Position numbers and translations under genes: made by a program
The notes under the pieces: generated by a model
What the model saw: only the letters and a program-made list of their open reading frames with translations
Databases searched by the model: none
Told to the model about the DNA's origin: nothing
DNA from: Chryseobacterium bernardetii
GTDB lineage: Bacteria; Bacteroidota; Bacteroidia; Flavobacteriales; Weeksellaceae
Reading direction: 5' to 3'
Assembly (NCBI RefSeq): GCF_003815975.1
Contig: NZ_CP033932.1
Location: 620,001 to 684,000, forward strand
DNA length: 64,000 nt
Shown: in pieces, positions 1-64,000 of the stretch
How positions within the stretch are numbered: position 1 is the first letter of the stretch
Layout of the letters: each line of letters opens with the position of its first letter

Positions 1-1082
1 GTTGATGTTCCAGACGGCACATTTTGCATTGGTATAGTCGTCCCATTAGGTGCTGCACCGGTAGTATTGTAATAAATATCATATCCTTCTGCTGGTGTAT
101 AACCAAAAGAAGTCCAGTTAATCACTGCATTTGTAGGCGTTATTGTTCCCGTTGTGATCGTTCCGCTGGAAGGCATTGCCGGACATGTTGCCGGTGTAGC
201 AAAGGCTAATGAATTAGACCAAGTACTTTGCTCAGTTGCGCTACATCTTGCTCTCACCCATACATAATAAGTTGTTAGCGGAGTCAGAGGTCCTATAGTA
301 GCAGTAGGTGCTCCTGGCGGAACCGTTAAGTTAGGGGTAGATCCTGCTACCGGCGGTACATTTGTTGTGTTATAAAATATATCATAACCTTGTGCCGGAG
401 CCGGTACATATGCGGTCCAGTTAATTACAGCATCTGTTGCAGTAACAGTTCCTGTACTTAAAGTTCCTCCCGGCGGCATAGGTAAACATGCCGGAGGTGT
501 ACCAAAAGTCATCTGAATATTAGGTCTGTTAGCTGTAACTGTTCCTGTTTTTGTTGTAGGAGGGGTACTATCCTGCTCAATATACATATGCCCCGATGGA
601 ACATTAGAATATGTAAGCTTCGCTCCGGTAGCAAACGATCCCGAACCGCCATAGTTAGTTTCAACCAGAACCATTAAATTATCTACTCCATTATAAGTAT
701 AAGGAAGCTGTAAAGGAATAGTATACCATCCTACTGGAATAGCCCCTACAGTTCCACTATATAATAAAGTAGCTCCGGTAGTTAGAGTACTCCACGTTTG
801 TGAGGTAAGAGTTGTTGTGGTTCCTACTGGTTTTATATAAATTTTAACGGGCATACCAATATTTGAAGTTCCAGTAGAATTCCATCCAAGAGATAGAATA
901 CTTCCTGCAGTTCCAATTTCAGCGGCCGTGTAAATAGACGCAGATCGTTCAAACCCCCAACTAGCCCCTAGAGGATACTTCTGGGTTGACGTTCCGGTAC
1001 CAATTGTAATGGTTTGTGCCTGTATGGACAATCCTATGACCATACAGAGCAATGCAATGAGCACCTTAAAAGGCCGGCTCAT
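1..1082 (-). CDS. secreted fibronectin type III repeat protein, C-terminus beyond the window
   Basis: This reading frame is open from its start to the window edge, so the C-terminal part is missing. I start it at 1082, where MSRPFKVLIALL begins a typical signal peptide ending in SIQAQ; an in-frame ATG at 1106 would add eight residues. About 190 residues of a beta-rich N-terminal domain follow. Then come two tandem units of about 100 residues, each opening with C-P/L-MP-GG and holding VINWT...GYDI(F/Y)YNTT and TYYVWVRARC, which is the fibronectin III fold pattern. Proteins of this build in Flavobacteriia are usually cell-surface or secreted and often end in a T9SS sorting domain, but that end is not visible here. 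Specific function unknown. Confidence 0.8.
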   Translation of the reverse strand, partial: MSRPFKVLIALLCMVIGLSIQAQTITIGTGTSTQKYPLGASWGFERSASIYTAAEIGTAGSILSLGWNSTGTSNIGMPVKIYIKPVGTTTTLTSQTWSTLTTGATLLYSGTVGAIPVGWYTIPLQLPYTYNGVDNLMVLVETNYGGSGSFATGAKLTYSNVPSGHMYIEQDSTPPTTKTGTVTANRPNIQMTFGTPPACLPMPPGGTLSTGTVTATDAVINWTAYVPAPAQGYDIFYNTTNVPPVAGSTPNLTVPPGAPTATIGPLTPLTTYYVWVRARCSATEQSTWSNSLAFATPATCPAMPSSGTITTGTITPTNAVINWTSFGYTPAEGYDIYYNTTGAAPNGTTIPMQNVPSGTS

Positions 1083-1106
1083 TTTACAGAGTAAAAGTCC
1101 ACTCAT

Positions 1107-1740
1107 ATTTTTTAAATTTAATAATGATAACGATAATTAAAGAATTATAGTATTTCCAATTTCATGAGGTTAATTCATAATCATGAAACCTCATTCTTTA
1201 CAGAAGATCTGTAGTAAAAAAAATAATTTTATCCCATAAGCTAATATTTTAATATTTACACAAATCTAATCATTTTTTCATTATAATATATTCATTAAAA
1301 TGTTTTTTTGAAAAAGTTGAACAATATCACCCTATATGATTAAAAATAAAAAATTAAACAAAACAATACAAATCCACTACACTTTAGCTATATTATTAAT
1401 TTTTAAGGAAAATTATCATTTATAAAATACTATTACATTTTATAGTATTACATTTATTTAATCTTAACGTTAAAGAGCCATTTATATTATTATCATCAAT
1501 TTCATTTTTTTTACGATTTAATTTAACAAATCATTTATTAAAAATATTTTCACTGAAAAAACCTCGTAATATTTACGAGATCATTTTTAATGATCAAATC
1601 AATTGTGAATCTATTGTCTTATTTTATTCATGGATAACGATTTACCGCATACACAAAACAATAATCTTATAAAAACAAATAAGCCCTGGGATATTTCCCA
1701 GGGCTTATTGATATAATAAACGAGTTATTTAACAGATATT
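1107..1740. other. gene-free AT-rich stretch between two minus-strand transcription units
   Basis: No convincing reading frame is visible on either strand. The right end carries the terminator of the next gene (1681-1706). A TAGATTTG element (minus, 1268-1261) matches the Bacteroidetes -7 consensus TAnnTTTG and could drive the fibronectin-III gene with a leader of about 180 bases, but no TTG lies at the expected -33 spacing. Otherwise it is low-complexity A/T sequence with nothing else I can name. Confidence 0.5.
1681..1706 (-). terminator. intrinsic terminator after the DUF6048-like gene
   Basis: Perfect 10-bp inverted repeat AAGCCCTGGG / CCCAGGGCTT with a 6-base loop. Read on the minus strand it is followed by a T-rich run. 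It lies 35 bases past the stop codon at 1741. Confidence 0.85.
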
Positions 1741-2406
1741 CTAGAACTTATAAGCGATATTCCATGCAAATCCCATATTGAACTTTGATGAACTTTTTCC
1801 GAATCCAGGAATAATCATCGGAGAAATATTATCCTGTTTGGAAGTATAGACTAAATAACGGGGCTGTAAATTTACATCTATATAGAAATTAGACTCGAAC
1901 AGCTGCACTCTTCCTCCTAAAGTACCTTCCAGCCAGAAAGAAGACTGCGATGATGCCGGAAAAGCCACCGAAGAGCTACTTCCGCCATATCCTCTAACCG
2001 GAATAGCCATATATTCCTGGTTATAAAATGATCCGGCTACTTTTCCACCGGCATAAAATCCATTGAATTCATTTTCTCTATCCTTAGCCAGCATATAAAA
2101 TGCTCCAAGTTTAATAAAAGGACCATTTACTTTAGCATCGTAACCATTTTTCTGATATATATTTTTTTCAAAACCGGCTTCTGCAATGGCATGAACATTT
2201 TCATTAATTTTTGAGGAAACAAATCCCTGATATAGCTTTCTGTCTGAAAAAAATCCAATTCCGCCATTCAAGACATCAAACCCAACCATAAAATTCGGTT
2301 GATATTTCCAATGCTTCTTTTTTTCTTCTTCTTTTTTCCCTTCCTGAGCCCCGATTAGCACTCCAAAAAGGCTAAAAAACAAGGTAAAGATTAGTCTTGT
2401 CTTCAT
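1741..2406 (-). CDS. DUF6048-like outer-membrane beta-barrel protein
   Basis: A 221-residue protein with an N-terminal signal peptide (MKTRLIFTLFFSLFG...GAQ), a short Lys/Glu-rich segment, then alternating beta-strand pattern up to a terminal aromatic residue (IAYKF), as in BAM-assembled outer-membrane barrels. I recognise it as the DUF6048 family from its size and its position after rlmD and a DUF6452 lipoprotein, a frequent flavobacterial order. Its start lies inside the upstream gene (35-base overlap), so translation is probably coupled. Exact role unknown; a structural or transport role in the outer membrane is inference. Confidence 0.75.
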   Translation of the reverse strand: MKTRLIFTLFFSLFGVLIGAQEGKKEEEKKKHWKYQPNFMVGFDVLNGGIGFFSDRKLYQGFVSSKINENVHAIAEAGFEKNIYQKNGYDAKVNGPFIKLGAFYMLAKDRENEFNGFYAGGKVAGSFYNQEYMAIPVRGYGGSSSSVAFPASSQSSFWLEGTLGGRVQLFESNFYIDVNLQPRYLVYTSKQDNISPMIIPGFGKSSSKFNMGFAWNIAYKF

Positions 2407-2848
2407 TCAATATTTGATTTTGGCCGTTCACCACGCTTTTAACAGGATCAGCAGTTATTAATTCCGAGCTTACATTCTCATATGTTTTTTTAACACCACA
2501 TCCAGGAGACACATAGGTTGCCTTCGTGGTATATGTAACTCTTACTTTGGATTCTTTGCTTTTGGTAGAGGTTTTAAAATAGATATCTGTATAAGGAGAG
2601 TCATCTACTCTTAAAGGAATAAGTCTGGAGTCTATTTTTGCCTGCCATCCAAGATCTACCTTTCCAGAACCATAATCTACTGCTACAGACAATGAATCAA
2701 GTGTTGTTTCTTTACCTGAAGACTCTGATCTGAACGCTACCTTCATTATTGGCGTTCCTTCACCGCTTTCACAGATATCATCATCGCTTCCACAAGAAAA
2801 GAACATTCCAACCAAGCTGAGCATTATGAGAAATTTAAAATACTTCAT
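2372..2848 (-). CDS. DUF6452-like lipoprotein
   Basis: The start at 2848 gives MKYFKFLIMLSLVGMFFSCGSDDD, a lipoprotein signal with the acylated Cys near residue 19; an in-frame ATG at 2866 would add six residues in front and weaken the signal. The mature part of about 140 residues is beta-rich with a C-G-V cysteine pair-like region (SPGCGVKK) and two short charged strands. It sits 29 bases after rlmD and overlaps the DUF6048-like gene by 35 bases, so the three form one operon. The family is common in Flavobacteriia and has no assigned activity. Confidence 0.75.
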   Translation of the reverse strand: MKYFKFLIMLSLVGMFFSCGSDDDICESGEGTPIMKVAFRSESSGKETTLDSLSVAVDYGSGKVDLGWQAKIDSRLIPLRVDDSPYTDIYFKTSTKSKESKVRVTYTTKATYVSPGCGVKKTYENVSSELITADPVKSVVNGQNQILNEDKTNLYLVF

Positions 2849-2877
2849 ATTAAGATTTGAACTCAAATTTAATTAAA

Positions 2878-4284
2878 TTATTTTTTAATCAGCAACGCAA
2901 TATTTTCTACGTGATGAGTTTGAGGAAACATATCTACCGGTAAAATCTTCACTAGGGTGTAGTGTTCTTTCATCAATGCAAGATCCCTAGCCTGTGTTGC
3001 TGAGTTACAGCTTACATACACTACTTTCTCCGGAGCCAGCTTCAATATCTGTTCAACTACCTTCTGATGCATCCCGTCTCTTGGCGGGTCGGTAATTAAA
3101 ACGTCCGCTTTTGGATGGTTTTCCATAAACTCATCGTTAAAGACATTTTTCATATCTCCACAATAGAAAGTGGTATTGGTAAGGCCGTTTAATTCAGCAT
3201 GCTCAATGGCTGCATCAATTGCTTCCTGAACAGATTCTATTCCGATTACCTGTTTTGCGTTTCTTGCCACATATTGAGCAATTGTACCTGTTCCGGTATA
3301 TAAGTCATACACTACTTCATCTCCTTTCAGGTCTGCAAACTCCAGTGTTTTTCTATATAATTCCAAAGCTTGTTTGTAGTTGGTCTGAAAGAATGATTTT
3401 GGGCCGATCTTAAATTTCAGACCATCCATTTCTTCCATTAAATATCCTTCACCAAAATATACATTAATGTCCAGATCATAAATAGAGTCATTGGCTTTTG
3501 GATTAATAGCATATACCAATGTCTTAATCTGTGGAAACTTCTCTAATATGAATGCAAACAGCTTTTCTCTGGTTTCTTTTTCTTCTCTGAACAGCTGGAA
3601 CAATATCATCCATTCTCCTTTAGAATTCTGTCTCATCATTAAAGTTCTCAGGAAACCTTCATGATTTTTAACATCAAAGAAATCCAGTCCGTTTTCAACA
3701 GCATATTCTTTCACCGCCAACCTGATTGCATTGGAAGGATCTTCCTGCAGGAAACATTCTTTAAGGTCTAAAATTTTGCTCCACATTCCAGGGATATGAA
3801 ATCCTAAAGCATCTTTACTTCCGAAGTTCTCTTCAGAACTGATTTCATATTGAGTAAGCCATCTTGCATTGGAGAAAGAAAACTCCATTTTATTTCTATA
3901 AAAATACTGTTCTTCAGAACCCAGGATCGGCATAGTTTCGAAGTTTTCAATACCTCCAATTCTTTTGATATTGTTATAAACTTCTTCCTGTTTGAAATCA
4001 AGCTGCTTTTCATAGCTCATATTTTGCCATTTACATCCACCACAAGTTCCGAAGTGAATACATTTTGGTTCTGTCCTAAAAGGCGACTTCTCCAAGACTT
4101 CTACTGCTTCTCCTTCATAATACTTGGATTTAGCTTTTTTCACTCTTACATTTACACTATCTCCCGGAATTGCCCCCGAAACCAATACTGTTTTGCCATC
4201 TTCTGTTTTACCAATGGCCACCCCTTTTGCTCCCGCAGTTAACAGCTTAATATTTTCAAGAATAATATTTTTCTTCTTTCTCAT
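2878..4284 (-). CDS. rlmD: 23S rRNA (uracil-1939-C5)-methyltransferase
   Basis: SAM-dependent RNA methyltransferase that makes m5U at position 1939 of 23S rRNA. From the chosen start (MRKKKNIILENI) the protein has about 468 residues. An N-terminal TRAM domain (residues ~1-60, GVAIGKTEDGKTVLVSGAIPGD) is followed by the Fe-S cysteines C75, C81, C84 (CIHFGTCGGC) and probably C178. The Rossmann part holds YDLYTGTGTIAQ, and the catalytic Cys is in VVYVSCN (about C426). The start at 4344 is unlikely because a -7 promoter box lies at 4341-4334; 4311 is a possible alternative. First gene of the operon with the DUF6452 and DUF6048 genes. Confidence 0.92.
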   Translation of the reverse strand: MRKKKNIILENIKLLTAGAKGVAIGKTEDGKTVLVSGAIPGDSVNVRVKKAKSKYYEGEAVEVLEKSPFRTEPKCIHFGTCGGCKWQNMSYEKQLDFKQEEVYNNIKRIGGIENFETMPILGSEEQYFYRNKMEFSFSNARWLTQYEISSEENFGSKDALGFHIPGMWSKILDLKECFLQEDPSNAIRLAVKEYAVENGLDFFDVKNHEGFLRTLMMRQNSKGEWMILFQLFREEKETREKLFAFILEKFPQIKTLVYAINPKANDSIYDLDINVYFGEGYLMEEMDGLKFKIGPKSFFQTNYKQALELYRKTLEFADLKGDEVVYDLYTGTGTIAQYVARNAKQVIGIESVQEAIDAAIEHAELNGLTNTTFYCGDMKNVFNDEFMENHPKADVLITDPPRDGMHQKVVEQILKLAPEKVVYVSCNSATQARDLALMKEHYTLVKILPVDMFPQTHHVENIALLIKK

Positions 4285-4333
4285 TCCTCTAATTCTATTT
4301 TTTCTATGCATGAAACCCTTCAGTTTCATCTTG

Positions 4334-4341
4334 CAAAAATA
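4334..4341 (-). promoter_or_regulatory. -7 box (TATTTTTG) upstream of rlmD
   Basis: Matches the Bacteroidetes TAnnTTTG consensus on the minus strand. It lies just past the terminator of the TlpA-like gene and about 50 bases before the chosen start, and it argues against the in-frame ATG at 4344. No TTG at proper -33 spacing was found. Confidence 0.45.
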
Positions 4342-4351
4342 CAATAAAAAA

Positions 4352-4373
4352 AACCTTATCCGAAGATAAGGTT
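4352..4373 (-). terminator. intrinsic terminator of the TlpA-like gene
   Basis: Perfect 9-bp stem AACCTTATC / GATAAGGTT with a 4-base loop, followed on the minus strand by a run of T. It is 20 bases after the stop codon at 4394 and separates that gene from rlmD. Confidence 0.85.
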
Positions 4374-4393
4374 CTGATCTATATTAAAGTTTA

Positions 4394-5923
4394 TTATTTT
4401 ACAGGTGCCGGCTGAGGGTTTGTCTGCTGAGGTGCAGCAGGATCAACCTGTAATTGCGGCTGCATTTGTGCATTCGGATCTACTTTTGGAGCTGAAAGCC
4501 CTGTTAGCTTGTCCAGAATGGTTACCAATTCCTGCTCACCAAGATTTACAAATGATCTGCTGGCAATCTTACCGTCTTTATCAATGATTACAAAGCAAGG
4601 TAATTTAAATCCGTATACACCATATTTTTTAGCAATATCAGACTCCATCCCTTTTTCTCCGTATACATTTACTCCCTGCACACCTTTTAATAACGAATTG
4701 CTTGTTTTGATAAACTGATCTTTTGTATCATCTACGTTTACAAAAACAAAGTTCATTTTAGATTTGTAGAAGTTAACAACTTCTTTTAAAACCGGTACAG
4801 TAGCTTCACTGATATAAGGATTCCATGAAGCGTAGAAGAATAACATATAAGGTTTTCCTTTGTTTTCAGAAAGCTTGTATGCTTTTCCGTCCTGTTTCAC
4901 TAAAGCTGCTTCCGGAGCAACTTCTCCAATTTTAAGTCCTGTAATAGCCATCTGCATTTTTAACAGGTCACTTTTAATGGTAGCATCTTTAATATCTGTA
5001 TCAATCAGTTTTTTGATTTTGTCAATATTAGCCGTTGGAGAGGTTGGATGAATGTCTGCCTGAGCCATTACAAATGCCAAAAGATAATCTTTTGCAGTTT
5101 GTGAGATATCTTTTTTAGTACTCAGATATTTAGCAAACATTTCTGAGGTAGTAATCCCGGTTTTATTTTTACTGTTTGCTTCCGCATATTTCTGGAAATC
5201 AGGAGTCATTTTTACAAGAAGATACTGTCTGTAAAGTGGAATCGTTTTTACCATTGCCTCTTTGTCATTATCCAGTTTAGCTTCATAATCTTTTAAAGCT
5301 TTGGAAGCTTTATAAGATGGGTTACCAGCCATTGCACCATGAGACATTTCATAATTGGCAAGAAGGTTAAGAATAGTTACCTTAACGTCGTTTTTCTTCC
5401 ACTCTAAAAGAGCTTTACTAGGATTATTTTTAGCAGCAAGATCATCAACATTCTTATTGATATCTGCTTCTACTTTCTGCATTCCTTTAACAAATGCAGC
5501 TTCATCCCCTGCCATTAACTGTCTTAAGTCAATCTTATTACCATATTCTCCTAAAAACTTCTGGGTTGCAGCAAGGAAATCGTTATTTTTTTTAGCATCT
5601 CCTGTAATTACATATTCGTTAGGGAATGTCATTGCATTTCCGGAGATATTTACTTTTTGTCCTCCTTCAAGGTAGATCAGGTTTTGCTTGTTAGCATAAT
5701 TGATAACATACATCCCGTCTTTAGGAGCTTCAAAACTCCCTGAAAAGTTGCCATCTTTATCAAGACCGATATTAATTAAAGGCAATGTTCCTACTCCGGA
5801 AGCTTCTACAAATTCGATTCTTTCTAATGGTGAGCTTCCTGTAATTTTTCCTTTTACTTCTACTTTTTTTGAACAAGACATCACGAAAATCGCGATGATA
5901 AACAATAAAAGATATTTTTTCAT
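4394..5923 (-). CDS. TlpA-like thioredoxin-fold lipoprotein without the CxxC motif
   Basis: A 509-residue lipoprotein (MKKYLLLFIIAIFVMSCSKK, acyl-Cys at 17). An N-terminal beta domain (~20-110, VKGKITGSSPLERIEF) looks like DUF4369, a long helical middle follows (~110-330), then a thioredoxin fold (~335-475) and a Pro/Gln-rich tail. The fold is recognisable from GEVAPEAAL, FFYASW, FVFVNVDD and YGVYGFKLPCFVIIDKDG. At the place of WCxxC the sequence reads WNPYI (about residue 365), so both redox cysteines are absent. A thiol-disulfide exchange role is therefore unlikely; a binding or scaffold role in the periplasm is inference. A TATTTTTG -7 box lies at 5950-5943. Confidence 0.85.
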   Translation of the reverse strand: MKKYLLLFIIAIFVMSCSKKVEVKGKITGSSPLERIEFVEASGVGTLPLINIGLDKDGNFSGSFEAPKDGMYVINYANKQNLIYLEGGQKVNISGNAMTFPNEYVITGDAKKNNDFLAATQKFLGEYGNKIDLRQLMAGDEAAFVKGMQKVEADINKNVDDLAAKNNPSKALLEWKKNDVKVTILNLLANYEMSHGAMAGNPSYKASKALKDYEAKLDNDKEAMVKTIPLYRQYLLVKMTPDFQKYAEANSKNKTGITTSEMFAKYLSTKKDISQTAKDYLLAFVMAQADIHPTSPTANIDKIKKLIDTDIKDATIKSDLLKMQMAITGLKIGEVAPEAALVKQDGKAYKLSENKGKPYMLFFYASWNPYISEATVPVLKEVVNFYKSKMNFVFVNVDDTKDQFIKTSNSLLKGVQGVNVYGEKGMESDIAKKYGVYGFKLPCFVIIDKDGKIASRSFVNLGEQELVTILDKLTGLSAPKVDPNAQMQPQLQVDPAAPQQTNPQPAPVK

Positions 5924-6233
5924 TTCAATTTTTAATATTACACAAAAATACGCTTTTTAGGGCATGTTAATTCACACGGATAATTTTTTTTAAAAATTTT
6001 ATTACCATCAGTTAAAAGGGATGTTCCAATTACTTTCTTTATCAATTTTATAATGGTAAAAAACTGCAGAATGCTATACTTTTATATCATACAACTGCAC
6101 TCCAAATATATACTTATTCGTCAAAGTAAACCTACAGTCTCCTGATAAGTTAACAAACTTTAACAGCTAAAAGGTTTATATAAAAAAAATCGCCCCCGGA
6201 ACGAGGGCGATTTTTAAGTATTTTGAATCAATT
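5924..6233. other. intergenic region between the sdh operon and the TlpA-like gene
   Basis: Holds the -7 box of the TlpA-like gene (5950-5943) on the left and the sdh terminator (6186-6214) on the right. The middle, about 5960-6180, is AT-rich with no gene or repeat that I can support. Confidence 0.5.
6186..6214 (-). terminator. intrinsic terminator of the sdh operon
   Basis: GC-rich stem built from AAATCGCCC and GGGCGATTT around a short loop, followed on the minus strand by a run of eight T. It begins 20 bases after the sdhB stop codon. Confidence 0.9.
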
Positions 6234-7001
6234 CTATCCTTGATCTACAAGAGCAGACATGTATTCTCTGTTCATTCTTGCGATATTCTCAAGAGAAATA
6301 CCTTTAGGACACTCAACTTCGCAAGCACCAGTATTTGAACAGTTTCCGAAACCTTCTTCGTCCATCGCTTTTACCATGTTCAGAACTCTTCTCTTAGCTT
6401 CTACTCTACCTTGAGGAAGTAATGCATATTGAGAAACTTTTGCTCCTACGAATAGCATGGCTGATCCGTTTTTACATGTAGCTACACAAGCTCCACATCC
6501 GATACAGGCAGCGGCATCCATAGCTCTGTCTGCATCTTCTTTAGGAACAGGAATCGCATTAGCATCCAATGTATTACCGGAAGTGTTTACAGAAATGAAA
6601 CCACCTGCTGCCATTACTCTGTCGAATGCACTTCTGTCTACCATTAGGTCTTTAATAACAGGGAAAGCTGCACTTCTCCAAGGTTCAATAACGATAGTTT
6701 CTCCATCTTTGAACATTCTCATGTGAAGCTGACAGGTAGTAATACCTGTATCAGGACCATGAGCTCTACCATTGATGTAAAGAGAACACATACCGCAGAT
6801 CCCTTCACGACAGTCGTGATCGAAAGCGATAGGTTCTTTACCTTCGTTAATTAAATTTTCGTTCAGGATATCCAGCATCTCCAGAAATGAAGAGTCTGTA
6901 GATACATCTGATATTTTATAGGTCTCAAACTGACCTTTAGATTTATTATTTTTTTGTCTCCAAATTTTCAGCGTAAGATGTAAGCCTTTTTTTGCACTCA
7001 T
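6234..7001 (-). CDS. sdhB: succinate dehydrogenase / fumarate reductase iron-sulfur subunit
   Basis: Electron-transfer subunit of complex II, carrying electrons from the flavin to quinone. The 255 residues show the [2Fe-2S] ferredoxin domain with [11 protein letters not shown] and a later GITTC, then the [4Fe-4S] and [3Fe-4S] motifs [14 protein letters not shown] and [14 protein letters not shown]. Length is normal for the Bacteroidetes B-type enzyme. Last gene of sdhC-sdhA-sdhB, 24 bases after sdhA, followed by a strong terminator. Confidence 0.96.
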
Positions 7002-7025
7002 AATGTTATATTTATAGGTTGGAGA

Positions 7026-9038
7026 TTATTTGTAACTTCTAGTTTTAACCTCGATGTTCTCGTAGATCAGTTCTTCTTTATGCAACACTTCTGCGTTGAT
7101 ATCCGGTCCCTGATATTCCCAAGCTCCAACGTATTTGAAGTTTACGTCGTCTCTTTCCGCCTCTCCATCAGGAGTTGCGTGATCCCAACGGAAGTGACCA
7201 CCACAAGATTCTTCTCTGTTTAGCGCATCGATAGCCATTAATTGTCCTAATTCAAGGAAGTCTGCTACTCTGAATGCTTTTTCAAGCTCAGTGTTCATTC
7301 CTTCTCCTTCACCAGGAACTTTTACGTTTTTCCAGAAGTCGTTTCTTACTTCTTCAATTTCTTTGATTGCTTCTTTCAACCCTTCAGGAGTTCTTCCCAT
7401 TCCTACTTTATTCCACATAATGTGTCCCAGTTTCTTGTGGAAGTAGTCTACTGAATGCGTTCCCTTATTATTAATGAAGAAATCAACTTTATCTTTAATT
7501 CCTTTTTCAGCTTCGTCAAACGCTCCTGAATTAGTAGGAATTGCTCCTGTTCTGATATCTGCAGAAAGGTAATCTGCAATAGTATAAGGAAGTACGAAAT
7601 ATCCGTCTGCAAGACCTTGCATCAATGCAGATGCTCCAAGTCTGTTAGCTCCGTGATCAGAGAAGTTAGCTTCACCAATTACAAAACATCCAGGAATTGT
7701 AGACTGAAGGTTATAATCAACCCATACACCACCCATTGTATAGTGAACTGCAGGATAAATCTTCATTGGAGTTTTGTAAGGATCATCAGCCGTAATTTTC
7801 TCGTACATTACGAATAAGTTACCGTATTTCTCTTCAACCCAGCTCTTACCAAGGTCATAGATCTGCTGATCCGTAGGATTATGAATATGTTTTTCGATAG
7901 CGGCCTCTCTACCTTTTTTCATGATCTCTGTAGAGAAATCAAGGTATACACCTTCCTTAGTATCGTTATTTTCGATTCCGAATCCGGCATCACATCTTTC
8001 TTTAGCTGCTCTTGAAGCAACGTCTCTTGGTACAAGGTTACCGAATGCAGGATATCTTCTTTCTAAGTAGTAATCTCTATCTTCTTCTTTAATATTTTCA
8101 GGTCTTAATTTCCCTTCTCTGATAGCCACTGAATCTTCAATCTTTTTAGGAACCCAGATTCTTCCGGAGTTTCTTAATGATTCAGACATCAAAGTTAATT
8201 TAGACTGCTGAGTTCCGTGAACCGGAATACAAGTCGGGTGAATCTGTACATAACAAGGGTTTGCAAAGTAAGCTCCTTTTTTATGGATTTTCCAGGCTGC
8301 AGAAACATTTGATCCCATCGCGTTGGTAGAAAGGAAATAAACGTTTCCGTATCCTCCAGATGCAATCACAACAGCGTGTGCAGAGTGTCTTTCAATTTCA
8401 CCCGTCACAAGGTTTCTTGCAATAATCCCTCTTGCTTTTCCATCAACAATTACAAGATCCATCATTTCATGACGGTTGTACATTTTAATTCTACCTTTAC
8501 CGATCTGACGACTCATTGCAGAATATGCACCTAATAATAACTGCTGTCCTGTTTGTCCTTTTGCGTAGAATGTTCTTTTTACCTGAACTCCTCCAAATGA
8601 ACGGTTATCCAGCTGACCTCCGTATTCTCTTCCGAAAGGAACACCTTGTGCTACACACTGGTCAATAATATTGGCAGAAACTTCCGCTAATCTGTAAACG
8701 TTAGCTTCTCTTGCTCTATAATCACCACCTTTGATGGTATCATAGAATAATCTGTATGTAGAGTCACCGTCTCCCTGGTAATTCTTAGCTGCATTGATCC
8801 CTCCCTGAGCTGCAATAGAGTGTGCTCTTCTTGGAGAATCCTGATAGCAGAATGCTTTTACATTATACCCCTGCTCTGCTAAAGTAGCTGCAGCAGAACC
8901 TCCTGCTAAACCTGTACCTACAACAATAATATCAATCTTATCTCTGTTGTTTGGTGCAACAAGGTTCATATGGTCTTTATGATTTTTCCATTTATCCTTT
9001 AAAGGACCTGCTGGAATTTTTGAATCTAACTTACTCAT
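7026..9038 (-). CDS. sdhA: succinate dehydrogenase / fumarate reductase flavoprotein subunit
   Basis: Catalytic subunit that interconverts succinate and fumarate. The 670 residues begin with an FAD-binding Rossmann motif ([19 protein letters not shown], residues ~40-58), and the His that covalently holds FAD lies in [11 protein letters not shown]. The capping and active-site segment includes HPTCIPVHG and the C-terminal FAD site [13 protein letters not shown]. The length and a single cytochrome b partner fit the type B enzyme of Bacteroidetes. It lies 15 bases after sdhC and 24 before sdhB, one operon. Confidence 0.96.
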
Positions 9039-9053
9039 ATTAGTATATTGATA

Positions 9054-9716
9054 TTATTGAGTTATAAAATGAAAAATTGCGATGAAGATAAATCCTGCAG
9101 GAATAAGGATAGAATACCATTTTCCGAAAGCTTTGATCACCGGCGTATATTTTGGATGTCTTGCTCCGATAGACTGGAATGAAGACTGGAATCCGTGAGC
9201 TAGGTGTAATCCCAGCAATACAAAAGAGATTACATATAAAGCAACTCTCCAAAGGTCAGCAAACTTCTCATGAAGTTCCGGCCAGAAACGTTCTGAATCA
9301 GGAGCAATCCCCTGTACATACTTGTAACTGATTTCGTGTAACCAGAAATCATATAAGTGTAGCGCCAGGAAAGCCAATACAACTGCTCCGGAAATAATCA
9401 TATTTCTGGACATCCATGAAGAATTCACAGAAGCGTTGTTAGATGCATACTTTACTGGACGCGCTTTATTATTCTTGATCTCCAATACAAATCCCATCAG
9501 GAAATGGAATATTACTGCAAAACCAAGAATAGGCTGCATTAAGAACTGCACAAAAGGATTATAGCCCATAAACTCAGATGCTGTATTAAAAGCATCCCTG
9601 TTCAGAACTGATAACAAATTGGTTGTCAAATGCAGTATAAGAAAAATCAGCAAAAACAGAGCTGATAATGCCATAGCGTATTTTCTACCTATCGTAGAAC
9701 TCGTTAAACCTGCCAT
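9054..9716 (-). CDS. sdhC: succinate dehydrogenase cytochrome b subunit
   Basis: Membrane anchor of complex II, about 220 residues with five hydrophobic segments, as in the single-subunit type B (two-heme) anchors. Candidate heme-ligand histidines lie in LILHLTTNLL, AVIFHFLMGF, ALHLYDFWLH and LGLHLAHGFQ. It is first in sdhC-sdhA-sdhB. A TAATTTTG -7 box (9748-9741) lies 25 bases upstream of the start, without a clear -33 TTG. Confidence 0.94.
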   Translation of the reverse strand: MAGLTSSTIGRKYAMALSALFLLIFLILHLTTNLLSVLNRDAFNTASEFMGYNPFVQFLMQPILGFAVIFHFLMGFVLEIKNNKARPVKYASNNASVNSSWMSRNMIISGAVVLAFLALHLYDFWLHEISYKYVQGIAPDSERFWPELHEKFADLWRVALYVISFVLLGLHLAHGFQSSFQSIGARHPKYTPVIKAFGKWYSILIPAGFIFIAIFHFITQ

Positions 9717-9862
9717 ATAAGTTTAAATTTGAATTTCCCACAAAATTAAGAAATGTTAACAATATCGAAAAGTGAGAAATCTCACAATTAGACAGTTTGT
9801 AATCTTTCTAAATAAGAGCTTAATACGTTATAAATAAAGGAAAATGAAAAAATCAAAAATCC

Positions 9863-11635
9863 TTATTTGATATCATAAACCTTATCTCTAAAAACTATTT
9901 TTTTAGTTGAAAAAGGAATCTGTTTTATTTGAAAACAGTCTACTCTTCTGGAAGAACAATAAGGTCCAATAATAAATGGTAAAACCTTCTGTGTGACTCT
10001 TCTATCCGAAACCCAAAAGCAGACTTTATTTCCTGTTTTTATTGAAAGTATTTTGTTCTTACTAAAGGAATACACAAGCACTTCTTCCTTCTGATTTTCA
10101 ATAATATTACATCCAATTCTTATCATTAAAAATGCTAAAACAGCAATTACGAAATTCATGGAATTTTTAAAATTTAATTTTAAAATCAATGCCCTCAACA
10201 TATATATTGCTATTGATACCAATAAAACTTCAGTAAGGTTCATAGGAATGTTTTCAATAAATACCATATCTGCACCTGCAAACCAATGAATACCCTTCAT
10301 AAGCAACTGTATAACAACATCATACAATTCATCAATAAAGCTAAAATGAAGACCGGAGGCAATAAGAAGTGCCATTAGGAATGAAAACACAATAATGATT
10401 TCAGAAAAAGGTACTATAACAAAATTAGCTGCAATTGAAATAAATGAAAACTGATGAAAATAATACAGAACCAGCGGCAGTGTTGCCAATTGTGCGGACA
10501 GGGATATTGTAATAGTATTAAATATTAACTTTTTAAAATAATTATCAGCTCTTGGAAAATATTTCAGAAGTGGCTGATTAAACCAAAAGATTCCTAATAC
10601 GGCCAAAAAACTAAGCTGAAATCCTACATCAAAAAGCTGCTGGGTATCAATAATCAGAATAATAAATGCTGACAGCGCCAATGAATGCAATAGATCCGGC
10701 TTTCTTTGCAAAAGAATAAATATAAAGTACACACTCAACATGATGCAAGATCTCAGCACTGAGTTTCCAAATCCAATAAATAAAGCAAACAGCCAAATAA
10801 AAAGCAGACTTGAAATGATGGCATATTTCCGGAATTGTAAAGGAATGAGGCGAACCATCAAAAAATAAAAAAGTCCGAAAATAATCACAATATGGCTTCC
10901 TGATATAGCTAATAAATGTACCAGCCCAGATCTGTTGAAATCCTTTACAGCTGCTGTATCCATCTCAGTGCGGTCTGCAAGGATAATACCTTTTAGAAAT
11001 TCCCTTGTATTTCCTGATATTTCCGTTTTGTCTATTTTTTTAAGAACATGAAGCCTGCATTGCCTGATCCGATCTGTAAAATTCAGGTCATTTCTTTCTG
11101 CAGAGGAAATCTTTTCCGAAATATAAGTTTGATAATTAATGCTTCTCCGCTTCAGGTATTCTGCATAATTGAACTGAAAATCATATTGGGGCTGGTTAGG
11201 CTGAGTGATATAGGCCTCTGCCTTATAATAATGCTTAAAATCTAATTCCTCCTCATTTTTCGGAATATAAAAAACAGAATTAAAATAGTTTTTTCCCAAC
11301 TGTCCTGTTCCTTCATATTTTTTATATTTTCCTGTTGAATTTAATTTCTGGGAAATCTTAAAAACAATAGTTTCTTTCTTATTCACAGGCATTATCATCT
11401 TTTGAGGCAAAGTATTACAAAAATGAAGAACTATGCCTATTCCAAAGAACAGTATCCCCAGCAGAATTGCCTTGGCTTTATGGAGAATATAAGTATTAAA
11501 GAACAGAGAAATTAATATCCCTGTATTCACAATAGCCCAACCACAAATCCATATTTTCCCGAATGAAAAATAGTCCTGAAAAAAAATCCCGAGAATAAAA
11601 CATGTGGCTAAAATCAATAATGGTTCTTTATTCAA
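9863..11635 (-). CDS. ComEC/Rec2-family membrane protein
   Basis: Polytopic inner-membrane protein of 590 residues, related to the channel that takes up single-stranded DNA in competence. Order: N-terminal membrane and DUF4131-like part (~1-190), then the Competence domain (~205-490) with FLKGIILADRTEM, GLVHLLAISGSH, GFGNSVLRSCIML and DVGFQLSFLAVLGI. After it come about 90 residues without the metallo-beta-lactamase domain found at the end of B. subtilis ComEC; short forms like this are common in Bacteroidetes. Transport of DNA is family knowledge, not shown here. No clear terminator follows. Confidence 0.88.
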   Translation of the reverse strand: MNKEPLLILATCFILGIFFQDYFSFGKIWICGWAIVNTGILISLFFNTYILHKAKAILLGILFFGIGIVLHFCNTLPQKMIMPVNKKETIVFKISQKLNSTGKYKKYEGTGQLGKNYFNSVFYIPKNEEELDFKHYYKAEAYITQPNQPQYDFQFNYAEYLKRRSINYQTYISEKISSAERNDLNFTDRIRQCRLHVLKKIDKTEISGNTREFLKGIILADRTEMDTAAVKDFNRSGLVHLLAISGSHIVIIFGLFYFLMVRLIPLQFRKYAIISSLLFIWLFALFIGFGNSVLRSCIMLSVYFIFILLQRKPDLLHSLALSAFIILIIDTQQLFDVGFQLSFLAVLGIFWFNQPLLKYFPRADNYFKKLIFNTITISLSAQLATLPLVLYYFHQFSFISIAANFVIVPFSEIIIVFSFLMALLIASGLHFSFIDELYDVVIQLLMKGIHWFAGADMVFIENIPMNLTEVLLVSIAIYMLRALILKLNFKNSMNFVIAVLAFLMIRIGCNIIENQKEEVLVYSFSKNKILSIKTGNKVCFWVSDRRVTQKVLPFIIGPYCSSRRVDCFQIKQIPFSTKKIVFRDKVYDIK

Positions 11636-11701
11636 TTCCGTTCAATTATATCACCAATATAGGAAATTAAACATTTTATTGTTATCACTGTAATTACTAA
11701 T

Positions 11702-11738
11702 AAAAACACCCTGCTATCTTTAAAAAGATTAACAGGGC
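11702..11738 (-). terminator. intrinsic terminator of the GH99-like gene
   Basis: Imperfect stem (CCCTG with TATCTTT against AAAGAT with CAGGG) followed on the minus strand by five T. It lies 42 bases after the stop codon at 11780. Confidence 0.7.
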
Positions 11739-11779
11739 GCTTATTTTTTTGCTATGAAATTAAGTTTTTACGAAAAGTT

Positions 11780-12871
11780 TTAGTTTTTCTTCAAAAATTT
11801 ATCCGTTAAACGTTTTGTTTCTTTGATATACATCCAGGGATCTTTTCCATAATCTTCGTAGAGAAAGCTTTTTATTTTTTTAGGAATTGCAGGCTCTATC
11901 TGAGTTCCTTCATGCCATTCATTAAATGATGTAATTGCAATAAATTCGGGTTTTACTTTAATGGCCGCATCAAACATCCTTTCATAATATTTACCATCTT
12001 CCCTGCTTTTAAAATTAGCTTCATTCCACGGTCTGATTCTAGTATCGGAATACCCCGGCCCAACACATGGAATAAAAATAAGGTGATGATCTTTTGCATA
12101 CTGAGCCATATATTCCCAATTAGAAGCTGTACTTCCAAAAACAAAACCTTCACTGGCAAAGTAAGTGTAAAAGCCATCAAATCCGGAAGTATTGAAAAAT
12201 GCAGAATCCTTTTCTTCAACCCATAATCCAATGTACAAGGCATCTAATTCTGTATTACGTACTGTCTTTTCACCGTTTTCGGAAAGCAGTTTCGACCACT
12301 CTTCCGGAGCTATTTTATAACTGTCATATACATAGAACAAAGGTTTTCCATTCTTTTTGTAAAATGCATGATGATGAGCATATGTTTTTACAAGATAGGA
12401 AAGCTGATCTCTGAGTTCCGTAACAGATTTATAAAACGGTTCTATATGAAATGCTATTTTCAGATTAAAACGATCCGCAATATCCAGATACTTTATTAAA
12501 CTTTTATCAGTAAAAGAATTTTTCCCCAACCAGCTTACCACTACAACACCAACGCCTGAATCTTTGATCATCTTCATATGTTTCTCTATGATCGTTCTAT
12601 CATTGGAACTGTAATTTCCCAGTTCCGGATAAAAATTGGCTCCAATATCGTCACCGCCTTTGTAATGTCCTAGATTATTCCATTTAGGATTGCTCCAGTG
12701 GGGAATAATTTCATGATTCCAATGCTGAAGGCTGCCGTCCGTTTTCAGGTTTCCGTACCAGCCATAATAAAACATCTGAACTTTATCTCGTGAGACTGTT
12801 TCTTGCTGGGCAAAACTTATTGAAAAAATTGTACAGGCAGCTAATAATAAAAAATTCTTGATATATTTCAT
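11780..12871 (-). CDS. GH99-like glycoside hydrolase (endo-alpha-mannosidase family)
   Basis: Secreted or periplasmic enzyme of 363 residues with a signal peptide (MKYIKNFLLLAACTIFSISFA). The start of the mature protein, FYYGWYGN...HWNHEIIPHW, and the C-terminal block ITSFNEWHEGTQIEPA are characteristic of family GH99; the two Glu residues of EWHEG correspond to the catalytic pair region of characterised endo-alpha-1,2-mannosidases. By family knowledge it cleaves inside alpha-mannose-containing glycans with retention. The actual substrate is unknown. It stands 35 bases after lpxB and may be cotranscribed with it; no separate promoter was found. Confidence 0.87.
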   Translation of the reverse strand: MKYIKNFLLLAACTIFSISFAQQETVSRDKVQMFYYGWYGNLKTDGSLQHWNHEIIPHWSNPKWNNLGHYKGGDDIGANFYPELGNYSSNDRTIIEKHMKMIKDSGVGVVVVSWLGKNSFTDKSLIKYLDIADRFNLKIAFHIEPFYKSVTELRDQLSYLVKTYAHHHAFYKKNGKPLFYVYDSYKIAPEEWSKLLSENGEKTVRNTELDALYIGLWVEEKDSAFFNTSGFDGFYTYFASEGFVFGSTASNWEYMAQYAKDHHLIFIPCVGPGYSDTRIRPWNEANFKSREDGKYYERMFDAAIKVKPEFIAITSFNEWHEGTQIEPAIPKKIKSFLYEDYGKDPWMYIKETKRLTDKFLKKN

Positions 12872-12906
12872 TGTAAACAGAAAGATTATATTTCAGTAGA
12901 TCCGAA

Positions 12907-14010
12907 TCAGACTTTTAATATTACCTCAGCAGCATGATCGCTGGCTCCTTTACCACCAAGCTTTTCTCTCAAAAGGCTGTAGTCATTCAGGACCTGCTTT
13001 CTCTTTTCTCCTTCTAAAATTTTATTGAGCTCATCCACCAGATTCTTAGTATTCAGATCACTCTGGATAAGTTCTTTCACTACTTCCCTATCCATGATAA
13101 GGTTTACTAATGAAATATAATTGATATTTTTCACCAATCTTTTAGCTATTGCATAAGAAACAGCGCTGCCACGATAACAAACCACTTCAGGAATATTCAG
13201 CAGAGCAGTTTCCAATGTGGCTGTTCCGGAAGTTACCAGAGCTGCTTTGGAACATCTCAACAGATCATACGTTCTGTTCGAAACAAAGTGTACATTATCA
13301 TCTACATATTTTTGATAAAATTCTTTGGGAAGACTTGGAGCTCCGGCAATCACAAACTGATAATTTTTAAAGTGGGGCCTTACGGAAAGCATAATTTCAA
13401 GCATTTTTTCAACTTCCTGTTTTCTTGATCCCGGTAAAAGTGCTATAATTTCCTTTTCGTTCAGGCCGTTTTCTTTTTTAAAGCCATCAATGCTGATTTC
13501 CTTTAAATCAGAGATCGCATCCAGCAAAGGGTGGCCTACAAAGTGAGAATGCACACCATGCTTCCTATAAAAGTCTTCTTCGAAGGGAAGAATGACCATC
13601 ATTTCATCTACATATTTTTTGATAATCTCTACCCGGCCTTCTTTCCAGGCCCAAAGCTGTGGTGATATATAGTAAATAACCTTAATGCCCAATTCTTTGG
13701 CAAATCTGGCAATCCTTAAATTAAAGCCCGGATAATCTACCAAAATTAAAACATCGGGTCTGTTATTCTGAATATCTTCTTTACAAAATTTAATATTATT
13801 TAGAATTGTCCTCAGATTCATCACTACTTCCAGAAATCCCATGAATGCAAGATCACGGTAATGTTTTACCAGTGTTCCTCCCTGAGCTTTCATCAGGTCA
13901 CCGCCCCAAAACCTGAATTCTGCATCAGGATCCTTTTGTTTAAGAGCTTTCATCAAATTGCTTCCATGAAGATCACCGGAAGCTTCTCCTGCAATTATAT
14001 AATATTTCAT
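12907..14010 (-). CDS. lpxB: lipid-A-disaccharide synthase
   Basis: GT19 enzyme that joins UDP-2,3-diacylglucosamine and lipid X to give the lipid A disaccharide, peripheral at the inner membrane. The 367 residues show the N-terminal AGEASGDLHG motif, FMGFLEVV, the acceptor-side YYISPQLWAWKEGR, and the nucleotide-binding part LLPGSRKQEVEKML and VTSGTATLETAL. Length is normal. It is followed by the GH99-like gene. waaA, the next step of Kdo addition, is elsewhere in this window (46528-47766). Confidence 0.95.
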   Translation of the reverse strand: MKYYIIAGEASGDLHGSNLMKALKQKDPDAEFRFWGGDLMKAQGGTLVKHYRDLAFMGFLEVVMNLRTILNNIKFCKEDIQNNRPDVLILVDYPGFNLRIARFAKELGIKVIYYISPQLWAWKEGRVEIIKKYVDEMMVILPFEEDFYRKHGVHSHFVGHPLLDAISDLKEISIDGFKKENGLNEKEIIALLPGSRKQEVEKMLEIMLSVRPHFKNYQFVIAGAPSLPKEFYQKYVDDNVHFVSNRTYDLLRCSKAALVTSGTATLETALLNIPEVVCYRGSAVSYAIAKRLVKNINYISLVNLIMDREVVKELIQSDLNTKNLVDELNKILEGEKRKQVLNDYSLLREKLGGKGASDHAAEVILKV

Positions 14011-14157
14011 TTCTTCCGAAATCTTTATTTGTTTTTAAAACTGTAAGAAACGGCCTGTTCTTTTTGAATCATAAGCTGCCTCTATAGTAAGGATAGAGAA
14101 CAAATTAAAATGTATATTGATCTTAATTCGTAAATTTGTTCAAAGATAATGATAAAA

Positions 14158-14667
14158 ATGTCAGAAGAATTTGAAATCCGAAATAAAGTTGCTGAAAGCG
14201 GCCTTGTTAATTTTGACCTTACTACTTTACTTCCAAAAGGGGAAAGAAAAGGTATAGACCTTAAAGATTTTCTTTTTCAGGAAATGATTCTGAAGGAAAA
14301 AGATTTCCGTGAAAAAGTGGAGGCTATAGATGTTGAACAATATAGAGATTCTTATATCTATATATACAATTCTGTAGACACAATTATTCCGCTTTGGGCC
14401 TATTTTGTATTAACAGCCAAACTTACTGATGTAGCCAGAAAAATTGTATTTGGAAACCGTGAAGATCTGGAAGTTATCCTTATGCACAACGCTATCCAGA
14501 CATATGATTTCGGAGATATGAGAGGAAAAAGAGTTCTGGTAAAAGGATGTTCAGATAAGGAAATTCCTGAAAATGCTTATATAGAACTGGTAGAACAGTT
14601 AAAACCTATTGTAAAATCTCTGATGTTCGGAGAAGCATGTTCTAATGTTCCGATTGTAAAAAACTAA
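14158..14667 (+). CDS. DUF2480 family protein
   Basis: Soluble acidic protein of about 169 residues, recognised as DUF2480 from VNFDLTTLLPKGERKGIDLKDFL, IIPLWAYFVLTAKL and the end VLVKGCSDKEIPENAYIELVEQLKPI. Function of the family is not established. I chose the ATG at 14158 rather than 14149 because a TAAATTTG -7 box at 14131-14138 puts the likely transcription start near 14145. The stop is one base before the next ATG, so the next gene is probably in the same operon. Confidence 0.82.
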   Translation: MSEEFEIRNKVAESGLVNFDLTTLLPKGERKGIDLKDFLFQEMILKEKDFREKVEAIDVEQYRDSYIYIYNSVDTIIPLWAYFVLTAKLTDVARKIVFGNREDLEVILMHNAIQTYDFGDMRGKRVLVKGCSDKEIPENAYIELVEQLKPIVKSLMFGEACSNVPIVKN

Positions 14668-14668
14668 A

Positions 14669-15928
14669 ATGGGGAAATATCTATCTGCCATCGCTCTATT
14701 CGTTATTTTTTCAGCTATTTATTATATAGGAAGCTTTACTAAAATACCTTTTGCTGATTGTGTAGGGTTTGTTCTTTCTGTAGAAAAAGGTGAATTTGAA
14801 ACAGCAGCTACTGCTACCACTCATTTTTTATATACCAATACAGCAATTTTTATTAAGAATCTGACCGGGCTTCATGCTATTGAAGCTAGCCGTCTTCTTG
14901 TAGTGGCTTCCGGTTCAGCAACTGTTGCCATTGTATATCTGATTGTAAAAACCATTACGAAAACACAATGGATTGCTATAACAGCTGCATTTGTATTTGG
15001 TTTCAGTTTTTCTTTCTGGAGAAATGCCGAAATCGTGGAAGTATATACATACAATTGTTTATGGATAAGTCTTTACTTCCTCTCCCTGGTAAAAACTTTT
15101 ATTGAAAAGAAAAATATTCATATTATACTCAGCAGTTTATTTTTAGGAATAGCTCTGTGGGTACATATTGAGAATATTCTGATGATTCCCGCCCACCTTC
15201 TTTTCCTGTTTTATTTCAGAAAGGAAAAAAAATATGTTTATTATTCATTTATTCTTTTTATACTGCTTTTCTCATCCCTGCCTATCCTGAATATTTCCCA
15301 AGGATTATCCTTTAAATCATTCTATTCTTCCGATCAGGGAACATGGGTTGAAGATTCATTAAAACAGACCCCGATACAGCTGGTAAAAGATTTTTTCCAG
15401 TCATTTGTCTATCTCATCTACAACTTTAATATTTTTATATTCTTCGGAATAGCTGGAATGGGTTTATTATATAAGGCCAACCGAAAAATGTTTGCTGTTT
15501 TTTTTATAGCTGCACTACTGGTTTATGGGTTTTCCACATTCTACGCTGTTTCTGATAATTATGTATTTTTCCTTCCTTTTAACATCATTTTTGCACTCTC
15601 AATCGGATATGGACTTTCTTCTGTAAAATATGCCTCATTTAAAAAATTTTCATGGGTTTGTCTGCTTATTCCTTTAGGCTACATTTTTGCGTATCATACT
15701 GTTTTACTCACAGAAAAAGGTAAAGAAGCAGATAATTTTAAAAAATATAAGGGTGGAATGAACTACTATCTACTTCCATGGATGAATGATAATGTGGGAA
15801 TTCTGGAATTTACTGTTGATCATAAAATTGCTCCGGAACCGATCAATTGGATGACTGTAAGTGCCGAAGAATATATCAAACTCTTAAAAAGCAAAGGATA
15901 TACTGAAGATGAGATCAGAAAACTTTAA
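14669..15928 (+). CDS. polytopic membrane protein, GT-C / DUF2723-like
   Basis: A 419-residue protein with roughly ten hydrophobic segments. The first loop ends in an acidic-aromatic patch (PFADCVGFVLSVEKGEFETAA), and later FSFSFWRNAEIVEVYTYN and ALWVHIENILMIPAHLLFLFY resemble the GT-C-type membrane glycosyltransferases annotated as DUF2723 in Bacteroidetes. Such proteins use polyprenyl-linked sugars; that is family inference and the assignment is tentative. It starts two bases after the DUF2480 gene, so they are probably cotranscribed. No good terminator is visible before the next gene. Confidence 0.6.
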   Translation: MGKYLSAIALFVIFSAIYYIGSFTKIPFADCVGFVLSVEKGEFETAATATTHFLYTNTAIFIKNLTGLHAIEASRLLVVASGSATVAIVYLIVKTITKTQWIAITAAFVFGFSFSFWRNAEIVEVYTYNCLWISLYFLSLVKTFIEKKNIHIILSSLFLGIALWVHIENILMIPAHLLFLFYFRKEKKYVYYSFILFILLFSSLPILNISQGLSFKSFYSSDQGTWVEDSLKQTPIQLVKDFFQSFVYLIYNFNIFIFFGIAGMGLLYKANRKMFAVFFIAALLVYGFSTFYAVSDNYVFFLPFNIIFALSIGYGLSSVKYASFKKFSWVCLLIPLGYIFAYHTVLLTEKGKEADNFKKYKGGMNYYLLPWMNDNVGILEFTVDHKIAPEPINWMTVSAEEYIKLLKSKGYTEDEIRKL

Positions 15929-15972
15929 CAATAATTATGAATAAGAAGTATTTTATGGGGCATATTTTTTGA

Positions 15973-15980
15973 TAACTTTG
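15973..15980 (+). promoter_or_regulatory. -7 box (TAACTTTG) upstream of the DUF937 gene
   Basis: Fits TAnnTTTG, 30 bases before the start codon at 16011. No TTG at the usual -33 spacing. Confidence 0.4.
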
Positions 15981-16010
15981 AGTCAATTAATACTTTAATA
16001 AACACAAAAA

Positions 16011-16664
16011 ATGAGCTTAATAGATCTCCTTACAGGAAACACAAGCAACCAGGTTGCTGAACAGGCTGAAAATAAATTCGGAATCAATAGAAACCAGGTG
16101 ATTGCTTTATTAGCAGTAGCAACGCCTCTCATCATTTCTTATCTTAGAAATAAATCTCAGGATGCCAAAGAAGCTGAAGCCCTGAATAATGCTTTAGATA
16201 AAGATCATAACGGAAGCATCTTAAATGATCCTTCACAAATTGAAGCCAGGCAGGCTGAAGGTGGTTCTATTCTTGACCATATTTTTGGCGGACAAAAGAG
16301 TACCGTAGAAAACCAACTATCTCAAAATACAGGAATTTCAATTGATAAAATAGGACCAATTCTTGCCATGTTAGCACCGGTTGTTATGGGATACATTGGC
16401 CAGCAAAAACAACAAAGTAACGTTGGAGCGGGAGGTCTGGGAGACCTTTTAGGAGGAATCTTAGGAAATGCTTCCAATCAGGCACAATCCCAACAATCCA
16501 GTCCGTTAAATGACATTCTTGGAAGTGTTCTGGGTGGCGGACAGGCTCAGTCATCAGGAAATCCTTTGAACGATATCCTAGGAAGTGTGCTTGGCGGCGG
16601 CGGAAACCAGCAGCAGCAAGGAGGCGGATTAGGCAGTATTCTTGGAAATATTTTCGGAAAATAA
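16011..16664 (+). CDS. DUF937 domain-containing protein
   Basis: Protein of 217 residues. The N-terminal part (SLIDLLTGNTSNQVAEQAENKFG...VIALLAVATPLIISYLRNK) and the middle (SIDKIGPILAMLAPVVMGYIGQQK) are the paired helical repeats of DUF937. The C-terminal third is low complexity: three Gly/Gln-rich units with the core PLNDILGSVLGGG or similar (LGDLLGGILG, two PLNDILGSVLGGG, LGSILGNIFG). No signal peptide. Family function unknown. It converges with the bTHX gene across a shared terminator. Confidence 0.85.
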   Translation: MSLIDLLTGNTSNQVAEQAENKFGINRNQVIALLAVATPLIISYLRNKSQDAKEAEALNNALDKDHNGSILNDPSQIEARQAEGGSILDHIFGGQKSTVENQLSQNTGISIDKIGPILAMLAPVVMGYIGQQKQQSNVGAGGLGDLLGGILGNASNQAQSQQSSPLNDILGSVLGGGQAQSSGNPLNDILGSVLGGGGNQQQQGGGLGSILGNIFGK

Positions 16665-16683
16665 TTAATTTAATTTGTCATAG

Positions 16684-16717
16684 AAAAAGACCGGAGAAAT
16701 TTTCTCCGGTCTTTTTT
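16684..16717. terminator. bidirectional terminator between DUF937 and bTHX genes
   Basis: Long stem AAAAAGACCGGAGAAA / TTTTCTCCGGTCTTTTT with A-run on one side and T-run on the other, so it can serve both converging genes. Confidence 0.9.
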
Positions 16718-16724
16718 ATTGTTC

Positions 16725-16844
16725 TTACTTTTTAGATTTTTCTTCGGCTGCTACAAAAGATTTTGACGCCTTTCTGGGCCTTCTTTTTCCGTAACTTCCG
16801 GAATTGATCTTACCTCTTCTTGATTTTTTGTCTCCTTTTCCCAT
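16725..16844 (-). CDS. small ribosomal subunit protein bTHX
   Basis: A 39-codon gene reading MGKGDKKSRRGKINSGSYGK at its start, then RRPRKASKSFVAAEEKSKK. The MGKGDKKSRRGKI start, the GSYGxRRPRKASK core and the very basic composition are those of the bTHX/Thx family, a tiny protein bound to the 30S head in Thermus, Bacteroidetes and plant organelles. It stands alone and ends at the bidirectional terminator. It is easily missed because of its size. Confidence 0.88.
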   Translation of the reverse strand: MGKGDKKSRRGKINSGSYGKRRPRKASKSFVAAEEKSKK

Positions 16845-17010
16845 AGTAATAAATATTTGTTGTCATTACGAATTTAAGAAATACATCACTAAAATACAAA
16901 TACTTAAGTTAGAAGTTCTCTCAAGCATTAATATTATATTATTTTGATAATTCATTAAAGAAAAGAAGAACTTTGTATGTAAATCTTCATCAACTACCAG
17001 CTTCTCCCTC

Positions 17011-18405
17011 TTAAACCTTAACCGTTTTCCATTTTCCTTTTCTAAACAGAATAAAAGCAACAATGGTTATTAAAGTCTCTGCTGCAGGGATTGAAATAAA
17101 TACTCCTTTCGGCCCCAATTCCAGATGTTTGGAAAGAATATAGGCTAAAGGAATCTGGAATAACCAGAATCCAAAAAGATTTACCCAGGTTGGGGTCCAT
17201 GTATCTCCTGCTCCATTGAACGCATTAATCATTACCATCCCGATTCCATAGAAAATAAAGCCTATACTCATAATGTGGAGTGCGTTTTTAGCAAAATTCT
17301 TGATCTCTGTTTCCTGAGTAAAGAAGCTCACTAAAAAATTACCAAAAAGAACAAATATCAGGCTTACAATCACCATAAAAATTACATTGTATTTTACTGT
17401 TTTCATTACAGACTGTTCTGCTCTCACCATTTCATTAGCTCCCATATTCTGTCCTACTAAAGTAGATGCAGCGTTGCTTAATCCCCATGCCGGAAGCATA
17501 AAGAACATCATTAATCTTAAAGCTGTCTGATAACCGGCTGATGCATTCTCACCTCCTGTAGTGGCCACCAGCTCAGCAAGGAAGATCCAACTGCATGAAG
17601 CAATCACAAACTGAAAAATTCCGGGAGTGGCAATTTTGATGATAGATTTAATTAATTCATAATTTGCTTTAAAATAAGGTAATTTAATTCTGATCTGTGT
17701 ATCTGCCACCAAAAGATGATATAGTTGATACATCACTCCGATACTTCTTCCGATCGTAGTAGCCAAAGCTGCTCCTGTAAGTCCCATTGCAGGAACAGGT
17801 CCCAAGCCTTTAATCAGAAGAGGACAAAGAATAATATTGGCAATATTCGCAATCCATAAACTTTTCATTGCAATCATGGCATTTCCTGCCCCTCTAAAGA
17901 TCCCGTTAATAAGGAATAAAAGCATAATGATGGTACTGCTTCCCATCATAATTTTCGTGAAATCTTTCCCATATGCTGCGGCTTCAGGTCTTGATCCCAT
18001 CAGGATCAGAATTTCTTCTGCATATACAATTCCTAAAGCACTTAGAATAAGCGTAATCACAAATGAAACCAGCAACACCTGAGCTGCGCTACGGGAAGCC
18101 TGTTCCGGATTTTTTTCACCTATTCTTCTCGCTACCATTGCTGTTGCCGCCATACTCATCCCAATGGCAATAGAGTACATTACAGAAAGTACAGACTCTG
18201 TAAGACCAACAGTCTGAATGGCGAAACCACTTTCTTTAAGATGTCCTACAAAATACAGGTCCACCAGTGCAAATACTGATTCCATAGCCATTTCCAGCAT
18301 CATAGGGATCGCAAGAAGCAGAACCGCACTTCTGATGTTTACCTTTGTAAAATCAGTTTCTTCCCCGCTGAAGGCTTTCTTTAAAAAGTCAATATATTTA
18401 GTCAT
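17011..18405 (-). CDS. MATE family efflux transporter
   Basis: Inner-membrane cation-coupled multidrug exporter with 464 residues and about twelve hydrophobic segments. Signature stretches are VLLLAIPMMLEMAMESVFALVD with DLYFVGHL in the first helices, SIAIGMSMAATAMVARRIGE, and the second-half MLPAWGLSNAASTLVGQNMGA. Length is normal. A TACTTTTG -7 box (18439-18432) lies 27 bases before the start. The substrate cannot be read from sequence. No terminator is seen between it and bTHX. Confidence 0.9.
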   Translation of the reverse strand: MTKYIDFLKKAFSGEETDFTKVNIRSAVLLLAIPMMLEMAMESVFALVDLYFVGHLKESGFAIQTVGLTESVLSVMYSIAIGMSMAATAMVARRIGEKNPEQASRSAAQVLLVSFVITLILSALGIVYAEEILILMGSRPEAAAYGKDFTKIMMGSSTIIMLLFLINGIFRGAGNAMIAMKSLWIANIANIILCPLLIKGLGPVPAMGLTGAALATTIGRSIGVMYQLYHLLVADTQIRIKLPYFKANYELIKSIIKIATPGIFQFVIASCSWIFLAELVATTGGENASAGYQTALRLMMFFMLPAWGLSNAASTLVGQNMGANEMVRAEQSVMKTVKYNVIFMVIVSLIFVLFGNFLVSFFTQETEIKNFAKNALHIMSIGFIFYGIGMVMINAFNGAGDTWTPTWVNLFGFWLFQIPLAYILSKHLELGPKGVFISIPAAETLITIVAFILFRKGKWKTVKV

Positions 18406-18495
18406 TTCTATGGTTATAATTTATATATCCTCAAAAGTACAAATCTGGTTTGTAGTAAGTCTTAGCAATTGACAATAAATTAATCAGAAGTTTTT

Positions 18496-18528
18496 TTGTT
18501 TTAAAAACCTGCAAAAATCTTATCTTTG
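18496..18528 (+). promoter_or_regulatory. Bacteroidetes-type promoter of aspS
   Basis: TTG (18496-18498) and TATCTTTG (18521-18528) separated by 22 bases, within the TTG-N17-23-TAnnTTTG range. It supports the start at 18589 with a leader of about 55 bases. Confidence 0.6.
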
Positions 18529-18588
18529 CCAACGAAAAAATCAAGGTTCAGGATTGAACCTTAAACATTGAACTTTAAACAAATAATT

Positions 18589-20343
18589 ATGTTTCGATCA
18601 CACACCAATGGAGAGCTATCTCTGAAAAATCTAAATGAAGAAGTTACACTATCAGGATGGGTACAGACTATCCGTGATAAAGGATTTATGATTTGGGTAG
18701 ATCTTCGAGATCGTTACGGAATTACCCAGCTGGTGTTTGACCAAGAGCGTTCTTCTGCGCAATTAATGGAAGAAGCTAAAAAATTAGGCCGTGAATTCGT
18801 TATCCAGGCTACCGGAAAAGTTATTGAAAGAGTAAGTAAAAATCCTAATATTCCTACAGGAGAAATTGAGCTTTTAGTTGAAAAACTGACAATTCTGAAC
18901 GATTCTCAGCTTCCTCCTTTCACAATTGAGGATGAAACGGACGGTGGAGAGGAATTAAGAATGAAATACCGCTATCTGGATATCAGAAGAAATCCGGTAA
19001 AAGATAAACTGATCTTCCGTCATAAAATGGCTCAGAAAGTAAGAAATTATTTATCTGATGAAGGCTTTATTGAAGTGGAAACTCCTGTTTTGATTAAGTC
19101 TACTCCGGAAGGAGCAAGAGACTTCGTCGTTCCAAGCAGAATGAATCCGGGACAGTTTTATGCATTGCCTCAGTCTCCGCAAACTTTCAAACAGCTTTTG
19201 ATGGTAGGCGGGATGGATAAATATTTCCAGATTGTAAAATGTTTCCGTGATGAGGATTTAAGAGCGGACAGACAGCCTGAATTTACACAAATCGACTGTG
19301 AAATGGCTTTTGTAGAGCAGGAGGATGTTATGAACGTATTCGAAGGGATGACTAAAACTCTTTTAAAAGATATTACCGGTCAGGAATTCGGGGATTTCCC
19401 AAGAATGACTTTCGCTGATGCGATGAGAAAATACGGAAATGACAAACCGGATATCCGTTTCGGAATGGAATTCGTGGAACTTAACGAGCTTGTAAAAGGA
19501 AAAGACTTTAAGATATTTGATGAAGCAGAATTGGTTGTGGGAATCAATGTAGAAGGATGTGCTGAATATACAAGAAAACAGATTGATGAGCTTGTGGATT
19601 GGGTAAAACGCCCACAGATAGGAGCTTCAGGTATGGTTTGGGTTAAATTCCAGAATGATGGAGTGAAAACCTCATCGGTAAATAAGTTCTACAACGAAGA
19701 AGATTTAGCGAAAATCATTGAAAAATTCGGAGCGAAAGAAGGTGACTTAATGTTAATCCTTTCCGGAAATGAAAACAAGGTAAGAGCCCAGCTTTCTGCA
19801 TTAAGAATGGAACTTGGTAACCGTTTAGGATTAAGAAAAGGAAATGTATTTGCTCCACTTTGGGTTGTTGACTTCCCTCTATTGGAATGGGATGAAGATA
19901 CTGAAAGATACCACGCTATGCACCACCCTTTCACTTCTCCAAAACCTGAAGATATTCACTTATTGGAAACTGATCCTGGTAAAGCAAGAGCTAACGCTTA
20001 CGATATGGTTCTTAACGGAAACGAAATCGGAGGTGGATCTATCAGAATCTTTGACAAAGATCTTCAATCTAAAATGTTTGACCTTCTAGGATTTTCCAAA
20101 GAAGAAGCAGAAGCTCAGTTTGGATTCTTAATGAACGCATTTAAGTACGGAGCACCGCCACACGGTGGTTTAGCATTCGGATTTGACCGTTTAGTGGCTA
20201 TCCTGGATGGAAATGAAGTCATCAGAGATTATATTGCATTCCCTAAAAACAACTCCGGGCGTGATGTGATGATTGATGCGCCTGCATCCATTGCTGATGC
20301 ACAACTCGATGAATTAGAGTTAAAATTAGATTTAAAAGCATAA
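18589..20343 (+). CDS. aspS: aspartate-tRNA ligase
   Basis: Class II aminoacyl-tRNA synthetase, bacterial type, 584 residues from the chosen start [12 protein letters not shown]; an upstream in-frame start at 18568 would only add seven residues. An OB-fold anticodon domain (~1-110, [20 protein letters not shown]) is followed by motif 2 ([18 protein letters not shown]), the bacterial GAD insertion domain (~290-410), and motif 3 ([14 protein letters not shown]). Length fits the bacterial family. It has its own promoter and terminator. Confidence 0.97.
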
Positions 20344-20349
20344 ATTTAA

Positions 20350-20374
20350 AGCGGGGTATTTGCCTCGCTTTTTT
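20350..20374 (+). terminator. intrinsic terminator of aspS
   Basis: Stem AGCGGGG / CCTCGCT (one G-T pair) with a 6-base loop and a run of six T. It ends just before the start of the next gene at 20380. Confidence 0.85.
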
Positions 20375-20379
20375 ATACT

Positions 20380-20913
20380 ATGGAAATTTTTATTCAGATA
20401 CTTACTTTAATTAAATATGTATCATTTTTAGGAATTGCAATATCTATAATACTGATCCTATTAAAAAAAATAATATACCATCCTCCCAACACAATAAATC
20501 AAGCTAAAGAAAAATCTTCAAAATATCTATCCATATTCGGCTTGTGTCTTTCATTAAGCATTGTTTGTATTGTAGGCAGTAAAGAGCTTATTAAACAAGA
20601 TTTTCAAAAAAGGCTGAAGGAAAATAAGATTCTCTTAGTAGAAATCAACGGTTTTTCCTTCGCCCAGGAAGATGCCGCTGACCTTTTTACAAAATTTGAA
20701 GTTGATCCCGGACGTTTTTATTGTGAATCTTATTTAGGATATATTACTTTTGAAAATAATGAGTCAATTCCTATCGAAGTTATTCAACATTGTTATGAGG
20801 AAAATAAATACATTATTGTCTCTAAAAAATATTCAACTGATGTTACCATTGGAATTATTACTACTTCAAAATTCAACTATCTAAAAAATAAAGCTTCTTC
20901 TTCAGACCAATAG
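20380..20913 (+). CDS. hypothetical membrane protein
   Basis: A 177-residue protein I do not recognise. Two hydrophobic segments lie near residues 8-30 (YVSFLGIAISIILILLKK) and 48-66 (YLSIFGLCLSLSIVCIVG); the remaining 110 residues are soluble and mixed alpha/beta, with an acidic loop (FAQEDAADLFTKFEVD). It begins six bases after the aspS terminator and converges with purA, 12 bases apart. No promoter or terminator of its own is visible, so expression may depend on read-through from aspS. Base use is slightly more AT-rich than in neighbouring housekeeping genes. Confidence 0.65.
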   Translation: MEIFIQILTLIKYVSFLGIAISIILILLKKIIYHPPNTINQAKEKSSKYLSIFGLCLSLSIVCIVGSKELIKQDFQKRLKENKILLVEINGFSFAQEDAADLFTKFEVDPGRFYCESYLGYITFENNESIPIEVIQHCYEENKYIIVSKKYSTDVTIGIITTSKFNYLKNKASSSDQ

Positions 20914-20925
20914 TCTTCAGAGGAA

Positions 20926-22194
20926 TTATTTCATTTTCAAAATCTGTTCTCTTCCCGGCCCTGTAGAAAGATATCCCACCGGAATTCCCAGCTCTTCCTC
21001 TAGAAATACAAGGAATTCCTTTAGCTCTTTTGGAAGTGCAGAAGAATCTTTCATCACAGAAAAATCCGCTTCCCAGCCATCCAGCCATTTGAATACCGGT
21101 TTTGCATTTTCAGGAAGTGTTCCGGCATTGGTTTCAATAGCTCCGTCTTCTAGCTCATAATGGGTGCAGACTGCTACTGATTTCAATCCACTTAAAACAT
21201 CAGCTTTAGTTAAAACCAACTGAGTAACTCCGTTAATCATCACTGCATATCGTAAAGCAGGAAGATCCAGCCAGCCTGTTCTTCTAGGGCGTCCTGTATT
21301 GGAGCCAAACTCATTACCTTTTGTCCTGATTTCCTCGCCCAATTCATCAAAAAGTTCTGTTGGGAATATTCCGTTTCCTACTCTTGTGCAATACGCTTTG
21401 GCAATCCCATAGATCTCACCAATCTTTTTAGGAGAAATCCCTAGCCCACTGCAGGCTCCCGAAGCTGTAGTTGATGAAGATGTTACATAAGGATAAGTTC
21501 CATGGTCAATATCAAGTAATGCAGCCTGTGATCCTTCAGCTAATATTGTTTTTCCTTCGGATAGTGCTTTGTTCAGGAATAATTCAGTTTCTGTACAATT
21601 GAATTGCTTTAAAAATTCCACTGCATCAAAAAATTCTTCACGAATGGATTCCAAAGATGGTAATTCCATACCTCCTTCAGACAAAACTTGATAATCCCTT
21701 CCCAAAATATGAGCTACTCTCTCTTGGAAATCCGGTGAATACATGTCCCCGATTCTTACATTCTGTCTTAAAATTTTATTTGAATACGCCTGAGCGATTC
21801 CATTCTTTGTTGTCCCTATGGTTGTATATGCTGGATTTTCTTCCATGAAAACATCCATAAGCTTATAAGTAGGCAATACAAAATGAGCCTTTTTAGAAAT
21901 AGTAAGATTTTTCTCTGGCTTAAGGGTTTCGTCAAACTTCTTTAAGTTCAGAATTTCGTTTTTAAAACTTACCGGATCAAGAACAGTTCCAGTTCCGATA
22001 ACATTCTGTACATCTTGCATAAAAATCCCTGAAGGAATCATTTTAAGCGTGATTCTTTTCCCGTTTCTTTCAATGCTATGCCCTGCATTCGAGCCTCCAT
22101 TAAAGCGGGCGGCAATATCATAATTTTCACTGATAAGATCTATAAACTTTCCTTTTCCCTCATCTCCCCATTGAAGTCCTAATACAATATCCAT
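20926..22194 (-). CDS. purA: adenylosuccinate synthetase
   Basis: First committed step from IMP to AMP: GTP-dependent addition of aspartate. From MDIVLGLQWGDEGKGKFIDL the protein has 422 residues, with the GDEGKGK P-loop at the N-terminus, NGGSNAGHSI, the IMP site region GTTKNGIAQAYSNK and the GTGRP-like NTGRPRRTGWLDL. The start at 22194 is preferred to the in-frame ATG at 22215 because a TAGCTTTG -7 box occupies 22220-22213. Monocistronic. Confidence 0.96.
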   Translation of the reverse strand: MDIVLGLQWGDEGKGKFIDLISENYDIAARFNGGSNAGHSIERNGKRITLKMIPSGIFMQDVQNVIGTGTVLDPVSFKNEILNLKKFDETLKPEKNLTISKKAHFVLPTYKLMDVFMEENPAYTTIGTTKNGIAQAYSNKILRQNVRIGDMYSPDFQERVAHILGRDYQVLSEGGMELPSLESIREEFFDAVEFLKQFNCTETELFLNKALSEGKTILAEGSQAALLDIDHGTYPYVTSSSTTASGACSGLGISPKKIGEIYGIAKAYCTRVGNGIFPTELFDELGEEIRTKGNEFGSNTGRPRRTGWLDLPALRYAVMINGVTQLVLTKADVLSGLKSVAVCTHYELEDGAIETNAGTLPENAKPVFKWLDGWEADFSVMKDSSALPKELKEFLVFLEEELGIPVGYLSTGPGREQILKMK

Positions 22195-22212
22195 ATAATT
22201 ATTTTTATGGTA

Positions 22213-22220
22213 CAAAGCTA
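22213..22220 (-). promoter_or_regulatory. -7 box (TAGCTTTG) of purA
   Basis: Matches TAnnTTTG on the minus strand 19 bases before the chosen start, excluding the in-frame ATG at 22215. The -33 element is not clear. Confidence 0.45.
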
Positions 22221-22388
22221 TGGCAGTTTGAAAAAGAGGCCATTGTCATTTGGCAAAAACGAATTCTTGTGAGACAGAAATTGGCTATGGAAATGTTTAT
22301 ATGCAGTTTTGTCTAAAAACCAATGGGAGATTTTTAAAACAATGCAATAGACTATTAAAGTATCATTAATTATTTTGTAAGAATCTTA

Positions 22389-22961
22389 TTACTCATTAAT
22401 ATTCCTCCTGATCCTGCTCAACGATGAAGGCGTCACTCCAAGATAAGAGGCCAGCATAGACTGCGGAACCCTGTTGGCAAGCCCAGGATAATGATTAAGA
22501 AAATGAATATATCGGGATTTTGCATCCTGATTAAGCATAATGCTTGCGACTTTAAGTTTATTTTCAGCAACAAATCCATGAATCCGTGCAAATAGAACAG
22601 GCCAGATCTTAATTTTCTGCTCTAATATTTTAAAATGGCTGAGGTCAATAACAAGTAAAACAGCATCTGTAATGGCTTCAATATATTCATGGGCAGGAAG
22701 CTGATCGGTAAATCCCTGGAAATCTCCAATGAAGCGGCCTTCATAAATAAAATAACGGGTAAAATCATCACCTTCTTTATTATAATACAAAGACCGGAAT
22801 ACTCCTTTCTTCACAAAAGCGATCTTTTGGCTTACTTTTCCTGCCTCTACGAAAATTTCCCCCTTCTTCACTGAAATTTCCTGGATTCCCTCTGTAATCA
22901 GAAGCTCATCCTGCGCATTCAGTAATCCGAATTTTTTGATGTAGTTAAAAAGTTCTTCCAT
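22389..22961 (-). CDS. Crp/Fnr family transcriptional regulator
   Basis: Protein of 190 residues with a cyclic-nucleotide-binding-like beta-roll (~20-115, KKGEIFVEAGKVSQKIAFVKKGVFRSLY) and a C-terminal helix-turn-helix (SMLASYLGVTPSSLSRIRRN). No Fe-S cysteines of the FNR type are present. It is divergent from ku with 144 bases between the starts, so it could regulate the ku-ligD operon, itself, or neither. Effector and targets unknown. Confidence 0.85.
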   Translation of the reverse strand: MEELFNYIKKFGLLNAQDELLITEGIQEISVKKGEIFVEAGKVSQKIAFVKKGVFRSLYYNKEGDDFTRYFIYEGRFIGDFQGFTDQLPAHEYIEAITDAVLLVIDLSHFKILEQKIKIWPVLFARIHGFVAENKLKVASIMLNQDAKSRYIHFLNHYPGLANRVPQSMLASYLGVTPSSLSRIRRNINE

Positions 22962-23105
22962 GCTATTTTATCCACAAATTATGGAAAGGTAAAGGTATAA
23001 AAGTAGAATGTAAAAACAATTGTCATTTGACAAAAAGCTCCACAACACATACCACACACCTCTCTATCGGCATGTTAATTGCTTGATTTTTAAAAACGTA
23101 AGACA

Positions 23106-23891
23106 ATGAAAGCAATTTGGAATGGCGCCATTGGCTTCGGTTTAGTAAATATTCCTGTTAAAATTTACTCAGCAACGGAGACCAGCAAACTGGACCTTGA
23201 TATGCTCGATAAATCCGATTTTTCTAACATCCGGTTTAAGAGAGTTAATGAAAATACAGGAAAAGAAGTAAAATGGGAAAACATCGTTAAAGGTTATCTT
23301 ATGGATGATAAATATATCGTCCTTGATGAAGAAGATTATGAAGCAGCAAGCCCGGAAAAGACAAAAATACTTTCCATTGATCAGTTTGTAAAGGAAGAAG
23401 AAGTAGACAGTGTTTATTTTGAAACTCCTTACTATCTTGAACCGCAAAAAAATGGTGAAAATGCCTATAGGCTTCTATTAAAAGCTCTTGAAAAAACAGG
23501 AATGGTAGGCATCGGTACATTTGTGCTTCGTGAAAGTGAGGCTATTGGGATGATACGGCCCTACAATAATGATATATTGATTTTAAACCGTCTTAGGTTT
23601 GATCAGGAAATAAGAGATTATTCGGATTTAAAAATCCCTGCTCATAAGGCTCCAAAACCTGCTGAGCTGAAAATGGCTGTAAATCTTATTGAACAGCTTT
23701 CCCAGGAGTTTGATCCCGCTATGTATAAAGATACCTATTCTGATGACCTGCTGAAAATTATCAGGCAGAAAGCAAAAGGTAAGAATATTAAAACCAGAAA
23801 AGCACCGGCTGCTAAAGAAGGTAAAGTAATTGATCTTATGGCTCAGTTAAAAGCCAGCCTGAATAATTCCAAATCCAAATCTGCATCGTAA
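23106..23891 (+). CDS. ku: Ku protein, NHEJ end-binding factor
   Basis: Homodimeric ring that binds broken DNA ends and recruits LigD. The 261 residues open with AIWNGAIGFGLVNIPVKIY, typical of bacterial Ku, followed by LDMLDKSDFSNIRFKRVNENTGKEV and the core ending LIEQLSQEFDPAMYKDTYSDDLLKII. The C-terminal 30 residues are Lys-rich. The stop overlaps the ligD start by one base (TAATG), so the two are translationally coupled. Confidence 0.95.
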   Translation: MKAIWNGAIGFGLVNIPVKIYSATETSKLDLDMLDKSDFSNIRFKRVNENTGKEVKWENIVKGYLMDDKYIVLDEEDYEAASPEKTKILSIDQFVKEEEVDSVYFETPYYLEPQKNGENAYRLLLKALEKTGMVGIGTFVLRESEAIGMIRPYNNDILILNRLRFDQEIRDYSDLKIPAHKAPKPAELKMAVNLIEQLSQEFDPAMYKDTYSDDLLKIIRQKAKGKNIKTRKAPAAKEGKVIDLMAQLKASLNNSKSKSAS

Positions 23892-24496
23892 TGGCTCTTA
23901 AAGATTATCAACAGAAACGTAAGTTCAACGAAACCAGTGAACCTAAAGGAAAAACAAAAAAAAGTAAAAGCAAACTGATCTTTGTGGTTCAAAGACATGC
24001 TGCAACGCGGCTTCACTATGATTTCCGGCTGGAAATGGAAGGTGTATTAAAGAGTTGGGCTGTTCCGAAAGGACCTTCACTGGATCCTCATGATAAACGT
24101 CTTGCTATGATGGTTGAAGATCACCCTTATGATTACAAAGATTTTGAAGGAAATATACCTGAAGGCAATTATGGGGCGGGACAGGTTGAAGTATGGGACA
24201 GCGGAACCTATGAACCTCTTGAAGAAAACAGCAAAATCTCCGATGAAAAAGAATTATTAAGAGAACTGCACGCCGGTTCCTTAAAATTTATCTTACATGG
24301 TAAAAAACTAAAAGGTGAATTTGCTTTGGTTAAAATGAAAAATGCAGAAAACAATGCATGGCTGCTCATTAAACATAAAGATGAGTTTGCCGAAAGTCCT
24401 TATGATGCCGAAGAAAATACATCAGCCAAATCTTTGGTTACAAAATTTCTGGAGGAAAAAAAAAGCCTAAAAACAAGCGAAAAAAAGAGGTCATAA
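23891..24496 (+). CDS. ligD: LigD N-terminal 3'-phosphoesterase part (front piece of an interrupted ligD)
   Basis: 201 residues that correspond to the PE domain of LigD, which trims 3' ends before sealing. Visible motifs are FVVQRHAATRLHYDFRLEME (His, Arg and Asp residues of the PE centre), SWAVPKGPS and EGNYGAGQVEVWDSG. The frame ends in a Lys-rich tail after an A9 run (24456-24464). One extra A there would join this frame to the ligase-polymerase frame and give a single 848-residue PE-Lig-Pol protein, the usual LigD order. A free-standing PE protein exists in some bacteria, so the split could also be functional. Confidence 0.85.
   Translation: MALKDYQQKRKFNETSEPKGKTKKSKSKLIFVVQRHAATRLHYDFRLEMEGVLKSWAVPKGPSLDPHDKRLAMMVEDHPYDYKDFEGNIPEGNYGAGQVEVWDSGTYEPLEENSKISDEKELLRELHAGSLKFILHGKKLKGEFALVKMKNAENNAWLLIKHKDEFAESPYDAEENTSAKSLVTKFLEEKKSLKTSEKKRS
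24456..24464 (+). other. A9 tract at the ligD frame junction
   Basis: Nine A residues directly follow GGAGG. The front frame reads GAA AAA AAA AGC and stops at 24496; the ligase frame is open from 24373 through this tract onward. A -1 slip here, or one additional A, joins both frames without a stop. This is a classic slippery homopolymer, so ribosomal or polymerase slippage, a true frameshift mutation, or an assembly error are all possible. Confidence 0.75.
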
Positions 24497-24567
24497 CTTC
24501 AGAAAAAAGATTCAGGAGCTTTAATTCTTTAACGAATGAGAAAAAACTTAAGTCTTTTATTAAACCC

Positions 24568-26436
24568 ATGCTTGCCAAACCTTTCGATAAAGCATTTGAT
24601 GATAAAGACTGGCTTTTTGAAATAAAATGGGACGGCTACAGGGCTATTGCTGATCTGAGCCATGATGAACCTCTTTTCTATTCAAGGAACGGAATCTCAT
24701 TTCTGTCCAAATTTGATAAAGTAACTCAGGACTTCGGACAGCAAAAATATAAATTGGTACTTGATGGGGAAATTGTAGCGTATGACGATCAGGGAAAGCC
24801 CAGTTTTCAGCTTTTACAACAAATAGGAGATAATCCCAATCTTGCTCTGGTTTATCAGGTTTTTGACCTTCTATGGCTCAATGGCCATTCTACAGAAGAA
24901 CTTCCGCTTATTCAACGAAAAGAGCTTTTAAAAGAAGCCTTAACTGAAACGGACAGCATTAAATACTGTGATCATATTCCTGAAAAAGGTATTGCATTTT
25001 TTGAACAGATGAAAGAGATGAAGCTGGAAGGTATGATTGCTAAAAGAGCAGAGAGCCAGTATGTGGAAAATTACAGAACAACAGACTGGCTTAAGATCAA
25101 GTTTTCCAATACGGAAGAAGCTATTATCTGTGGCTTTACTGAACCCAGAGGTTCGCGGGAAAGTTTCGGAGCTTTGATTCTTGGAAAATATGTGAATAAT
25201 GAATTGATTTATTGTGGGCATACAGGAACAGGATTCAATCACACCTCCCTAAATCAGCTTTATCAAAGACTTGAGAAGATGATCATAAAATCTTCTCCGT
25301 TTGAAACCATTCCCAAAACCAATATGCCTGTAACATGGGTAAAGCCAGAACTGGTTTGCGAAATCAAGTACTCAGAAATTACCAAAGACGGCATTTTCCG
25401 CCACCCTGTTTTTGTTGGCATCCGTGAAGATAAAGAACCGGAAGAAGTAAAGGAAACAGCGGATCTGACTATTCAACCTATAAAAAACAAGACAATGAAA
25501 GCTAAAAAAGAACATTCAGAAAAAGAACAGGAAATTACTCTCAACAGGCATGCTGTGAAACTGACCAATCAGGATAAAATATATTTTCCAAAAGATGGAA
25601 TTACTAAAGGGGATGTAATAGATTATTATCAGTCAGTAGCGGAATATATCCTGCCATACCTGAAAAACCGCCCTTTATCTCTGAACCGTTTTCCTAATGG
25701 TATTGAAGAACAAGGCTTTTACCAGAAAGATGCAGGAGATCATATTCCCGACTGGGTAAAGACAACGCAGGTTTACTCTGAATCCAACGATAAATATATT
25801 GATTATATCTACTGCAATGACAAGGCTACTTTAGCTTACCTGAATAATCTCGGATGTATTGACCTTAATCCATGGAACAGCTCTCTTCCGGACCTTGAAC
25901 ATCCTGATTACCTGGTTTTGGATCTTGATCCGTCAAAGAAAAATACTTTTGATGATGTGATTGAAACGGCTCTTCAGGTAAATGAGGTATTACAAAGTAT
26001 TAAAATGAAAGGATATTGTAAGACTTCCGGAAGCACTGGAATTCATATTTATATTCCGATGGGTGGAAAGTACGATTTTGATCAGGTAAAAGACTTCGCC
26101 CATATCCTGATGAAACAGGTCCATGAAAAACTCCCTGAAATTACAACTCTGGAAAGAAGCCTTCAAAAAAGAGATTCCAACAAGATCTATCTTGATTATC
26201 TGCAAAACAGAATCGGGCAAACGCTGGCAAGTGCTTACAGTTTGCGACCTAAACAAGGTGCTTCTGTTTCCATGCCTTTAGATTGGGATGAACTGAAACC
26301 GGGACTTTTGCCTACAGATTACAATATTGGAAATGCATTAAAAAGAATTAAAGAAAAAGGAGACCTCTTTAAACCTGTTCTAGGTAAGGGAATTGATATG
26401 ATGAAAGCACTGGAATTACTTCAGAGTATTGATTAA
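24568..26436 (+). CDS. ligD: DNA ligase D, ligase and polymerase domains (back piece of an interrupted ligD)
   Basis: ATP-dependent ligase plus primase-type polymerase of bacterial NHEJ. The ligase domain (~1-310) shows the nucleotidyl-Lys motif EIKWDGYRA and later EGMIAKRAES and TDWLKIKF. The polymerase domain (~330-622) shows VLDLDPSKK (metal Asp pair) and SGSTGIHIYIPM. The ATG at 24568 lies inside KPMLAKPF, the conserved start of the ligase core, and the frame is open and protein-like for about 35 codons upstream, so this ATG is probably not the natural start. See the A9 tract. Confidence 0.88.
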   Translation: MLAKPFDKAFDDKDWLFEIKWDGYRAIADLSHDEPLFYSRNGISFLSKFDKVTQDFGQQKYKLVLDGEIVAYDDQGKPSFQLLQQIGDNPNLALVYQVFDLLWLNGHSTEELPLIQRKELLKEALTETDSIKYCDHIPEKGIAFFEQMKEMKLEGMIAKRAESQYVENYRTTDWLKIKFSNTEEAIICGFTEPRGSRESFGALILGKYVNNELIYCGHTGTGFNHTSLNQLYQRLEKMIIKSSPFETIPKTNMPVTWVKPELVCEIKYSEITKDGIFRHPVFVGIREDKEPEEVKETADLTIQPIKNKTMKAKKEHSEKEQEITLNRHAVKLTNQDKIYFPKDGITKGDVIDYYQSVAEYILPYLKNRPLSLNRFPNGIEEQGFYQKDAGDHIPDWVKTTQVYSESNDKYIDYIYCNDKATLAYLNNLGCIDLNPWNSSLPDLEHPDYLVLDLDPSKKNTFDDVIETALQVNEVLQSIKMKGYCKTSGSTGIHIYIPMGGKYDFDQVKDFAHILMKQVHEKLPEITTLERSLQKRDSNKIYLDYLQNRIGQTLASAYSLRPKQGASVSMPLDWDELKPGLLPTDYNIGNALKRIKEKGDLFKPVLGKGIDMMKALELLQSID

Positions 26437-26466
26437 TTTCCATATTTTTACCTGCAAAAGCTACCC

Positions 26467-27027
26467 ATGAATGAATCTATTAAACTAGAAATCCCTTTTA
26501 ATGAAACTGCAGAACGGGAATACCAACAGTTTTTCTTTCGCTATACATGGAAAAATCACTTTACTGAGCTTAAGAAAGCCATACTATATGCTATAATATT
26601 TCTTTTTCTTGGCTTTTTCTCTCAATCAAAACTTATTAATAATAGCCCAGCTTCTTCTATTTTCAGGTATGGAGGATTTATTTTTTTGGGTTATATTTTC
26701 CTGCTTCTATATCAATATTTTATCCGTAAAAAGAAGGTTTATAAATCAATTGAAGAAATGATCAATGATTTTAAAAGTAAAGATGAAAAAGCCAGTTTTA
26801 TAATTCTTAATAAAGAGGACATCACAATAGAAAATTCATTTAGCACAATAGGAGCTGTTTGGGAGAAAACCAGTTATAAATTCGTTGATAAATACATTAT
26901 TCTAAGTATGATCAACAGTAATATTAACTTTATTTTCACCAAGGCTGACCTTAAAGAACATGATTATAATACTTTAACAGGTTTTCTCGAAGAATACTCA
27001 AAACAAGGAAAGAAAGAAATTATCTGA
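26467..27027 (+). CDS. YcxB-like small membrane protein
   Basis: 186 residues with two membrane segments (about 38-56, KAILYAIIFLFLGFF, and 66-86, YGGFIFLGYIFLLLYQYF), a charged turn (IRKKKVYKSIEEM), then a C-terminal beta-rich part (FIILNKEDITIENSF...GAVWEKTSYKFVDKYIILSM). This resembles YcxB-like proteins, which have no known function. It starts 30 bases after ligD and may be read from the NHEJ operon. It ends at a strong bidirectional terminator. Confidence 0.68.
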   Translation: MNESIKLEIPFNETAEREYQQFFFRYTWKNHFTELKKAILYAIIFLFLGFFSQSKLINNSPASSIFRYGGFIFLGYIFLLLYQYFIRKKKVYKSIEEMINDFKSKDEKASFIILNKEDITIENSFSTIGAVWEKTSYKFVDKYIILSMINSNINFIFTKADLKEHDYNTLTGFLEEYSKQGKKEII

Positions 27028-27032
27028 TCATA

Positions 27033-27068
27033 AAAAACTCCTGCATCCAAAGTAATGCAGGAGTTTTT
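27033..27068. terminator. bidirectional terminator between the YcxB-like and MscS genes
   Basis: Perfect 14-bp stem AAAAACTCCTGCAT / ATGCAGGAGTTTTT with an 8-base loop, usable from both sides by the converging genes. Confidence 0.93.
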
Positions 27069-27092
27069 ATAATTTTAAATCGTGGCGGATAA

Positions 27093-27938
27093 CTATTTAT
27101 TATAAACATGGATATCTCTCTGAGGAAAAGGAATTCCGATGCCAGCCTTATCCAGGGCTTCTTTACAGCCAATGATAAGTTCTTCATTCATGTTCCAGAA
27201 ATTTTCTGTAGTAGTACTCACTCTAACTGACAGATTAATTGCACTGTCACCAAGTGCTGTCACCACTACCTGAGGCGCCGGCTCAGCAAGAGCATATTGA
27301 CTTTTTTGAATTACTTTCATCAGAACTTCTTTCGTCTGCTTAAGGTCAGCATCATAAGCAATTCCGATATCCAGGGATGTTCTTCTTGTCCCTAACTGAG
27401 TAAAATTGGTAATACTGTTATTGGAAACCACTCCATTAGGAATAATAATTAATTGGTTTTGTGGAGTAATCAGCTTTGTATGAAAAATATCAATAGCCTG
27501 TACGGTTCCGGAGACCCCGGAATTGGTAGAAATAAAATCTCCTATTTTAAATGGTTTTAATAGCAGAATGAGGATTCCTCCTGCAAAATTTGTTAAAGAT
27601 CCCTGTAACGCAAGGCCTACGGCTAAACCTGCCGCACCAATCATGGCAACAAAGGCAGAAGTTTGAACTCCTAGCTGGGTAACTACTACAATAAACAGGA
27701 GAATATTAAGTCCCCAATTGATAATATTAAGAAGAAAATGCTGTAAAGAAGCTTCCATATTACGTTTTTTGAAACCTTTCGCTACAAGCTTCTTAATCAT
27801 TCTTATCATCCATGATCCGATCAGATAAATCAATAATGCTGAAACTACCGCAGTAAAGATTCTCGGTGCCCATGAAACGGCTGAAGTGATTAATGTATCC
27901 CAATGTTTTTGAATGTTGTTCAATTGTAAATCGTCCAT
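27093..27938 (-). CDS. small-conductance mechanosensitive channel, MscS family
   Basis: Inner-membrane tension-gated channel for osmotic relief. The 281 residues comprise three membrane helices (~20-45, ~65-90, ~95-125), the Ala/Gly-packed pore helix GAAGLAVGLALQGSLTNFAGG, and the cytoplasmic beta domain (FKIGDFISTNSGVSGTVQAI, IIPNGVVSNNSITNF). The length matches E. coli MscS. Monocistronic; no -7 element was found close upstream. Confidence 0.93.
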   Translation of the reverse strand: MDDLQLNNIQKHWDTLITSAVSWAPRIFTAVVSALLIYLIGSWMIRMIKKLVAKGFKKRNMEASLQHFLLNIINWGLNILLFIVVVTQLGVQTSAFVAMIGAAGLAVGLALQGSLTNFAGGILILLLKPFKIGDFISTNSGVSGTVQAIDIFHTKLITPQNQLIIIPNGVVSNNSITNFTQLGTRRTSLDIGIAYDADLKQTKEVLMKVIQKSQYALAEPAPQVVVTALGDSAINLSVRVSTTTENFWNMNEELIIGCKEALDKAGIGIPFPQRDIHVYNK

Positions 27939-28256
27939 TTTATACTACTTATTTTTATATCATTACATATATCCATCCCTATTTGTGCAAGATTTTGAAA
28001 ATGTATTTTTGAATAAAAACATACCCTCTTTACAATAAAATGCAACTTTAACTCTTGAGAAGTCAAATCAATGATTAAATACATTATAATAGATTGACAG
28101 CTGAACAGATATTTCAGCTTACTCAATGATCATTTTAGAATCTGAATCTTGCCAGGAAGAATAATTCGGTGCTATCATTACAAAAAAAATACCGAAGTCT
28201 CTTTCCAGAGAAAAATATTTCCTGAAAATAAATTTTGAACAGTAAAAATTAAAGAA
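27939..28256. other. gene-free interval between MscS and SDR genes
   Basis: AT-rich, no supported gene, terminator stem or TAnnTTTG element on the minus strand. It must hold the MscS promoter and the 3' end of the SDR transcript, but I could not place either. Confidence 0.4.
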
Positions 28257-28991
28257 TCAAGGTAATCTTGCAGCCAGACTCTCTGGTAAAAGCCTCAGGA
28301 TATGATAAATAATCTTCCATTTAAAATTAGGAACAATGGTAAAGGAATTTCCGGCATTCACAATAAATTTCGCAACATAATCCGGCTCCATCATTAAAGA
28401 TTCATTCAATTCCAGGCCTTCATTAATCTTTGTTCGGATATACCCAATCACTAAGGCATTAACTGTTATTTTTCTGGAAACAAGCTCCTGTCTTAATCCT
28501 GCCAGATATTGGGTGAAAGCTGCTTTGGTACTTCCATACACAAAATTACTTTTTCTGCCTCTAACTCCAGATAATGAAGAAAGCCCTATGATTCTTTCCA
28601 GATTTTTATTGCTTTCATCCATTGCTATAATGTTCAGAATAGAAACTCCGCCCATATAATTAACCTCCATCATTTGCTTAGCTCCCTTAAAATTCCTCAA
28701 AGCCGTTTGATTATCCACAAGAAAGCCTGCTGAATATACTGCTATATGGGGTTTTGCAGGAAGTTCATTATAAAATTGCTGATGAGAATCAAAATCTGCA
28801 GCATCAAAATACAACACAGTTACTTTATTCTGATTCAAATTTTCAGATGCAATAAAATATTCCAGTGATTTTGTATTTCGTGAAGCTGCGATTACAGAAA
28901 AGCCCTTTTCAAGGTATTGAATAATACATTGCTTTGCTACATCTGAATTAGCTCCTAAAATGAGAACGGTTTTGCTTGTGTTTTGATTCAT
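28257..28991 (-). CDS. SDR family NAD(P)-dependent oxidoreductase
   Basis: 244-residue short-chain dehydrogenase. The dinucleotide-binding start TVLILGANSDVAKQC, the NAAS/SLSG catalytic segment (GLSSLSGVRGRKSNFVYGSTKAAF with Ser, Tyr-x3-Lys) are clear. GANSD in place of the usual TGxxxGIG and the long variable C-terminus resemble reductases acting on polyprenyl-phosphate sugars or membrane substrates, but that is only a resemblance. A TATCTTTG -7 box at 29003-28996 lies five bases before the ATG, which suggests an almost leaderless mRNA. Confidence 0.85.
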   Translation of the reverse strand: MNQNTSKTVLILGANSDVAKQCIIQYLEKGFSVIAASRNTKSLEYFIASENLNQNKVTVLYFDAADFDSHQQFYNELPAKPHIAVYSAGFLVDNQTALRNFKGAKQMMEVNYMGGVSILNIIAMDESNKNLERIIGLSSLSGVRGRKSNFVYGSTKAAFTQYLAGLRQELVSRKITVNALVIGYIRTKINEGLELNESLMMEPDYVAKFIVNAGNSFTIVPNFKWKIIYHILRLLPESLAARLP

Positions 28992-28995
28992 ATGA

Positions 28996-29003
28996 CAAAG
29001 ATA
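28996..29003 (-). promoter_or_regulatory. -7 box (TATCTTTG) directly at the SDR start
   Basis: Perfect TAnnTTTG on the minus strand, five bases upstream of the ATG at 28991, so transcription would start at or next to the start codon. No clear -33 TTG. Confidence 0.4.
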
Positions 29004-29105
29004 AATTTATTAAATACGAATTTCACTAATGTTTTCACAAATGAGCACAAAAGTTCTGGCTATTACAGAATTTTGAGATGAAAAAATGATGAGATTCTAT
29101 CTATA

Positions 29106-29145
29106 AAAAGGCTGCGGCGGGTGAACTTCGTTCACCCGCCGCAGC
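29106..29145 (-). terminator. GC-rich hairpin terminator after yajC
   Basis: Perfect 16-bp inverted repeat (29111-29126 against 29130-29145) with a 3-base loop, about two thirds G+C, followed on the minus strand by CTTTTT. It begins 24 bases after the yajC stop. Unusually long and GC-rich for this window. Confidence 0.8.
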
Positions 29146-29169
29146 TAAATATTTTCAGACTGAATTAAA

Positions 29170-29535
29170 TTATTTCTTTTCTTCAGTTTCTGGCTCTTTC
29201 TTATCTGCTGGCTTGTCAGCAGTTTTTGCTTTATCCCCGAAACGGCTTTCTGTCATTTCTCTGGAAACAGCTGCTTTTTCAAACTTCAGCTTTCCTGATA
29301 ATGTTTCAATTACAAAACCATCATCCTGAACCTGAGCAATTCTTCCGTGAAGACCAGAAGTAAGGACTACTCTAGTACCTACTTTAAGGTTTTCCTGAAA
29401 GTTTTTTTCCTGCTTTTGTTTCTTCATCTGAGGCCTTATCATCAGGAAATAAAACCCTACAAACATCACACCCATCATAATCAGCATCATAGATGAAGAA
29501 CCTTGTGGCTGTGCCTGTAAAAATAATGTCAACAT
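29170..29535 (-). CDS. yajC: preprotein translocase subunit YajC
   Basis: Single-span inner-membrane protein of the SecDF-YajC complex, 121 residues. The N-terminal helix (~14-35, SSMMLIMMGVMFVGFYFLMIR) is followed by PQMKKQKQEKNFQENLKVGTRVVLTSGLHG, the family signature, and a Lys/Asp-rich tail. Third gene of nusB-DUF1573-yajC, a conserved order in Flavobacteriia. Confidence 0.93.
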   Translation of the reverse strand: MLTLFLQAQPQGSSSMMLIMMGVMFVGFYFLMIRPQMKKQKQEKNFQENLKVGTRVVLTSGLHGRIAQVQDDGFVIETLSGKLKFEKAAVSREMTESRFGDKAKTADKPADKKEPETEEKK

Positions 29536-29545
29536 ATTTTTAAAA

Positions 29546-30055
29546 TTATGGTTGAATGTCCGCAGTGAACGTTAATTTGATTGGAGACTTCTCTACGTTT
29601 GCAAAAACATCTGCATACTTCTGAACGTTTCCATCAAAGTTTGAAGAGTCAAAATGCAATGTAATTTTTCCTTTTTTACCAGGCATAATAGGCTCTTTTG
29701 TAAAATCAGGAGCTGTACATCCGCATCCAGGCTTTACTTCAGAAATAACCAATGGGTTTTTCCCTGTATTGGTAATTTCATATACGTGCTCTACTTTGTC
29801 TCCTTTTTTAATCTTTCCAAAATCGAAGTTGCTTTCAGATAAAGCAATTGAAGTAGATGGCTCGTTAGAAACCGGTGCTGCAGGAGCTTCTCCTGTTACA
29901 GATGCAGCGGCAGAGTCAGTTGTTGCAGGAGTTCCTACAGCAGCAGAGTCAGTAGCTACAGCTTCAGGGCTTTGAGTTTCTTTGTTTTCTTTTTTACATG
30001 AAACTAATCCAAAGCCTATAATTGACAAGGCGATAATTGATAACGTCTTTTTCAT
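29546..30055 (-). CDS. DUF1573 domain lipoprotein
   Basis: 169 residues with a lipoprotein signal (MKKTLSIIALSIIGFGLVSC), an Ala/Thr/Ser-rich linker (~25-75) and a C-terminal DUF1573 beta-sandwich (ESNFDFGKIKKGDKVEHVYEITN, PLVISEVKPGCGCTAP, GKKGKITLHFDS). The domain is an ASPM-SPD-2-Hydin-like fold. Function not established. It starts one base after the nusB stop and ends ten before yajC. Confidence 0.88.
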   Translation of the reverse strand: MKKTLSIIALSIIGFGLVSCKKENKETQSPEAVATDSAAVGTPATTDSAAASVTGEAPAAPVSNEPSTSIALSESNFDFGKIKKGDKVEHVYEITNTGKNPLVISEVKPGCGCTAPDFTKEPIMPGKKGKITLHFDSSNFDGNVQKYADVFANVEKSPIKLTFTADIQP

Positions 30056-30056
30056 T

Positions 30057-30962
30057 TTATATTCTATTTTGATCTTTACAATATTTATCTAAAATACCAT
30101 TAATGAAGATATTCGAACGGTCTGTAGCAAATACTTTCGCAATTTCAATATATTCATTAATAATAACTCTTGAAGGCGTGAAGGCGAAGTTATCAAGTTC
30201 AGCAATAGCAGTTGACAGGATCACTTTGTCCATCAGGGAAATTCTTTCAAGATCCCAGTTTTCCAATCTTTCTTCCAGCTTTTTCTCATTGTTTTCCCAG
30301 TTGTTCAGGGTATCTTTCAATAATTTAGCGGCGAAAGCCTTGTCATCTTCATCTTTAATCATCTTGATTAAAGTTCTGCTTTCTTCATCTTCTCTCAGGA
30401 ATCCGATTGTTTTCTGTACCATAGAATTGGCAATATGGATATCATCATACCATGAAAGTTCTTTATCTCCGAGATAATCGTGGAAATCATCATTTTCAGC
30501 AATATATCTTAAAAATAATTTCCCGATAAACTTCTGATCATCCTCAAAAGAATATCCTTCTTCTTTCATGAAATCCTGATAACGTTTTCCTGCAGTAATT
30601 CTTTGGAAAGTCTTTACCAATAAATCATCGTGCATGTCCCACTTCAGCTGCTTGTGCTGACCTGTGAAGAATAATCTTTCCGGATTTTCTTCCAGCTTAA
30701 GCAATACCTTGTTGTTGATGAATTTTTGGTTAGGATTAATATCAGCATCGGTTTTAAGAAATTTATTCTTCCCGATTTCAATTTGATGTTCAGCCAATTC
30801 TTTCAGGCCTACTAAAAAGTTAAGCTGGTAGATATAGAGATAATAGATTTTCTCTATTCCAGCAAACATGTTTTTCTCTAAAACATCAAATTTTACAGGA
30901 TTCTGATAGTATGAATACACTGCCTGTACTACTTTTTCACGGATTTGTCGTCTTCCTAACAT
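30057..30962 (-). CDS. nusB: transcription antitermination factor NusB
   Basis: All-helical RNA-binding factor of the rRNA antitermination complex. The 301 residues are about twice the E. coli length; an extra N-terminal part is usual in Bacteroidetes. The start RRQIREKVVQAVYSYYQNPV and the C-terminal core LMDKVILSTAIAELDNFAFTPSRVIINEYIEIAKVFA (two pieces of the NusB fold) are diagnostic. First gene of the operon with DUF1573 and yajC. A TATCTTTG -7 box (30992-30985) lies 22 bases upstream. Confidence 0.93.
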   Translation of the reverse strand: MLGRRQIREKVVQAVYSYYQNPVKFDVLEKNMFAGIEKIYYLYIYQLNFLVGLKELAEHQIEIGKNKFLKTDADINPNQKFINNKVLLKLEENPERLFFTGQHKQLKWDMHDDLLVKTFQRITAGKRYQDFMKEEGYSFEDDQKFIGKLFLRYIAENDDFHDYLGDKELSWYDDIHIANSMVQKTIGFLREDEESRTLIKMIKDEDDKAFAAKLLKDTLNNWENNEKKLEERLENWDLERISLMDKVILSTAIAELDNFAFTPSRVIINEYIEIAKVFATDRSNIFINGILDKYCKDQNRI

Positions 30963-30984
30963 TCAAAGAGCTTTTTAATGAGTG

Positions 30985-30992
30985 CAAAGATA
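30985..30992 (-). promoter_or_regulatory. -7 box (TATCTTTG) of the nusB operon
   Basis: TAnnTTTG on the minus strand, 22 bases before the nusB ATG. A TTG at proper spacing was not found. Confidence 0.45.
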
Positions 30993-31052
30993 CAAAATTT
31001 AAAATTGTTGGATTCGTAGTCTAATGACATTTTTGTAATTTTGTAAAACTAT

Positions 31053-32714
31053 ATGAAAGCGCTAAAAACCTTAAACCCCTATTTTTGGAAACACAAAATA
31101 CTTTTGTTTTGGGGGGTATTATTCATCATTGCCAGTAATTTTTTCAATATATATAAAGTTCAGTTTGTAGGAAAATCTGTAGATGAACTTACGAAAAGCG
31201 GAAACCTCGGATTTAATCAGCAGGTACTGATCTATGTTGGAATTATTGTAGGCTGTTCTCTTCTAACCGGATTCTTCACTTTTATGATGAGACAGACTAT
31301 CATTGTTGCGTCCAGAAGAATTGAATATGAATTGAAGAATAAAATTTACAGACATTATCAGGATCTATCTTTAACGGATTACAAGCAGACTACCATCGGA
31401 GATTTAATGAACAGGCTAAGTGAAGATGTAGTAGCTGTAAGAATGTATCTTGGGCCAGGGGTAATGTATGTAGCCAACCTTATTGTTCTTGTCCTGATTA
31501 CAGCCATTTATATGGTAAAAACGGATGCGTCCATGACTTTATGGACTTTACTCCCGCTTCCAATTTTATCTTTTGCCATATATAAAGTAAGCTCTATCAT
31601 CAATAAAAAGTCGAAAATCATGCAGAAAAGCCAGTCTGCTATTTCAACTTTTGTACAGGACAGTTTTTCAGGAATCCGTGTGGTGAAATTTTTCGCAAGA
31701 GAGAAGTACATTGAAAAAAATTACGGAATTAAAGTAACGGATTACCAGAATAAGGCTTTGGATCTTGCTAAGACAGAAGCTTATTTCTTTACCATTATCC
31801 TTTTTGTTATCGGGTTATTGAATGTTGCCATTATCTGGATAGGAGGAACTAAATACATTGCGGGAGAATTAAGTATTGGCAAAATTGCTGACTTTTTCAT
31901 GTATATCAATACATTGATTTTTCCATTCTCTATGGTGGGATGGGTAACTTCTGTGAATCAGAGAGCTGAAGCATCTATGCAGAGGATCAATGAATTTATG
32001 GATAAAAAGTCAGAAATCATCAACACCAACTTTGAAACCTATCCTATTAAAGGAGATATAGAATTCAGAAATGTATCTTATGTTTATCCGAATACAGGTA
32101 TTAAAGCACTGGATAATTTAAGTTTTAAAATTAAAGCGGGTGAATCTCTTGCTATTATGGGAAAAACCGGAAGTGGAAAATCTACTATAGCTTTACTTTT
32201 ATGCAGATTAATAGATCCTACCGAAGGAGAAATTCTGGTAGATGGTAAAAACCTGAAAGAGCATAATCTGGAGAACTACAGAAACTTCATTGGATATATT
32301 CCGCAGGAAAGTTATTTGTTCTCAGATTCTATAGAAAATAATATTGGATTTGCTATTGATCATCCATCACACGAAAAAGTAATAGAGTATGCCCAGATTG
32401 CAGATGTTCATAAAAATATTGTGGAATTTAAGGAGCAATATAAAACACTTGTTGGTGAACGCGGAGTAATGCTTTCGGGAGGACAAAAACAAAGAATTTG
32501 TATTGCAAGAGCCTTAATTAAGGATCCAAATATCATAATTTTCGATGATTCCCTGTCTGCTTTAGACACCGAAACAGAGCAGAATATTCTTGAAAATATT
32601 GACCGGAAAATCAGTAATGCGACATCCATAATTATCACACACAGAGAGTCTAGCGCTCAAAAAGCAGACCAGATTATCAACCTTACTGAAATTACCAATT
32701 CTGTAACCGCATAG
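31053..32714 (+). CDS. ABC-type exporter half, fused membrane and ATPase domains
   Basis: 553 residues: six membrane helices (~15-295) and a C-terminal ATPase (~325-550). Walker A is MGKTGSGKST, the signature LSGGQKQRICIARAL, and the switch His is in ITHRES. In the Walker B block IIIFDDSLSALD the usual catalytic Glu is an Asp, as in the degenerate half of heterodimeric exporters such as TM287 or BmrC. No partner half is adjacent, so it may act as a homodimer or pair with a distant subunit. Divergent from nusB; a TAATTTTG -7 box lies at 31036-31043, nine bases before the ATG. Confidence 0.9.
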   Translation: MKALKTLNPYFWKHKILLFWGVLFIIASNFFNIYKVQFVGKSVDELTKSGNLGFNQQVLIYVGIIVGCSLLTGFFTFMMRQTIIVASRRIEYELKNKIYRHYQDLSLTDYKQTTIGDLMNRLSEDVVAVRMYLGPGVMYVANLIVLVLITAIYMVKTDASMTLWTLLPLPILSFAIYKVSSIINKKSKIMQKSQSAISTFVQDSFSGIRVVKFFAREKYIEKNYGIKVTDYQNKALDLAKTEAYFFTIILFVIGLLNVAIIWIGGTKYIAGELSIGKIADFFMYINTLIFPFSMVGWVTSVNQRAEASMQRINEFMDKKSEIINTNFETYPIKGDIEFRNVSYVYPNTGIKALDNLSFKIKAGESLAIMGKTGSGKSTIALLLCRLIDPTEGEILVDGKNLKEHNLENYRNFIGYIPQESYLFSDSIENNIGFAIDHPSHEKVIEYAQIADVHKNIVEFKEQYKTLVGERGVMLSGGQKQRICIARALIKDPNIIIFDDSLSALDTETEQNILENIDRKISNATSIIITHRESSAQKADQIINLTEITNSVTA

Positions 32715-32755
32715 CTGTTTCATTCCTAATTGTTAAATAAATCATAAAAAAAATT

Positions 32756-32784
32756 TTGTGATTAAAAGAATTCTTTTATATTTG
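32756..32784 (+). promoter_or_regulatory. Bacteroidetes-type promoter of the DUF3276 gene
   Basis: TTG at 32756-32758 and TATATTTG at 32777-32784, spacer 18 bases. It lies 29 bases before the start codon at 32814. Confidence 0.7.
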
Positions 32785-32813
32785 TTCTTAACAAGATTAA
32801 AAAATATCTAACA

Positions 32814-33149
32814 ATGAGTGAATACAAGGAACGCCATGAAAATGAGATTTTCACGAAGGTGTTAAAAGCAGGGAGAAGAACTTATTTCTTTGATGTGCGC
32901 GAGACGAAAGCAGGAGATTATTATCTTACCATCACTGAGAGTAAGAAGAATTTCGGAGAGAATGGAGAAGCTACATTCGAGAAGCACAAAATTTACCTTT
33001 ACAAGGAAGATTTTAAGAGTTTTCAGGAGATGTTTAATGAGTCCACAGATTTCATCATTAACGAAAAGGGTGAGGATGTAATTTCAGAAAAACATGACAA
33101 AGACTTCAAAAGCAGATCCTATACAATAGATTCTGACGACGAAGTTTAA
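32814..33149 (+). CDS. DUF3276 (PUR-like) nucleic-acid-binding protein
   Basis: 111-residue protein with the PUR-type layout: basic start, FTKVLKAGRRTYFFDVRETKAGDYY (two beta-strands), LTITESKKNF, a helical segment KEDFKSFQEMFNESTDFI and an acidic tail (TIDSDDEV). PUR-family proteins of Bacteroidetes bind single-stranded DNA or RNA; that is family knowledge. Own promoter and own terminator. Confidence 0.87.
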   Translation: MSEYKERHENEIFTKVLKAGRRTYFFDVRETKAGDYYLTITESKKNFGENGEATFEKHKIYLYKEDFKSFQEMFNESTDFIINEKGEDVISEKHDKDFKSRSYTIDSDDEV

Positions 33150-33170
33150 AAAAAGAATATCTAAAAACAC

Positions 33171-33198
33171 AAGCATCTGAAAAAGATGCTTTTTTTTA
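33171..33198 (+). terminator. intrinsic terminator of the DUF3276 gene
   Basis: 8-bp stem AAGCATCT / AGATGCTT with a short loop and an eight-T run. Confidence 0.88.
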
Positions 33199-33437
33199 TG
33201 CCCTGAAATCAGGTATAGAGAGAATCCTATATTGGAAAAGATAACAATACGATTACTCATCATTTATTATTTTTACTCATTACTCATGAAATTAGAGTCA
33301 ATAAAAACGATTACTCTCTAGCAAATAATGCCATTTTTAACTGTCGGCGCGAAAAGTATGAGATAACAATTGGGAAAAGCTTCTGAAAAAAATAAGAAAA
33401 AACGATATTATTTCACCCTCGAAAAGATATAAAATAA

Positions 33438-33464
33438 AAAGTACACTTTCAAAAAGTGTACTTT
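33438..33464 (-). terminator. intrinsic terminator of tRNA-His
   Basis: Perfect 12-bp stem AAAGTACACTTT / AAAGTGTACTTT with a 3-base loop, immediately downstream of the tRNA on the minus strand and followed by five T. Confidence 0.88.
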
Positions 33465-33469
33465 CTTTG

Positions 33470-33544
<75 letters not shown>

Positions 33545-33579
33545 GTTTTCTGAGTGCAAATATAGGACAATTTTCTCAA

Positions 33580-34299
33580 CTACCAAACAATTCCATCAAA
33601 ATTTTTCAAAGAAATTAATCTTTCAGATGTAAAGCCCTCAGCGTAAGCAACTCCCGATAACCGTCCTAAATTCTGTGCACGGTAAGTTAAACTCTCAAAG
33701 AAGTCTTTTGTAGTAATTGGAGTCTCAGGTTCCGTAGAAGTTGGATCATAAAACTGAGTTTTATAAGCCATACAGGATGCAATTTTTTTATCCAGAAATT
33801 CTGAAATATCAATAACAAACTCCGGCTTGATATCTTTCCACTGCATATAATGAAAAATATGTTTGGGTCTCCACACTTCCTGGGCTTCTCCCTCCATAAC
33901 GGTTTCAATTTTTCTCAGTCCGGACAAAAAGCACGCATCCGACACTAATTTCGCTCCTTTCGCATGGTCTGGATGTCTGTCATCAATTGCATTCGCTAAG
34001 ACGATTTCTGGCCTGTATTTGCGAATCATTTTTACGATACGCATCTGGTATTCTTCAGAATTTACCAAAAAGCCATCTTTCATTCCAAGGTTCTCTCTTG
34101 CGGAAAGCCCAAGGATTTTTGCGGCATCTGCTGCTTCAGCTTTTCTTGTTTCATCTGTACCTCTTGTTCCCAGTTCTCCTCTGGTAAGATCTACAACAAC
34201 ACATGTTTTTCCTTCAGAAACCAATTTGGCAATCGTTCCGCCACATCCCAGCTCTACATCGTCTGGGTGTGCACCAAAAGCAAGTATATCTGTTTTCAT
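33580..34299 (-). CDS. bshB1: bacillithiol biosynthesis deacetylase
   Basis: Zn-dependent deacetylase that removes the acetyl group from GlcNAc-malate in bacillithiol synthesis. From MKTDILAFGAHPDDVELGCG the protein has 239 residues, with AHPDDVE and the later HPDHAKGA providing the metal ligands of the PIG-L/LmbE fold. RGELGTRGT and CMAYKTQFYDP are typical of BshB1. The start at 34299 is preferred; an earlier ATG at 34401 would overlap the upstream gene. No other bsh genes are in the window. Confidence 0.92.
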   Translation of the reverse strand: MKTDILAFGAHPDDVELGCGGTIAKLVSEGKTCVVVDLTRGELGTRGTDETRKAEAADAAKILGLSARENLGMKDGFLVNSEEYQMRIVKMIRKYRPEIVLANAIDDRHPDHAKGAKLVSDACFLSGLRKIETVMEGEAQEVWRPKHIFHYMQWKDIKPEFVIDISEFLDKKIASCMAYKTQFYDPTSTEPETPITTKDFFESLTYRAQNLGRLSGVAYAEGFTSERLISLKNFDGIVW

Positions 34300-34381
34300 A
34301 GTATCAAAGATAAGCTTTAAAATAAAAACTTCCCAAACATTACGAATGAGAAGTTTTAATATCTGTAATTTAAATTTTAAA

Positions 34382-36016
34382 TTATTTGTTGATCTCTGCA
34401 TTTAATTTTACAGCATCCTGATAAGTAGGATCTAACTGTAAAGATTTAGCAACATAATCTTTCGCTTTTGCTACATCAGAGTCTTTGCTCATATAAGCTA
34501 CTGCAAAATAAGCGTAAGCAAGAGTCTGCTTGTTCGCTTCCTGATCAGCAGGTTTTACAGTGCTGATGAATTTTTCGTAAGCTAACTTAGCTGCCTCATT
34601 GTTACCAGCCTGTTGATAAGAATACCCCTGGCTGTAATAAGCTGGCGCCCAATCAGGAAGAAGTGCTGACATTTTCTGCCATGTAAGGATTGCACCGTTC
34701 CAGTTCTTAGCGTCCTGATAAGCCGTAGCTAATTTGAATAAAGCATCAGAGTCCTGGCTGTTAGCAGCAACTTGCTTCTTCAATGCTTCGATAGTAGGGT
34801 TAGTAGGCCCTTTATCTGCTTCAGCCTGAGAAGCACCACCACCTCCAGCGATGTTTGCCAACTCTAAATCCCATTTCATTGTTTCGTCTTTTGCAGCTTT
34901 AGCAATAGCGATTTTCTGCTGAGATTCTGCTGTTAGAGCAGATTTTTTAGCAGCATCTTTTTCGTCTTTTGCTAATCCTGCAGCAATAAGTCCTTGTAGA
35001 CCTTGATCAGCAGGTAATACTCTTGACTTATCAGCCTGAGCAACGAACGTTTCCATATTCTGTTTTGCTTCAGCATAGTTTCTGTCCGCATACGCCTGAT
35101 AAGCTCTTAATTTGAACTTAATAGGGTCATCGATTTTATCAAAAATCTTATCCAGTACAGTTTTAGAGTTTGCATAATCTTCGTTAGTGAAGTATAATTT
35201 TGCAATTTCTAACTGAGTGTATGGGTCTTCATCAGCATATTTCGTATAGTTGATAAGGTCTTGTGTAGCCTTAGCATTTTGCTGATATCTGATATCATAT
35301 CCAGCCATTGCTTTGTAAGCTGGCGCATAAGTAGGATCTACGGCAATTGCTTTATCAATATTTTGTTTTGCTTGTTGCCATTGTTGAGCTGCCATCCATA
35401 AAGTCGCCATTCTTGTATAAACCGAAGCTTTATTTTTAGCTAATGGTAATGCTTTATCATAAGCAGACATCGCTTCACCTGGTGCTCTCTTCAATCTGTA
35501 AGCATCACCTAATGTATAATAGTAATGTGCAGGAACTCCTTTTTTCTCAGCTTTTTCAATTGCTTTAGTCAGGAATTGAATCGCAAGATCCGGAGAACTG
35601 TTTTTTTCAAATAAAGTTAAAGCTTCTGCTGCTCTGAATAATACTTCAGCATCTTTTTCTTTAGAATCAGTTACGATCTTCTGAATTTCAGCAACAGCAC
35701 TTTTATCGCCTTTTCCAAGTTTTACTGCAGCCAAACCAATTTTATTAACAAAACTTTTAGCATCTGCAGCCAATCCTTTATTAAAGTTTTCAGTAGCCTT
35801 TGCATAATCTGGCTCTCCTTGTTTTAAGAAAGTATTTCCTAAATAGAAGTAGTTTTCAGCTGTAGGCTCTTTAGCGATCATGTCAGTGAAGTTTGTTTTT
35901 GCCTGAGCAAATTTATCACTGTCTATACTGTTAATACCATCCTGCAATGTTTGTGCAGAGGCAAAACCGGTAAAAAATACCACGGCTGCTCCAAAAGCAA
36001 TCTTCTTTACATTCAT
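34382..36016 (-). CDS. secreted TPR repeat protein
   Basis: About 544 residues with a signal peptide (MNVKKIAFGAAVVFFTGFASA), then a succession of tetratricopeptide repeats over nearly the whole length, for example AENYFYLGNTFLKQGEPDYA, AYKAMAGYDIRYQQNAKATQ and WAPAYYSQGYSYQQAGNNEAA. A charged helical linker with GGGGAS (~385) separates two repeat arrays. TPR proteins scaffold other proteins; the partner is unknown. In-frame ATGs at 36022 and 36034 are alternatives. It follows the PstS-like lipoprotein gene, with the TonB operon upstream. Confidence 0.85.
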   Translation of the reverse strand: MNVKKIAFGAAVVFFTGFASAQTLQDGINSIDSDKFAQAKTNFTDMIAKEPTAENYFYLGNTFLKQGEPDYAKATENFNKGLAADAKSFVNKIGLAAVKLGKGDKSAVAEIQKIVTDSKEKDAEVLFRAAEALTLFEKNSSPDLAIQFLTKAIEKAEKKGVPAHYYYTLGDAYRLKRAPGEAMSAYDKALPLAKNKASVYTRMATLWMAAQQWQQAKQNIDKAIAVDPTYAPAYKAMAGYDIRYQQNAKATQDLINYTKYADEDPYTQLEIAKLYFTNEDYANSKTVLDKIFDKIDDPIKFKLRAYQAYADRNYAEAKQNMETFVAQADKSRVLPADQGLQGLIAAGLAKDEKDAAKKSALTAESQQKIAIAKAAKDETMKWDLELANIAGGGGASQAEADKGPTNPTIEALKKQVAANSQDSDALFKLATAYQDAKNWNGAILTWQKMSALLPDWAPAYYSQGYSYQQAGNNEAAKLAYEKFISTVKPADQEANKQTLAYAYFAVAYMSKDSDVAKAKDYVAKSLQLDPTYQDAVKLNAEINK

Positions 36017-36121
36017 ATTCATTATATCTTTCATTTTATATTTCTAATAATTGAGTTATATTCTACACAATTTTCAGACCAAAATATTTCTTTTAAGGGT
36101 AAATTGTGAATTTAATAATTT

Positions 36122-36994
36122 TTAACGCATCTGTACCTCTCTTTTGTACAGATTATAAGGCTGCAGACCTTCTTTCTGAACAATTTTCTGTCCTAAATGA
36201 GTACATGAAAATCTTATAAATCCGTTAGCAATATTGAAATTACCTTCATTTTCCAGGAAATAGAGAACTCTTGTAAACGGATACTCCATGGTACGGAGCC
36301 CTTCAACATCGGCATTATAGGATTTTCCTTTGTTAACTACCGGAAGAACTTTAACCATTTCTCTCAGTTTTTCAGAAGCTTTATCATAAGGACGGCTGAA
36401 AGTATTAAGGCCAATAACACCTATTTTATTAGGGTATTTTCCTAATTCTTCTATAATCTTCTGATTTCCGGGAATAATGGAGTATTTAAGGTCTTTAGGC
36501 TGTTTTTTTAATTTCTCAGCTACAAAGTTTAGATTGCTGGAGTTGGTTCCGTCGAAAATAAATTCTTTATTATCTGAAAGAAGTCCATTGCTGATTTCAT
36601 CCATGGAAATACTTTCCTTGGGAGAATCTTTTGGAACTACAAAAACTACGGCATCCGCAGCAAATTTGGCAGGAAGAAACTTAAGGTCTGTTCTTTCTTC
36701 GTACGTTTTTATTTCTTCAGGATTAAGGTTTCTAGACATTACAATTACCTTAGCATTGCCATGCAACAGATCCAGAAAGCCTAAATCTTCTTTTTTTGTC
36801 TCTACTTTAATACGCGTTTCAGGATAATTAATCATATAGCCATCTGCCAGTGCTTCTGTAACGCTTTGAAAAGATTCATCTGTAAAAATCGTAAGATCAC
36901 CCTTATTATAAGAAGGAGATTTCTCCTCTTTCTTGCAGTTTGTCATCATAATACTTATTACAAAGACAAGTGCAATTTTAAAACTATTCTTCAT
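36122..36994 (-). CDS. PstS-like substrate-binding lipoprotein
   Basis: 290 residues with a lipoprotein signal (MKNSFKIALVFVISIMMTNCKK). The mature protein has the PBP-type layout: DLTIFTDESFQSVTEALADGY, VIVMSRNLNPEE, FAADAVVFVVPKDS, GVIGLNTFSRPYD and EYPFTRVLYFLEN, as in phosphate-binding PstS. No ABC permease is nearby; similar lone proteins sit beside TonB genes in flavobacteria, so a sensing or scaffold role is possible. It overlaps the 65-residue membrane protein gene by 11 bases. Confidence 0.83.
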   Translation of the reverse strand: MKNSFKIALVFVISIMMTNCKKEEKSPSYNKGDLTIFTDESFQSVTEALADGYMINYPETRIKVETKKEDLGFLDLLHGNAKVIVMSRNLNPEEIKTYEERTDLKFLPAKFAADAVVFVVPKDSPKESISMDEISNGLLSDNKEFIFDGTNSSNLNFVAEKLKKQPKDLKYSIIPGNQKIIEELGKYPNKIGVIGLNTFSRPYDKASEKLREMVKVLPVVNKGKSYNADVEGLRTMEYPFTRVLYFLENEGNFNIANGFIRFSCTHLGQKIVQKEGLQPYNLYKREVQMR

Positions 36995-37181
36995 CTCTCG
37001 ATTTTTTGATTTTAGAAACAGCTCTATAGATTCTGAATATACCATAAATAATAAGCACTGCTCCCAATGCATAGGCAATGGCAGGCTCCAGAATAGTAAA
37101 GAAGAATTTATAGATAATAACTACAATTCCTAAAACGATATAAAACAATCCCGTAACCAGGGATAACCAATTGAACATCAT
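36984..37181 (-). CDS. small two-helix membrane protein
   Basis: 65 residues: MMFNWLSLVTGLFYIVLGIV, a short basic-aromatic turn (IYKFFFTILEP), a second helix (AIAYALGAVLIIYGIFRIYRA) and a charged end (VSKIKKSRDEE). The gene starts 24 bases past the TonB operon terminator and its stop overlaps the PstS-like gene by 11 bases, so the pair is coupled. I do not recognise the family; its position argues that it is a real gene. Confidence 0.75.
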   Translation of the reverse strand: MMFNWLSLVTGLFYIVLGIVVIIYKFFFTILEPAIAYALGAVLIIYGIFRIYRAVSKIKKSRDEE

Positions 37182-37204
37182 GTAACAAAAATACCAAAAA
37201 AAAT

Positions 37205-37232
37205 AAAAAGAGAAGCATATGCCTCTCTTTTT
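37205..37232 (-). terminator. intrinsic terminator after tonB
   Basis: Stem AAAAAGAGAAGC / GCCTCTCTTTTT with one mismatch and a 4-base loop, ending in a T-run on the minus strand; 28 bases after the tonB stop. Confidence 0.85.
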
Positions 37233-37259
37233 ATTTATATTCTGAATAAATAAGTCTAA

Positions 37260-38102
37260 TTATTCAAAGTTCATAGTAAATGGTACGCTATAGTAAGATC
37301 TAACGCTTTCTCCATTTCTCTTAGCAGGAGTCCACTTTTTAAGTTTCTTAACTACACGAATTGCTTCATTGTTGAAGTCGCTATTTGGAGATTTCTCTTC
37401 AATAGTAACTCCGGAAACAGTTCCGTCTTTTTCTACAACGAACTTAAGTTTAGCTTTAAGGGTACCCTCACCTCCTTCCATTAATGAAGTATCGAAGTTT
37501 TCTCCTAAGAATTTTCTTAATGCACCCATACCTCCAGGATATTCTGCAGATTGGTCTACATCTTTGTAGATTTCATTAGGGTTATTCGCTTTCACTTCTA
37601 CAGTTGCAGTTTTTGTACCTGTAGATGGTGGTGGCGGTGGTGGTGTATAAGCCGGAGCTTTAACTCCCTCCTGATTCTGTAAACCAGTTGTAGTTTCCAA
37701 CTGTTTAGAAATTGGAGGTGGTGGAGTTTCAATCTTCGGAGCTTTTACAGGCTCTGGAACAACGTTCTGAATTACCTCAATTTTCTCCTCTTCTTTTGGT
37801 GGTGGAGGTGGTGGAGGTGGTTCTTCTTCTTTAGGCTGCTCAATAATCGGATCTTCTTCGATAATATCTACCAGATCTGCCTTTACTTCCTGTTTAGGCG
37901 GAGCTGTAAGATTCTTGATCGTAAGATAGATGAACGGAGACAAAGCTGCCAAAAGGAATAAAGCTGTTCCGATAATAAATGACTTTGTTAAAAGTCTCGG
38001 ATACTGATGTCTAAGATCATAGGCACCATATTCCTTGTTTCTATTTTCAAATACGATTTCGTCTAGAGTAAGATTCTGACCGTATACATTTTCATCTGCC
38101 AT
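37260..38102 (-). CDS. tonB: TonB energy-transducing protein
   Basis: 280 residues. The cytoplasmic N-terminus is conserved in Bacteroidetes (DEIVFENRNKEYGAYDLR), followed by a single membrane helix (~38-60), a long Pro/Glu spacer (EEEPPPPPPPPKEEE) and the C-terminal TonB domain (~195-280; EYPGGMGALRKFLGENFD, LKFVVEKDGTVSGV, KWTPAKRNGESVRSYYSVPF). It couples proton motive force through ExbB-ExbD to outer-membrane receptors. Fourth gene of exbB-exbD-exbD-tonB. Confidence 0.95.
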   Translation of the reverse strand: MADENVYGQNLTLDEIVFENRNKEYGAYDLRHQYPRLLTKSFIIGTALFLLAALSPFIYLTIKNLTAPPKQEVKADLVDIIEEDPIIEQPKEEEPPPPPPPPKEEEKIEVIQNVVPEPVKAPKIETPPPPISKQLETTTGLQNQEGVKAPAYTPPPPPPSTGTKTATVEVKANNPNEIYKDVDQSAEYPGGMGALRKFLGENFDTSLMEGGEGTLKAKLKFVVEKDGTVSGVTIEEKSPNSDFNNEAIRVVKKLKKWTPAKRNGESVRSYYSVPFTMNFE

Positions 38103-38130
38103 AGATTAGATATACAATTTTATGGTTAAA

Positions 38131-38697
38131 TTACTTTGTAGCAGCCGGTGCAGCAGCACCACCTATTTTCTTTTCATAAACAGCTTTTTCCCAAGGCTTC
38201 ACATCGGTAACACCGTATTGCTCACTCTTAGTAATTGCCATTTCGTCAAGAATATCAACAAAGTTCTTATATACAGCATCGTCAGTTGGCTTAATGATCA
38301 CGGTAAATTTCGTTTGATCTGCAGCTCTAGATTTTGCCTGCTGAATTACTTTTCTAATTCCTTCTCTGTCAAGAGTAGTTTCCATAAGAGTCTGGTCATT
38401 CAAAGATGTAGCATCCTGCTGGTGCCAGAAAACTCTATTGTCTTTTCCTAATAAGATAGAAATTGAGTTAGAAAGTTTAATTTCTGTTGGAGGTGGTTTT
38501 TGTTTTTCATCTTTCGGTTTAGCCGGAAGACCCAAATCCATAACATTCGGTTTACTGAATGTAGTTGTGAACATAAAGAAGGTAATCAATAGGAAACCTA
38601 AGTCCACCATCGGAGTCATATCGACTCTGGTACTCTGCTTCTTGGAACGGACCTTGCCGCCTTTGCCGCCTTTTTCTTGTACTTGTACTTCTGCCAT
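38131..38697 (-). CDS. exbD: ExbD/TolR family protein, second copy in operon
   Basis: 188 residues with the ExbD start RVDMTPMVDLGFLLITFFMF, where the Asp in the membrane helix carries protons, and a periplasmic domain ending YGVTDVKPWEKAVYE. It lies between the other exbD and tonB (11 and 28 bases). A paralogue with the same motif and closely similar periplasmic part is encoded alone at 59376-59897. Confidence 0.93.
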   Translation of the reverse strand: MAEVQVQEKGGKGGKVRSKKQSTRVDMTPMVDLGFLLITFFMFTTTFSKPNVMDLGLPAKPKDEKQKPPPTEIKLSNSISILLGKDNRVFWHQQDATSLNDQTLMETTLDREGIRKVIQQAKSRAADQTKFTVIIKPTDDAVYKNFVDILDEMAITKSEQYGVTDVKPWEKAVYEKKIGGAAAPAATK

Positions 38698-38708
38698 TTC
38701 TATCGATA

Positions 38709-39317
38709 TTATTCGTTAGGTTTACCTTCTTGTGATGTAATCAACCAAAATTTAAGAAAATCAATATCTCTTAAACCTTCAAATAAACTTTTAACTTTAG
38801 GGTATTGAGTGGTAACGTCACCTTTAATTGCTAACTTGTAATCAGGGTTCACGCTCAAACTTTCTTTTACCCAGTCAATTAACTGCTTATTTGTACTGTC
38901 CATAGGAATACCTGTAGGACTCTTATAATTTTTCTGCTCATCTGCAGGCATATCCAAATACCCTTTTAGTTGGTTCATTGGAACTCCGATTGCCTGAACT
39001 TTCTGGAAAGCAGCTTTTTGGTTATTGTCAAAAGTAATACCATACTTTTGTCCCATTTTATCCAAAAGAGCAACTCTTTCTGATGCATTTTCTACTGGCT
39101 GGAAATAGAATTTTCCGTCCGGAGTAGCGTTGATAGTCATTAAACTAGCATCAGGAAGCAATTTTTCCGAAATTGAAGATGGCGGTTTGATCTGCTCCAC
39201 GTCAGGTTTTTTAAACTGAGTGGTCAAGATAAAGAACGTAAGAAGTAGGAACGCAACGTCACACATTGCGGTCATGTCCGTAACTACTCCATGTCTTTTA
39301 GGTTTGACTCTCGCCAT
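38709..39317 (-). CDS. exbD: ExbD/TolR family protein, first copy in operon
   Basis: 202 residues; N-terminus VVTDMTAMCDVAFLLLTFFIL with the membrane Asp, then a longer periplasmic part containing TINATPDGKFYFQPVEN. It is divergent enough from the other two exbD products to have its own role, as usual for the two-ExbD TonB systems of Bacteroidetes. 60 bases after exbB. Confidence 0.92.
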   Translation of the reverse strand: MARVKPKRHGVVTDMTAMCDVAFLLLTFFILTTQFKKPDVEQIKPPSSISEKLLPDASLMTINATPDGKFYFQPVENASERVALLDKMGQKYGITFDNNQKAAFQKVQAIGVPMNQLKGYLDMPADEQKNYKSPTGIPMDSTNKQLIDWVKESLSVNPDYKLAIKGDVTTQYPKVKSLFEGLRDIDFLKFWLITSQEGKPNE

Positions 39318-39378
39318 TATTATAAAATATTTTTAATTAAACTTCTTTTAATTGCTAATGCAAATTTCTTGCTAATTC

Positions 39379-40242
39379 TTAGTTGAATTCAGCGAAAGAC
39401 TGCTGGATGCTCATAGAGATCTCGTCGATCTTATAAGTTAATCCGTCAATTTTAGATGTAAAGAAGTTATAAAGGATAATAGCGATAGCTGAAGTACCAA
39501 TACCTAATGCCGTGTTGATCAAGGCTTCAGAGATACCTGTAGACAGAGCAGCTGCATCTGGAGTACCACCTCCTGAACCTAATGCGAAGAACGCCTTGAT
39601 CATCCCGATTACCGTTCCCAATAGTGCTACTAATGTTGCAACTGTACCTAAAGTAGAAAGGATCATCATGTTTTTCTCAAGCATTGGCATCTCAAGAGTT
39701 GTAGCTTCTTCGATAGCTTTGTTAAGCGCTACCATTTTCTGCTCTTTATTTAATGTGTTATCGTGAGCTAGAGCTTTGTAAGTAGTAAGACCTTCTTTTA
39801 CTACGTTTCCTACAGAACCTTGCTGTCTGTCACACTCTTCAATAGCTTCGTCGATTTTGTTTTGGTTTAGTAAGCTTCTTACCTGTACTACGAAGTTGTC
39901 TAAGTTTCCTTTTCCAGCAGCTTTACCAAGAACGAAATATCTTTCGAAAGAGAAAACGATTACCGTAATCATGAAAGTAATCAAGATTGGTACAATAACC
40001 CCTCCTTTGTAGATAATACCTAAAAACGACTCTGGGTGAATGTCTTTTCCTTCAACACTTGAAAAAGCAACAGATCCACTTCCTAGTTTGTCTGCGTCTT
40101 TAAAGTTTCCTGGGCTACCAAGAACGAATAAATAAATACATACTCCTATAGCAAATAGAATAGGAATAATAACAGCTGGATTTAAACCTCCTGCCTTTCT
40201 AGCAACTACTTGCTCATCATTTTTTGAAACATTCATTTCCAT
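39379..40242 (-). CDS. exbB: ExbB / MotA-TolQ-ExbB proton channel protein
   Basis: 287 residues. N-terminal helix (~20-42), a long soluble segment, then the conserved proton-channel block EKNMMILSTLGTVATLVALLGTVIGMIKAF and a last helix (ALINTALGIGTSAIAIILYN). It forms the stator with ExbD. First gene of exbB-exbD-exbD-tonB. A TAATTTTG -7-like box is at 40300-40293 but lacks a proper -33. Confidence 0.94.
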   Translation of the reverse strand: MEMNVSKNDEQVVARKAGGLNPAVIIPILFAIGVCIYLFVLGSPGNFKDADKLGSGSVAFSSVEGKDIHPESFLGIIYKGGVIVPILITFMITVIVFSFERYFVLGKAAGKGNLDNFVVQVRSLLNQNKIDEAIEECDRQQGSVGNVVKEGLTTYKALAHDNTLNKEQKMVALNKAIEEATTLEMPMLEKNMMILSTLGTVATLVALLGTVIGMIKAFFALGSGGGTPDAAALSTGISEALINTALGIGTSAIAIILYNFFTSKIDGLTYKIDEISMSIQQSFAEFN

Positions 40243-40482
40243 ATTTAACTAAATTATATTGTTTTAAAATTTTACAGGGTGTAAATTAAAGGCAAAATTA
40301 ATTAAAATGCAAGAGTCTTAATTAAACATTTTGCTTTTTTTTGATAAAGAAATTTTAATACGATTTCGAAATAATAATTATTTTAAATTATTTTATTTAT
40401 TTTTTCCAAATTTAACATTTGAATTAAAAAATCAAAAAAATAAAACACCCATTTTTTTTAATTTCCCAATGTTAATTTTTTT

Positions 40483-43296
40483 TTAAATTACGATATTCAC
40501 AATACGGTGAGGGACTACAATGATTTTTTTAGGGGTTTTACCCTCCAAAATCTGTTGCATTTTCTCATTTGAAATCACCAAATCTTCTACTTCCTTAGCA
40601 GATAATTGAGCTGAAAGAGAAATTTTGAACTTCATTTTACCATTTACGCTTACCGGATATTCAATTTCATCCTCAATCAGATAATCTTCGTTTAATGCAG
40701 GAAACTTCTCGAATTCGATAGATTCTTTATGTCCTAATAAACTCCACAATTCTTCACAGATGTGCGGCGCATATGGAGAGATGATAACGGCTAACGGTTC
40801 TAAAATATTGCGTTTGTTACATTTTAATTTCTGAAGTTCGTTTACTGCTATCATAAATGATGATACTGAAGTATTGAAAGAGAAGTTTTCAATATCATAC
40901 ACTACCTTCTTTATTAAGGTATGTAAAACTTTATATTCTGCTTTTGTAGGCTCTTCATCAGAAACTTCAAATACATCACCGTTGAAATAAAGGTTCCAGA
41001 ATTTTTTTAGGAAACCATACACTCCGCTTAACCCCTGTGTATTCCAAGGCTTGGATTGTTCCAATGGGCCTAAGAACATTTCATAGAGCCTTAATCCGTC
41101 TGCACCATATTCTTCACAGATATCATCAGGATTTACTACATTATATTTAGACTTGGACATTTTTTCTACTTCACGGTCTGTGATGTATTTTCCATCTTCC
41201 AAAATAAATTCTGCATCTGCATAGTCTGGTCTCCATGTTTTGAAGGCTTCGGTATCCAATTCATCAGATGTTCCTTTTAATAAGGATACATCAACATGGA
41301 TCTGCTGAGTCTGATATTCACTTGCCAGATTTTTAGATACATATTTATTAGTACCGTCAATTCTGTATACGAATGCACTCATTCCTAAGATCATTCCCTG
41401 ATTGATTAATTTCTGGAAAGGTTCATCATGACTGATATATCCTCTGTCTTTTAAGAACATATTCCAGAAACGGGAATATAATAAGTGACCAGTTGCATGT
41501 TCACTACCTCCTATATATAAGTCTACCTGCCCCCAATAATCTGAAAGGTTCTTTGCACAGAACTCTCCATCATTTTGTGGATCCATATATCTAAGGAAAT
41601 ACCATGAGCTTCCAGCCCAACCAGGCATAGTAGACAATTCTAACGGGAATATTGTTTTATCATCTATTAAATCTGTAGCTACCACTTTCTGGTTTACCTC
41701 ATCCCATGCAAATGTTTTAGCATTTCCTAGTGGCGGATCCCCATCTTCAGTTGGCAAATATTTTTCAACTTCAGGAAGTTCCAATGGTAATGCAGAAACA
41801 GGTAACGTGTACGGCATTCCTTCTTTATAATATATAGGAACCGGTTCTCCCCAATAACGCTGTCTTGAGAAAATCGCGTCACGCTGTCTGTAGTTCGTTG
41901 TTCCGTGACCGATTCCTTTTGTTTCAATTTCTGAAATTATTTTTGACTTTGCATCATTATAGTTTAGTCCGTTTAAGAAATCTGAGTTTACAAAAACAGA
42001 ATCTTTAGAATCAAAAGAATTTTCCTGAACGTCTTCTTCTGTTTCTACAACTTTTTTAATTTCTAAATTAAATTTCTTTGCAAATCTGTGATCACGCTCA
42101 TCATGTGCAGGAACAGCCATTACAGCTCCTGTACCATATCCCATCAATACATAGTCTGAAATATAGATCGGCATTTTTTCTCCACTGAACGGATTAACAG
42201 CATAACTTCCAGTGAAAGCTCCGCTCACGTTTTTCACGTCAGACATCCTGTCTCTTTCGGTCTTCTTGGAGGTTTCTTCTATATAAGTGTCTACTTCTGC
42301 TTTCTGAGCATCTGTAGTAATAGTATCTACTAAAGGATTTTCCGGCGCCAATACCATAAAGGTAGCACCAAAGATCGTATCAGGTCTTGTAGTGAAAACC
42401 TCAACAACTTCGTCATGACCTTCTACCTGGAACTTAACCTGTGCTCCCTGAGATTTTCCGATCCAATATTCCTGAGAGTCTTTCAACGGCTGCGGCCAGT
42501 CTAATGTAGAAAGTCCTTGTAATAATCTTTCAGAGTAAGCTGAGATTCTCATACTCCACTGCATCATTTTCTTTTGGAATACAGGAAACCCTCCTCTTTC
42601 AGATTTTCCGTCTTTCACCTCATCATTTGCTAATACGGTTCCCAATGCAGGGCACCAGTTTACAGTAGTTTCTGCTCTGTACGCAAGACGATAGTTTAAT
42701 AAAATATCTTCTTTGTCAAGATCAGATGCATTAGCCCACTCTTCTGCTGTGAAGTTTAGCTCATCGTTTTGATTAGCATTTAATCCTTCTGTTCCTTTTT
42801 CTTCAAAATGTCTGATTAGAGTATCAATAGGTTCTGCCTTATCTGTATTTTTATTATACCAGGAGTGATATAACTCAATAAAGATCCATTGTGTCCATTT
42901 ATAATAAGAGGCATCAGAAGTTCTTACTTCCCTGCTCCAGTCAAAAGAAAATCCAATTTTTCTTAACTGTTCTTCGTATCTGTTGATATTTTGTTCTGTA
43001 GTGATAGCCGGATGCTGTCCTGTCTGGATTGCATACTGCTCAGCAGGAAGCCCAAAGCTGTCATATCCTACGGGGTGGAGAACGTTAAATCCCTGATGTC
43101 TTTTATATCTCGCATAAATGTCTGACGCAATATATCCCAGTGGGTGTCCTACATGAAGTCCCGCTCCGGATGGATACGGAAACATATCGAGTACATAAAA
43201 TTTAGGTTTATCGGTATTATTGGAGGTTTTATAGGTTTGATTGTCCTCCCAGTATTTCTGCCACTTTTTTTCTATCTGCTGATGATCGTAAAACAC
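40483..43296 (-). CDS. leuS: leucine-tRNA ligase
   Basis: Class I synthetase of 937 residues. The HIGH-type motif is in [14 protein letters not shown] (~45), the editing domain lies in the middle (~240-430, [20 protein letters not shown]), and KMSKS is in [16 protein letters not shown] (~710). An insert of about 50 residues rich in Asn/Glu (~155-200) follows the first catalytic half; such inserts occur in Bacteroidetes LeuS. Monocistronic. A TATTTTTG -7 box lies at 43363-43356. Confidence 0.97.
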
Positions 43297-43421
43297 TTTA
43301 TATATATGTTATATGTTAGACTATAGTATTATCTTATTTTTTAAAACAAGATTCACAAAAATAATGATTTTAAAAGAAATAGAAATTTAATTTATGATGA
43401 ATTCCCATCTCTTTTTAACAG

Positions 43422-43449
43422 AAAGGTCTCACCCGAAGATGAGACCTTT
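43422..43449 (-). terminator. terminator of the lipocalin-like lipoprotein gene
   Basis: Perfect 10-bp stem AAAGGTCTCA / TGAGACCTTT with an 8-base loop, 25 bases after the stop at 43475. The T-run on the minus strand is short. Confidence 0.7.
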
Positions 43450-43474
43450 ATTTATTATATCTTGAAGTATACTA

Positions 43475-43954
43475 TTAAGGTTTAGGGCTTACCCTTTTAA
43501 AAGTAATAGTTCTTGTTTTGTATATCGTAGGGTCTTCGGTTTCCACTTTTATTGACAGGTTGAGTGTAGTGGCGTCCAGCGTAACAACTTTTGTATTTTC
43601 CGGCGCTACTACTCCCTGATATTTTATTTGAAGAGCTTTACTGCTCTTATCGTATGAGTATGTGAAATTTTTATCTGGCAAAATATTACAGTCTGTTCCT
43701 GTTACAGGATCTTCCACATCTATTCTTTTTCCGGTTGTCTCTGTACTGAACCACCATCTGGATAGTTTCTGACATTCTGTATAAGTAATCACATCTGAAA
43801 TTGGTTGCTCACCTACCTCAACAGTGGTAACCACCTCTTTTTGCGGTTGCCAGAATCCAATAATCGGTTCATCAATAACAATATCGTTGTTATTATTACA
43901 TCCGGTGGTTACCAATAATGATAAACCAAAAAATAGTAGTGCTAATTTCTTCAT
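43475..43954 (-). CDS. lipocalin-like lipoprotein
   Basis: 159 residues with a lipoprotein signal (MKKLALLFFGLSLLVTTGCNNNND). The mature beta-rich part, from IIGFWQPQKEVVTT to TRTITFKRVSP, and the paired cysteines (TECQKLSRW, TDCNILPD) resemble lipocalin-like DUF proteins of Bacteroidetes. No function assigned. It stands alone. Confidence 0.7.
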   Translation of the reverse strand: MKKLALLFFGLSLLVTTGCNNNNDIVIDEPIIGFWQPQKEVVTTVEVGEQPISDVITYTECQKLSRWWFSTETTGKRIDVEDPVTGTDCNILPDKNFTYSYDKSSKALQIKYQGVVAPENTKVVTLDATTLNLSIKVETEDPTIYKTRTITFKRVSPKP

Positions 43955-44152
43955 AGATTAATTTTTTCAAGCGCTAAAATTATAATTTTTTTGATTTATA
44001 TTACTATTTTTTGTGAAAAATTATTTTATCAGCTTTTATTTATACATATTTTAAAACAGTAAGAGGCCATATTGCCTTTATTTAACAAATATTGAACATG
44101 ATAAGCCGTCTCTGTTTTATTAAAAAAGTTATTTTTGCAGGAAAGAAAAAAA

Positions 44153-45130
44153 ATGCAAGATATAACGAAAAACAATTTTGACTTCATCCGTGTTCTCCTC
44201 GCTTTTATTGTCTTTGTGGGACATTTGGGTGCTTTAAGTGCTTCTGAAAAGCTTTCTTTCTTAACACATAGCCCTGTTGAAGTTGCTGTTTTCTCGTTTT
44301 TTATTGTAAGCGGTTTCTTAATTGCAAGAAGCTATGAAAGGTCATCCAGTTTAAAAAGCTACGCAAAAAAAAGGTTTAACAGGATTGTTCCCGCCTATTT
44401 ACTTGTTGTATTTCTTTGTGCCACTCTCCTGAGTCTCGTAAGTACCTTACCTATTTCTGAATATTTTAGCAACACACAGGTTTATAAATATCTGTTCTGG
44501 AATTCAATATTCCTCAATTTTAAGGCGCCGTGGCTTCCGGGTGTATTTGGAAACCAGGCTGTAAACGGAGCTTTATGGACGCTTAAGATCGAAATGTGTT
44601 TTTATATAGCCGTTCCGCTGATGTTTTTACTGTTTGGAAAAAACAATAAATACCGCACCAGCAGCCTGATCGCTCTCTATTTCCTTTCCCTGGTTTATCT
44701 GAATTATTTCGAGATGGCCGGAAAAGCTGCGCTTTCAAGACAGCTTCCGGGGTCATTATGTTATTTTATCGGTGGAATGCTTGTATATTTTCATTTTGAC
44801 AAGTTCATTCAACATAAGAATATTCTTTTCATTATTGCTGTCGTTACGGTTTGGATTGATCTTATTTTTGATATCAAACTATTCTCTCCTATCATGATCA
44901 GCATTATTGTCCTGTATATTGCCTACTCCTTTAAATTCCTGAATAATTTTGGAAAATATGGGGATTTCACTTACGGAATTTATATCTTCCATTTCCCTAT
45001 CATCAGGGTATTTGCTACCTTAGGGCTTTTTGCCAACTACAATCCATATCTCATGGGTATAGTATGTATGTTTGTTGTTATTGGAGTAGGAATTGCTTCA
45101 TGGCATCTTTATGAAAAAAGATTTTTATAA
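44153..45130 (+). CDS. acyltransferase 3 family membrane protein
   Basis: About 325 residues with ten hydrophobic segments. The N-terminal NNFDFIRVLLAFIVFVGHLG carries the family His, FFIVSGFLIARSYERS is the second conserved helix, and YGIYIFHFPIIRVFATLG ends the core. The family O-acylates sugars of surface polysaccharides or lipid A. I use the ATG at 44153; an upstream TTG start at 44135 overlaps a possible TATTTTTG box (44130-44137). It precedes a glycosyltransferase gene 24 bases away. Confidence 0.88.
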   Translation: MQDITKNNFDFIRVLLAFIVFVGHLGALSASEKLSFLTHSPVEVAVFSFFIVSGFLIARSYERSSSLKSYAKKRFNRIVPAYLLVVFLCATLLSLVSTLPISEYFSNTQVYKYLFWNSIFLNFKAPWLPGVFGNQAVNGALWTLKIEMCFYIAVPLMFLLFGKNNKYRTSSLIALYFLSLVYLNYFEMAGKAALSRQLPGSLCYFIGGMLVYFHFDKFIQHKNILFIIAVVTVWIDLIFDIKLFSPIMISIIVLYIAYSFKFLNNFGKYGDFTYGIYIFHFPIIRVFATLGLFANYNPYLMGIVCMFVVIGVGIASWHLYEKRFL

Positions 45131-45154
45131 TTTTACCCATATTTTACAACACGA

Positions 45155-45910
45155 ATGAAAGACCTGGTCTCCATTATCACCCCCTGCTACAATTCAGCTG
45201 ATTTCATAGAAGAAACAATCCAGTCTGTCCTTAGCCAAACCTATGAAAACTGGGAGTGGCTGATTACTGATGATCTTTCTAAAGACAATACTGTTGAGAT
45301 AATCAGAAAATACAATGATCCAAGAATCAAACTTTTGGTTCTGGAGAAAAACGGTGGTGCAGGCAATGCAAGAAACAACAGCCTTGAAAGGGCCCAGGGC
45401 CGGTATATTGCTTTTCTGGATTCTGATGACTTCTGGTATCCTGAATACCTGGAGACTATGACAGATTATATGCAGGAGCATAATGCAGAACTTGTATATT
45501 GTAATTATTCAAGATGCAATGAGCAGCTTCAGCCTATATTAAAAGATTTTCTTGCTGATAAAATTGTTACTTTTTCTAATCTCCTGAAGACCTGCCGGCT
45601 GGCACCGGTTTCCACAATGTATGATACCAAGAGAGTCGGAAAATTCCTGTTTCCGGTAAAAAGTAAACGGGAAGACCATGTGATGTGGTTAAACCTCCTG
45701 AAAGTAATTCCTGAAGGAATGCCTATCAACAAAACAATGGCGAAATACAGGATGCGTGAGAACAGTGTTTCCAGAAAGAAAACAAACATCATTAAGGATC
45801 AGTATCTGGTGTATAAGGATTTTATGGGATTTTCCACTTTAAAATCACTCTATTATACGGCAAACTGGGCTGTAAACGGTTTCATGAAATATTCAAAAAT
45901 CTTCAATTAA
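45155..45910 (+). CDS. glycosyltransferase family 2 protein
   Basis: 251 residues with a GT2 (GT-A fold) start: SIITPCYNSADFIEETIQSVLSQ, the nucleotide-side WLITDDLSKDNT and the DxD metal motif in FLDSDDFW. C-terminal helices include YLVYKDFMGFSTL. It adds a sugar to a surface glycan; donor and acceptor unknown. Its stop overlaps the next gene by one base (TAATG), so the two are coupled. Confidence 0.9.
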   Translation: MKDLVSIITPCYNSADFIEETIQSVLSQTYENWEWLITDDLSKDNTVEIIRKYNDPRIKLLVLEKNGGAGNARNNSLERAQGRYIAFLDSDDFWYPEYLETMTDYMQEHNAELVYCNYSRCNEQLQPILKDFLADKIVTFSNLLKTCRLAPVSTMYDTKRVGKFLFPVKSKREDHVMWLNLLKVIPEGMPINKTMAKYRMRENSVSRKKTNIIKDQYLVYKDFMGFSTLKSLYYTANWAVNGFMKYSKIFN

Positions 45911-46536
45911 TGGAATATTCTAAAGAGTTCAAGGCAGCACTGAGTGCTTTTTCCAGTGCAGAGAAAGATAAACTTATTTTCAGGCTTCTGAAAAAGGATA
46001 AATTATTATCAAAGAAACTGTATTTCGAACTTATTGACCCTGAAACTACTGATGATAAGAGAAAGGCAATGGAACAAAATGTAGAGGAGAAAGTTCTTTT
46101 AGCCTCAAAATATATTGGCAATGCCAAATATTTCCTTACCGTTATCCGAAAAATCAGCGCGGAAATTACGGAACACATCAAAATAACAACAGATAAATTC
46201 GGGGAAGTTTCACTGAATTTACTAATGGTTGATAAGATTTTAGATTACAATACGGATTTGAGCAGACAGCGGTTTGATAATGTCTATAAACTTTACATTT
46301 ACATCATCAATAAGCTATTCAAATCTCTGATCCTGATTAAAAAGCTGGATGAAGACTACTGGATGGAATTTGATGATCTTTTAAGAACAATACAGCAAAA
46401 AACTTTAGAGAATCGTTATCTCCAAAAGTTATGCATCAATAACGGTCTTGATTTTAACTGGTTTGAATCTGACAACATTCCTGACAACATTGAACAAATC
46501 ATGAAGGATATAAAAAGCCAGGGATTCTTAAGATAG
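45910..46536 (+). CDS. uncharacterised helical protein coupled to the GT2 gene
   Basis: 208 residues, almost entirely alpha-helical with Lys/Glu/Leu heptad-like stretches and no membrane segment. I do not recognise a domain. Distinct features are LIFRLLKKDKLLSKKLYFEL, a central DYNTDLSRQRFDNVYKLY and GLDFNWFESDNIP near the end. It starts on the last base of the GT2 stop, and its own last nine bases overlap the end of waaA on the opposite strand, so the two transcripts share 3' sequence. Its place suggests a role beside surface-glycan genes, which is inference. Confidence 0.72.
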   Translation: MEYSKEFKAALSAFSSAEKDKLIFRLLKKDKLLSKKLYFELIDPETTDDKRKAMEQNVEEKVLLASKYIGNAKYFLTVIRKISAEITEHIKITTDKFGEVSLNLLMVDKILDYNTDLSRQRFDNVYKLYIYIINKLFKSLILIKKLDEDYWMEFDDLLRTIQQKTLENRYLQKLCINNGLDFNWFESDNIPDNIEQIMKDIKSQGFLR

Positions 46537-47766
46537 AATTTTCTGAAGGATCATTTCTGTAGAATCAGGCTTTTCATCAACAAAATTGGCTGCATTTTCA
46601 GACATTTCCGCAAGCTCTTCTTCATTTTCTCCATTAACAAGGAATAAAACAAATTCTGCGGCGGTATATTCATCTGCAAATGACTTTCCGCCATTCTTAC
46701 TGATAAGATCATCTGCTTCAGGATTCTTTTTATAATGATTTCCAAAGATAACCGGAACTCCAAATGTGGCAGCTTCCAGAATATTATGAAGTCCTGCATC
46801 ATGAAATCCTCCACCAACAACTGCTACATCAGCATAAGAATACAGTTTAGACAATAGTCCGATGCTATCAATAATTAAGATTTGAGAATTTAAATTTACA
46901 GATTGGTAATCTTTGATCTCACTATATAATAAAGCATCGGAAAAGATATTTTTCAAATGCTCCACTCTCTTCAGGTCATGAGGTGCAATTATTATTTTGA
47001 CTGTATTATTTTTACGGGAAACCATTTCTGCAATTTTCTCTTCCGCCTGCCATGAGCTGCCGAAAACAACGGCTTTATGACCATCTATAAAATCTGTAAT
47101 ATGCTCTACATGATTATTAAGGTTTCGAAGCTGTTTTACCCTGTCAAATCTCGTATCTCCTGTTACAGAAGATTTCACCAAACCTACGCTTTTAGCTAAA
47201 GCAAGGGAGAACTGTGTCTGATGAAAGAACCAATCTATATTCTTCTTAAGTTGTTTTACAAACCATTTCCCATAAGAAGTGAAAAAAGACTGTCTCTCAT
47301 AGAAAAGGGCAGAAATTACATAGACTTTTGCCTTCCTCTCTTTAAGCTCTGCGAGCAGGTTGTACCAGTAATCATACTTCACCGTAAAAAATAGTTTAAC
47401 ATCAAATTGCGATATAAATTCTTTCACAATATGCTTTTTATCAAATGGAAGGTAGCAGATTACATCAGCAATATTTTTCTTTTTTATAACATTTTCATAT
47501 CCTGACGGAGAAAAGAAAGTTATCAGAATTTTATGATCCTGAAACTGATCTTTAAGTTTTTCCAGCACAGGCAATCCTTGTTCATATTCTCCTAAACTGG
47601 CGGCATGCATCCAGATAACCTTGTCTGCTCTTGAAAAAGCAGATTTTACCTTATCTAAGGACTGCTTCCTTCCGTCAACGCCTTTTTTAGTTTTGTCATT
47701 AAATAATGAAAAAACCTTCATTCCAAAAATGAGAAAACTGATAAATATGTTATAAAGTAAATTCAA
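46528..47766 (-). CDS. waaA: 3-deoxy-D-manno-octulosonic acid transferase
   Basis: GT30 enzyme that adds Kdo to lipid A precursor at the inner membrane. 412 residues: an N-terminal anchor helix (~5-22), WMHAASLGEYEQGLPVLEKL (conserved SLGE), VYVISALFYERQSFF, and the nucleotide domain with VFGSSWQAEEK, ADVAVVGGGFHDAGLHNILEA. Length normal for the family. Together with lpxB (12907-14010) it covers lipid A and inner-core synthesis. Its 3' end overlaps the uncharacterised plus-strand gene by nine bases. Confidence 0.93.
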   Translation of the reverse strand: MNLLYNIFISFLIFGMKVFSLFNDKTKKGVDGRKQSLDKVKSAFSRADKVIWMHAASLGEYEQGLPVLEKLKDQFQDHKILITFFSPSGYENVIKKKNIADVICYLPFDKKHIVKEFISQFDVKLFFTVKYDYWYNLLAELKERKAKVYVISALFYERQSFFTSYGKWFVKQLKKNIDWFFHQTQFSLALAKSVGLVKSSVTGDTRFDRVKQLRNLNNHVEHITDFIDGHKAVVFGSSWQAEEKIAEMVSRKNNTVKIIIAPHDLKRVEHLKNIFSDALLYSEIKDYQSVNLNSQILIIDSIGLLSKLYSYADVAVVGGGFHDAGLHNILEAATFGVPVIFGNHYKKNPEADDLISKNGGKSFADEYTAAEFVLFLVNGENEEELAEMSENAANFVDEKPDSTEMILQKILS

Positions 47767-47777
47767 TTTTGATAGAT

Positions 47778-48242
47778 CTAGTCGTTTGATTTTCTTTTAC
47801 TATCCCGAAATGATTTTATAAGTCCTGTACCAATTACAGCAAACAATAATCCTAAAATAAAGAAAACAGCATCACTAAGCTCTGTCTGCTTTCCTTCCGC
47901 AATACGGATACTTTCAACAATGATATCAAGAAACAGTATCATTACGGGAAGTTCCAGAGAAAACAGGTATAGTTTCAGGGTTCTTTCGTTACGGAAACTT
48001 TGGGGTACATTCAAAAGCGGTGAATTTGGATCTTTTATTCCGATAAAAAGGAGATGAATAAAGGCTGCAATGCATGGCAAAAGCCAGATTACAGTTTTCC
48101 CGGACTCTCCGTCTACATTTCCGTGAATATCAAAATGAGTAGGAATAACTTCGGGTAACCCAGCATACTTGATCCCTGTAAAAACCCAGATCACAGCCAG
48201 TAAAAGAGTATTCACAATTAATAATATGCCGGAAAGCTTCAT
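47778..48242 (-). CDS. DUF1648 family membrane protein
   Basis: 154 residues with four hydrophobic segments. The loop LPEVIPTHFDIHGNVDGESGK after the first helix is the DUF1648 signature. Function unknown; in Firmicutes relatives are linked to antimicrobial-peptide resistance, but here no such link is visible. Three bases after the NlpC/P60 gene, and 11 before waaA. Confidence 0.85.
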   Translation of the reverse strand: MKLSGILLIVNTLLLAVIWVFTGIKYAGLPEVIPTHFDIHGNVDGESGKTVIWLLPCIAAFIHLLFIGIKDPNSPLLNVPQSFRNERTLKLYLFSLELPVMILFLDIIVESIRIAEGKQTELSDAVFFILGLLFAVIGTGLIKSFRDSKRKSND

Positions 48243-48245
48243 ATC

Positions 48246-48971
48246 CTAAATAACGCTTTTAAGAACTCTTAATTTATGAGTATGTTTATTCATTTCCTCA
48301 TTAAAAATTCCTGTAGAATCCAGTGTATCAATTCTCACTTTTCCTGAAGCATGAATAATTTTCTGGTTTTCGAGCATAATTCCTACATGAATAATTTTTC
48401 CCTCAGCATTTTCAAAGAAAGCCAGGTCTCCTGGTTTTGTCTCTTCCACAAAAGTAAGATCCTCACCTACCTCTGCCTGCTGCGAAGCATCTCTTGGAAT
48501 CTTAATTCCGTGAATTTTATACACCAACTGAGTAAATCCGGAGCAGTCAACTGCAAAAAAGCTTTTCCCTCCCCATAGATAGGGTACGTTAAGGAATTCT
48601 TTGGCGGTAAGAGCAATACTTTCTCTCACATCATGGCTTCTCCTTGAGGCCACTACAGGGAACTCCACTTCAGAGCCCATCGATAATAAGGTTTTACCGT
48701 CATTCATCAGTACAGAGGAAAAATCTTCTGTTACTACTGTTACCTTTCTATTGGCCAGCTCTTCATCCGTTACAGGCTTTAGCTGCTTGGTATCCATCCA
48801 TCCTTCATATCCGTCATAATGCATTTTTATTTTGGTCCAGTTCTTATTAACTTCCAAAATATCTGCACTTTCCCCAAACAATATTTCCGTAACAATTTCT
48901 GCTCTGTCTGAACCTTCTGCGCGAACCGGTGCTACTGTTACGATACAAACTCCTTTATTCATTTTATTCAT
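48246..48971 (-). CDS. NlpC/P60 cell-wall peptidase with SH3 domain
   Basis: 241 residues without a clear signal peptide. A bacterial SH3-type region (~5-75, EILEVNKNWTKIKMHYDGYEGWMD) precedes the C40 catalytic domain (~115-240): Cys in WGGKSFFAVDCSGF, His in IIHVGIML and IIHASGKV, typical of gamma-D-glutamyl-diamino-acid endopeptidases of peptidoglycan. Start at 48971; 48962 is also possible. It leads the group NlpC-DUF1648-waaA. Confidence 0.88.
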   Translation of the reverse strand: MNKMNKGVCIVTVAPVRAEGSDRAEIVTEILFGESADILEVNKNWTKIKMHYDGYEGWMDTKQLKPVTDEELANRKVTVVTEDFSSVLMNDGKTLLSMGSEVEFPVVASRRSHDVRESIALTAKEFLNVPYLWGGKSFFAVDCSGFTQLVYKIHGIKIPRDASQQAEVGEDLTFVEETKPGDLAFFENAEGKIIHVGIMLENQKIIHASGKVRIDTLDSTGIFNEEMNKHTHKLRVLKSVI

Positions 48972-49048
48972 TTAGAAATTAGGAAAATTAAGAGATTTAG
49001 AAATTACATTATCGCTTAATTCCTAAATCTCTTAATCTTTTCATTTAA

Positions 49049-49696
49049 TTACTTCCTGCGAAGGAAGTTGACTCCATCCCGCAAAGGTAAAATAAGATTT
49101 TCAAAATCTTCATCTTTTGCTGCTAAATCATTCAACTCCTGAATAGACTGTGTAGATTTAAGCTTTGGATTTTCTTCCAGCACCTTCCCATACCATAAAA
49201 CATTATCAAACATCACAACAGATCCTGACTTTGTATGAGGTTTTAACAGTCTGAAATATTCTGCATAATTTTCTTTATCAGCATCTACAAAAATCAGATC
49301 AAAAAATTCATCTGTTTCTTTTAAAAATTCTTTAGCATCCTGAAGTTTAAAATCAATCTGATGAGCATATTCGCTGGATTCAAAATATTTTTTCGGCAGA
49401 TAAGCCAGGTCTTCATTCACATCTAATGTGATAATCCTACCGTCTTTTGCCAATCCTGAAGCCATACATAAAGTAGCGTATCCGGTAAAGGTACCAATTT
49501 CAAGAATGCTTTTAGGCTGCAGCATTTGGGAAATAATTGTCAGTAATCTTCCCTGCTGATATCCTGAAATCATATGAGGCTGTGTGGTTTTCTGATAAGT
49601 TTCTCTTCTCAGCTTTTTCAGAATTTCGGGTTCTGAGGAAGCATGTGCTTCTAAATATCGATCCATTTCAGGATTCTTTTCTTCAAAAAAACTCAT
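49049..49696 (-). CDS. class I SAM O-methyltransferase
   Basis: 215 residues of the COMT/caffeoyl-CoA O-methyltransferase-like family: ISGYQQGRLLTIISQMLQP, SAM motif ILEIGTFTGYATLCMASGL, acidic motif IITLDVNED and LIFVDADKENYAEYF with the metal-binding Asp. Substrate unknown. Own terminator is not obvious at its 3' end. Confidence 0.9.
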   Translation of the reverse strand: MSFFEEKNPEMDRYLEAHASSEPEILKKLRRETYQKTTQPHMISGYQQGRLLTIISQMLQPKSILEIGTFTGYATLCMASGLAKDGRIITLDVNEDLAYLPKKYFESSEYAHQIDFKLQDAKEFLKETDEFFDLIFVDADKENYAEYFRLLKPHTKSGSVVMFDNVLWYGKVLEENPKLKSTQSIQELNDLAAKDEDFENLILPLRDGVNFLRRK

Positions 49697-49769
49697 ACAA
49701 TTTTAATTTAAACAAATTTAAGGATTTTAAAACTTTTCTAAACCTGCTGTTGCCTGCTAACAAGATACA

Positions 49770-49799
49770 AAAAAGAGAGAAATTAATTCCTCTCTTTTT
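49770..49799 (-). terminator. intrinsic terminator of the Cys-rich peptide gene
   Basis: Stem AAAAAGAGAGAAATT / AATTCCTCTCTTTTT with one mismatch; T-run on the minus strand. It lies 33 bases after the peptide stop at 49832 and 74 before the O-methyltransferase start, so the peptide gene is its own transcription unit. Confidence 0.85.
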
Positions 49800-49831
49800 C
49801 TTGGTATATCAAACTTTTATACAAAAAGTCA

Positions 49832-49987
49832 TTATATGGCTATACAATATTGTCTTATACCAGCACACACCCATCCCGGGCAACACTTTGTCTGTAGGCT
49901 GGTACAAAATATCTGCGGGTTACACACTGTAACAGCACCTTGTACAGTTTTCATTTCTCCTCTTGAAAGTTTTTTTGAATTTTTCAT
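49832..49987 (-). CDS. bacteriocin-like Cys-rich peptide with leader
   Basis: A 51-residue reading frame beginning MKNSKKLSRGEMKTVQGA, which has the shape of the short Flavobacteriia leader peptides annotated as bacteriocin-like (MKN-x-KKLSR-x-E/L-K-x-(V/I)-x-G-G/A). The predicted core of about 33 residues follows the Gly-Ala cleavage-type site: VTVCNPQIFCTSLQTK, then CCPGWVCAGIRQYCIAI, with six cysteines at 22, 28, 35, 36, 41 and 48. It has a terminator of its own and no neighbouring C39 peptidase-transporter or modification gene in the window. Whether it is exported, disulfide-bonded or otherwise modified is inference. Confidence 0.75.
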   Translation of the reverse strand: MKNSKKLSRGEMKTVQGAVTVCNPQIFCTSLQTKCCPGWVCAGIRQYCIAI

Positions 49988-50201
49988 AATTATTTTGTTT
50001 AGTAATAATTTCCTACTCTTTAAGATTTTCGGATACCTCTATATTTTATTTCCTTATATGGAGATTTAAATATACATATTATTTTATTAATCAGATAATT
50101 AAATTTAAAATAAAATATTTTAGGGAATTCAATAATCTAACTCTCGGGGAAAATCCCATCTAAAATACCGTGAAAATACGGATGTTATTTTTGTGGTATT
50201 A

Positions 50202-50408
50202 ATGATAAGTTTGCAAAGAGAACGAAGGGGTAAAAACACTAGAAAACAAATGATTGCAGAAGATCAACCACAAACTAACCATGAGAATCAAAAAAAAGTA
50301 CTTCCCAAAGGAAGTACACAGTCTTCTGCAAAAAAAAACAAGACTGAAATATCCAATCAATTTTTACGACGAATTATTTCCCTTTTGAAAAAAGAAGAAT
50401 TAATTTGA
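50202..50408 (+). CDS. possible small basic protein
   Basis: 68 codons starting MISLQRERRGKNTRKQMIAE, very rich in Lys/Arg/Gln, no domain recognised. A TATTTTTG box (50186-50193) lies nine bases before the ATG and a terminator (50420-50450) follows the stop. Against it: the internal hairpin 50298-50317 would be an odd choice in a coding sequence and the composition could be chance in A-rich DNA. Uncertain. Confidence 0.3.
   Translation: MISLQRERRGKNTRKQMIAEDQPQTNHENQKKVLPKGSTQSSAKKNKTEISNQFLRRIISLLKKEELI
50291..50317 (-). terminator. second hairpin terminator facing the M1 peptidase gene
   Basis: GTACTTCC-CAAA-GGAAGTAC, 8-bp perfect stem, followed on the minus strand by seven T. It lies behind the terminator at 50420-50450 for the minus-strand transcript; two terminators in a row or an unannotated minus-strand RNA between them are both possible. 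Confidence 0.55.
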
Positions 50409-50419
50409 TTAAAAAAATA

Positions 50420-50450
50420 AGTCCCGAAGAAATTCGGGATTTGTTTTTAA
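50420..50450. terminator. terminator between the M1 peptidase gene and the small ORF
   Basis: 7-bp stem TCCCGAA / TTCGGGA with GAAA loop, A-run on the left and T-rich run on the right, so it may work in both directions. It is about 20 bases past the peptidase stop (50464). Confidence 0.75.
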
Positions 50451-50463
50451 AAATATTCAAAAG

Positions 50464-52959
50464 TTATTTATATTCTGTTACTATTTGTTTCAGTAACTCA
50501 ATCTGTTTACTAATACTTTCCTGATTTTGAGGATTATTTTTCAAAAGTTCATTCTTTTTATTCAATCCTGCTTCCAATGCAGTATAAATTTCCTTTTTAA
50601 TGTCAGCATCTTTTATCAGTTCTTCTTTTTCCTGATTTAAAACGTTGTAAATTCCTTTGGTTGCAGCAAGATCATCGGACTCCATAATTCTGTTGAATCC
50701 TTCTTCTGCAAATTGTCCCAATACCGGATTACGCAGTTTTACCAATGGATAAAGAGCCACAATGGAAACCGTATATTGCATTTGAGAATCTATTTTATTC
50801 TCCACAACAATGGGAAGCATTTTAACGATCATATCCCTGGAGGCTTGTGAGAGATCTATTTTATCAGTCAGGGCTTTCGCTTTTGAAGGATCTGTAGCCA
50901 TGATAGCAAGAAATGAATTAGCTTTTACTGCATTGGATACCACATTCATTCCTTTTTCGAATAGTGGCATGTATTTTTTATTTTTGGTCTTAGCCAGAGC
51001 AGAAATGGCTGCTGCCTGCACCAATGTTTTTGAATCCTCAGCGGCTATTTTTTCAACATCCGCAATCAGATATTTATTTTGTTCTGCATCGGTAAGATCA
51101 GATAATTCCAAGGCTTTAATCCTGATTCTAAAGAAAGGATCTTTTAAAGCAGCAGATAACAATTTAACAGATGCGGGATTGCTCAAATCCTCCTTAATAC
51201 CCAACAAGGCTTTATAACGGCTTAAAAACTCTTTGGAATGAGTAAATTGAATCAGATTTTGTTCTGCCGTTTTTTTATCTGTAATTTCAGAAAGCAATAC
51301 TCCATCAGCATTAATATTAATCAAATCAGGTTTTGCGGAGACGTTAAAACTGAACCTATTTTTTGCTTGGGCATTTACCCATACATTATACCGTAATGGA
51401 TTACCATCAGCATACACATCTATTGCCAAAGGAAATTCAAAAGGTTTTTCCTGCGATTGGTTAATTATCACTTCCACCTGTTTTTTAACAGGTTCAAAAG
51501 TATATGAATATTGTAATTTAGGATTTCCATTTCCATAATACCATTGATTAAAGAACCAGTTCAAATCTTTTCCGGATATTTTTTCAAATGACAATCTTAA
51601 TTGCTGAGCCTCTGCATTTTTATACTCGTAGGTTTTTAGAAAATCACTTATCCCCGCGAAAAAAGCATCATCCCCTAAATAGTTCCTCAGCATATGAAGA
51701 ATTCCGCCTCCTTTTTCATAGGATACTACATCAAAAACATCTTCAGGAGAATTATAACTAAATCTTACAAGATCTTTCTTAAAATCTGAGGGGCTATTGA
51801 AATATTTATTGATATTGGACATTAAATGATAATCTGCCTGGTCTTTCCCATATTTATACTCATTCCAGAGATATTGGGAATAATTTGCAAATGATTCATT
51901 CAGCGTAAGGTTACTCCAGCTCTCTGTAGTTACCAGGTCCCCAAACCAATGATGAAACAGTTCATGAGCAATATATTCTTCCCACTTATTTTCATCAATT
52001 AATTGTCCCGGTTTCTGTAACACTCCCATATTATGAAGAGTAGCAGTCGTATTTTCCATGGCTACACTTGGATAATCTCTCCCGGTAATCTGTGAATATT
52101 TGGGCCAGGGATAATCATAATTTAATTTCTTAGAGAAAAACTCCATCATTTCAGGGGTATTCCCATAGATTTGTCTGGCATAAGGCTCATATTCCTTTTC
52201 TATATAATACTCTATCGGAACATTCCTCCATTTATCTTTTACAACACTATATTCCCCTACTGCCATAAAGAAAAGATACACCGCATGCCTTTTCTCCATT
52301 ATCCAATGATCCGTTCTCATATTACCGGGTTCTTTTTGAGACTCTTTTAAAATACCATTAGAAAGGGTAATATATTTATCAGGAACGGTCATATAAATTT
52401 CCTGGGTAGTTTTTTGATTAGGTTTATCTATCGTTGGAAACCATACTGATGAAAATTCAGACTCACCATCTGTCCAGATCTGAGTAGGCTTATCAGGATC
52501 TTTACCATCTGCATTAATGAAATAAAGCCCCTTGGCCGGGCTTCCCTGCTGCTCTACTACATTAGGTCGGGAAGTATATTTGATATAAACCGTATAATCC
52601 TGATTTCGGTTATATGTTCTATCAAGGTTGATGCTAAGGATATTGTTGTGGTAGTGATACTTCAATGGAATATGTTTCCCTTCTCTATCCATTGCCACTT
52701 CATGAATTAACATACCTTTTGCATCCAATATCAAAGAATCTGACGGATAAAAATAAGGTGATGCTGTAAGCCACTCTTCTCCGTTCATCTGTTCCTTCTG
52801 ATAGTCAAAATTAACTTTCAGTTTGGTATGCTTCAGTTCCGTGCTTTTTGTATGGGTAGCTTTATATATTTTTTCTCTTCCCGAAGTATCAGTTTGTGCA
52901 AAAACCTTTCCGGATAAAGAGAAAACTAATAAACTTACCGATAGAATAATTGTTTTCAT
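50464..52959 (-). CDS. M1 family metallo-aminopeptidase
   Basis: Zinc aminopeptidase of about 831 residues. From the chosen start (MKTIILSVSLLVFSLSGKVFA) it has a signal peptide, then the N-terminal beta domain (~40-235), the catalytic domain with the GAMEN-like VAMENTTA and the zinc motif HELFHHWFGD plus the distal Glu in LNESFANY, and a C-terminal HEAT-like helical domain (~560-831). Located in the periplasm or at the surface. An ATG at 53013 would add 18 residues in front and spoil the signal. Confidence 0.93.
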   Translation of the reverse strand: MKTIILSVSLLVFSLSGKVFAQTDTSGREKIYKATHTKSTELKHTKLKVNFDYQKEQMNGEEWLTASPYFYPSDSLILDAKGMLIHEVAMDREGKHIPLKYHYHNNILSINLDRTYNRNQDYTVYIKYTSRPNVVEQQGSPAKGLYFINADGKDPDKPTQIWTDGESEFSSVWFPTIDKPNQKTTQEIYMTVPDKYITLSNGILKESQKEPGNMRTDHWIMEKRHAVYLFFMAVGEYSVVKDKWRNVPIEYYIEKEYEPYARQIYGNTPEMMEFFSKKLNYDYPWPKYSQITGRDYPSVAMENTTATLHNMGVLQKPGQLIDENKWEEYIAHELFHHWFGDLVTTESWSNLTLNESFANYSQYLWNEYKYGKDQADYHLMSNINKYFNSPSDFKKDLVRFSYNSPEDVFDVVSYEKGGGILHMLRNYLGDDAFFAGISDFLKTYEYKNAEAQQLRLSFEKISGKDLNWFFNQWYYGNGNPKLQYSYTFEPVKKQVEVIINQSQEKPFEFPLAIDVYADGNPLRYNVWVNAQAKNRFSFNVSAKPDLININADGVLLSEITDKKTAEQNLIQFTHSKEFLSRYKALLGIKEDLSNPASVKLLSAALKDPFFRIRIKALELSDLTDAEQNKYLIADVEKIAAEDSKTLVQAAAISALAKTKNKKYMPLFEKGMNVVSNAVKANSFLAIMATDPSKAKALTDKIDLSQASRDMIVKMLPIVVENKIDSQMQYTVSIVALYPLVKLRNPVLGQFAEEGFNRIMESDDLAATKGIYNVLNQEKEELIKDADIKKEIYTALEAGLNKKNELLKNNPQNQESISKQIELLKQIVTEYK

Positions 52960-53107
52960 ATAACTATTATTTTTAAGCGTAAATACGATAGTGATGGTAG
53001 CCTTCCTTCTCAAAGACAGATCACAACCCCAAAGGCTATCAACTTTATTTTCAATAAGTTGAATAATTTATTGAAAAGTTACATATACAACAGCACAATT
53101 CATTACA

Positions 53108-53135
53108 TAAAAAAAGATCCCGAAAATCGGGATCT
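53108..53135 (-). terminator. intrinsic terminator of the ompA-like gene
   Basis: Perfect 9-bp stem AGATCCCGA / TCGGGATCT with 3-base loop and a T-run on the minus strand; 23 bases after the stop at 53158. Confidence 0.9.
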
Positions 53136-53157
53136 CCTATATTGTATTATTCAGTAA

Positions 53158-53991
53158 TTATTTCTTGGGAGCAATATCCATCAGCTTCATAAACTCATCC
53201 AGCTTAGGCATAATGATGATTTCTGTTCTTCTGTTTTCTGCTCTTCCGGAAACACTCATATTAGTAGCTTTCGGGTTGTATTCAGAACGACCTCCTGCAG
53301 TAATTCTCGCAGGGTCTACTCCAAACTGAGTCTGAAGAACTTTTGCAACAGAGGTACCTCTTAATGCAGAAAGATCCCAGTTATCTCTTGGCAGATTAGC
53401 AGAATTCAATGGTGCATTATCTGTATTTCCTTCGATCAATACTGAATATTTATCGTAATCATTGATTACCTTCGCCACTTTGCCTAGGACTTCCTGAGCT
53501 GCAGGCAAGATATTGTAATCTCCTGTTTTGTATAACATTTTATCCGAAAGGGAGATCATTACCACTCCTTTCAGTACTTTTACCTGTACATCTTCATCTG
53601 ATACATTATCTAAAGATCTCTTCAGCTTGTTAGACAAAGCAAGGTTTAAACTATCGTTCTTAGCATTGCTGGAAATTAACTGCTTGATATATGAATTGGA
53701 AGCATTAATTTCTCCCACAAGCTTGTCAATATTAGCAGAGCTTTTTCCTGTATTGGAAAGACACGCATCCAATGATGACTTTAAAGCATCATGCTGGCTT
53801 TTTAACAAATTATTTTCACCTGTCAATGCAGAGTTCTGAGATTTCAAATCCTGAATTTCTCTCTGTCTTTCTCCGATATTTTCAATACACTGCTTATAGT
53901 TTGTGCTTAAGGCATCATACTGCTTCTTGCTCACACAAGAGGTCATCCCCAACGCCATGGCAGAAACCGCTAAAATTTTAAAAATCTTCAT
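53158..53991 (-). CDS. OmpA-family lipoprotein with coiled coil
   Basis: 277 residues. Lipoprotein signal (MKIFKILAVSAMALGMTSCVSK, acyl-Cys ~19), a helical coiled-coil region (~25-125; QREIQDLKSQNSALTGENNLL) and a C-terminal OmpA peptidoglycan-binding domain (~150-270) with VLIEGNTDNAPL, NWDLSALRGTSVAKVLQ and RITAGGRSEYNPKATN. It would tie the outer membrane to peptidoglycan. A TAACTTTG -7 box lies at 54021-54014, 23 bases upstream. No neighbouring partner is evident. Confidence 0.92.
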   Translation of the reverse strand: MKIFKILAVSAMALGMTSCVSKKQYDALSTNYKQCIENIGERQREIQDLKSQNSALTGENNLLKSQHDALKSSLDACLSNTGKSSANIDKLVGEINASNSYIKQLISSNAKNDSLNLALSNKLKRSLDNVSDEDVQVKVLKGVVMISLSDKMLYKTGDYNILPAAQEVLGKVAKVINDYDKYSVLIEGNTDNAPLNSANLPRDNWDLSALRGTSVAKVLQTQFGVDPARITAGGRSEYNPKATNMSVSGRAENRRTEIIIMPKLDEFMKLMDIAPKK

Positions 53992-54047
53992 AAGTAATCT
54001 TTTTTAGACTACTCAAAGTTAGGGAAATTCAATTGAATTATATGGAT

Positions 54048-54055
54048 TATCTTTG
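54048..54055 (+). promoter_or_regulatory. -7 box (TATCTTTG) of tilS-dsbD
   Basis: TAnnTTTG, 23 bases before the tilS ATG. A TTG precedes it by only 12 bases, too close for a normal -33. Confidence 0.42.
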
Positions 54056-54078
54056 TATAAAAGAAATTCTCAACACCT

Positions 54079-55422
54079 ATGTTGAAAAAATCAAGCTTCA
54101 GAAAACAATTAGAAAATCTTATTCACCAGCCAGAAAACAACACCTATCTTTTGGCAGTGAGCGGAGGTGCCGACTCTATGGTTCTTGCCTCTTTATTCCG
54201 GGATTTGAGGGAAGAAAGCCAAAATTCAGGATACTCATTTCACGTAGCTCATATCAATTACAAACTTCGTGGAGAAGATTCGAATAGAGACCAAAAAGTG
54301 GTACAGGAATTTTGTGAGAAAAATCATATCAGATTCCATCTGTATGAAGTATCGGAAAAGGATAAAAAACCTGAAAACTCTATTCAACTTTGGGCAAGAG
54401 AACTTAGGTATGCTTTTTTTAAGGAAATTCAGGAAAAGGAAAAACTGGAGTTTCTGGTTACCGCCCATCACCTGAACGATCAGCTGGAAACATTCATCAT
54501 TAACCTTTCCAAAGCAGCAGGAATTAATGGCCTGAGTGGTATCCCTGCCAATGACAATCATATTCTCCGCCCACTTTTACCATTCTCTAAGCAGGAAATT
54601 TATCAATTTGCCGAAGAAAACAATATTGAGTTCCGCGAAGATCTCTCCAATAAAAAAAGTGATTATCTGAGAAATAAAATCAGGAATGAAATTGTTCCGA
54701 AATTACAGGAAACCAATGATCATTTTCTGGAAAACTTCAAAAAGAGCTCCTCTTATCTCAATCAGACCAAAGATTTTGTTCAAAAACAGATTCAGGAGAT
54801 AGAAAATAAACTGTCGGTATTTAACCAAGACCATAAAATCTTATCAAAGGAAAAACTGGATCAGGAAAGCGATTTTGTCAAATTTGAGATCTTAAAAAAA
54901 TACGGGTTTAATCAGGAAGAAGAAATTCCTAAAATTTTTAAGGCACAAAATAACAGTTCTTTTTTTTCAAAGGAATATCAGTTGATTGTTAACAGAGATG
55001 AATTAATCTTTATAGAAACAAACAAAAAAACTGAAAACGTACACGAAATTCTCCTGATCGACCGTTTTGATTTCTCAGAGAACCAGATCAACATCAACCT
55101 TCAGAATTCTATTGAAGACATTGATGGAATCAATAAAAATATGGAATGGGATTTTGATGCTGAAAAAGTTCAGTTCCCGTTACGTTTAAGGAAACAACAG
55201 GATGGTGATGAGTTTTACCCGACTGGTTTTTCAGGGAAAAAGAAAGTTTCTAAATTTTTTAGGGACGAAAAATTATCTAATTTAGCAAGGCAAAAAATTT
55301 GGATATTGGCTGACAGTAATAATTCTGTACTTGGAGTTATTCCTTTCAGACAGGATAGAAGATATGCAAAAAATGAGAAAACAGAACGTATTCTCAAAAT
55401 TTTTAATGAAACGAAAAAATGA
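54079..55422 (+). CDS. tilS: tRNA(Ile)-lysidine synthetase
   Basis: Adds lysine to C34 of the CAU-anticodon tRNA-Ile so that it reads AUA. 447 residues: the PP-loop SGGADSMVLASLF (~30), HINYKLRGEDSNRDQ, TAHHLNDQLETFI, and the C-terminal TilS substrate-binding domain (~370-447; LRKQQDGDEFYPTGFSGKKK, KFFRDEKLSNLARQKIWIL). Length normal. Its stop overlaps the dsbD start (ATGA), so both are one operon. Confidence 0.95.
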   Translation: MLKKSSFRKQLENLIHQPENNTYLLAVSGGADSMVLASLFRDLREESQNSGYSFHVAHINYKLRGEDSNRDQKVVQEFCEKNHIRFHLYEVSEKDKKPENSIQLWARELRYAFFKEIQEKEKLEFLVTAHHLNDQLETFIINLSKAAGINGLSGIPANDNHILRPLLPFSKQEIYQFAEENNIEFREDLSNKKSDYLRNKIRNEIVPKLQETNDHFLENFKKSSSYLNQTKDFVQKQIQEIENKLSVFNQDHKILSKEKLDQESDFVKFEILKKYGFNQEEEIPKIFKAQNNSSFFSKEYQLIVNRDELIFIETNKKTENVHEILLIDRFDFSENQININLQNSIEDIDGINKNMEWDFDAEKVQFPLRLRKQQDGDEFYPTGFSGKKKVSKFFRDEKLSNLARQKIWILADSNNSVLGVIPFRQDRRYAKNEKTERILKIFNETKK

Positions 55423-57479
55423 AATTTAGAAATTGGTTTTTATTAATTCTACTCTTTTTAGCAACAGGAATTAATGCGCAGATTAAAAATCCCGTAAAGT
55501 TTAAATTTACCATCAATGATCTGGGCAACAACCAGTATGAAGCGGTTTTAAATGCCACCATGGAAAAAGGATGGCACATTTACTCCAAAGATCTTCCTGA
55601 GGATACGGGCATTCCAACTGAGTATAAAGTTTCAGGAAAAAATATTGAACTGATCGGAAAATTTACTGAAGTAGGTAAGAAACATGAAGAATTCTCTGAA
55701 GCTTTCGGAGGAACTATTGTTTTTTATTCCAATACAGCTGGTTTCAAACAGAAATTCAAGCTAAAGGATCCCGCAAAACCGGCCGATGTTACTTCTGAAA
55801 TTACATACCAAACTTGTGATGACAGAGTTTGTCTTGCCCCGAATACTTTAGAATTTAATCAAAAAGTAACTCCAAAAGGAGTAGCTGAAGAAGCAGAAAC
55901 TGTAGCACCAACAAAAGATTCTGTAAAAACTGTTGAAACAGTTACTGAAAACCCTGCTAAAACAGAAGTTACAGTAGCTGAAACCTCAACACTGGATCCT
56001 AAGCAGCTGAAGATTGAAACCCTGGACTTCAAAAAACCATTAACAGACTGCGGAACGGCCTCTACAAAGGTAGATGAGAATTATTGGACTTATTTATTCT
56101 TAGGTTTCATCGGAGGGCTAATCGCTTTATTAACACCATGCGTTTTCCCGATGATTCCTTTAACCGTTTCTTTCTTTACGAAAGGAAGCAAGGATAAGGC
56201 TAAAGGGAAAAGAGATGCTTTGATCTATGGTTTTTTCATTCTTCTTATTTTCGTTTTATTGAGTATTCCTTTCCACATTATTGATGGAATTGCAGGAAAT
56301 ATTTTCAATGAGATCTCTACAAGTGTATGGCTGAATATTGCCTTCTTCATCATATTTATCTTCTTTGCCGGAAGTTTCTTCGGGTATTATGATATTACGT
56401 TACCTAGCTCTATTGCCAATAAGTCTTCAAAAGCGGAGGAAGCTGGTGGTATCATCGGTATTTTCTTTATGGCATTAACACTGGTAATTGTTTCTTTCTC
56501 CTGTACAGGACCTATCCTGGGGAGTTTATTGGGAAGTGCTGTAACAGGCTCATCTAATGTTCCTATGTTACTGACATTTGCTTTGGCCGGGTTTGGTTTA
56601 GCATGGGCTATCATTTTCGGACTATTGGCTTTATTCCCGCAAGCATTACAAAGTCTTCCAAAATCCGGAGGATGGATGAATACGGTAAAAGTAGTATTAG
56701 GGTTCGTAGAATTGGCTTTGGCTTTAAAATTCTTATCAAAAGCAGATCTTGTATCGAAGACTTTCTTCTTAAAAAGAGAACTATTCATCGCCATCTGGAT
56801 CATTGTAGCTTTAGGATTAGCGTTATATTTATTCGGATTAATCAGATTTCCACACGATGATAAAAAACCTAAAATTTCAATAACAAGAAAAATATTAGGT
56901 GTATTGGGAATTGGTTTTGTGATCTATCTGATCCAGGGATTAATTCCGTCTGACCGTCCAAAACTTCAGTTATTAAGTGGAATTCTGCCTCCTTTGAATG
57001 TAAGCTATTTCCATGATGAAAAAGACGGCATCTTAGGAATGCACCCGGAACATGACTTCTTTAAAGCTGTAGAAATTGCTAAAAAGGAAAACAAACCTAT
57101 TCTGATTGACTTCACGGGGTATGGTTGTGAAAACTGTAGAAAAATGGAAGAGTTTGTATGGAGCGAACCAGATATTTTACCAATTCTTCAGAATGATGTT
57201 GTATTAGCTTCTCTGTATGTAGATGACAAAGAAGAGCTTCCTGAAGATCAGAAAACAAAGATTGATTTGGGAGACGGACAGATCAAAAAGGTAAAAACAA
57301 TTGGGGACAGATGGAGCTTATTCCAACAGGTGAACTTCAACAACAACTCTCAGCCTCATTATGTTTTAATAACTCCAGACGGAAAAGTGATCAACACTCC
57401 TGTTTCCGGATATATGCCGAAGGAAGATTTCAAGAAGTTCCTGGAATGCGGAGTTAATTACTTCAAAAAAAGCAAATAA
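55419..57479 (+). CDS. dsbD: DsbD-type thiol:disulfide interchange protein
   Basis: Inner-membrane electron carrier that passes reducing power from cytoplasmic thioredoxin to the periplasm. 686 residues: signal peptide, N-terminal DsbD-alpha domain (Cys pair in TYQTCDDRVCLAPN, ~130), a Thr/Val/Glu-rich linker, eight membrane helices (~225-490) with the Cys in LTPCVFPMIPL and SFSCTGPILGS, and a C-terminal thioredoxin domain with CENC in GYGCENCRKMEEF (~575). All six expected cysteines are present. Translationally coupled to tilS. Confidence 0.94.
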   Translation: MKFRNWFLLILLFLATGINAQIKNPVKFKFTINDLGNNQYEAVLNATMEKGWHIYSKDLPEDTGIPTEYKVSGKNIELIGKFTEVGKKHEEFSEAFGGTIVFYSNTAGFKQKFKLKDPAKPADVTSEITYQTCDDRVCLAPNTLEFNQKVTPKGVAEEAETVAPTKDSVKTVETVTENPAKTEVTVAETSTLDPKQLKIETLDFKKPLTDCGTASTKVDENYWTYLFLGFIGGLIALLTPCVFPMIPLTVSFFTKGSKDKAKGKRDALIYGFFILLIFVLLSIPFHIIDGIAGNIFNEISTSVWLNIAFFIIFIFFAGSFFGYYDITLPSSIANKSSKAEEAGGIIGIFFMALTLVIVSFSCTGPILGSLLGSAVTGSSNVPMLLTFALAGFGLAWAIIFGLLALFPQALQSLPKSGGWMNTVKVVLGFVELALALKFLSKADLVSKTFFLKRELFIAIWIIVALGLALYLFGLIRFPHDDKKPKISITRKILGVLGIGFVIYLIQGLIPSDRPKLQLLSGILPPLNVSYFHDEKDGILGMHPEHDFFKAVEIAKKENKPILIDFTGYGCENCRKMEEFVWSEPDILPILQNDVVLASLYVDDKEELPEDQKTKIDLGDGQIKKVKTIGDRWSLFQQVNFNNNSQPHYVLITPDGKVINTPVSGYMPKEDFKKFLECGVNYFKKSK

Positions 57480-57501
57480 ATAATTAATTAATATAAATGA
57501 T

Positions 57502-57533
57502 AAACTCACACTTACATAGTGTGAGTTTTTTTA
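57502..57533 (+). terminator. intrinsic terminator of tilS-dsbD
   Basis: 8-bp stem ACTCACAC / GTGTGAGT with a 7-base loop and a seven-T run. Confidence 0.9.
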
Positions 57534-57583
57534 TTGTAAAATTAAAATATTAAATAATAATTTATCAAATACATAAAATTAAT

Positions 57584-57591
57584 TATATTTG
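57584..57591 (+). promoter_or_regulatory. -7 box (TATATTTG) of the T9SS repeat gene
   Basis: TAnnTTTG, 26 bases before the ATG at 57618, no -33 TTG at normal spacing. Confidence 0.42.
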
Positions 57592-57617
57592 AATAACTAA
57601 TATCAAACCAAATATTT

Positions 57618-59184
57618 ATGAGAAAACTCTACATTATTCTTTCATTCCTTACCACACTCTTACTGACTGCTCAGACAGCTCCTTCAATTCAATGGCAAAG
57701 GGCATATGGCGGCAGTGAATCTGATCAACTTAAATCAATCCAATCTACTACTGACGGAGGGTATATCTTTGCCGGTTCTACCTTCTCTAAAGATGGAGAC
57801 ATTACATACAATAACGGAAAACGAAATGCATGGGTGATAAAAGCTGATCCACAAGGTGGAATACAATGGCAAAAACGTTTGGTGGGAGCCTGTACGAAAT
57901 GGCTAATTCCATTCGCCAAACATCTGACGGTGGTTATATTTTTGTAGGCAGCTCCGTCCCGATAAATGGAAATCAGGAACATCTGATTGCTGGATCGTAA
58001 AGCTAGATCCTGCCGGCAATATACAATGGCAAAAGTCTATAGGAGGAAGCAATAGTGAGTTTGCATCAGATGTACAGCAAACCTCTGATGGTGGCTATAT
58101 TATTGCTGGAACAACTTATTCTGTTGATGGAGATATCTCTGGAAACCATGGATTTGATGATTTTTGGATCGTAAAATTAGATCCTGCGGGCAATATACAA
58201 TGGCAAAAGTGTCTAGGCGGAAGCTCAACTGAAGAAGCAAACTCCATTCAGCAAACTTCCGATGGCGGCTATATTATTGCAGGAAGCACGGGAAATATTG
58301 CAGATGGAGATATTACAGAAACCTATGGATTCTTTGATTGGTGGATCGTAAAATTAGATGCACACGGAAATATACAATGGCAAAAAACCTTTGGAGGCCC
58401 TTATCCTGATGTTGCCAAATCCATACAACAAACTCAGGACGGAGGCTATATTGCTGCAGGGATTTACGGAAAAACTTTTATGGATTCTGATATCTGGATC
58501 ATAAAGTTAAGCAGCACTGGAGATACACAATGGCAGAAATTCTTTGGAGGAAGTAAATTGGAAATTGCAAATTCAATCCAGCAAACTTCTGATAATGGAT
58601 ACTTCATTGCAGTATCTTCAAATTCTAAAGACCAGCAAATAATAGGAAATCAAAGTGATTTAAATTATTTGATTATAAAAACGGATGACTTAGGAAATCT
58701 CCAGTGGCAAAAATCGCTTGGCGGGACAGGAAATGATTTAGTATTCTCCGCGATACAGACTCCGGATAACGGATATCTTATCACCGGAAGTTCTGATTCC
58801 AACGATGGAGACGTTTCTGGGAACCATGGAACTCAAAGTGGCGACAACGAAAATCCTAACTATCTATATCATGACGCATGGATTGTAAAATTAAGCCCAG
58901 ATCCATTCAAAAAACCAGAAGAACCTCCTGTAACTAAACCCAAACTCTCTCCTATCTTATATCCTAACCCTGCAATGGATTTCATCTATGTAGATCGTCT
59001 GCCAATAGATTTCCCTACTGAAATTATAATAACAGATATGGCGGGGAGAAAAATTTTCACGCAAAAATACCAGGAAGAAAAAATAAAAATAAATACATCC
59101 GCTTTTCCTGATGAAGCCTATCATATACAGGTGAAAATTAAAGAAGAAATGATTTTCTCTGAAAAGATAATTATTAGAAAATAA
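57618..59184 (+). pseudogene. T9SS-secreted repeat protein interrupted by two frameshifts
   Basis: A signal peptide (MRKLYIILSFLTTLLLTAQ) is followed by seven repeats of roughly 50 residues with the core (I/L/T)QWQK-xx-GG-xxx-SIQQT-(S/Q)DGGY-(I/F)-AG-S, and by a Por-type sorting tail (PILYPNPAMDFIYVDRL ... SEKIIIRK) for type IX secretion. Seven such units would suit a seven-bladed propeller. The frame breaks at 57871-57875, where one A seems missing (CAAAAACG; the fifth repeat has CAAAAAACC at the same place, 58381-58388), and again near 57952-57961. After these, the rest is in one frame to 59184. A shifted single protein of about 520 residues is implied. Confidence 0.82.
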
Positions 59185-59375
59185 ACAGAACACAAACAGT
59201 CTAATAAAAACCCAATACATTAATTTAACATGATTTAAGCAAAATCATTCAATAAAAAAATAAATTTATCACATATTTTGAATTTTAGGCATCAACTTTG
59301 TATCAACTCTTCAAAATCACGATCGGATTTTCAAAGTTTTCATCAAATACCGTTTAACAATTTAAAATATGAATT

Positions 59376-59897
59376 ATGGCCGAAGTAATCGCACAAGAAA
59401 AACAGGGTGGCAAGCAAAAGAAAAAATTAATCAGAGTAGATATGACTCCTATGGTAGATCTGGGATTCCTATTGATTACCTTCTTTATGTTTACGACTAA
59501 TTTTACAAAACCCAATGTAATGGATCTGGGGCTTCCCGCAAAAGATCCTCTACACAAAGCCACTGACAATGTAATCGGAGACAGAAATCAGGTTACCTTT
59601 ATCCTGGGAAAAGACAATCGTGTTTTTTATCATCAAAGCAATGCTACAGATTTAAATACTTCCAATCTTAAAGAAACAGACTTCAGTGGGATAAAGATTT
59701 CAAAAATCATTTCCGAAGCTTATAAAAATGCTCCGAAGCCGGAAAATTTTACCGTAATCATCAAACCAACTGATGAGGCCAACTACAAAAATTTTGTAGA
59801 TATGCTGGACAATCTTGCTATCGCTAAAAAAGAGCGTTATGGAGTAACAGATATCAAACCTTGGGAAACAAAGGTTTATAAAGAATTAACTCAATAA
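59376..59897 (+). CDS. ExbD/TolR family protein, stand-alone copy
   Basis: 173 residues with RVDMTPMVDLGFLLITFFMF (membrane Asp), then MDLGLPAK and a periplasmic domain ending YGVTDIKPWETKVYKE. Almost every block is shared with the operon exbD at 38131-38697, so the two are close paralogues. There is no exbB, tonB or receptor gene beside it; it must borrow an ExbB or work with another stator. Own terminator downstream. Confidence 0.9.
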   Translation: MAEVIAQEKQGGKQKKKLIRVDMTPMVDLGFLLITFFMFTTNFTKPNVMDLGLPAKDPLHKATDNVIGDRNQVTFILGKDNRVFYHQSNATDLNTSNLKETDFSGIKISKIISEAYKNAPKPENFTVIIKPTDEANYKNFVDMLDNLAIAKKERYGVTDIKPWETKVYKELTQ

Positions 59898-59902
59898 AAG
59901 AG

Positions 59903-59930
59903 AAAGGGCATTTTTAAAATGCTCTTTTTT
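59903..59930 (+). terminator. intrinsic terminator of the stand-alone exbD
   Basis: Stem AAAGGGCATTTT / AAAATGCTCTTT (one G-T pair) followed by a six-T run. Confidence 0.85.
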
Positions 59931-60004
59931 GTTTACATTTGAAAGGAAAACCAAACTACAGCAAGAAAATGCTGTATTATTTTAACCTCTAAAATTTTGG
60001 AATC

Positions 60005-60787
60005 ATGCTGAACTTTGAAAGAAAAGGAAATGGAAAAGAAACTTTAGTACTCCTTCACGGTTTTATGGAAAACCTATCCATCTGGAGTGATATGGAACCT
60101 CATCTTTCTAAAGATTTTTCACTTTTAAAAATAGATCTTCCCGGCCACGGACAATCTGACATCCTGGGAGAAATTCACACCATGGAGCTTATGGCTGAAG
60201 AAGTAAAAAAAGTACTGGATGACCAGAATGCAGAGAAATTACATTTACTAGGACACTCTATGGGAGGATATACTTCACTGGCATTTGCAGAGAAATACCC
60301 TGACTCTTTGAAAAGTTTAACTCTTTTCTTCTCCACTTATTTCGCAGACGATGAAGAAAAGAAACAACAACGTATCAAAAGCTACAGAATTATTAAAGAT
60401 GCTTTCGCCCATTATGCCAGAGCAGGAGTTCCCAATCTATTCAATCCTAATGAAAGAGACATTCTGGAAGGGAAAATTGAAACCGCATTGGAAACCGCTC
60501 TTTCTACCAACAATATGGGTGCTCTTGCCTGCGTAAAAGGCATGGTGGAAAGAACAGACAAAAAGCATATCATACAGAATCTTGAGGCTAAAATCCTGGT
60601 TTTGGCCGGCAAACATGACAATGCCGTAAAAACAGATATTATGATTAAAAATCTTCCGGACAGAACGAATATCAAATCTTATGTACTGGACTGTGGCCAC
60701 AACGGCCATTGGGAGAAGCCTGCTATTTGTGCAGAGATCATTAACACAGAACTTCTTCATAATCTTCCTAAGAAATTAGTATTGTAA
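60005..60787 (+). CDS. alpha/beta-fold hydrolase
   Basis: 260 residues. LVLLHGFMENLSIW (oxyanion loop), GHSMGGYTSLAF with the nucleophile Ser (~87), the acid in LVLAGKHDNAVKT (~203) and His in LDCGHNGHWEKP (~235) form the catalytic triad. Substrate not evident. It is four bases before the lipoprotein gene, so they may be read together. Confidence 0.9.
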   Translation: MLNFERKGNGKETLVLLHGFMENLSIWSDMEPHLSKDFSLLKIDLPGHGQSDILGEIHTMELMAEEVKKVLDDQNAEKLHLLGHSMGGYTSLAFAEKYPDSLKSLTLFFSTYFADDEEKKQQRIKSYRIIKDAFAHYARAGVPNLFNPNERDILEGKIETALETALSTNNMGALACVKGMVERTDKKHIIQNLEAKILVLAGKHDNAVKTDIMIKNLPDRTNIKSYVLDCGHNGHWEKPAICAEIINTELLHNLPKKLVL

Positions 60788-60791
60788 AAAT

Positions 60792-61604
60792 ATGAGAACT
60801 GCAATAATATCTCTCCTTCTGCTTTCTTTTCTGAGCTGTAAAAAGGATAACCAGACCACTTCCAATAGTACACCAAAAGATACTGTTCAAACAGCATCTC
60901 CAAAAGTTGATAGCATAACAGTTATTCAACCTAAGCAGGAAATGTTTCAATTTGCAACGGAGCTATGCGACAATAAAGGATATTTTGACAGTAATAAATT
61001 TTCCAGAAAAGAGATAGAAGATACTTATAAACTCTGGTTCGAACTAAGCGGATCAATGCTGGATATTCCTTTTGTTCACAACCTTAAAGATCTGAATGAA
61101 ATAAGAAATAATAAAAATCAGATTCTGGCAAAACTGGATAAAGATTTCGCAGAAAAAAAGGCTCAAATTATGAATCTGAAAGTTGTCAATATTCCTTACT
61201 GGCAAGATATTAAGAAGAAAAGCTATGAAGCGCTCGTTCAGTCTTATGAAATGGAAAAGGTTCAGATCATGGCTTATTCTGATCCTTCCGTCCTTCTCAG
61301 AAATAATAGATGCCCCAGCTTTTCCAAAGCATTAAATTCCACTGATGAGCACATGTTTGCAGAATGGAAAGAACTTCGTGAAGGCATGAGCAAAGACAAT
61401 GCTAATCCGGAACGTATAATAAATGAGTTCAACGAAAAACTTAACTCATCAGATAAAAGAGATTATGCGCTTATTGATCTGATTACTTTTGGCTGGGGAA
61501 ACTGTGCCAATGATAAAGTACAAAGAGTTTCCCACGATGAAAAGATGAATAATGAATTCAATGCACTTTTCATTAAGATTGATTCTGAATGTGATGAGCC
61601 GTAA
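60792..61604 (+). CDS. hypothetical lipoprotein
   Basis: 270 residues with a clear lipoprotein signal (MRTAIISLLLLSFLSCKKDN, acyl-Cys at 16) and a Thr/Ser linker. The mature part is mostly helical with Cys at SELCD-like LCDNKGYFDSN, NRCPSFSK, GNCANDK and SECDEP, possibly two disulfides. No domain recognised. Four bases after the hydrolase gene, 45 bases before the patatin gene. Confidence 0.78.
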   Translation: MRTAIISLLLLSFLSCKKDNQTTSNSTPKDTVQTASPKVDSITVIQPKQEMFQFATELCDNKGYFDSNKFSRKEIEDTYKLWFELSGSMLDIPFVHNLKDLNEIRNNKNQILAKLDKDFAEKKAQIMNLKVVNIPYWQDIKKKSYEALVQSYEMEKVQIMAYSDPSVLLRNNRCPSFSKALNSTDEHMFAEWKELREGMSKDNANPERIINEFNEKLNSSDKRDYALIDLITFGWGNCANDKVQRVSHDEKMNNEFNALFIKIDSECDEP

Positions 61605-61649
61605 ACATTGAGAAAAATCCTGTATATTAGTGAGGTATAATTTTTCTCA

Positions 61650-62453
61650 ATGGGAATATTCTCGTTCAAAAAAAAGACCCCTCCGAAACCTCCGGTTATC
61701 GGACTTACACTTTCAGGCGGAGGAATGCGTGGAATTGCACACATTGCTGTTTTAAAAGATCTGGAAGAATATAATCTTAAACCCCATATCATTTCAGGAA
61801 CCAGTGCTGGCTCTATCATTGCCGCCTTTTATTCTTTTGGGAAAACACCGGATGAAATGATAGAAATTGTAAAACAGACTTCATTTTTTTCAAGATCCGC
61901 CCTTAAATTATCAAAGAACGGAATTTTCAGTTCCAATTTTATTTTAAAACTCTTCAGAGATTATTTTCCTGAAGATAATTTTAATATTCTGAAGATACCT
62001 GTTTATGTAGCCACCACGGAAATGACTCACGGAATTGTTGATTTCTTTTCTGAAGGAGAACTTTTCACCCCTCTTCTTGCCTCTTCAAGTGTTCCTTTCA
62101 TCCTTCCCCCGGTAAGAATGGGAGAAAAAATATATGTAGACGGCGGAGTTCTTGACAACCTTCCTATTGAACCGATCATGGATAAATGTGATTTCCTGAT
62201 CGCCTCCCATGTCAACTCAATAAGCTATGATGAATTAAACAAGATGAGCCTGATGAAAGAATTCGACCGGATTCTCCATTTAGCCATTGCAAAATCTGTT
62301 TATTCCAAGGTAAAATACTGTAATATATTTTTAGACCCGCCTAAAATGACAAAGTATAGCCTGTTCAATAAAAAATATATGGATGAAATGTTTCAGCAGG
62401 TATACGAATATACCTGTATGGAACTTGAAGAAAAGGGATACATCAAGATGTAA
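61650..62453 (+). CDS. patatin-like phospholipase family protein
   Basis: 267 residues. LTLSGGGMRGIAHIAVLKDLEE carries the oxyanion GGGxxG, GTSAGSIIAAFYS the nucleophile Ser (~53) and VDGGVLDNLP the Asp of the dyad (~169). Cytoplasmic by sequence (no signal peptide). Acts on lipid acyl esters by family. Converges with nrnA, 49 bases apart. Confidence 0.92.
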   Translation: MGIFSFKKKTPPKPPVIGLTLSGGGMRGIAHIAVLKDLEEYNLKPHIISGTSAGSIIAAFYSFGKTPDEMIEIVKQTSFFSRSALKLSKNGIFSSNFILKLFRDYFPEDNFNILKIPVYVATTEMTHGIVDFFSEGELFTPLLASSSVPFILPPVRMGEKIYVDGGVLDNLPIEPIMDKCDFLIASHVNSISYDELNKMSLMKEFDRILHLAIAKSVYSKVKYCNIFLDPPKMTKYSLFNKKYMDEMFQQVYEYTCMELEEKGYIKM

Positions 62454-62502
62454 GAATTTACAAAAACAATTACAATCTTCTCTCAACTTCCGGCACTCCT
62501 CC

Positions 62503-63507
62503 TTATAAATTTTCTTCAATCAGTCTTGTCTTGAACATTTCTATAGTTCCCGGCAGAGAATCATCAGATTTACCTCCTGCAGCATTAATATGCCCACCAC
62601 CATTGAAGTACTTTCTTGAGAACTGGTTGACATCCACATCGTCTTTACTACGGAATGAGATCTTGATAAAATCTTCATAAAGATCTTCCATAAAGAAGGC
62701 AGACATTTTCACTCCGGCAATACTTAATCCGTAATTTACAAAACCTTCCGTATCTCCTTTCTGGAAACCAAATTCTTTAAGTTCATTTCTGGTAAGGCTT
62801 AAAATAGCTACTCTTCCATCATTCACCACCTCTATTCTTCCTAAAACTAAAGCAAGCAAATGAAGGCGGGAAACTGTATTGGTATCCCAGGTGTTGGAAG
62901 TAATCATTGCAGGATCTGCGCCTTTTTCTATTAAATTGGCAATAATTCTATGGGTAGTAGCACTGGTTGAACGGAAACGGAAACCTCCTGTATCTGTCAT
63001 AATTCCGGTATACAGACATTCTGCTATATCCAGATTCACAAGTTTTTCATCCTCCAGTGCTTCAATGAAATGATAAACCATTTGAGAGGTGGCAGGAATT
63101 ACCGTATCCGAATACACAAAATCAAACGGCTCCGGCTGCTGGTGATGGTCAATAAGAATCTTCTTTCCCTGAGCCTTTACCAGCCAGTCTCCCAGTAATC
63201 CGATTCTTGAAGGAGAATTAAAATCAAGACAGAAAATAACATCTGCAGCCGCAATAATATCAGCAGCCAGCTTTCTTTTATATTCTGCAATAATCACTTT
63301 TTTAGCTTCCGGCATCCACTTCAGAAACTTTGGAAAATCATTAGGAACAATCACCTCAGCAAAGATCCCTTTTGCCTTTAAATAATGTTTCAATCCCAGA
63401 CTGGAACCAATAGCATCACCATCCGGATTATAGTGGGTAAGAATAACTATTTTGTTTTCAGGTGTTAGTAATGTATTGATCTCTAAAAGTTCTGCTGGTG
63501 TAAACAT
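62503..63507 (-). CDS. nrnA: DHH-family phosphoesterase (NrnA type)
   Basis: Degrades short oligoribonucleotides (nanoRNA) and often pAp. 334 residues with the DHH metal motifs: LTHYNPDGDAIGSSLGL (~25), CLDFNSPSR, LIDHHQQPEPF (~115) and DTGGFRFRSTS, plus the C-terminal DHHA1 domain (~240-330) ending in KYFNGGGHINAAGG. Divergent from rpmH. A TATCTTTG -7 box lies at 63547-63540. Confidence 0.92.
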   Translation of the reverse strand: MFTPAELLEINTLLTPENKIVILTHYNPDGDAIGSSLGLKHYLKAKGIFAEVIVPNDFPKFLKWMPEAKKVIIAEYKRKLAADIIAAADVIFCLDFNSPSRIGLLGDWLVKAQGKKILIDHHQQPEPFDFVYSDTVIPATSQMVYHFIEALEDEKLVNLDIAECLYTGIMTDTGGFRFRSTSATTHRIIANLIEKGADPAMITSNTWDTNTVSRLHLLALVLGRIEVVNDGRVAILSLTRNELKEFGFQKGDTEGFVNYGLSIAGVKMSAFFMEDLYEDFIKISFRSKDDVDVNQFSRKYFNGGGHINAAGGKSDDSLPGTIEMFKTRLIEENL

Positions 63508-63539
63508 CTTGTGTTTATTTTCGTTAAAATTAAAGTTTT

Positions 63540-63547
63540 CAAAGATA
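63540..63547 (-). promoter_or_regulatory. -7 box (TATCTTTG) of nrnA
   Basis: TAnnTTTG on the minus strand 33 bases before the nrnA ATG, without a -33 TTG at proper spacing. Confidence 0.45.
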
Positions 63548-63667
63548 GAGCTTTTATATAAATCATTTAAATATTATTTTTGCATCCCGAATTTGGTCTA
63601 CAATCAGGCTTTATAAGTATTTGACTGAAAAACCTTAAAGATAATTTCAAAAAAAAATCATTAAAGT

Positions 63668-63697
63668 TTGTAACTTATAAAAATTTATATATCTTTG
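63668..63697 (+). promoter_or_regulatory. Bacteroidetes-type promoter of rpmH
   Basis: TTG at 63668-63670 and TATCTTTG at 63690-63697, 19-base spacer: the best match to TTG-N19-TAnnTTTG in the window, 44 bases before the rpmH start codon. Confidence 0.8.
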
Positions 63698-63741
63698 CAA
63701 CCTGAAAATTAATAGATTAATTACGATTTAAACATATAGTA

Positions 63742-63900
63742 ATGAGTAAAAGAACATTCCAGCCATCAGAAAGAAAGAGAAGAAACAAACACGGTTTCAG
63801 AGAAAGAATGTCTACGCCAAATGGAAGAAGAGTTTTGGCTGCGAGAAGAGCTAAAGGCAGAAAGAGATTAACTGTAAGTGCTGCACGCGCTAAGAGATAA
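63742..63900 (+). CDS. rpmH: large ribosomal subunit protein bL34
   Basis: 52 residues, [20 protein letters not shown] at the start, then [20 protein letters not shown] and a basic end; the family signature KRTFQPS and [14 protein letters not shown] are unmistakable. It binds 23S rRNA in the large subunit. Monocistronic with its own promoter and terminator. No dnaA or rnpA neighbour is in the window. Confidence 0.97.
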
Positions 63901-63923
63901 TTTCATATTATCATATACAAAAC

Positions 63924-63955
63924 ATGCTTGAAGAGTTTCTTTTCAGGCATTTTTT
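63924..63955 (+). terminator. intrinsic terminator of rpmH
   Basis: Stem ATGCTTGAAGAG / CTTTTCAGGCAT (with G-T pairs) around a 3-base loop, followed by six T. Confidence 0.85.
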
Positions 63956-64000
63956 GTTGTTAAAATTTATTAAAATTAGAGTCAGATAGACTTCTTTTTT

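Follow-up and report, generated by a model that had tools for sequence, protein, structure and literature searches.

A conserved, leader-bearing cysteine-rich peptide of Chryseobacterium with a knottin-like core and an upstream DUF805b RNA element

Class IIa bacteriocins have two cysteines, and inhibitor cystine knots have six, ordered C-C-CC-C-C with suitable loop lengths. The disulfides of the knot are 1-4, 2-5 and 3-6 (PMC6024828). The sites of C39 peptidases are G-G, G-A or G-S, the rule for ComA is L(-12)xxxE(-8)L(-7), and the C39 groove accommodates residues -4, -7 and -12 (PMC6363468). C39-ABC and HlyD proteins are often found next to ATP-grasp loci (PMC8939145). The gene that we describe here resembles each of these systems in part. 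With class II double-glycine bacteriocins such as carnobacteriocin B2 its peptide shares the leader pattern and a G-A/G-G site, whereas it has six cysteines rather than two, and neither an immunity gene nor an exporter was found adjoining the gene; the top PDB sequence match of the precursor profile is carnobacteriocin B2 (E 0.21, over the leader and the start of the core). With the Toxin_12 or squash-type knottins it shares six cysteines of which the third and fourth are adjacent, similar loop lengths, a hairpin in the structural model and, in the members scanned, a Pfam match at E <= 0.1, whereas it is bacterial, carries a double-glycine leader and gives a structural match that is not significant. 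Grasp-with-SPASM (chryseoviridin-type graspetide) loci occur in the same genus, and in the host genome an exporter and an HlyD protein lie beside such maturases, but the peptide's precursor gene lies away from them and its leader belongs to a different family. The RNA element ahead of the gene exceeds the gathering score of Rfam RF02914; compared with that entry, which has one 4-bp stem in the cmscan line, our alignments add a 3-bp pseudoknot helix.

The features of the locus are collected in Table 1, with positions counted in the window, i.e. the whole stretch of 64,000 nucleotides that was analysed. The sequence-only reading of the window had described a 51-codon ORF with the cysteine pattern C-x5-C-x6-CC-x4-C-x6-C, and we located exactly this sequence on the minus strand, which that reading had left unstated; it is the only one of the 90 window ORFs of 40-70 codons with at least six cysteines. 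This is a real gene, and its product is already catalogued by NCBI as a curated family: the peptide scores 98.2 bits against NF047792, 'CCPGW family putative bacteriocin' (NCBIfam, curated cut-off 80), over its full length. The named relatives of the peptide are Chryseobacterium (3 of 6 proteins; 32 of 32 loci), and a search of the open-licence literature found no paper containing 'CCPGW', an absence that is weak evidence. The description of a leader-bearing, cysteine-rich, bacteriocin-like flavobacterial peptide with a terminator of its own stands, while the suggestion that the peptide would be new falls, given the curated family and the 23 leader genes that exceed their curated cut-off in the same genome (one contig of 5.32 Mb); the knottin-like core, the upstream DUF805b RNA and the locus of the VKOR-thioredoxin protein and C39 exporter had been overlooked.

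Table 1. Coordinates of the peptide gene, its parts and associated features (window positions unless a contig is named)
Feature	Position	Strand	Basis or remark
51-codon precursor gene, CCPGW family	49832..49987	-	stop codon 49832-49834; NF047792 98.2 bits
Leader, residues 1-18, ending Gly17-Ala18	49934..49987	-	NF047798 36.3 bits, cut-off 23.5
Predicted mature core (residues 19-51) with its six Cys in knottin-like spacing	49835..49933	-	inferred cut site
DUF805b RNA (RF02914), presumed 5' untranslated region	50010..50042	-	43.0 bits, gathering 35.6
TATATTTA, near match to flavobacterial -7 box, weak	50067..50074	-	largely conserved in 35-genome clade alignment
Intrinsic-terminator-like hairpin between peptide gene and methyltransferase gene	49769..49800	-	fold
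VKOR + thioredoxin protein, 502 residues	G000:C1:1868544-1870049 (L122:8544-10049)	-	domain matches

Among the 320 genomes searched in the bacterial family, the number within the genus that carry a CCPGW gene over the curated cut-off is 68 out of 173, with a single copy in each; outside the genus it is 0 out of 147, with weak matches only in 10 (one genus genome, G128, whose match spans 14-50 below the cut-off, is not counted among the 68). All 68 genes have an ATG start and all six cysteines, spaced 5-6-0-4-6 in 35 and 5-5-0-4-6 in 33, and all retain NP after the first cysteine, GW two residues past the CC and Y preceding the last cysteine. The alignments read alongside were A2 (35 rows, leaving out P0004 with its long N-terminal extension, L187 with a peptide identical to that of L186, and the distant L201 and L202) and A3 (28 rows, leaving out the P proteins, L187 and L199 to L202). 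A frame that is not conserved, with a ratio of nonsynonymous to synonymous change near one, had been named as an outcome that would count against the gene; over all pairs of the 68 genes pN/pS is 0.35 for the whole gene, 0.29 for the core and 0.41 for the leader, so the frame is conserved, and the leader pattern is kept along with the cysteines. Against its own 35-genome clade the gene gives 0.07 for the core and 0.71 for the leader, the latter on very few changes, and the stretch from the presumed cleavage site to the first cysteine gives 0.88 overall and 2.9 against the clade; all these values are pooled pair counts uncorrected for tree structure. These patterns indicate that the core is under purifying selection and that the stretch before the first cysteine is free to vary. 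In 68 of 68 loci the gene lies 114-408 bases ahead of the same methyltransferase gene on the same strand, and it is therefore an inherited, fixed-place orphan gene.

That methyltransferase gene starts 136 bases past the peptide stop, as the sequence-only reading had it, and the terminator placed there 33 bases downstream appears in our fold as a 14-bp hairpin with a T run that starts about 31 bases past the stop. The same reading had judged a link to the methyltransferase unsupported, and we agree: it is a neighbour in every locus, but the terminator-like hairpin lies between, and its NCBIfam matches are generic and far under cut-off. Upstream of the peptide gene there is no exact TAnnTTTG, the consensus of the flavobacterial -7 box; the element TATATTTA is the near match listed in Table 1. 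No maturase adjoins the gene, the flanking enzymes being only the generic methyltransferase and an aminopeptidase. A divergent small ORF at 50208-50405 was considered as an immunity gene and rejected, since 47 of the 59 genomes sampled contain homologs of it, among them genomes with no CCPGW gene over the cut-off (e.g. G003, G146 and G072), several of the homologs have internal stops, and the ORF has no NCBIfam match.

The leader was said to fit those of flavobacterial bacteriocin-like peptides, and its match to NF047798, the Chryseobacterium leader domain, bears this out. Residues L7, E11, M12, V15, G17 and A18 occupy positions -12, -8, -7, -4, -2 and -1 relative to the predicted cut. Across the 68 leaders the cut-site pair is GA in 66 and GS in 2; every one has V, L or I at -4, M or L at -7 and L, M or I at -12, and position -8 is E in 37 and otherwise Q, A or K. 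The leader thus fits the C39 double-glycine rule, from which cleavage and export are predicted. A search for a C39 peptidase-ABC transporter elsewhere in the genome had been proposed, and it turned up two strong C39 matches (126.4 and 100.5 bits), the better of them, to PF03412, at 1867823-1868188 in a C39-ABC exporter (1866008-1868197) encoded about 1.2 Mb from the peptide gene; the catalytic Cys, His and Asp are present when its sequence is read by eye. A second C39 locus lies near 1312315. In the exporter locus the C39-ABC exporter is accompanied by HlyD, by a leader peptide, by a VKOR-thioredoxin protein with two CxxC motifs (CRVC and CGFC) and no NCBIfam match, and by a grasp-with-SPASM pair that has a candidate precursor.

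An association of leader peptides with this locus is evident across the genus. Leader peptides are found in 160 of the 173 genomes and the VKOR-thioredoxin protein, at 1e-30, in 162; 10 of the 11 genomes in which it is missing at that threshold also have no leader peptides. The exporter matches at 1e-50 in 173 of 173 genomes, and by our own cut we counted it absent in ten with a weaker best match (six at 1e-201 to 1e-226, four near 1e-74), while G128 (75% complete, 1.2e-138) was counted as having it. On this basis the genomes with both exporter and leaders, exporter only, leaders only and neither number 159, 4, 1 and 9 (Fisher p ~2e-11), and the corresponding numbers for the VKOR-thioredoxin protein are 159, 3, 1 and 10 (p ~6e-13), both tests ignoring ancestry. 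One genome, G068, has four leaders together with neither the exporter nor the VKOR partner, which argues against a strict link.

All 68 members have the C-C-CC-C-C order with suitable loop lengths. Every one of the 35 members scanned matches the Pfam family Toxin_12 at E <= 0.1; this peptide itself scores 21.1 against a cut-off of 21.0. That the match comes from cysteine spacing alone was considered and rejected, since none of ten shuffles made from this single peptide with its cysteines fixed matches at the same threshold, a small control. An AlphaFold2 model of the small core is confident (mean pLDDT 85.9) and has a C-terminal hairpin and a short third strand. Foldseek returned 15 structural matches to the model, which are not significant; 13 of them are, to judge by their titles, small peptides rich in cystine from animals or plants. 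From sequence and model together we call the CCPGW core knottin-like, and we infer its disulfide order and knot topology; the likeness to animal and plant knottins more probably arose by convergence than by common ancestry. Searches of the open-licence literature found nothing on bacterial knottins, and only off-topic papers for cystine knot with Chryseobacterium, an absence that weighs little.

The sister leader genes of the host genome show many differing cysteine patterns. As knottins they were considered and rejected: 0 of 10 scanned paralogs match Toxin_12 (Pfam) at E <= 0.1. Five leader peptides are clustered at G000:C1:2806399-2807384, four with cores of the form C-x5-C-x4-CC-x3-C-x4-C and one C-x5-C-x4-CC-x4-C-x7-C. 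At G000:C1:4027881 (L052) the core of a leader peptide is a long glycine/valine-rich repeat.

The DUF805b element lies 22 nt ahead of the ATG of the peptide gene, with a mismatch at one of its four stem pairs in this copy. It is found over the gathering score directly ahead of 62 of the 68 CCPGW genes, and in the plus-strand loci, 26 in number, the gap to the ATG measures 20-24 nt; the remaining six have a related sequence by eye, which a simple pattern matched in four. The host genome has eight DUF805b elements over gathering, and by eye five of these, that of the exporter locus included, stand directly ahead of leader peptides, two ahead of short secreted-looking proteins and one ahead of a tail-collar-like gene; under uniform placement, five of eight before leaders would arise by chance with a probability of ~7e-17. 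The element is present at only 4 of the 23 host leader genes over the cut-off, plus one under it, which argues against a general regulon. In the genus, 16 of 28 elements read by eye precede leader peptides (28 of 30 fetched loci, L158 and L161 having been missed; the sample is high-scoring, not random). Elements in relatives also precede a caspase-domain gene and a phage-tail-collar-domain gene (L147, L171), a DUF6520-like gene just under cut-off, and a class I lanthipeptide leader (L167). At least 26 of the 59 genomes have an element no more than 1.5 kb from the exporter, a lower bound rather than a rate (29 of the 59 were checked, chosen in part because they looked near, and the exporter was placed in 28 of them). 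No paper naming 'DUF805b' was found in the open-licence literature, again weak evidence.

In alignment A4 (31 of 38 elements from the host genome and the genus, leaving out L144, L145, L148, L150, L152, L158 and L161, some of them near-duplicates and others for no particular cause) the Rfam stem together with a second helix (nCC with GGn) pairs in 95.9% of cells, and the second helix alone in 98.9%. Its outer pair occurs as U-A, G-C, C-G, U-G and A-U, while one of the other pairs is invariant and one nearly so. The covariation score is 0.507, whereas shuffles give 0.137 and slid partners no more than 0.104; the second helix was first noticed in A4, so this test is not blind. A later count took in the seven elements omitted from A4 and, from the CCPGW loci, 61 first and 27 second elements (three of the latter coincide with L146, L154 and L165 of A4). 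Among the distinct sequences that A4 lacks or uses only in part, the helix pairs in 6 of 6, 18 of 18 and 36 of 36; U-A, C-G and wobble pairs occur there, with fewer exchanges. The covariation supports a 3-bp pseudoknot helix; given the pairing and covariation, DUF805b is best drawn as a compact H-type pseudoknot.

Together, these results make it probable that the gene is an orphan precursor of a secreted, disulfide-rich mini-protein with DUF805b control, C39 export, VKOR-aided disulfides and a knot-like fold. The gene would be transcribed alone, its mRNA bearing the DUF805b pseudoknot just ahead of the ribosome start, and the element would probably set the timing of production jointly with a few sister peptides. 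The C39 peptidase-ABC exporter would recognise the leader, cut after Gly17-Ala18 and export the core; the VKOR-thioredoxin protein encoded beside it may aid the formation of three disulfides, and the product of about 33 residues most likely folds as an inhibitor-cystine-knot-like mini-protein. It would act outside the cell, its target most plausibly being other bacteria in competition. The bacteriocin role is NCBI's guess, and we see the chances of the putative antimicrobial action as evenly balanced. A more ambitious form of this reading, in which a true cystine-knot family is carried on double-glycine leaders, one C39 exporter and VKOR-thioredoxin oxidase serve many orphan precursors, and the DUF805b pseudoknot, placed ahead of the knottin gene, the exporter-linked peptide and several further precursors, switches on a core part of the arsenal, is held only tentatively, weighted down because only 4 of the 23 leader genes have the element.

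The peptide might instead be exported and disulfide-bonded without forming a knot, as a simple cystine-stabilised bacteriocin whose cysteines pair in a different order. The many other cysteine patterns of the sister genes, ten of them scanned with no Toxin_12 match, the structural match that is not significant and the annotation as a 'putative bacteriocin' all favour this, but the Toxin_12 match of 35 of 35 members against none of the ten cysteine-keeping shuffles, and the hairpin and third strand of the model, speak for the knot-like fold, and we consider the alternative unlikely, though not remote. Enzymatic processing of cysteines or other residues, e.g. by the grasp-with-SPASM pair, rather than oxidation only, is more improbable still: radical SAM/SPASM and ATP-grasp enzymes do adjoin the exporter, and in one relative DUF805b precedes the lanthipeptide leader, yet the grasp-with-SPASM enzymes have an adjoining candidate precursor of their own (TIGR04139), the peptide gene has no maturase next to it, and the VKOR-thioredoxin protein favours disulfides.

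The knot-like, disulfide-bonded product that we prefer need not be a weapon, and a secreted signal, inhibitor or surface-lifestyle factor made along with other DUF805b genes has a sizeable though minority share of our belief. No immunity gene was found adjoining the peptide gene, a single copy over the cut-off per genome sits ahead of the same methyltransferase throughout, and the caspase-domain and tail-collar-domain genes of relatives carry the same element; on the other side, the multitude of paralogous leaders in one genome, with cores that differ from one another, and the variable stretch before the first cysteine would fit antagonism better. That the ORF arose by chance could be argued from its shortness and isolation, but 68 orthologs in which the frame, leader, start codon and cysteines are conserved leave this next to no probability.

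To the known family this analysis adds a knottin-like core, the link to an exporter and oxidase, and a pseudoknot RNA common to some sister genes. If the proposed mechanism is right, a 'putative bacteriocin' family acquires an exporter, an oxidase, a regulator and a fold that are all open to test, gene-encoded knot-like scaffolds would be available from bacteria, and the uncharacterised RNA class DUF805b would gain a coherent target set, in keeping with the five of eight host copies that precede leader peptides.

A second DUF805b element, on the opposite strand, is present in 27 of the 68 CCPGW loci (e.g. L087:2383-2417 (+)). One copy of the protein encoded behind it (L146) gave no Pfam or NCBIfam match. 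In the 11 loci read, this second element stands ahead of one and the same protein family, 197 residues long in ten and cut by the locus end in the other.
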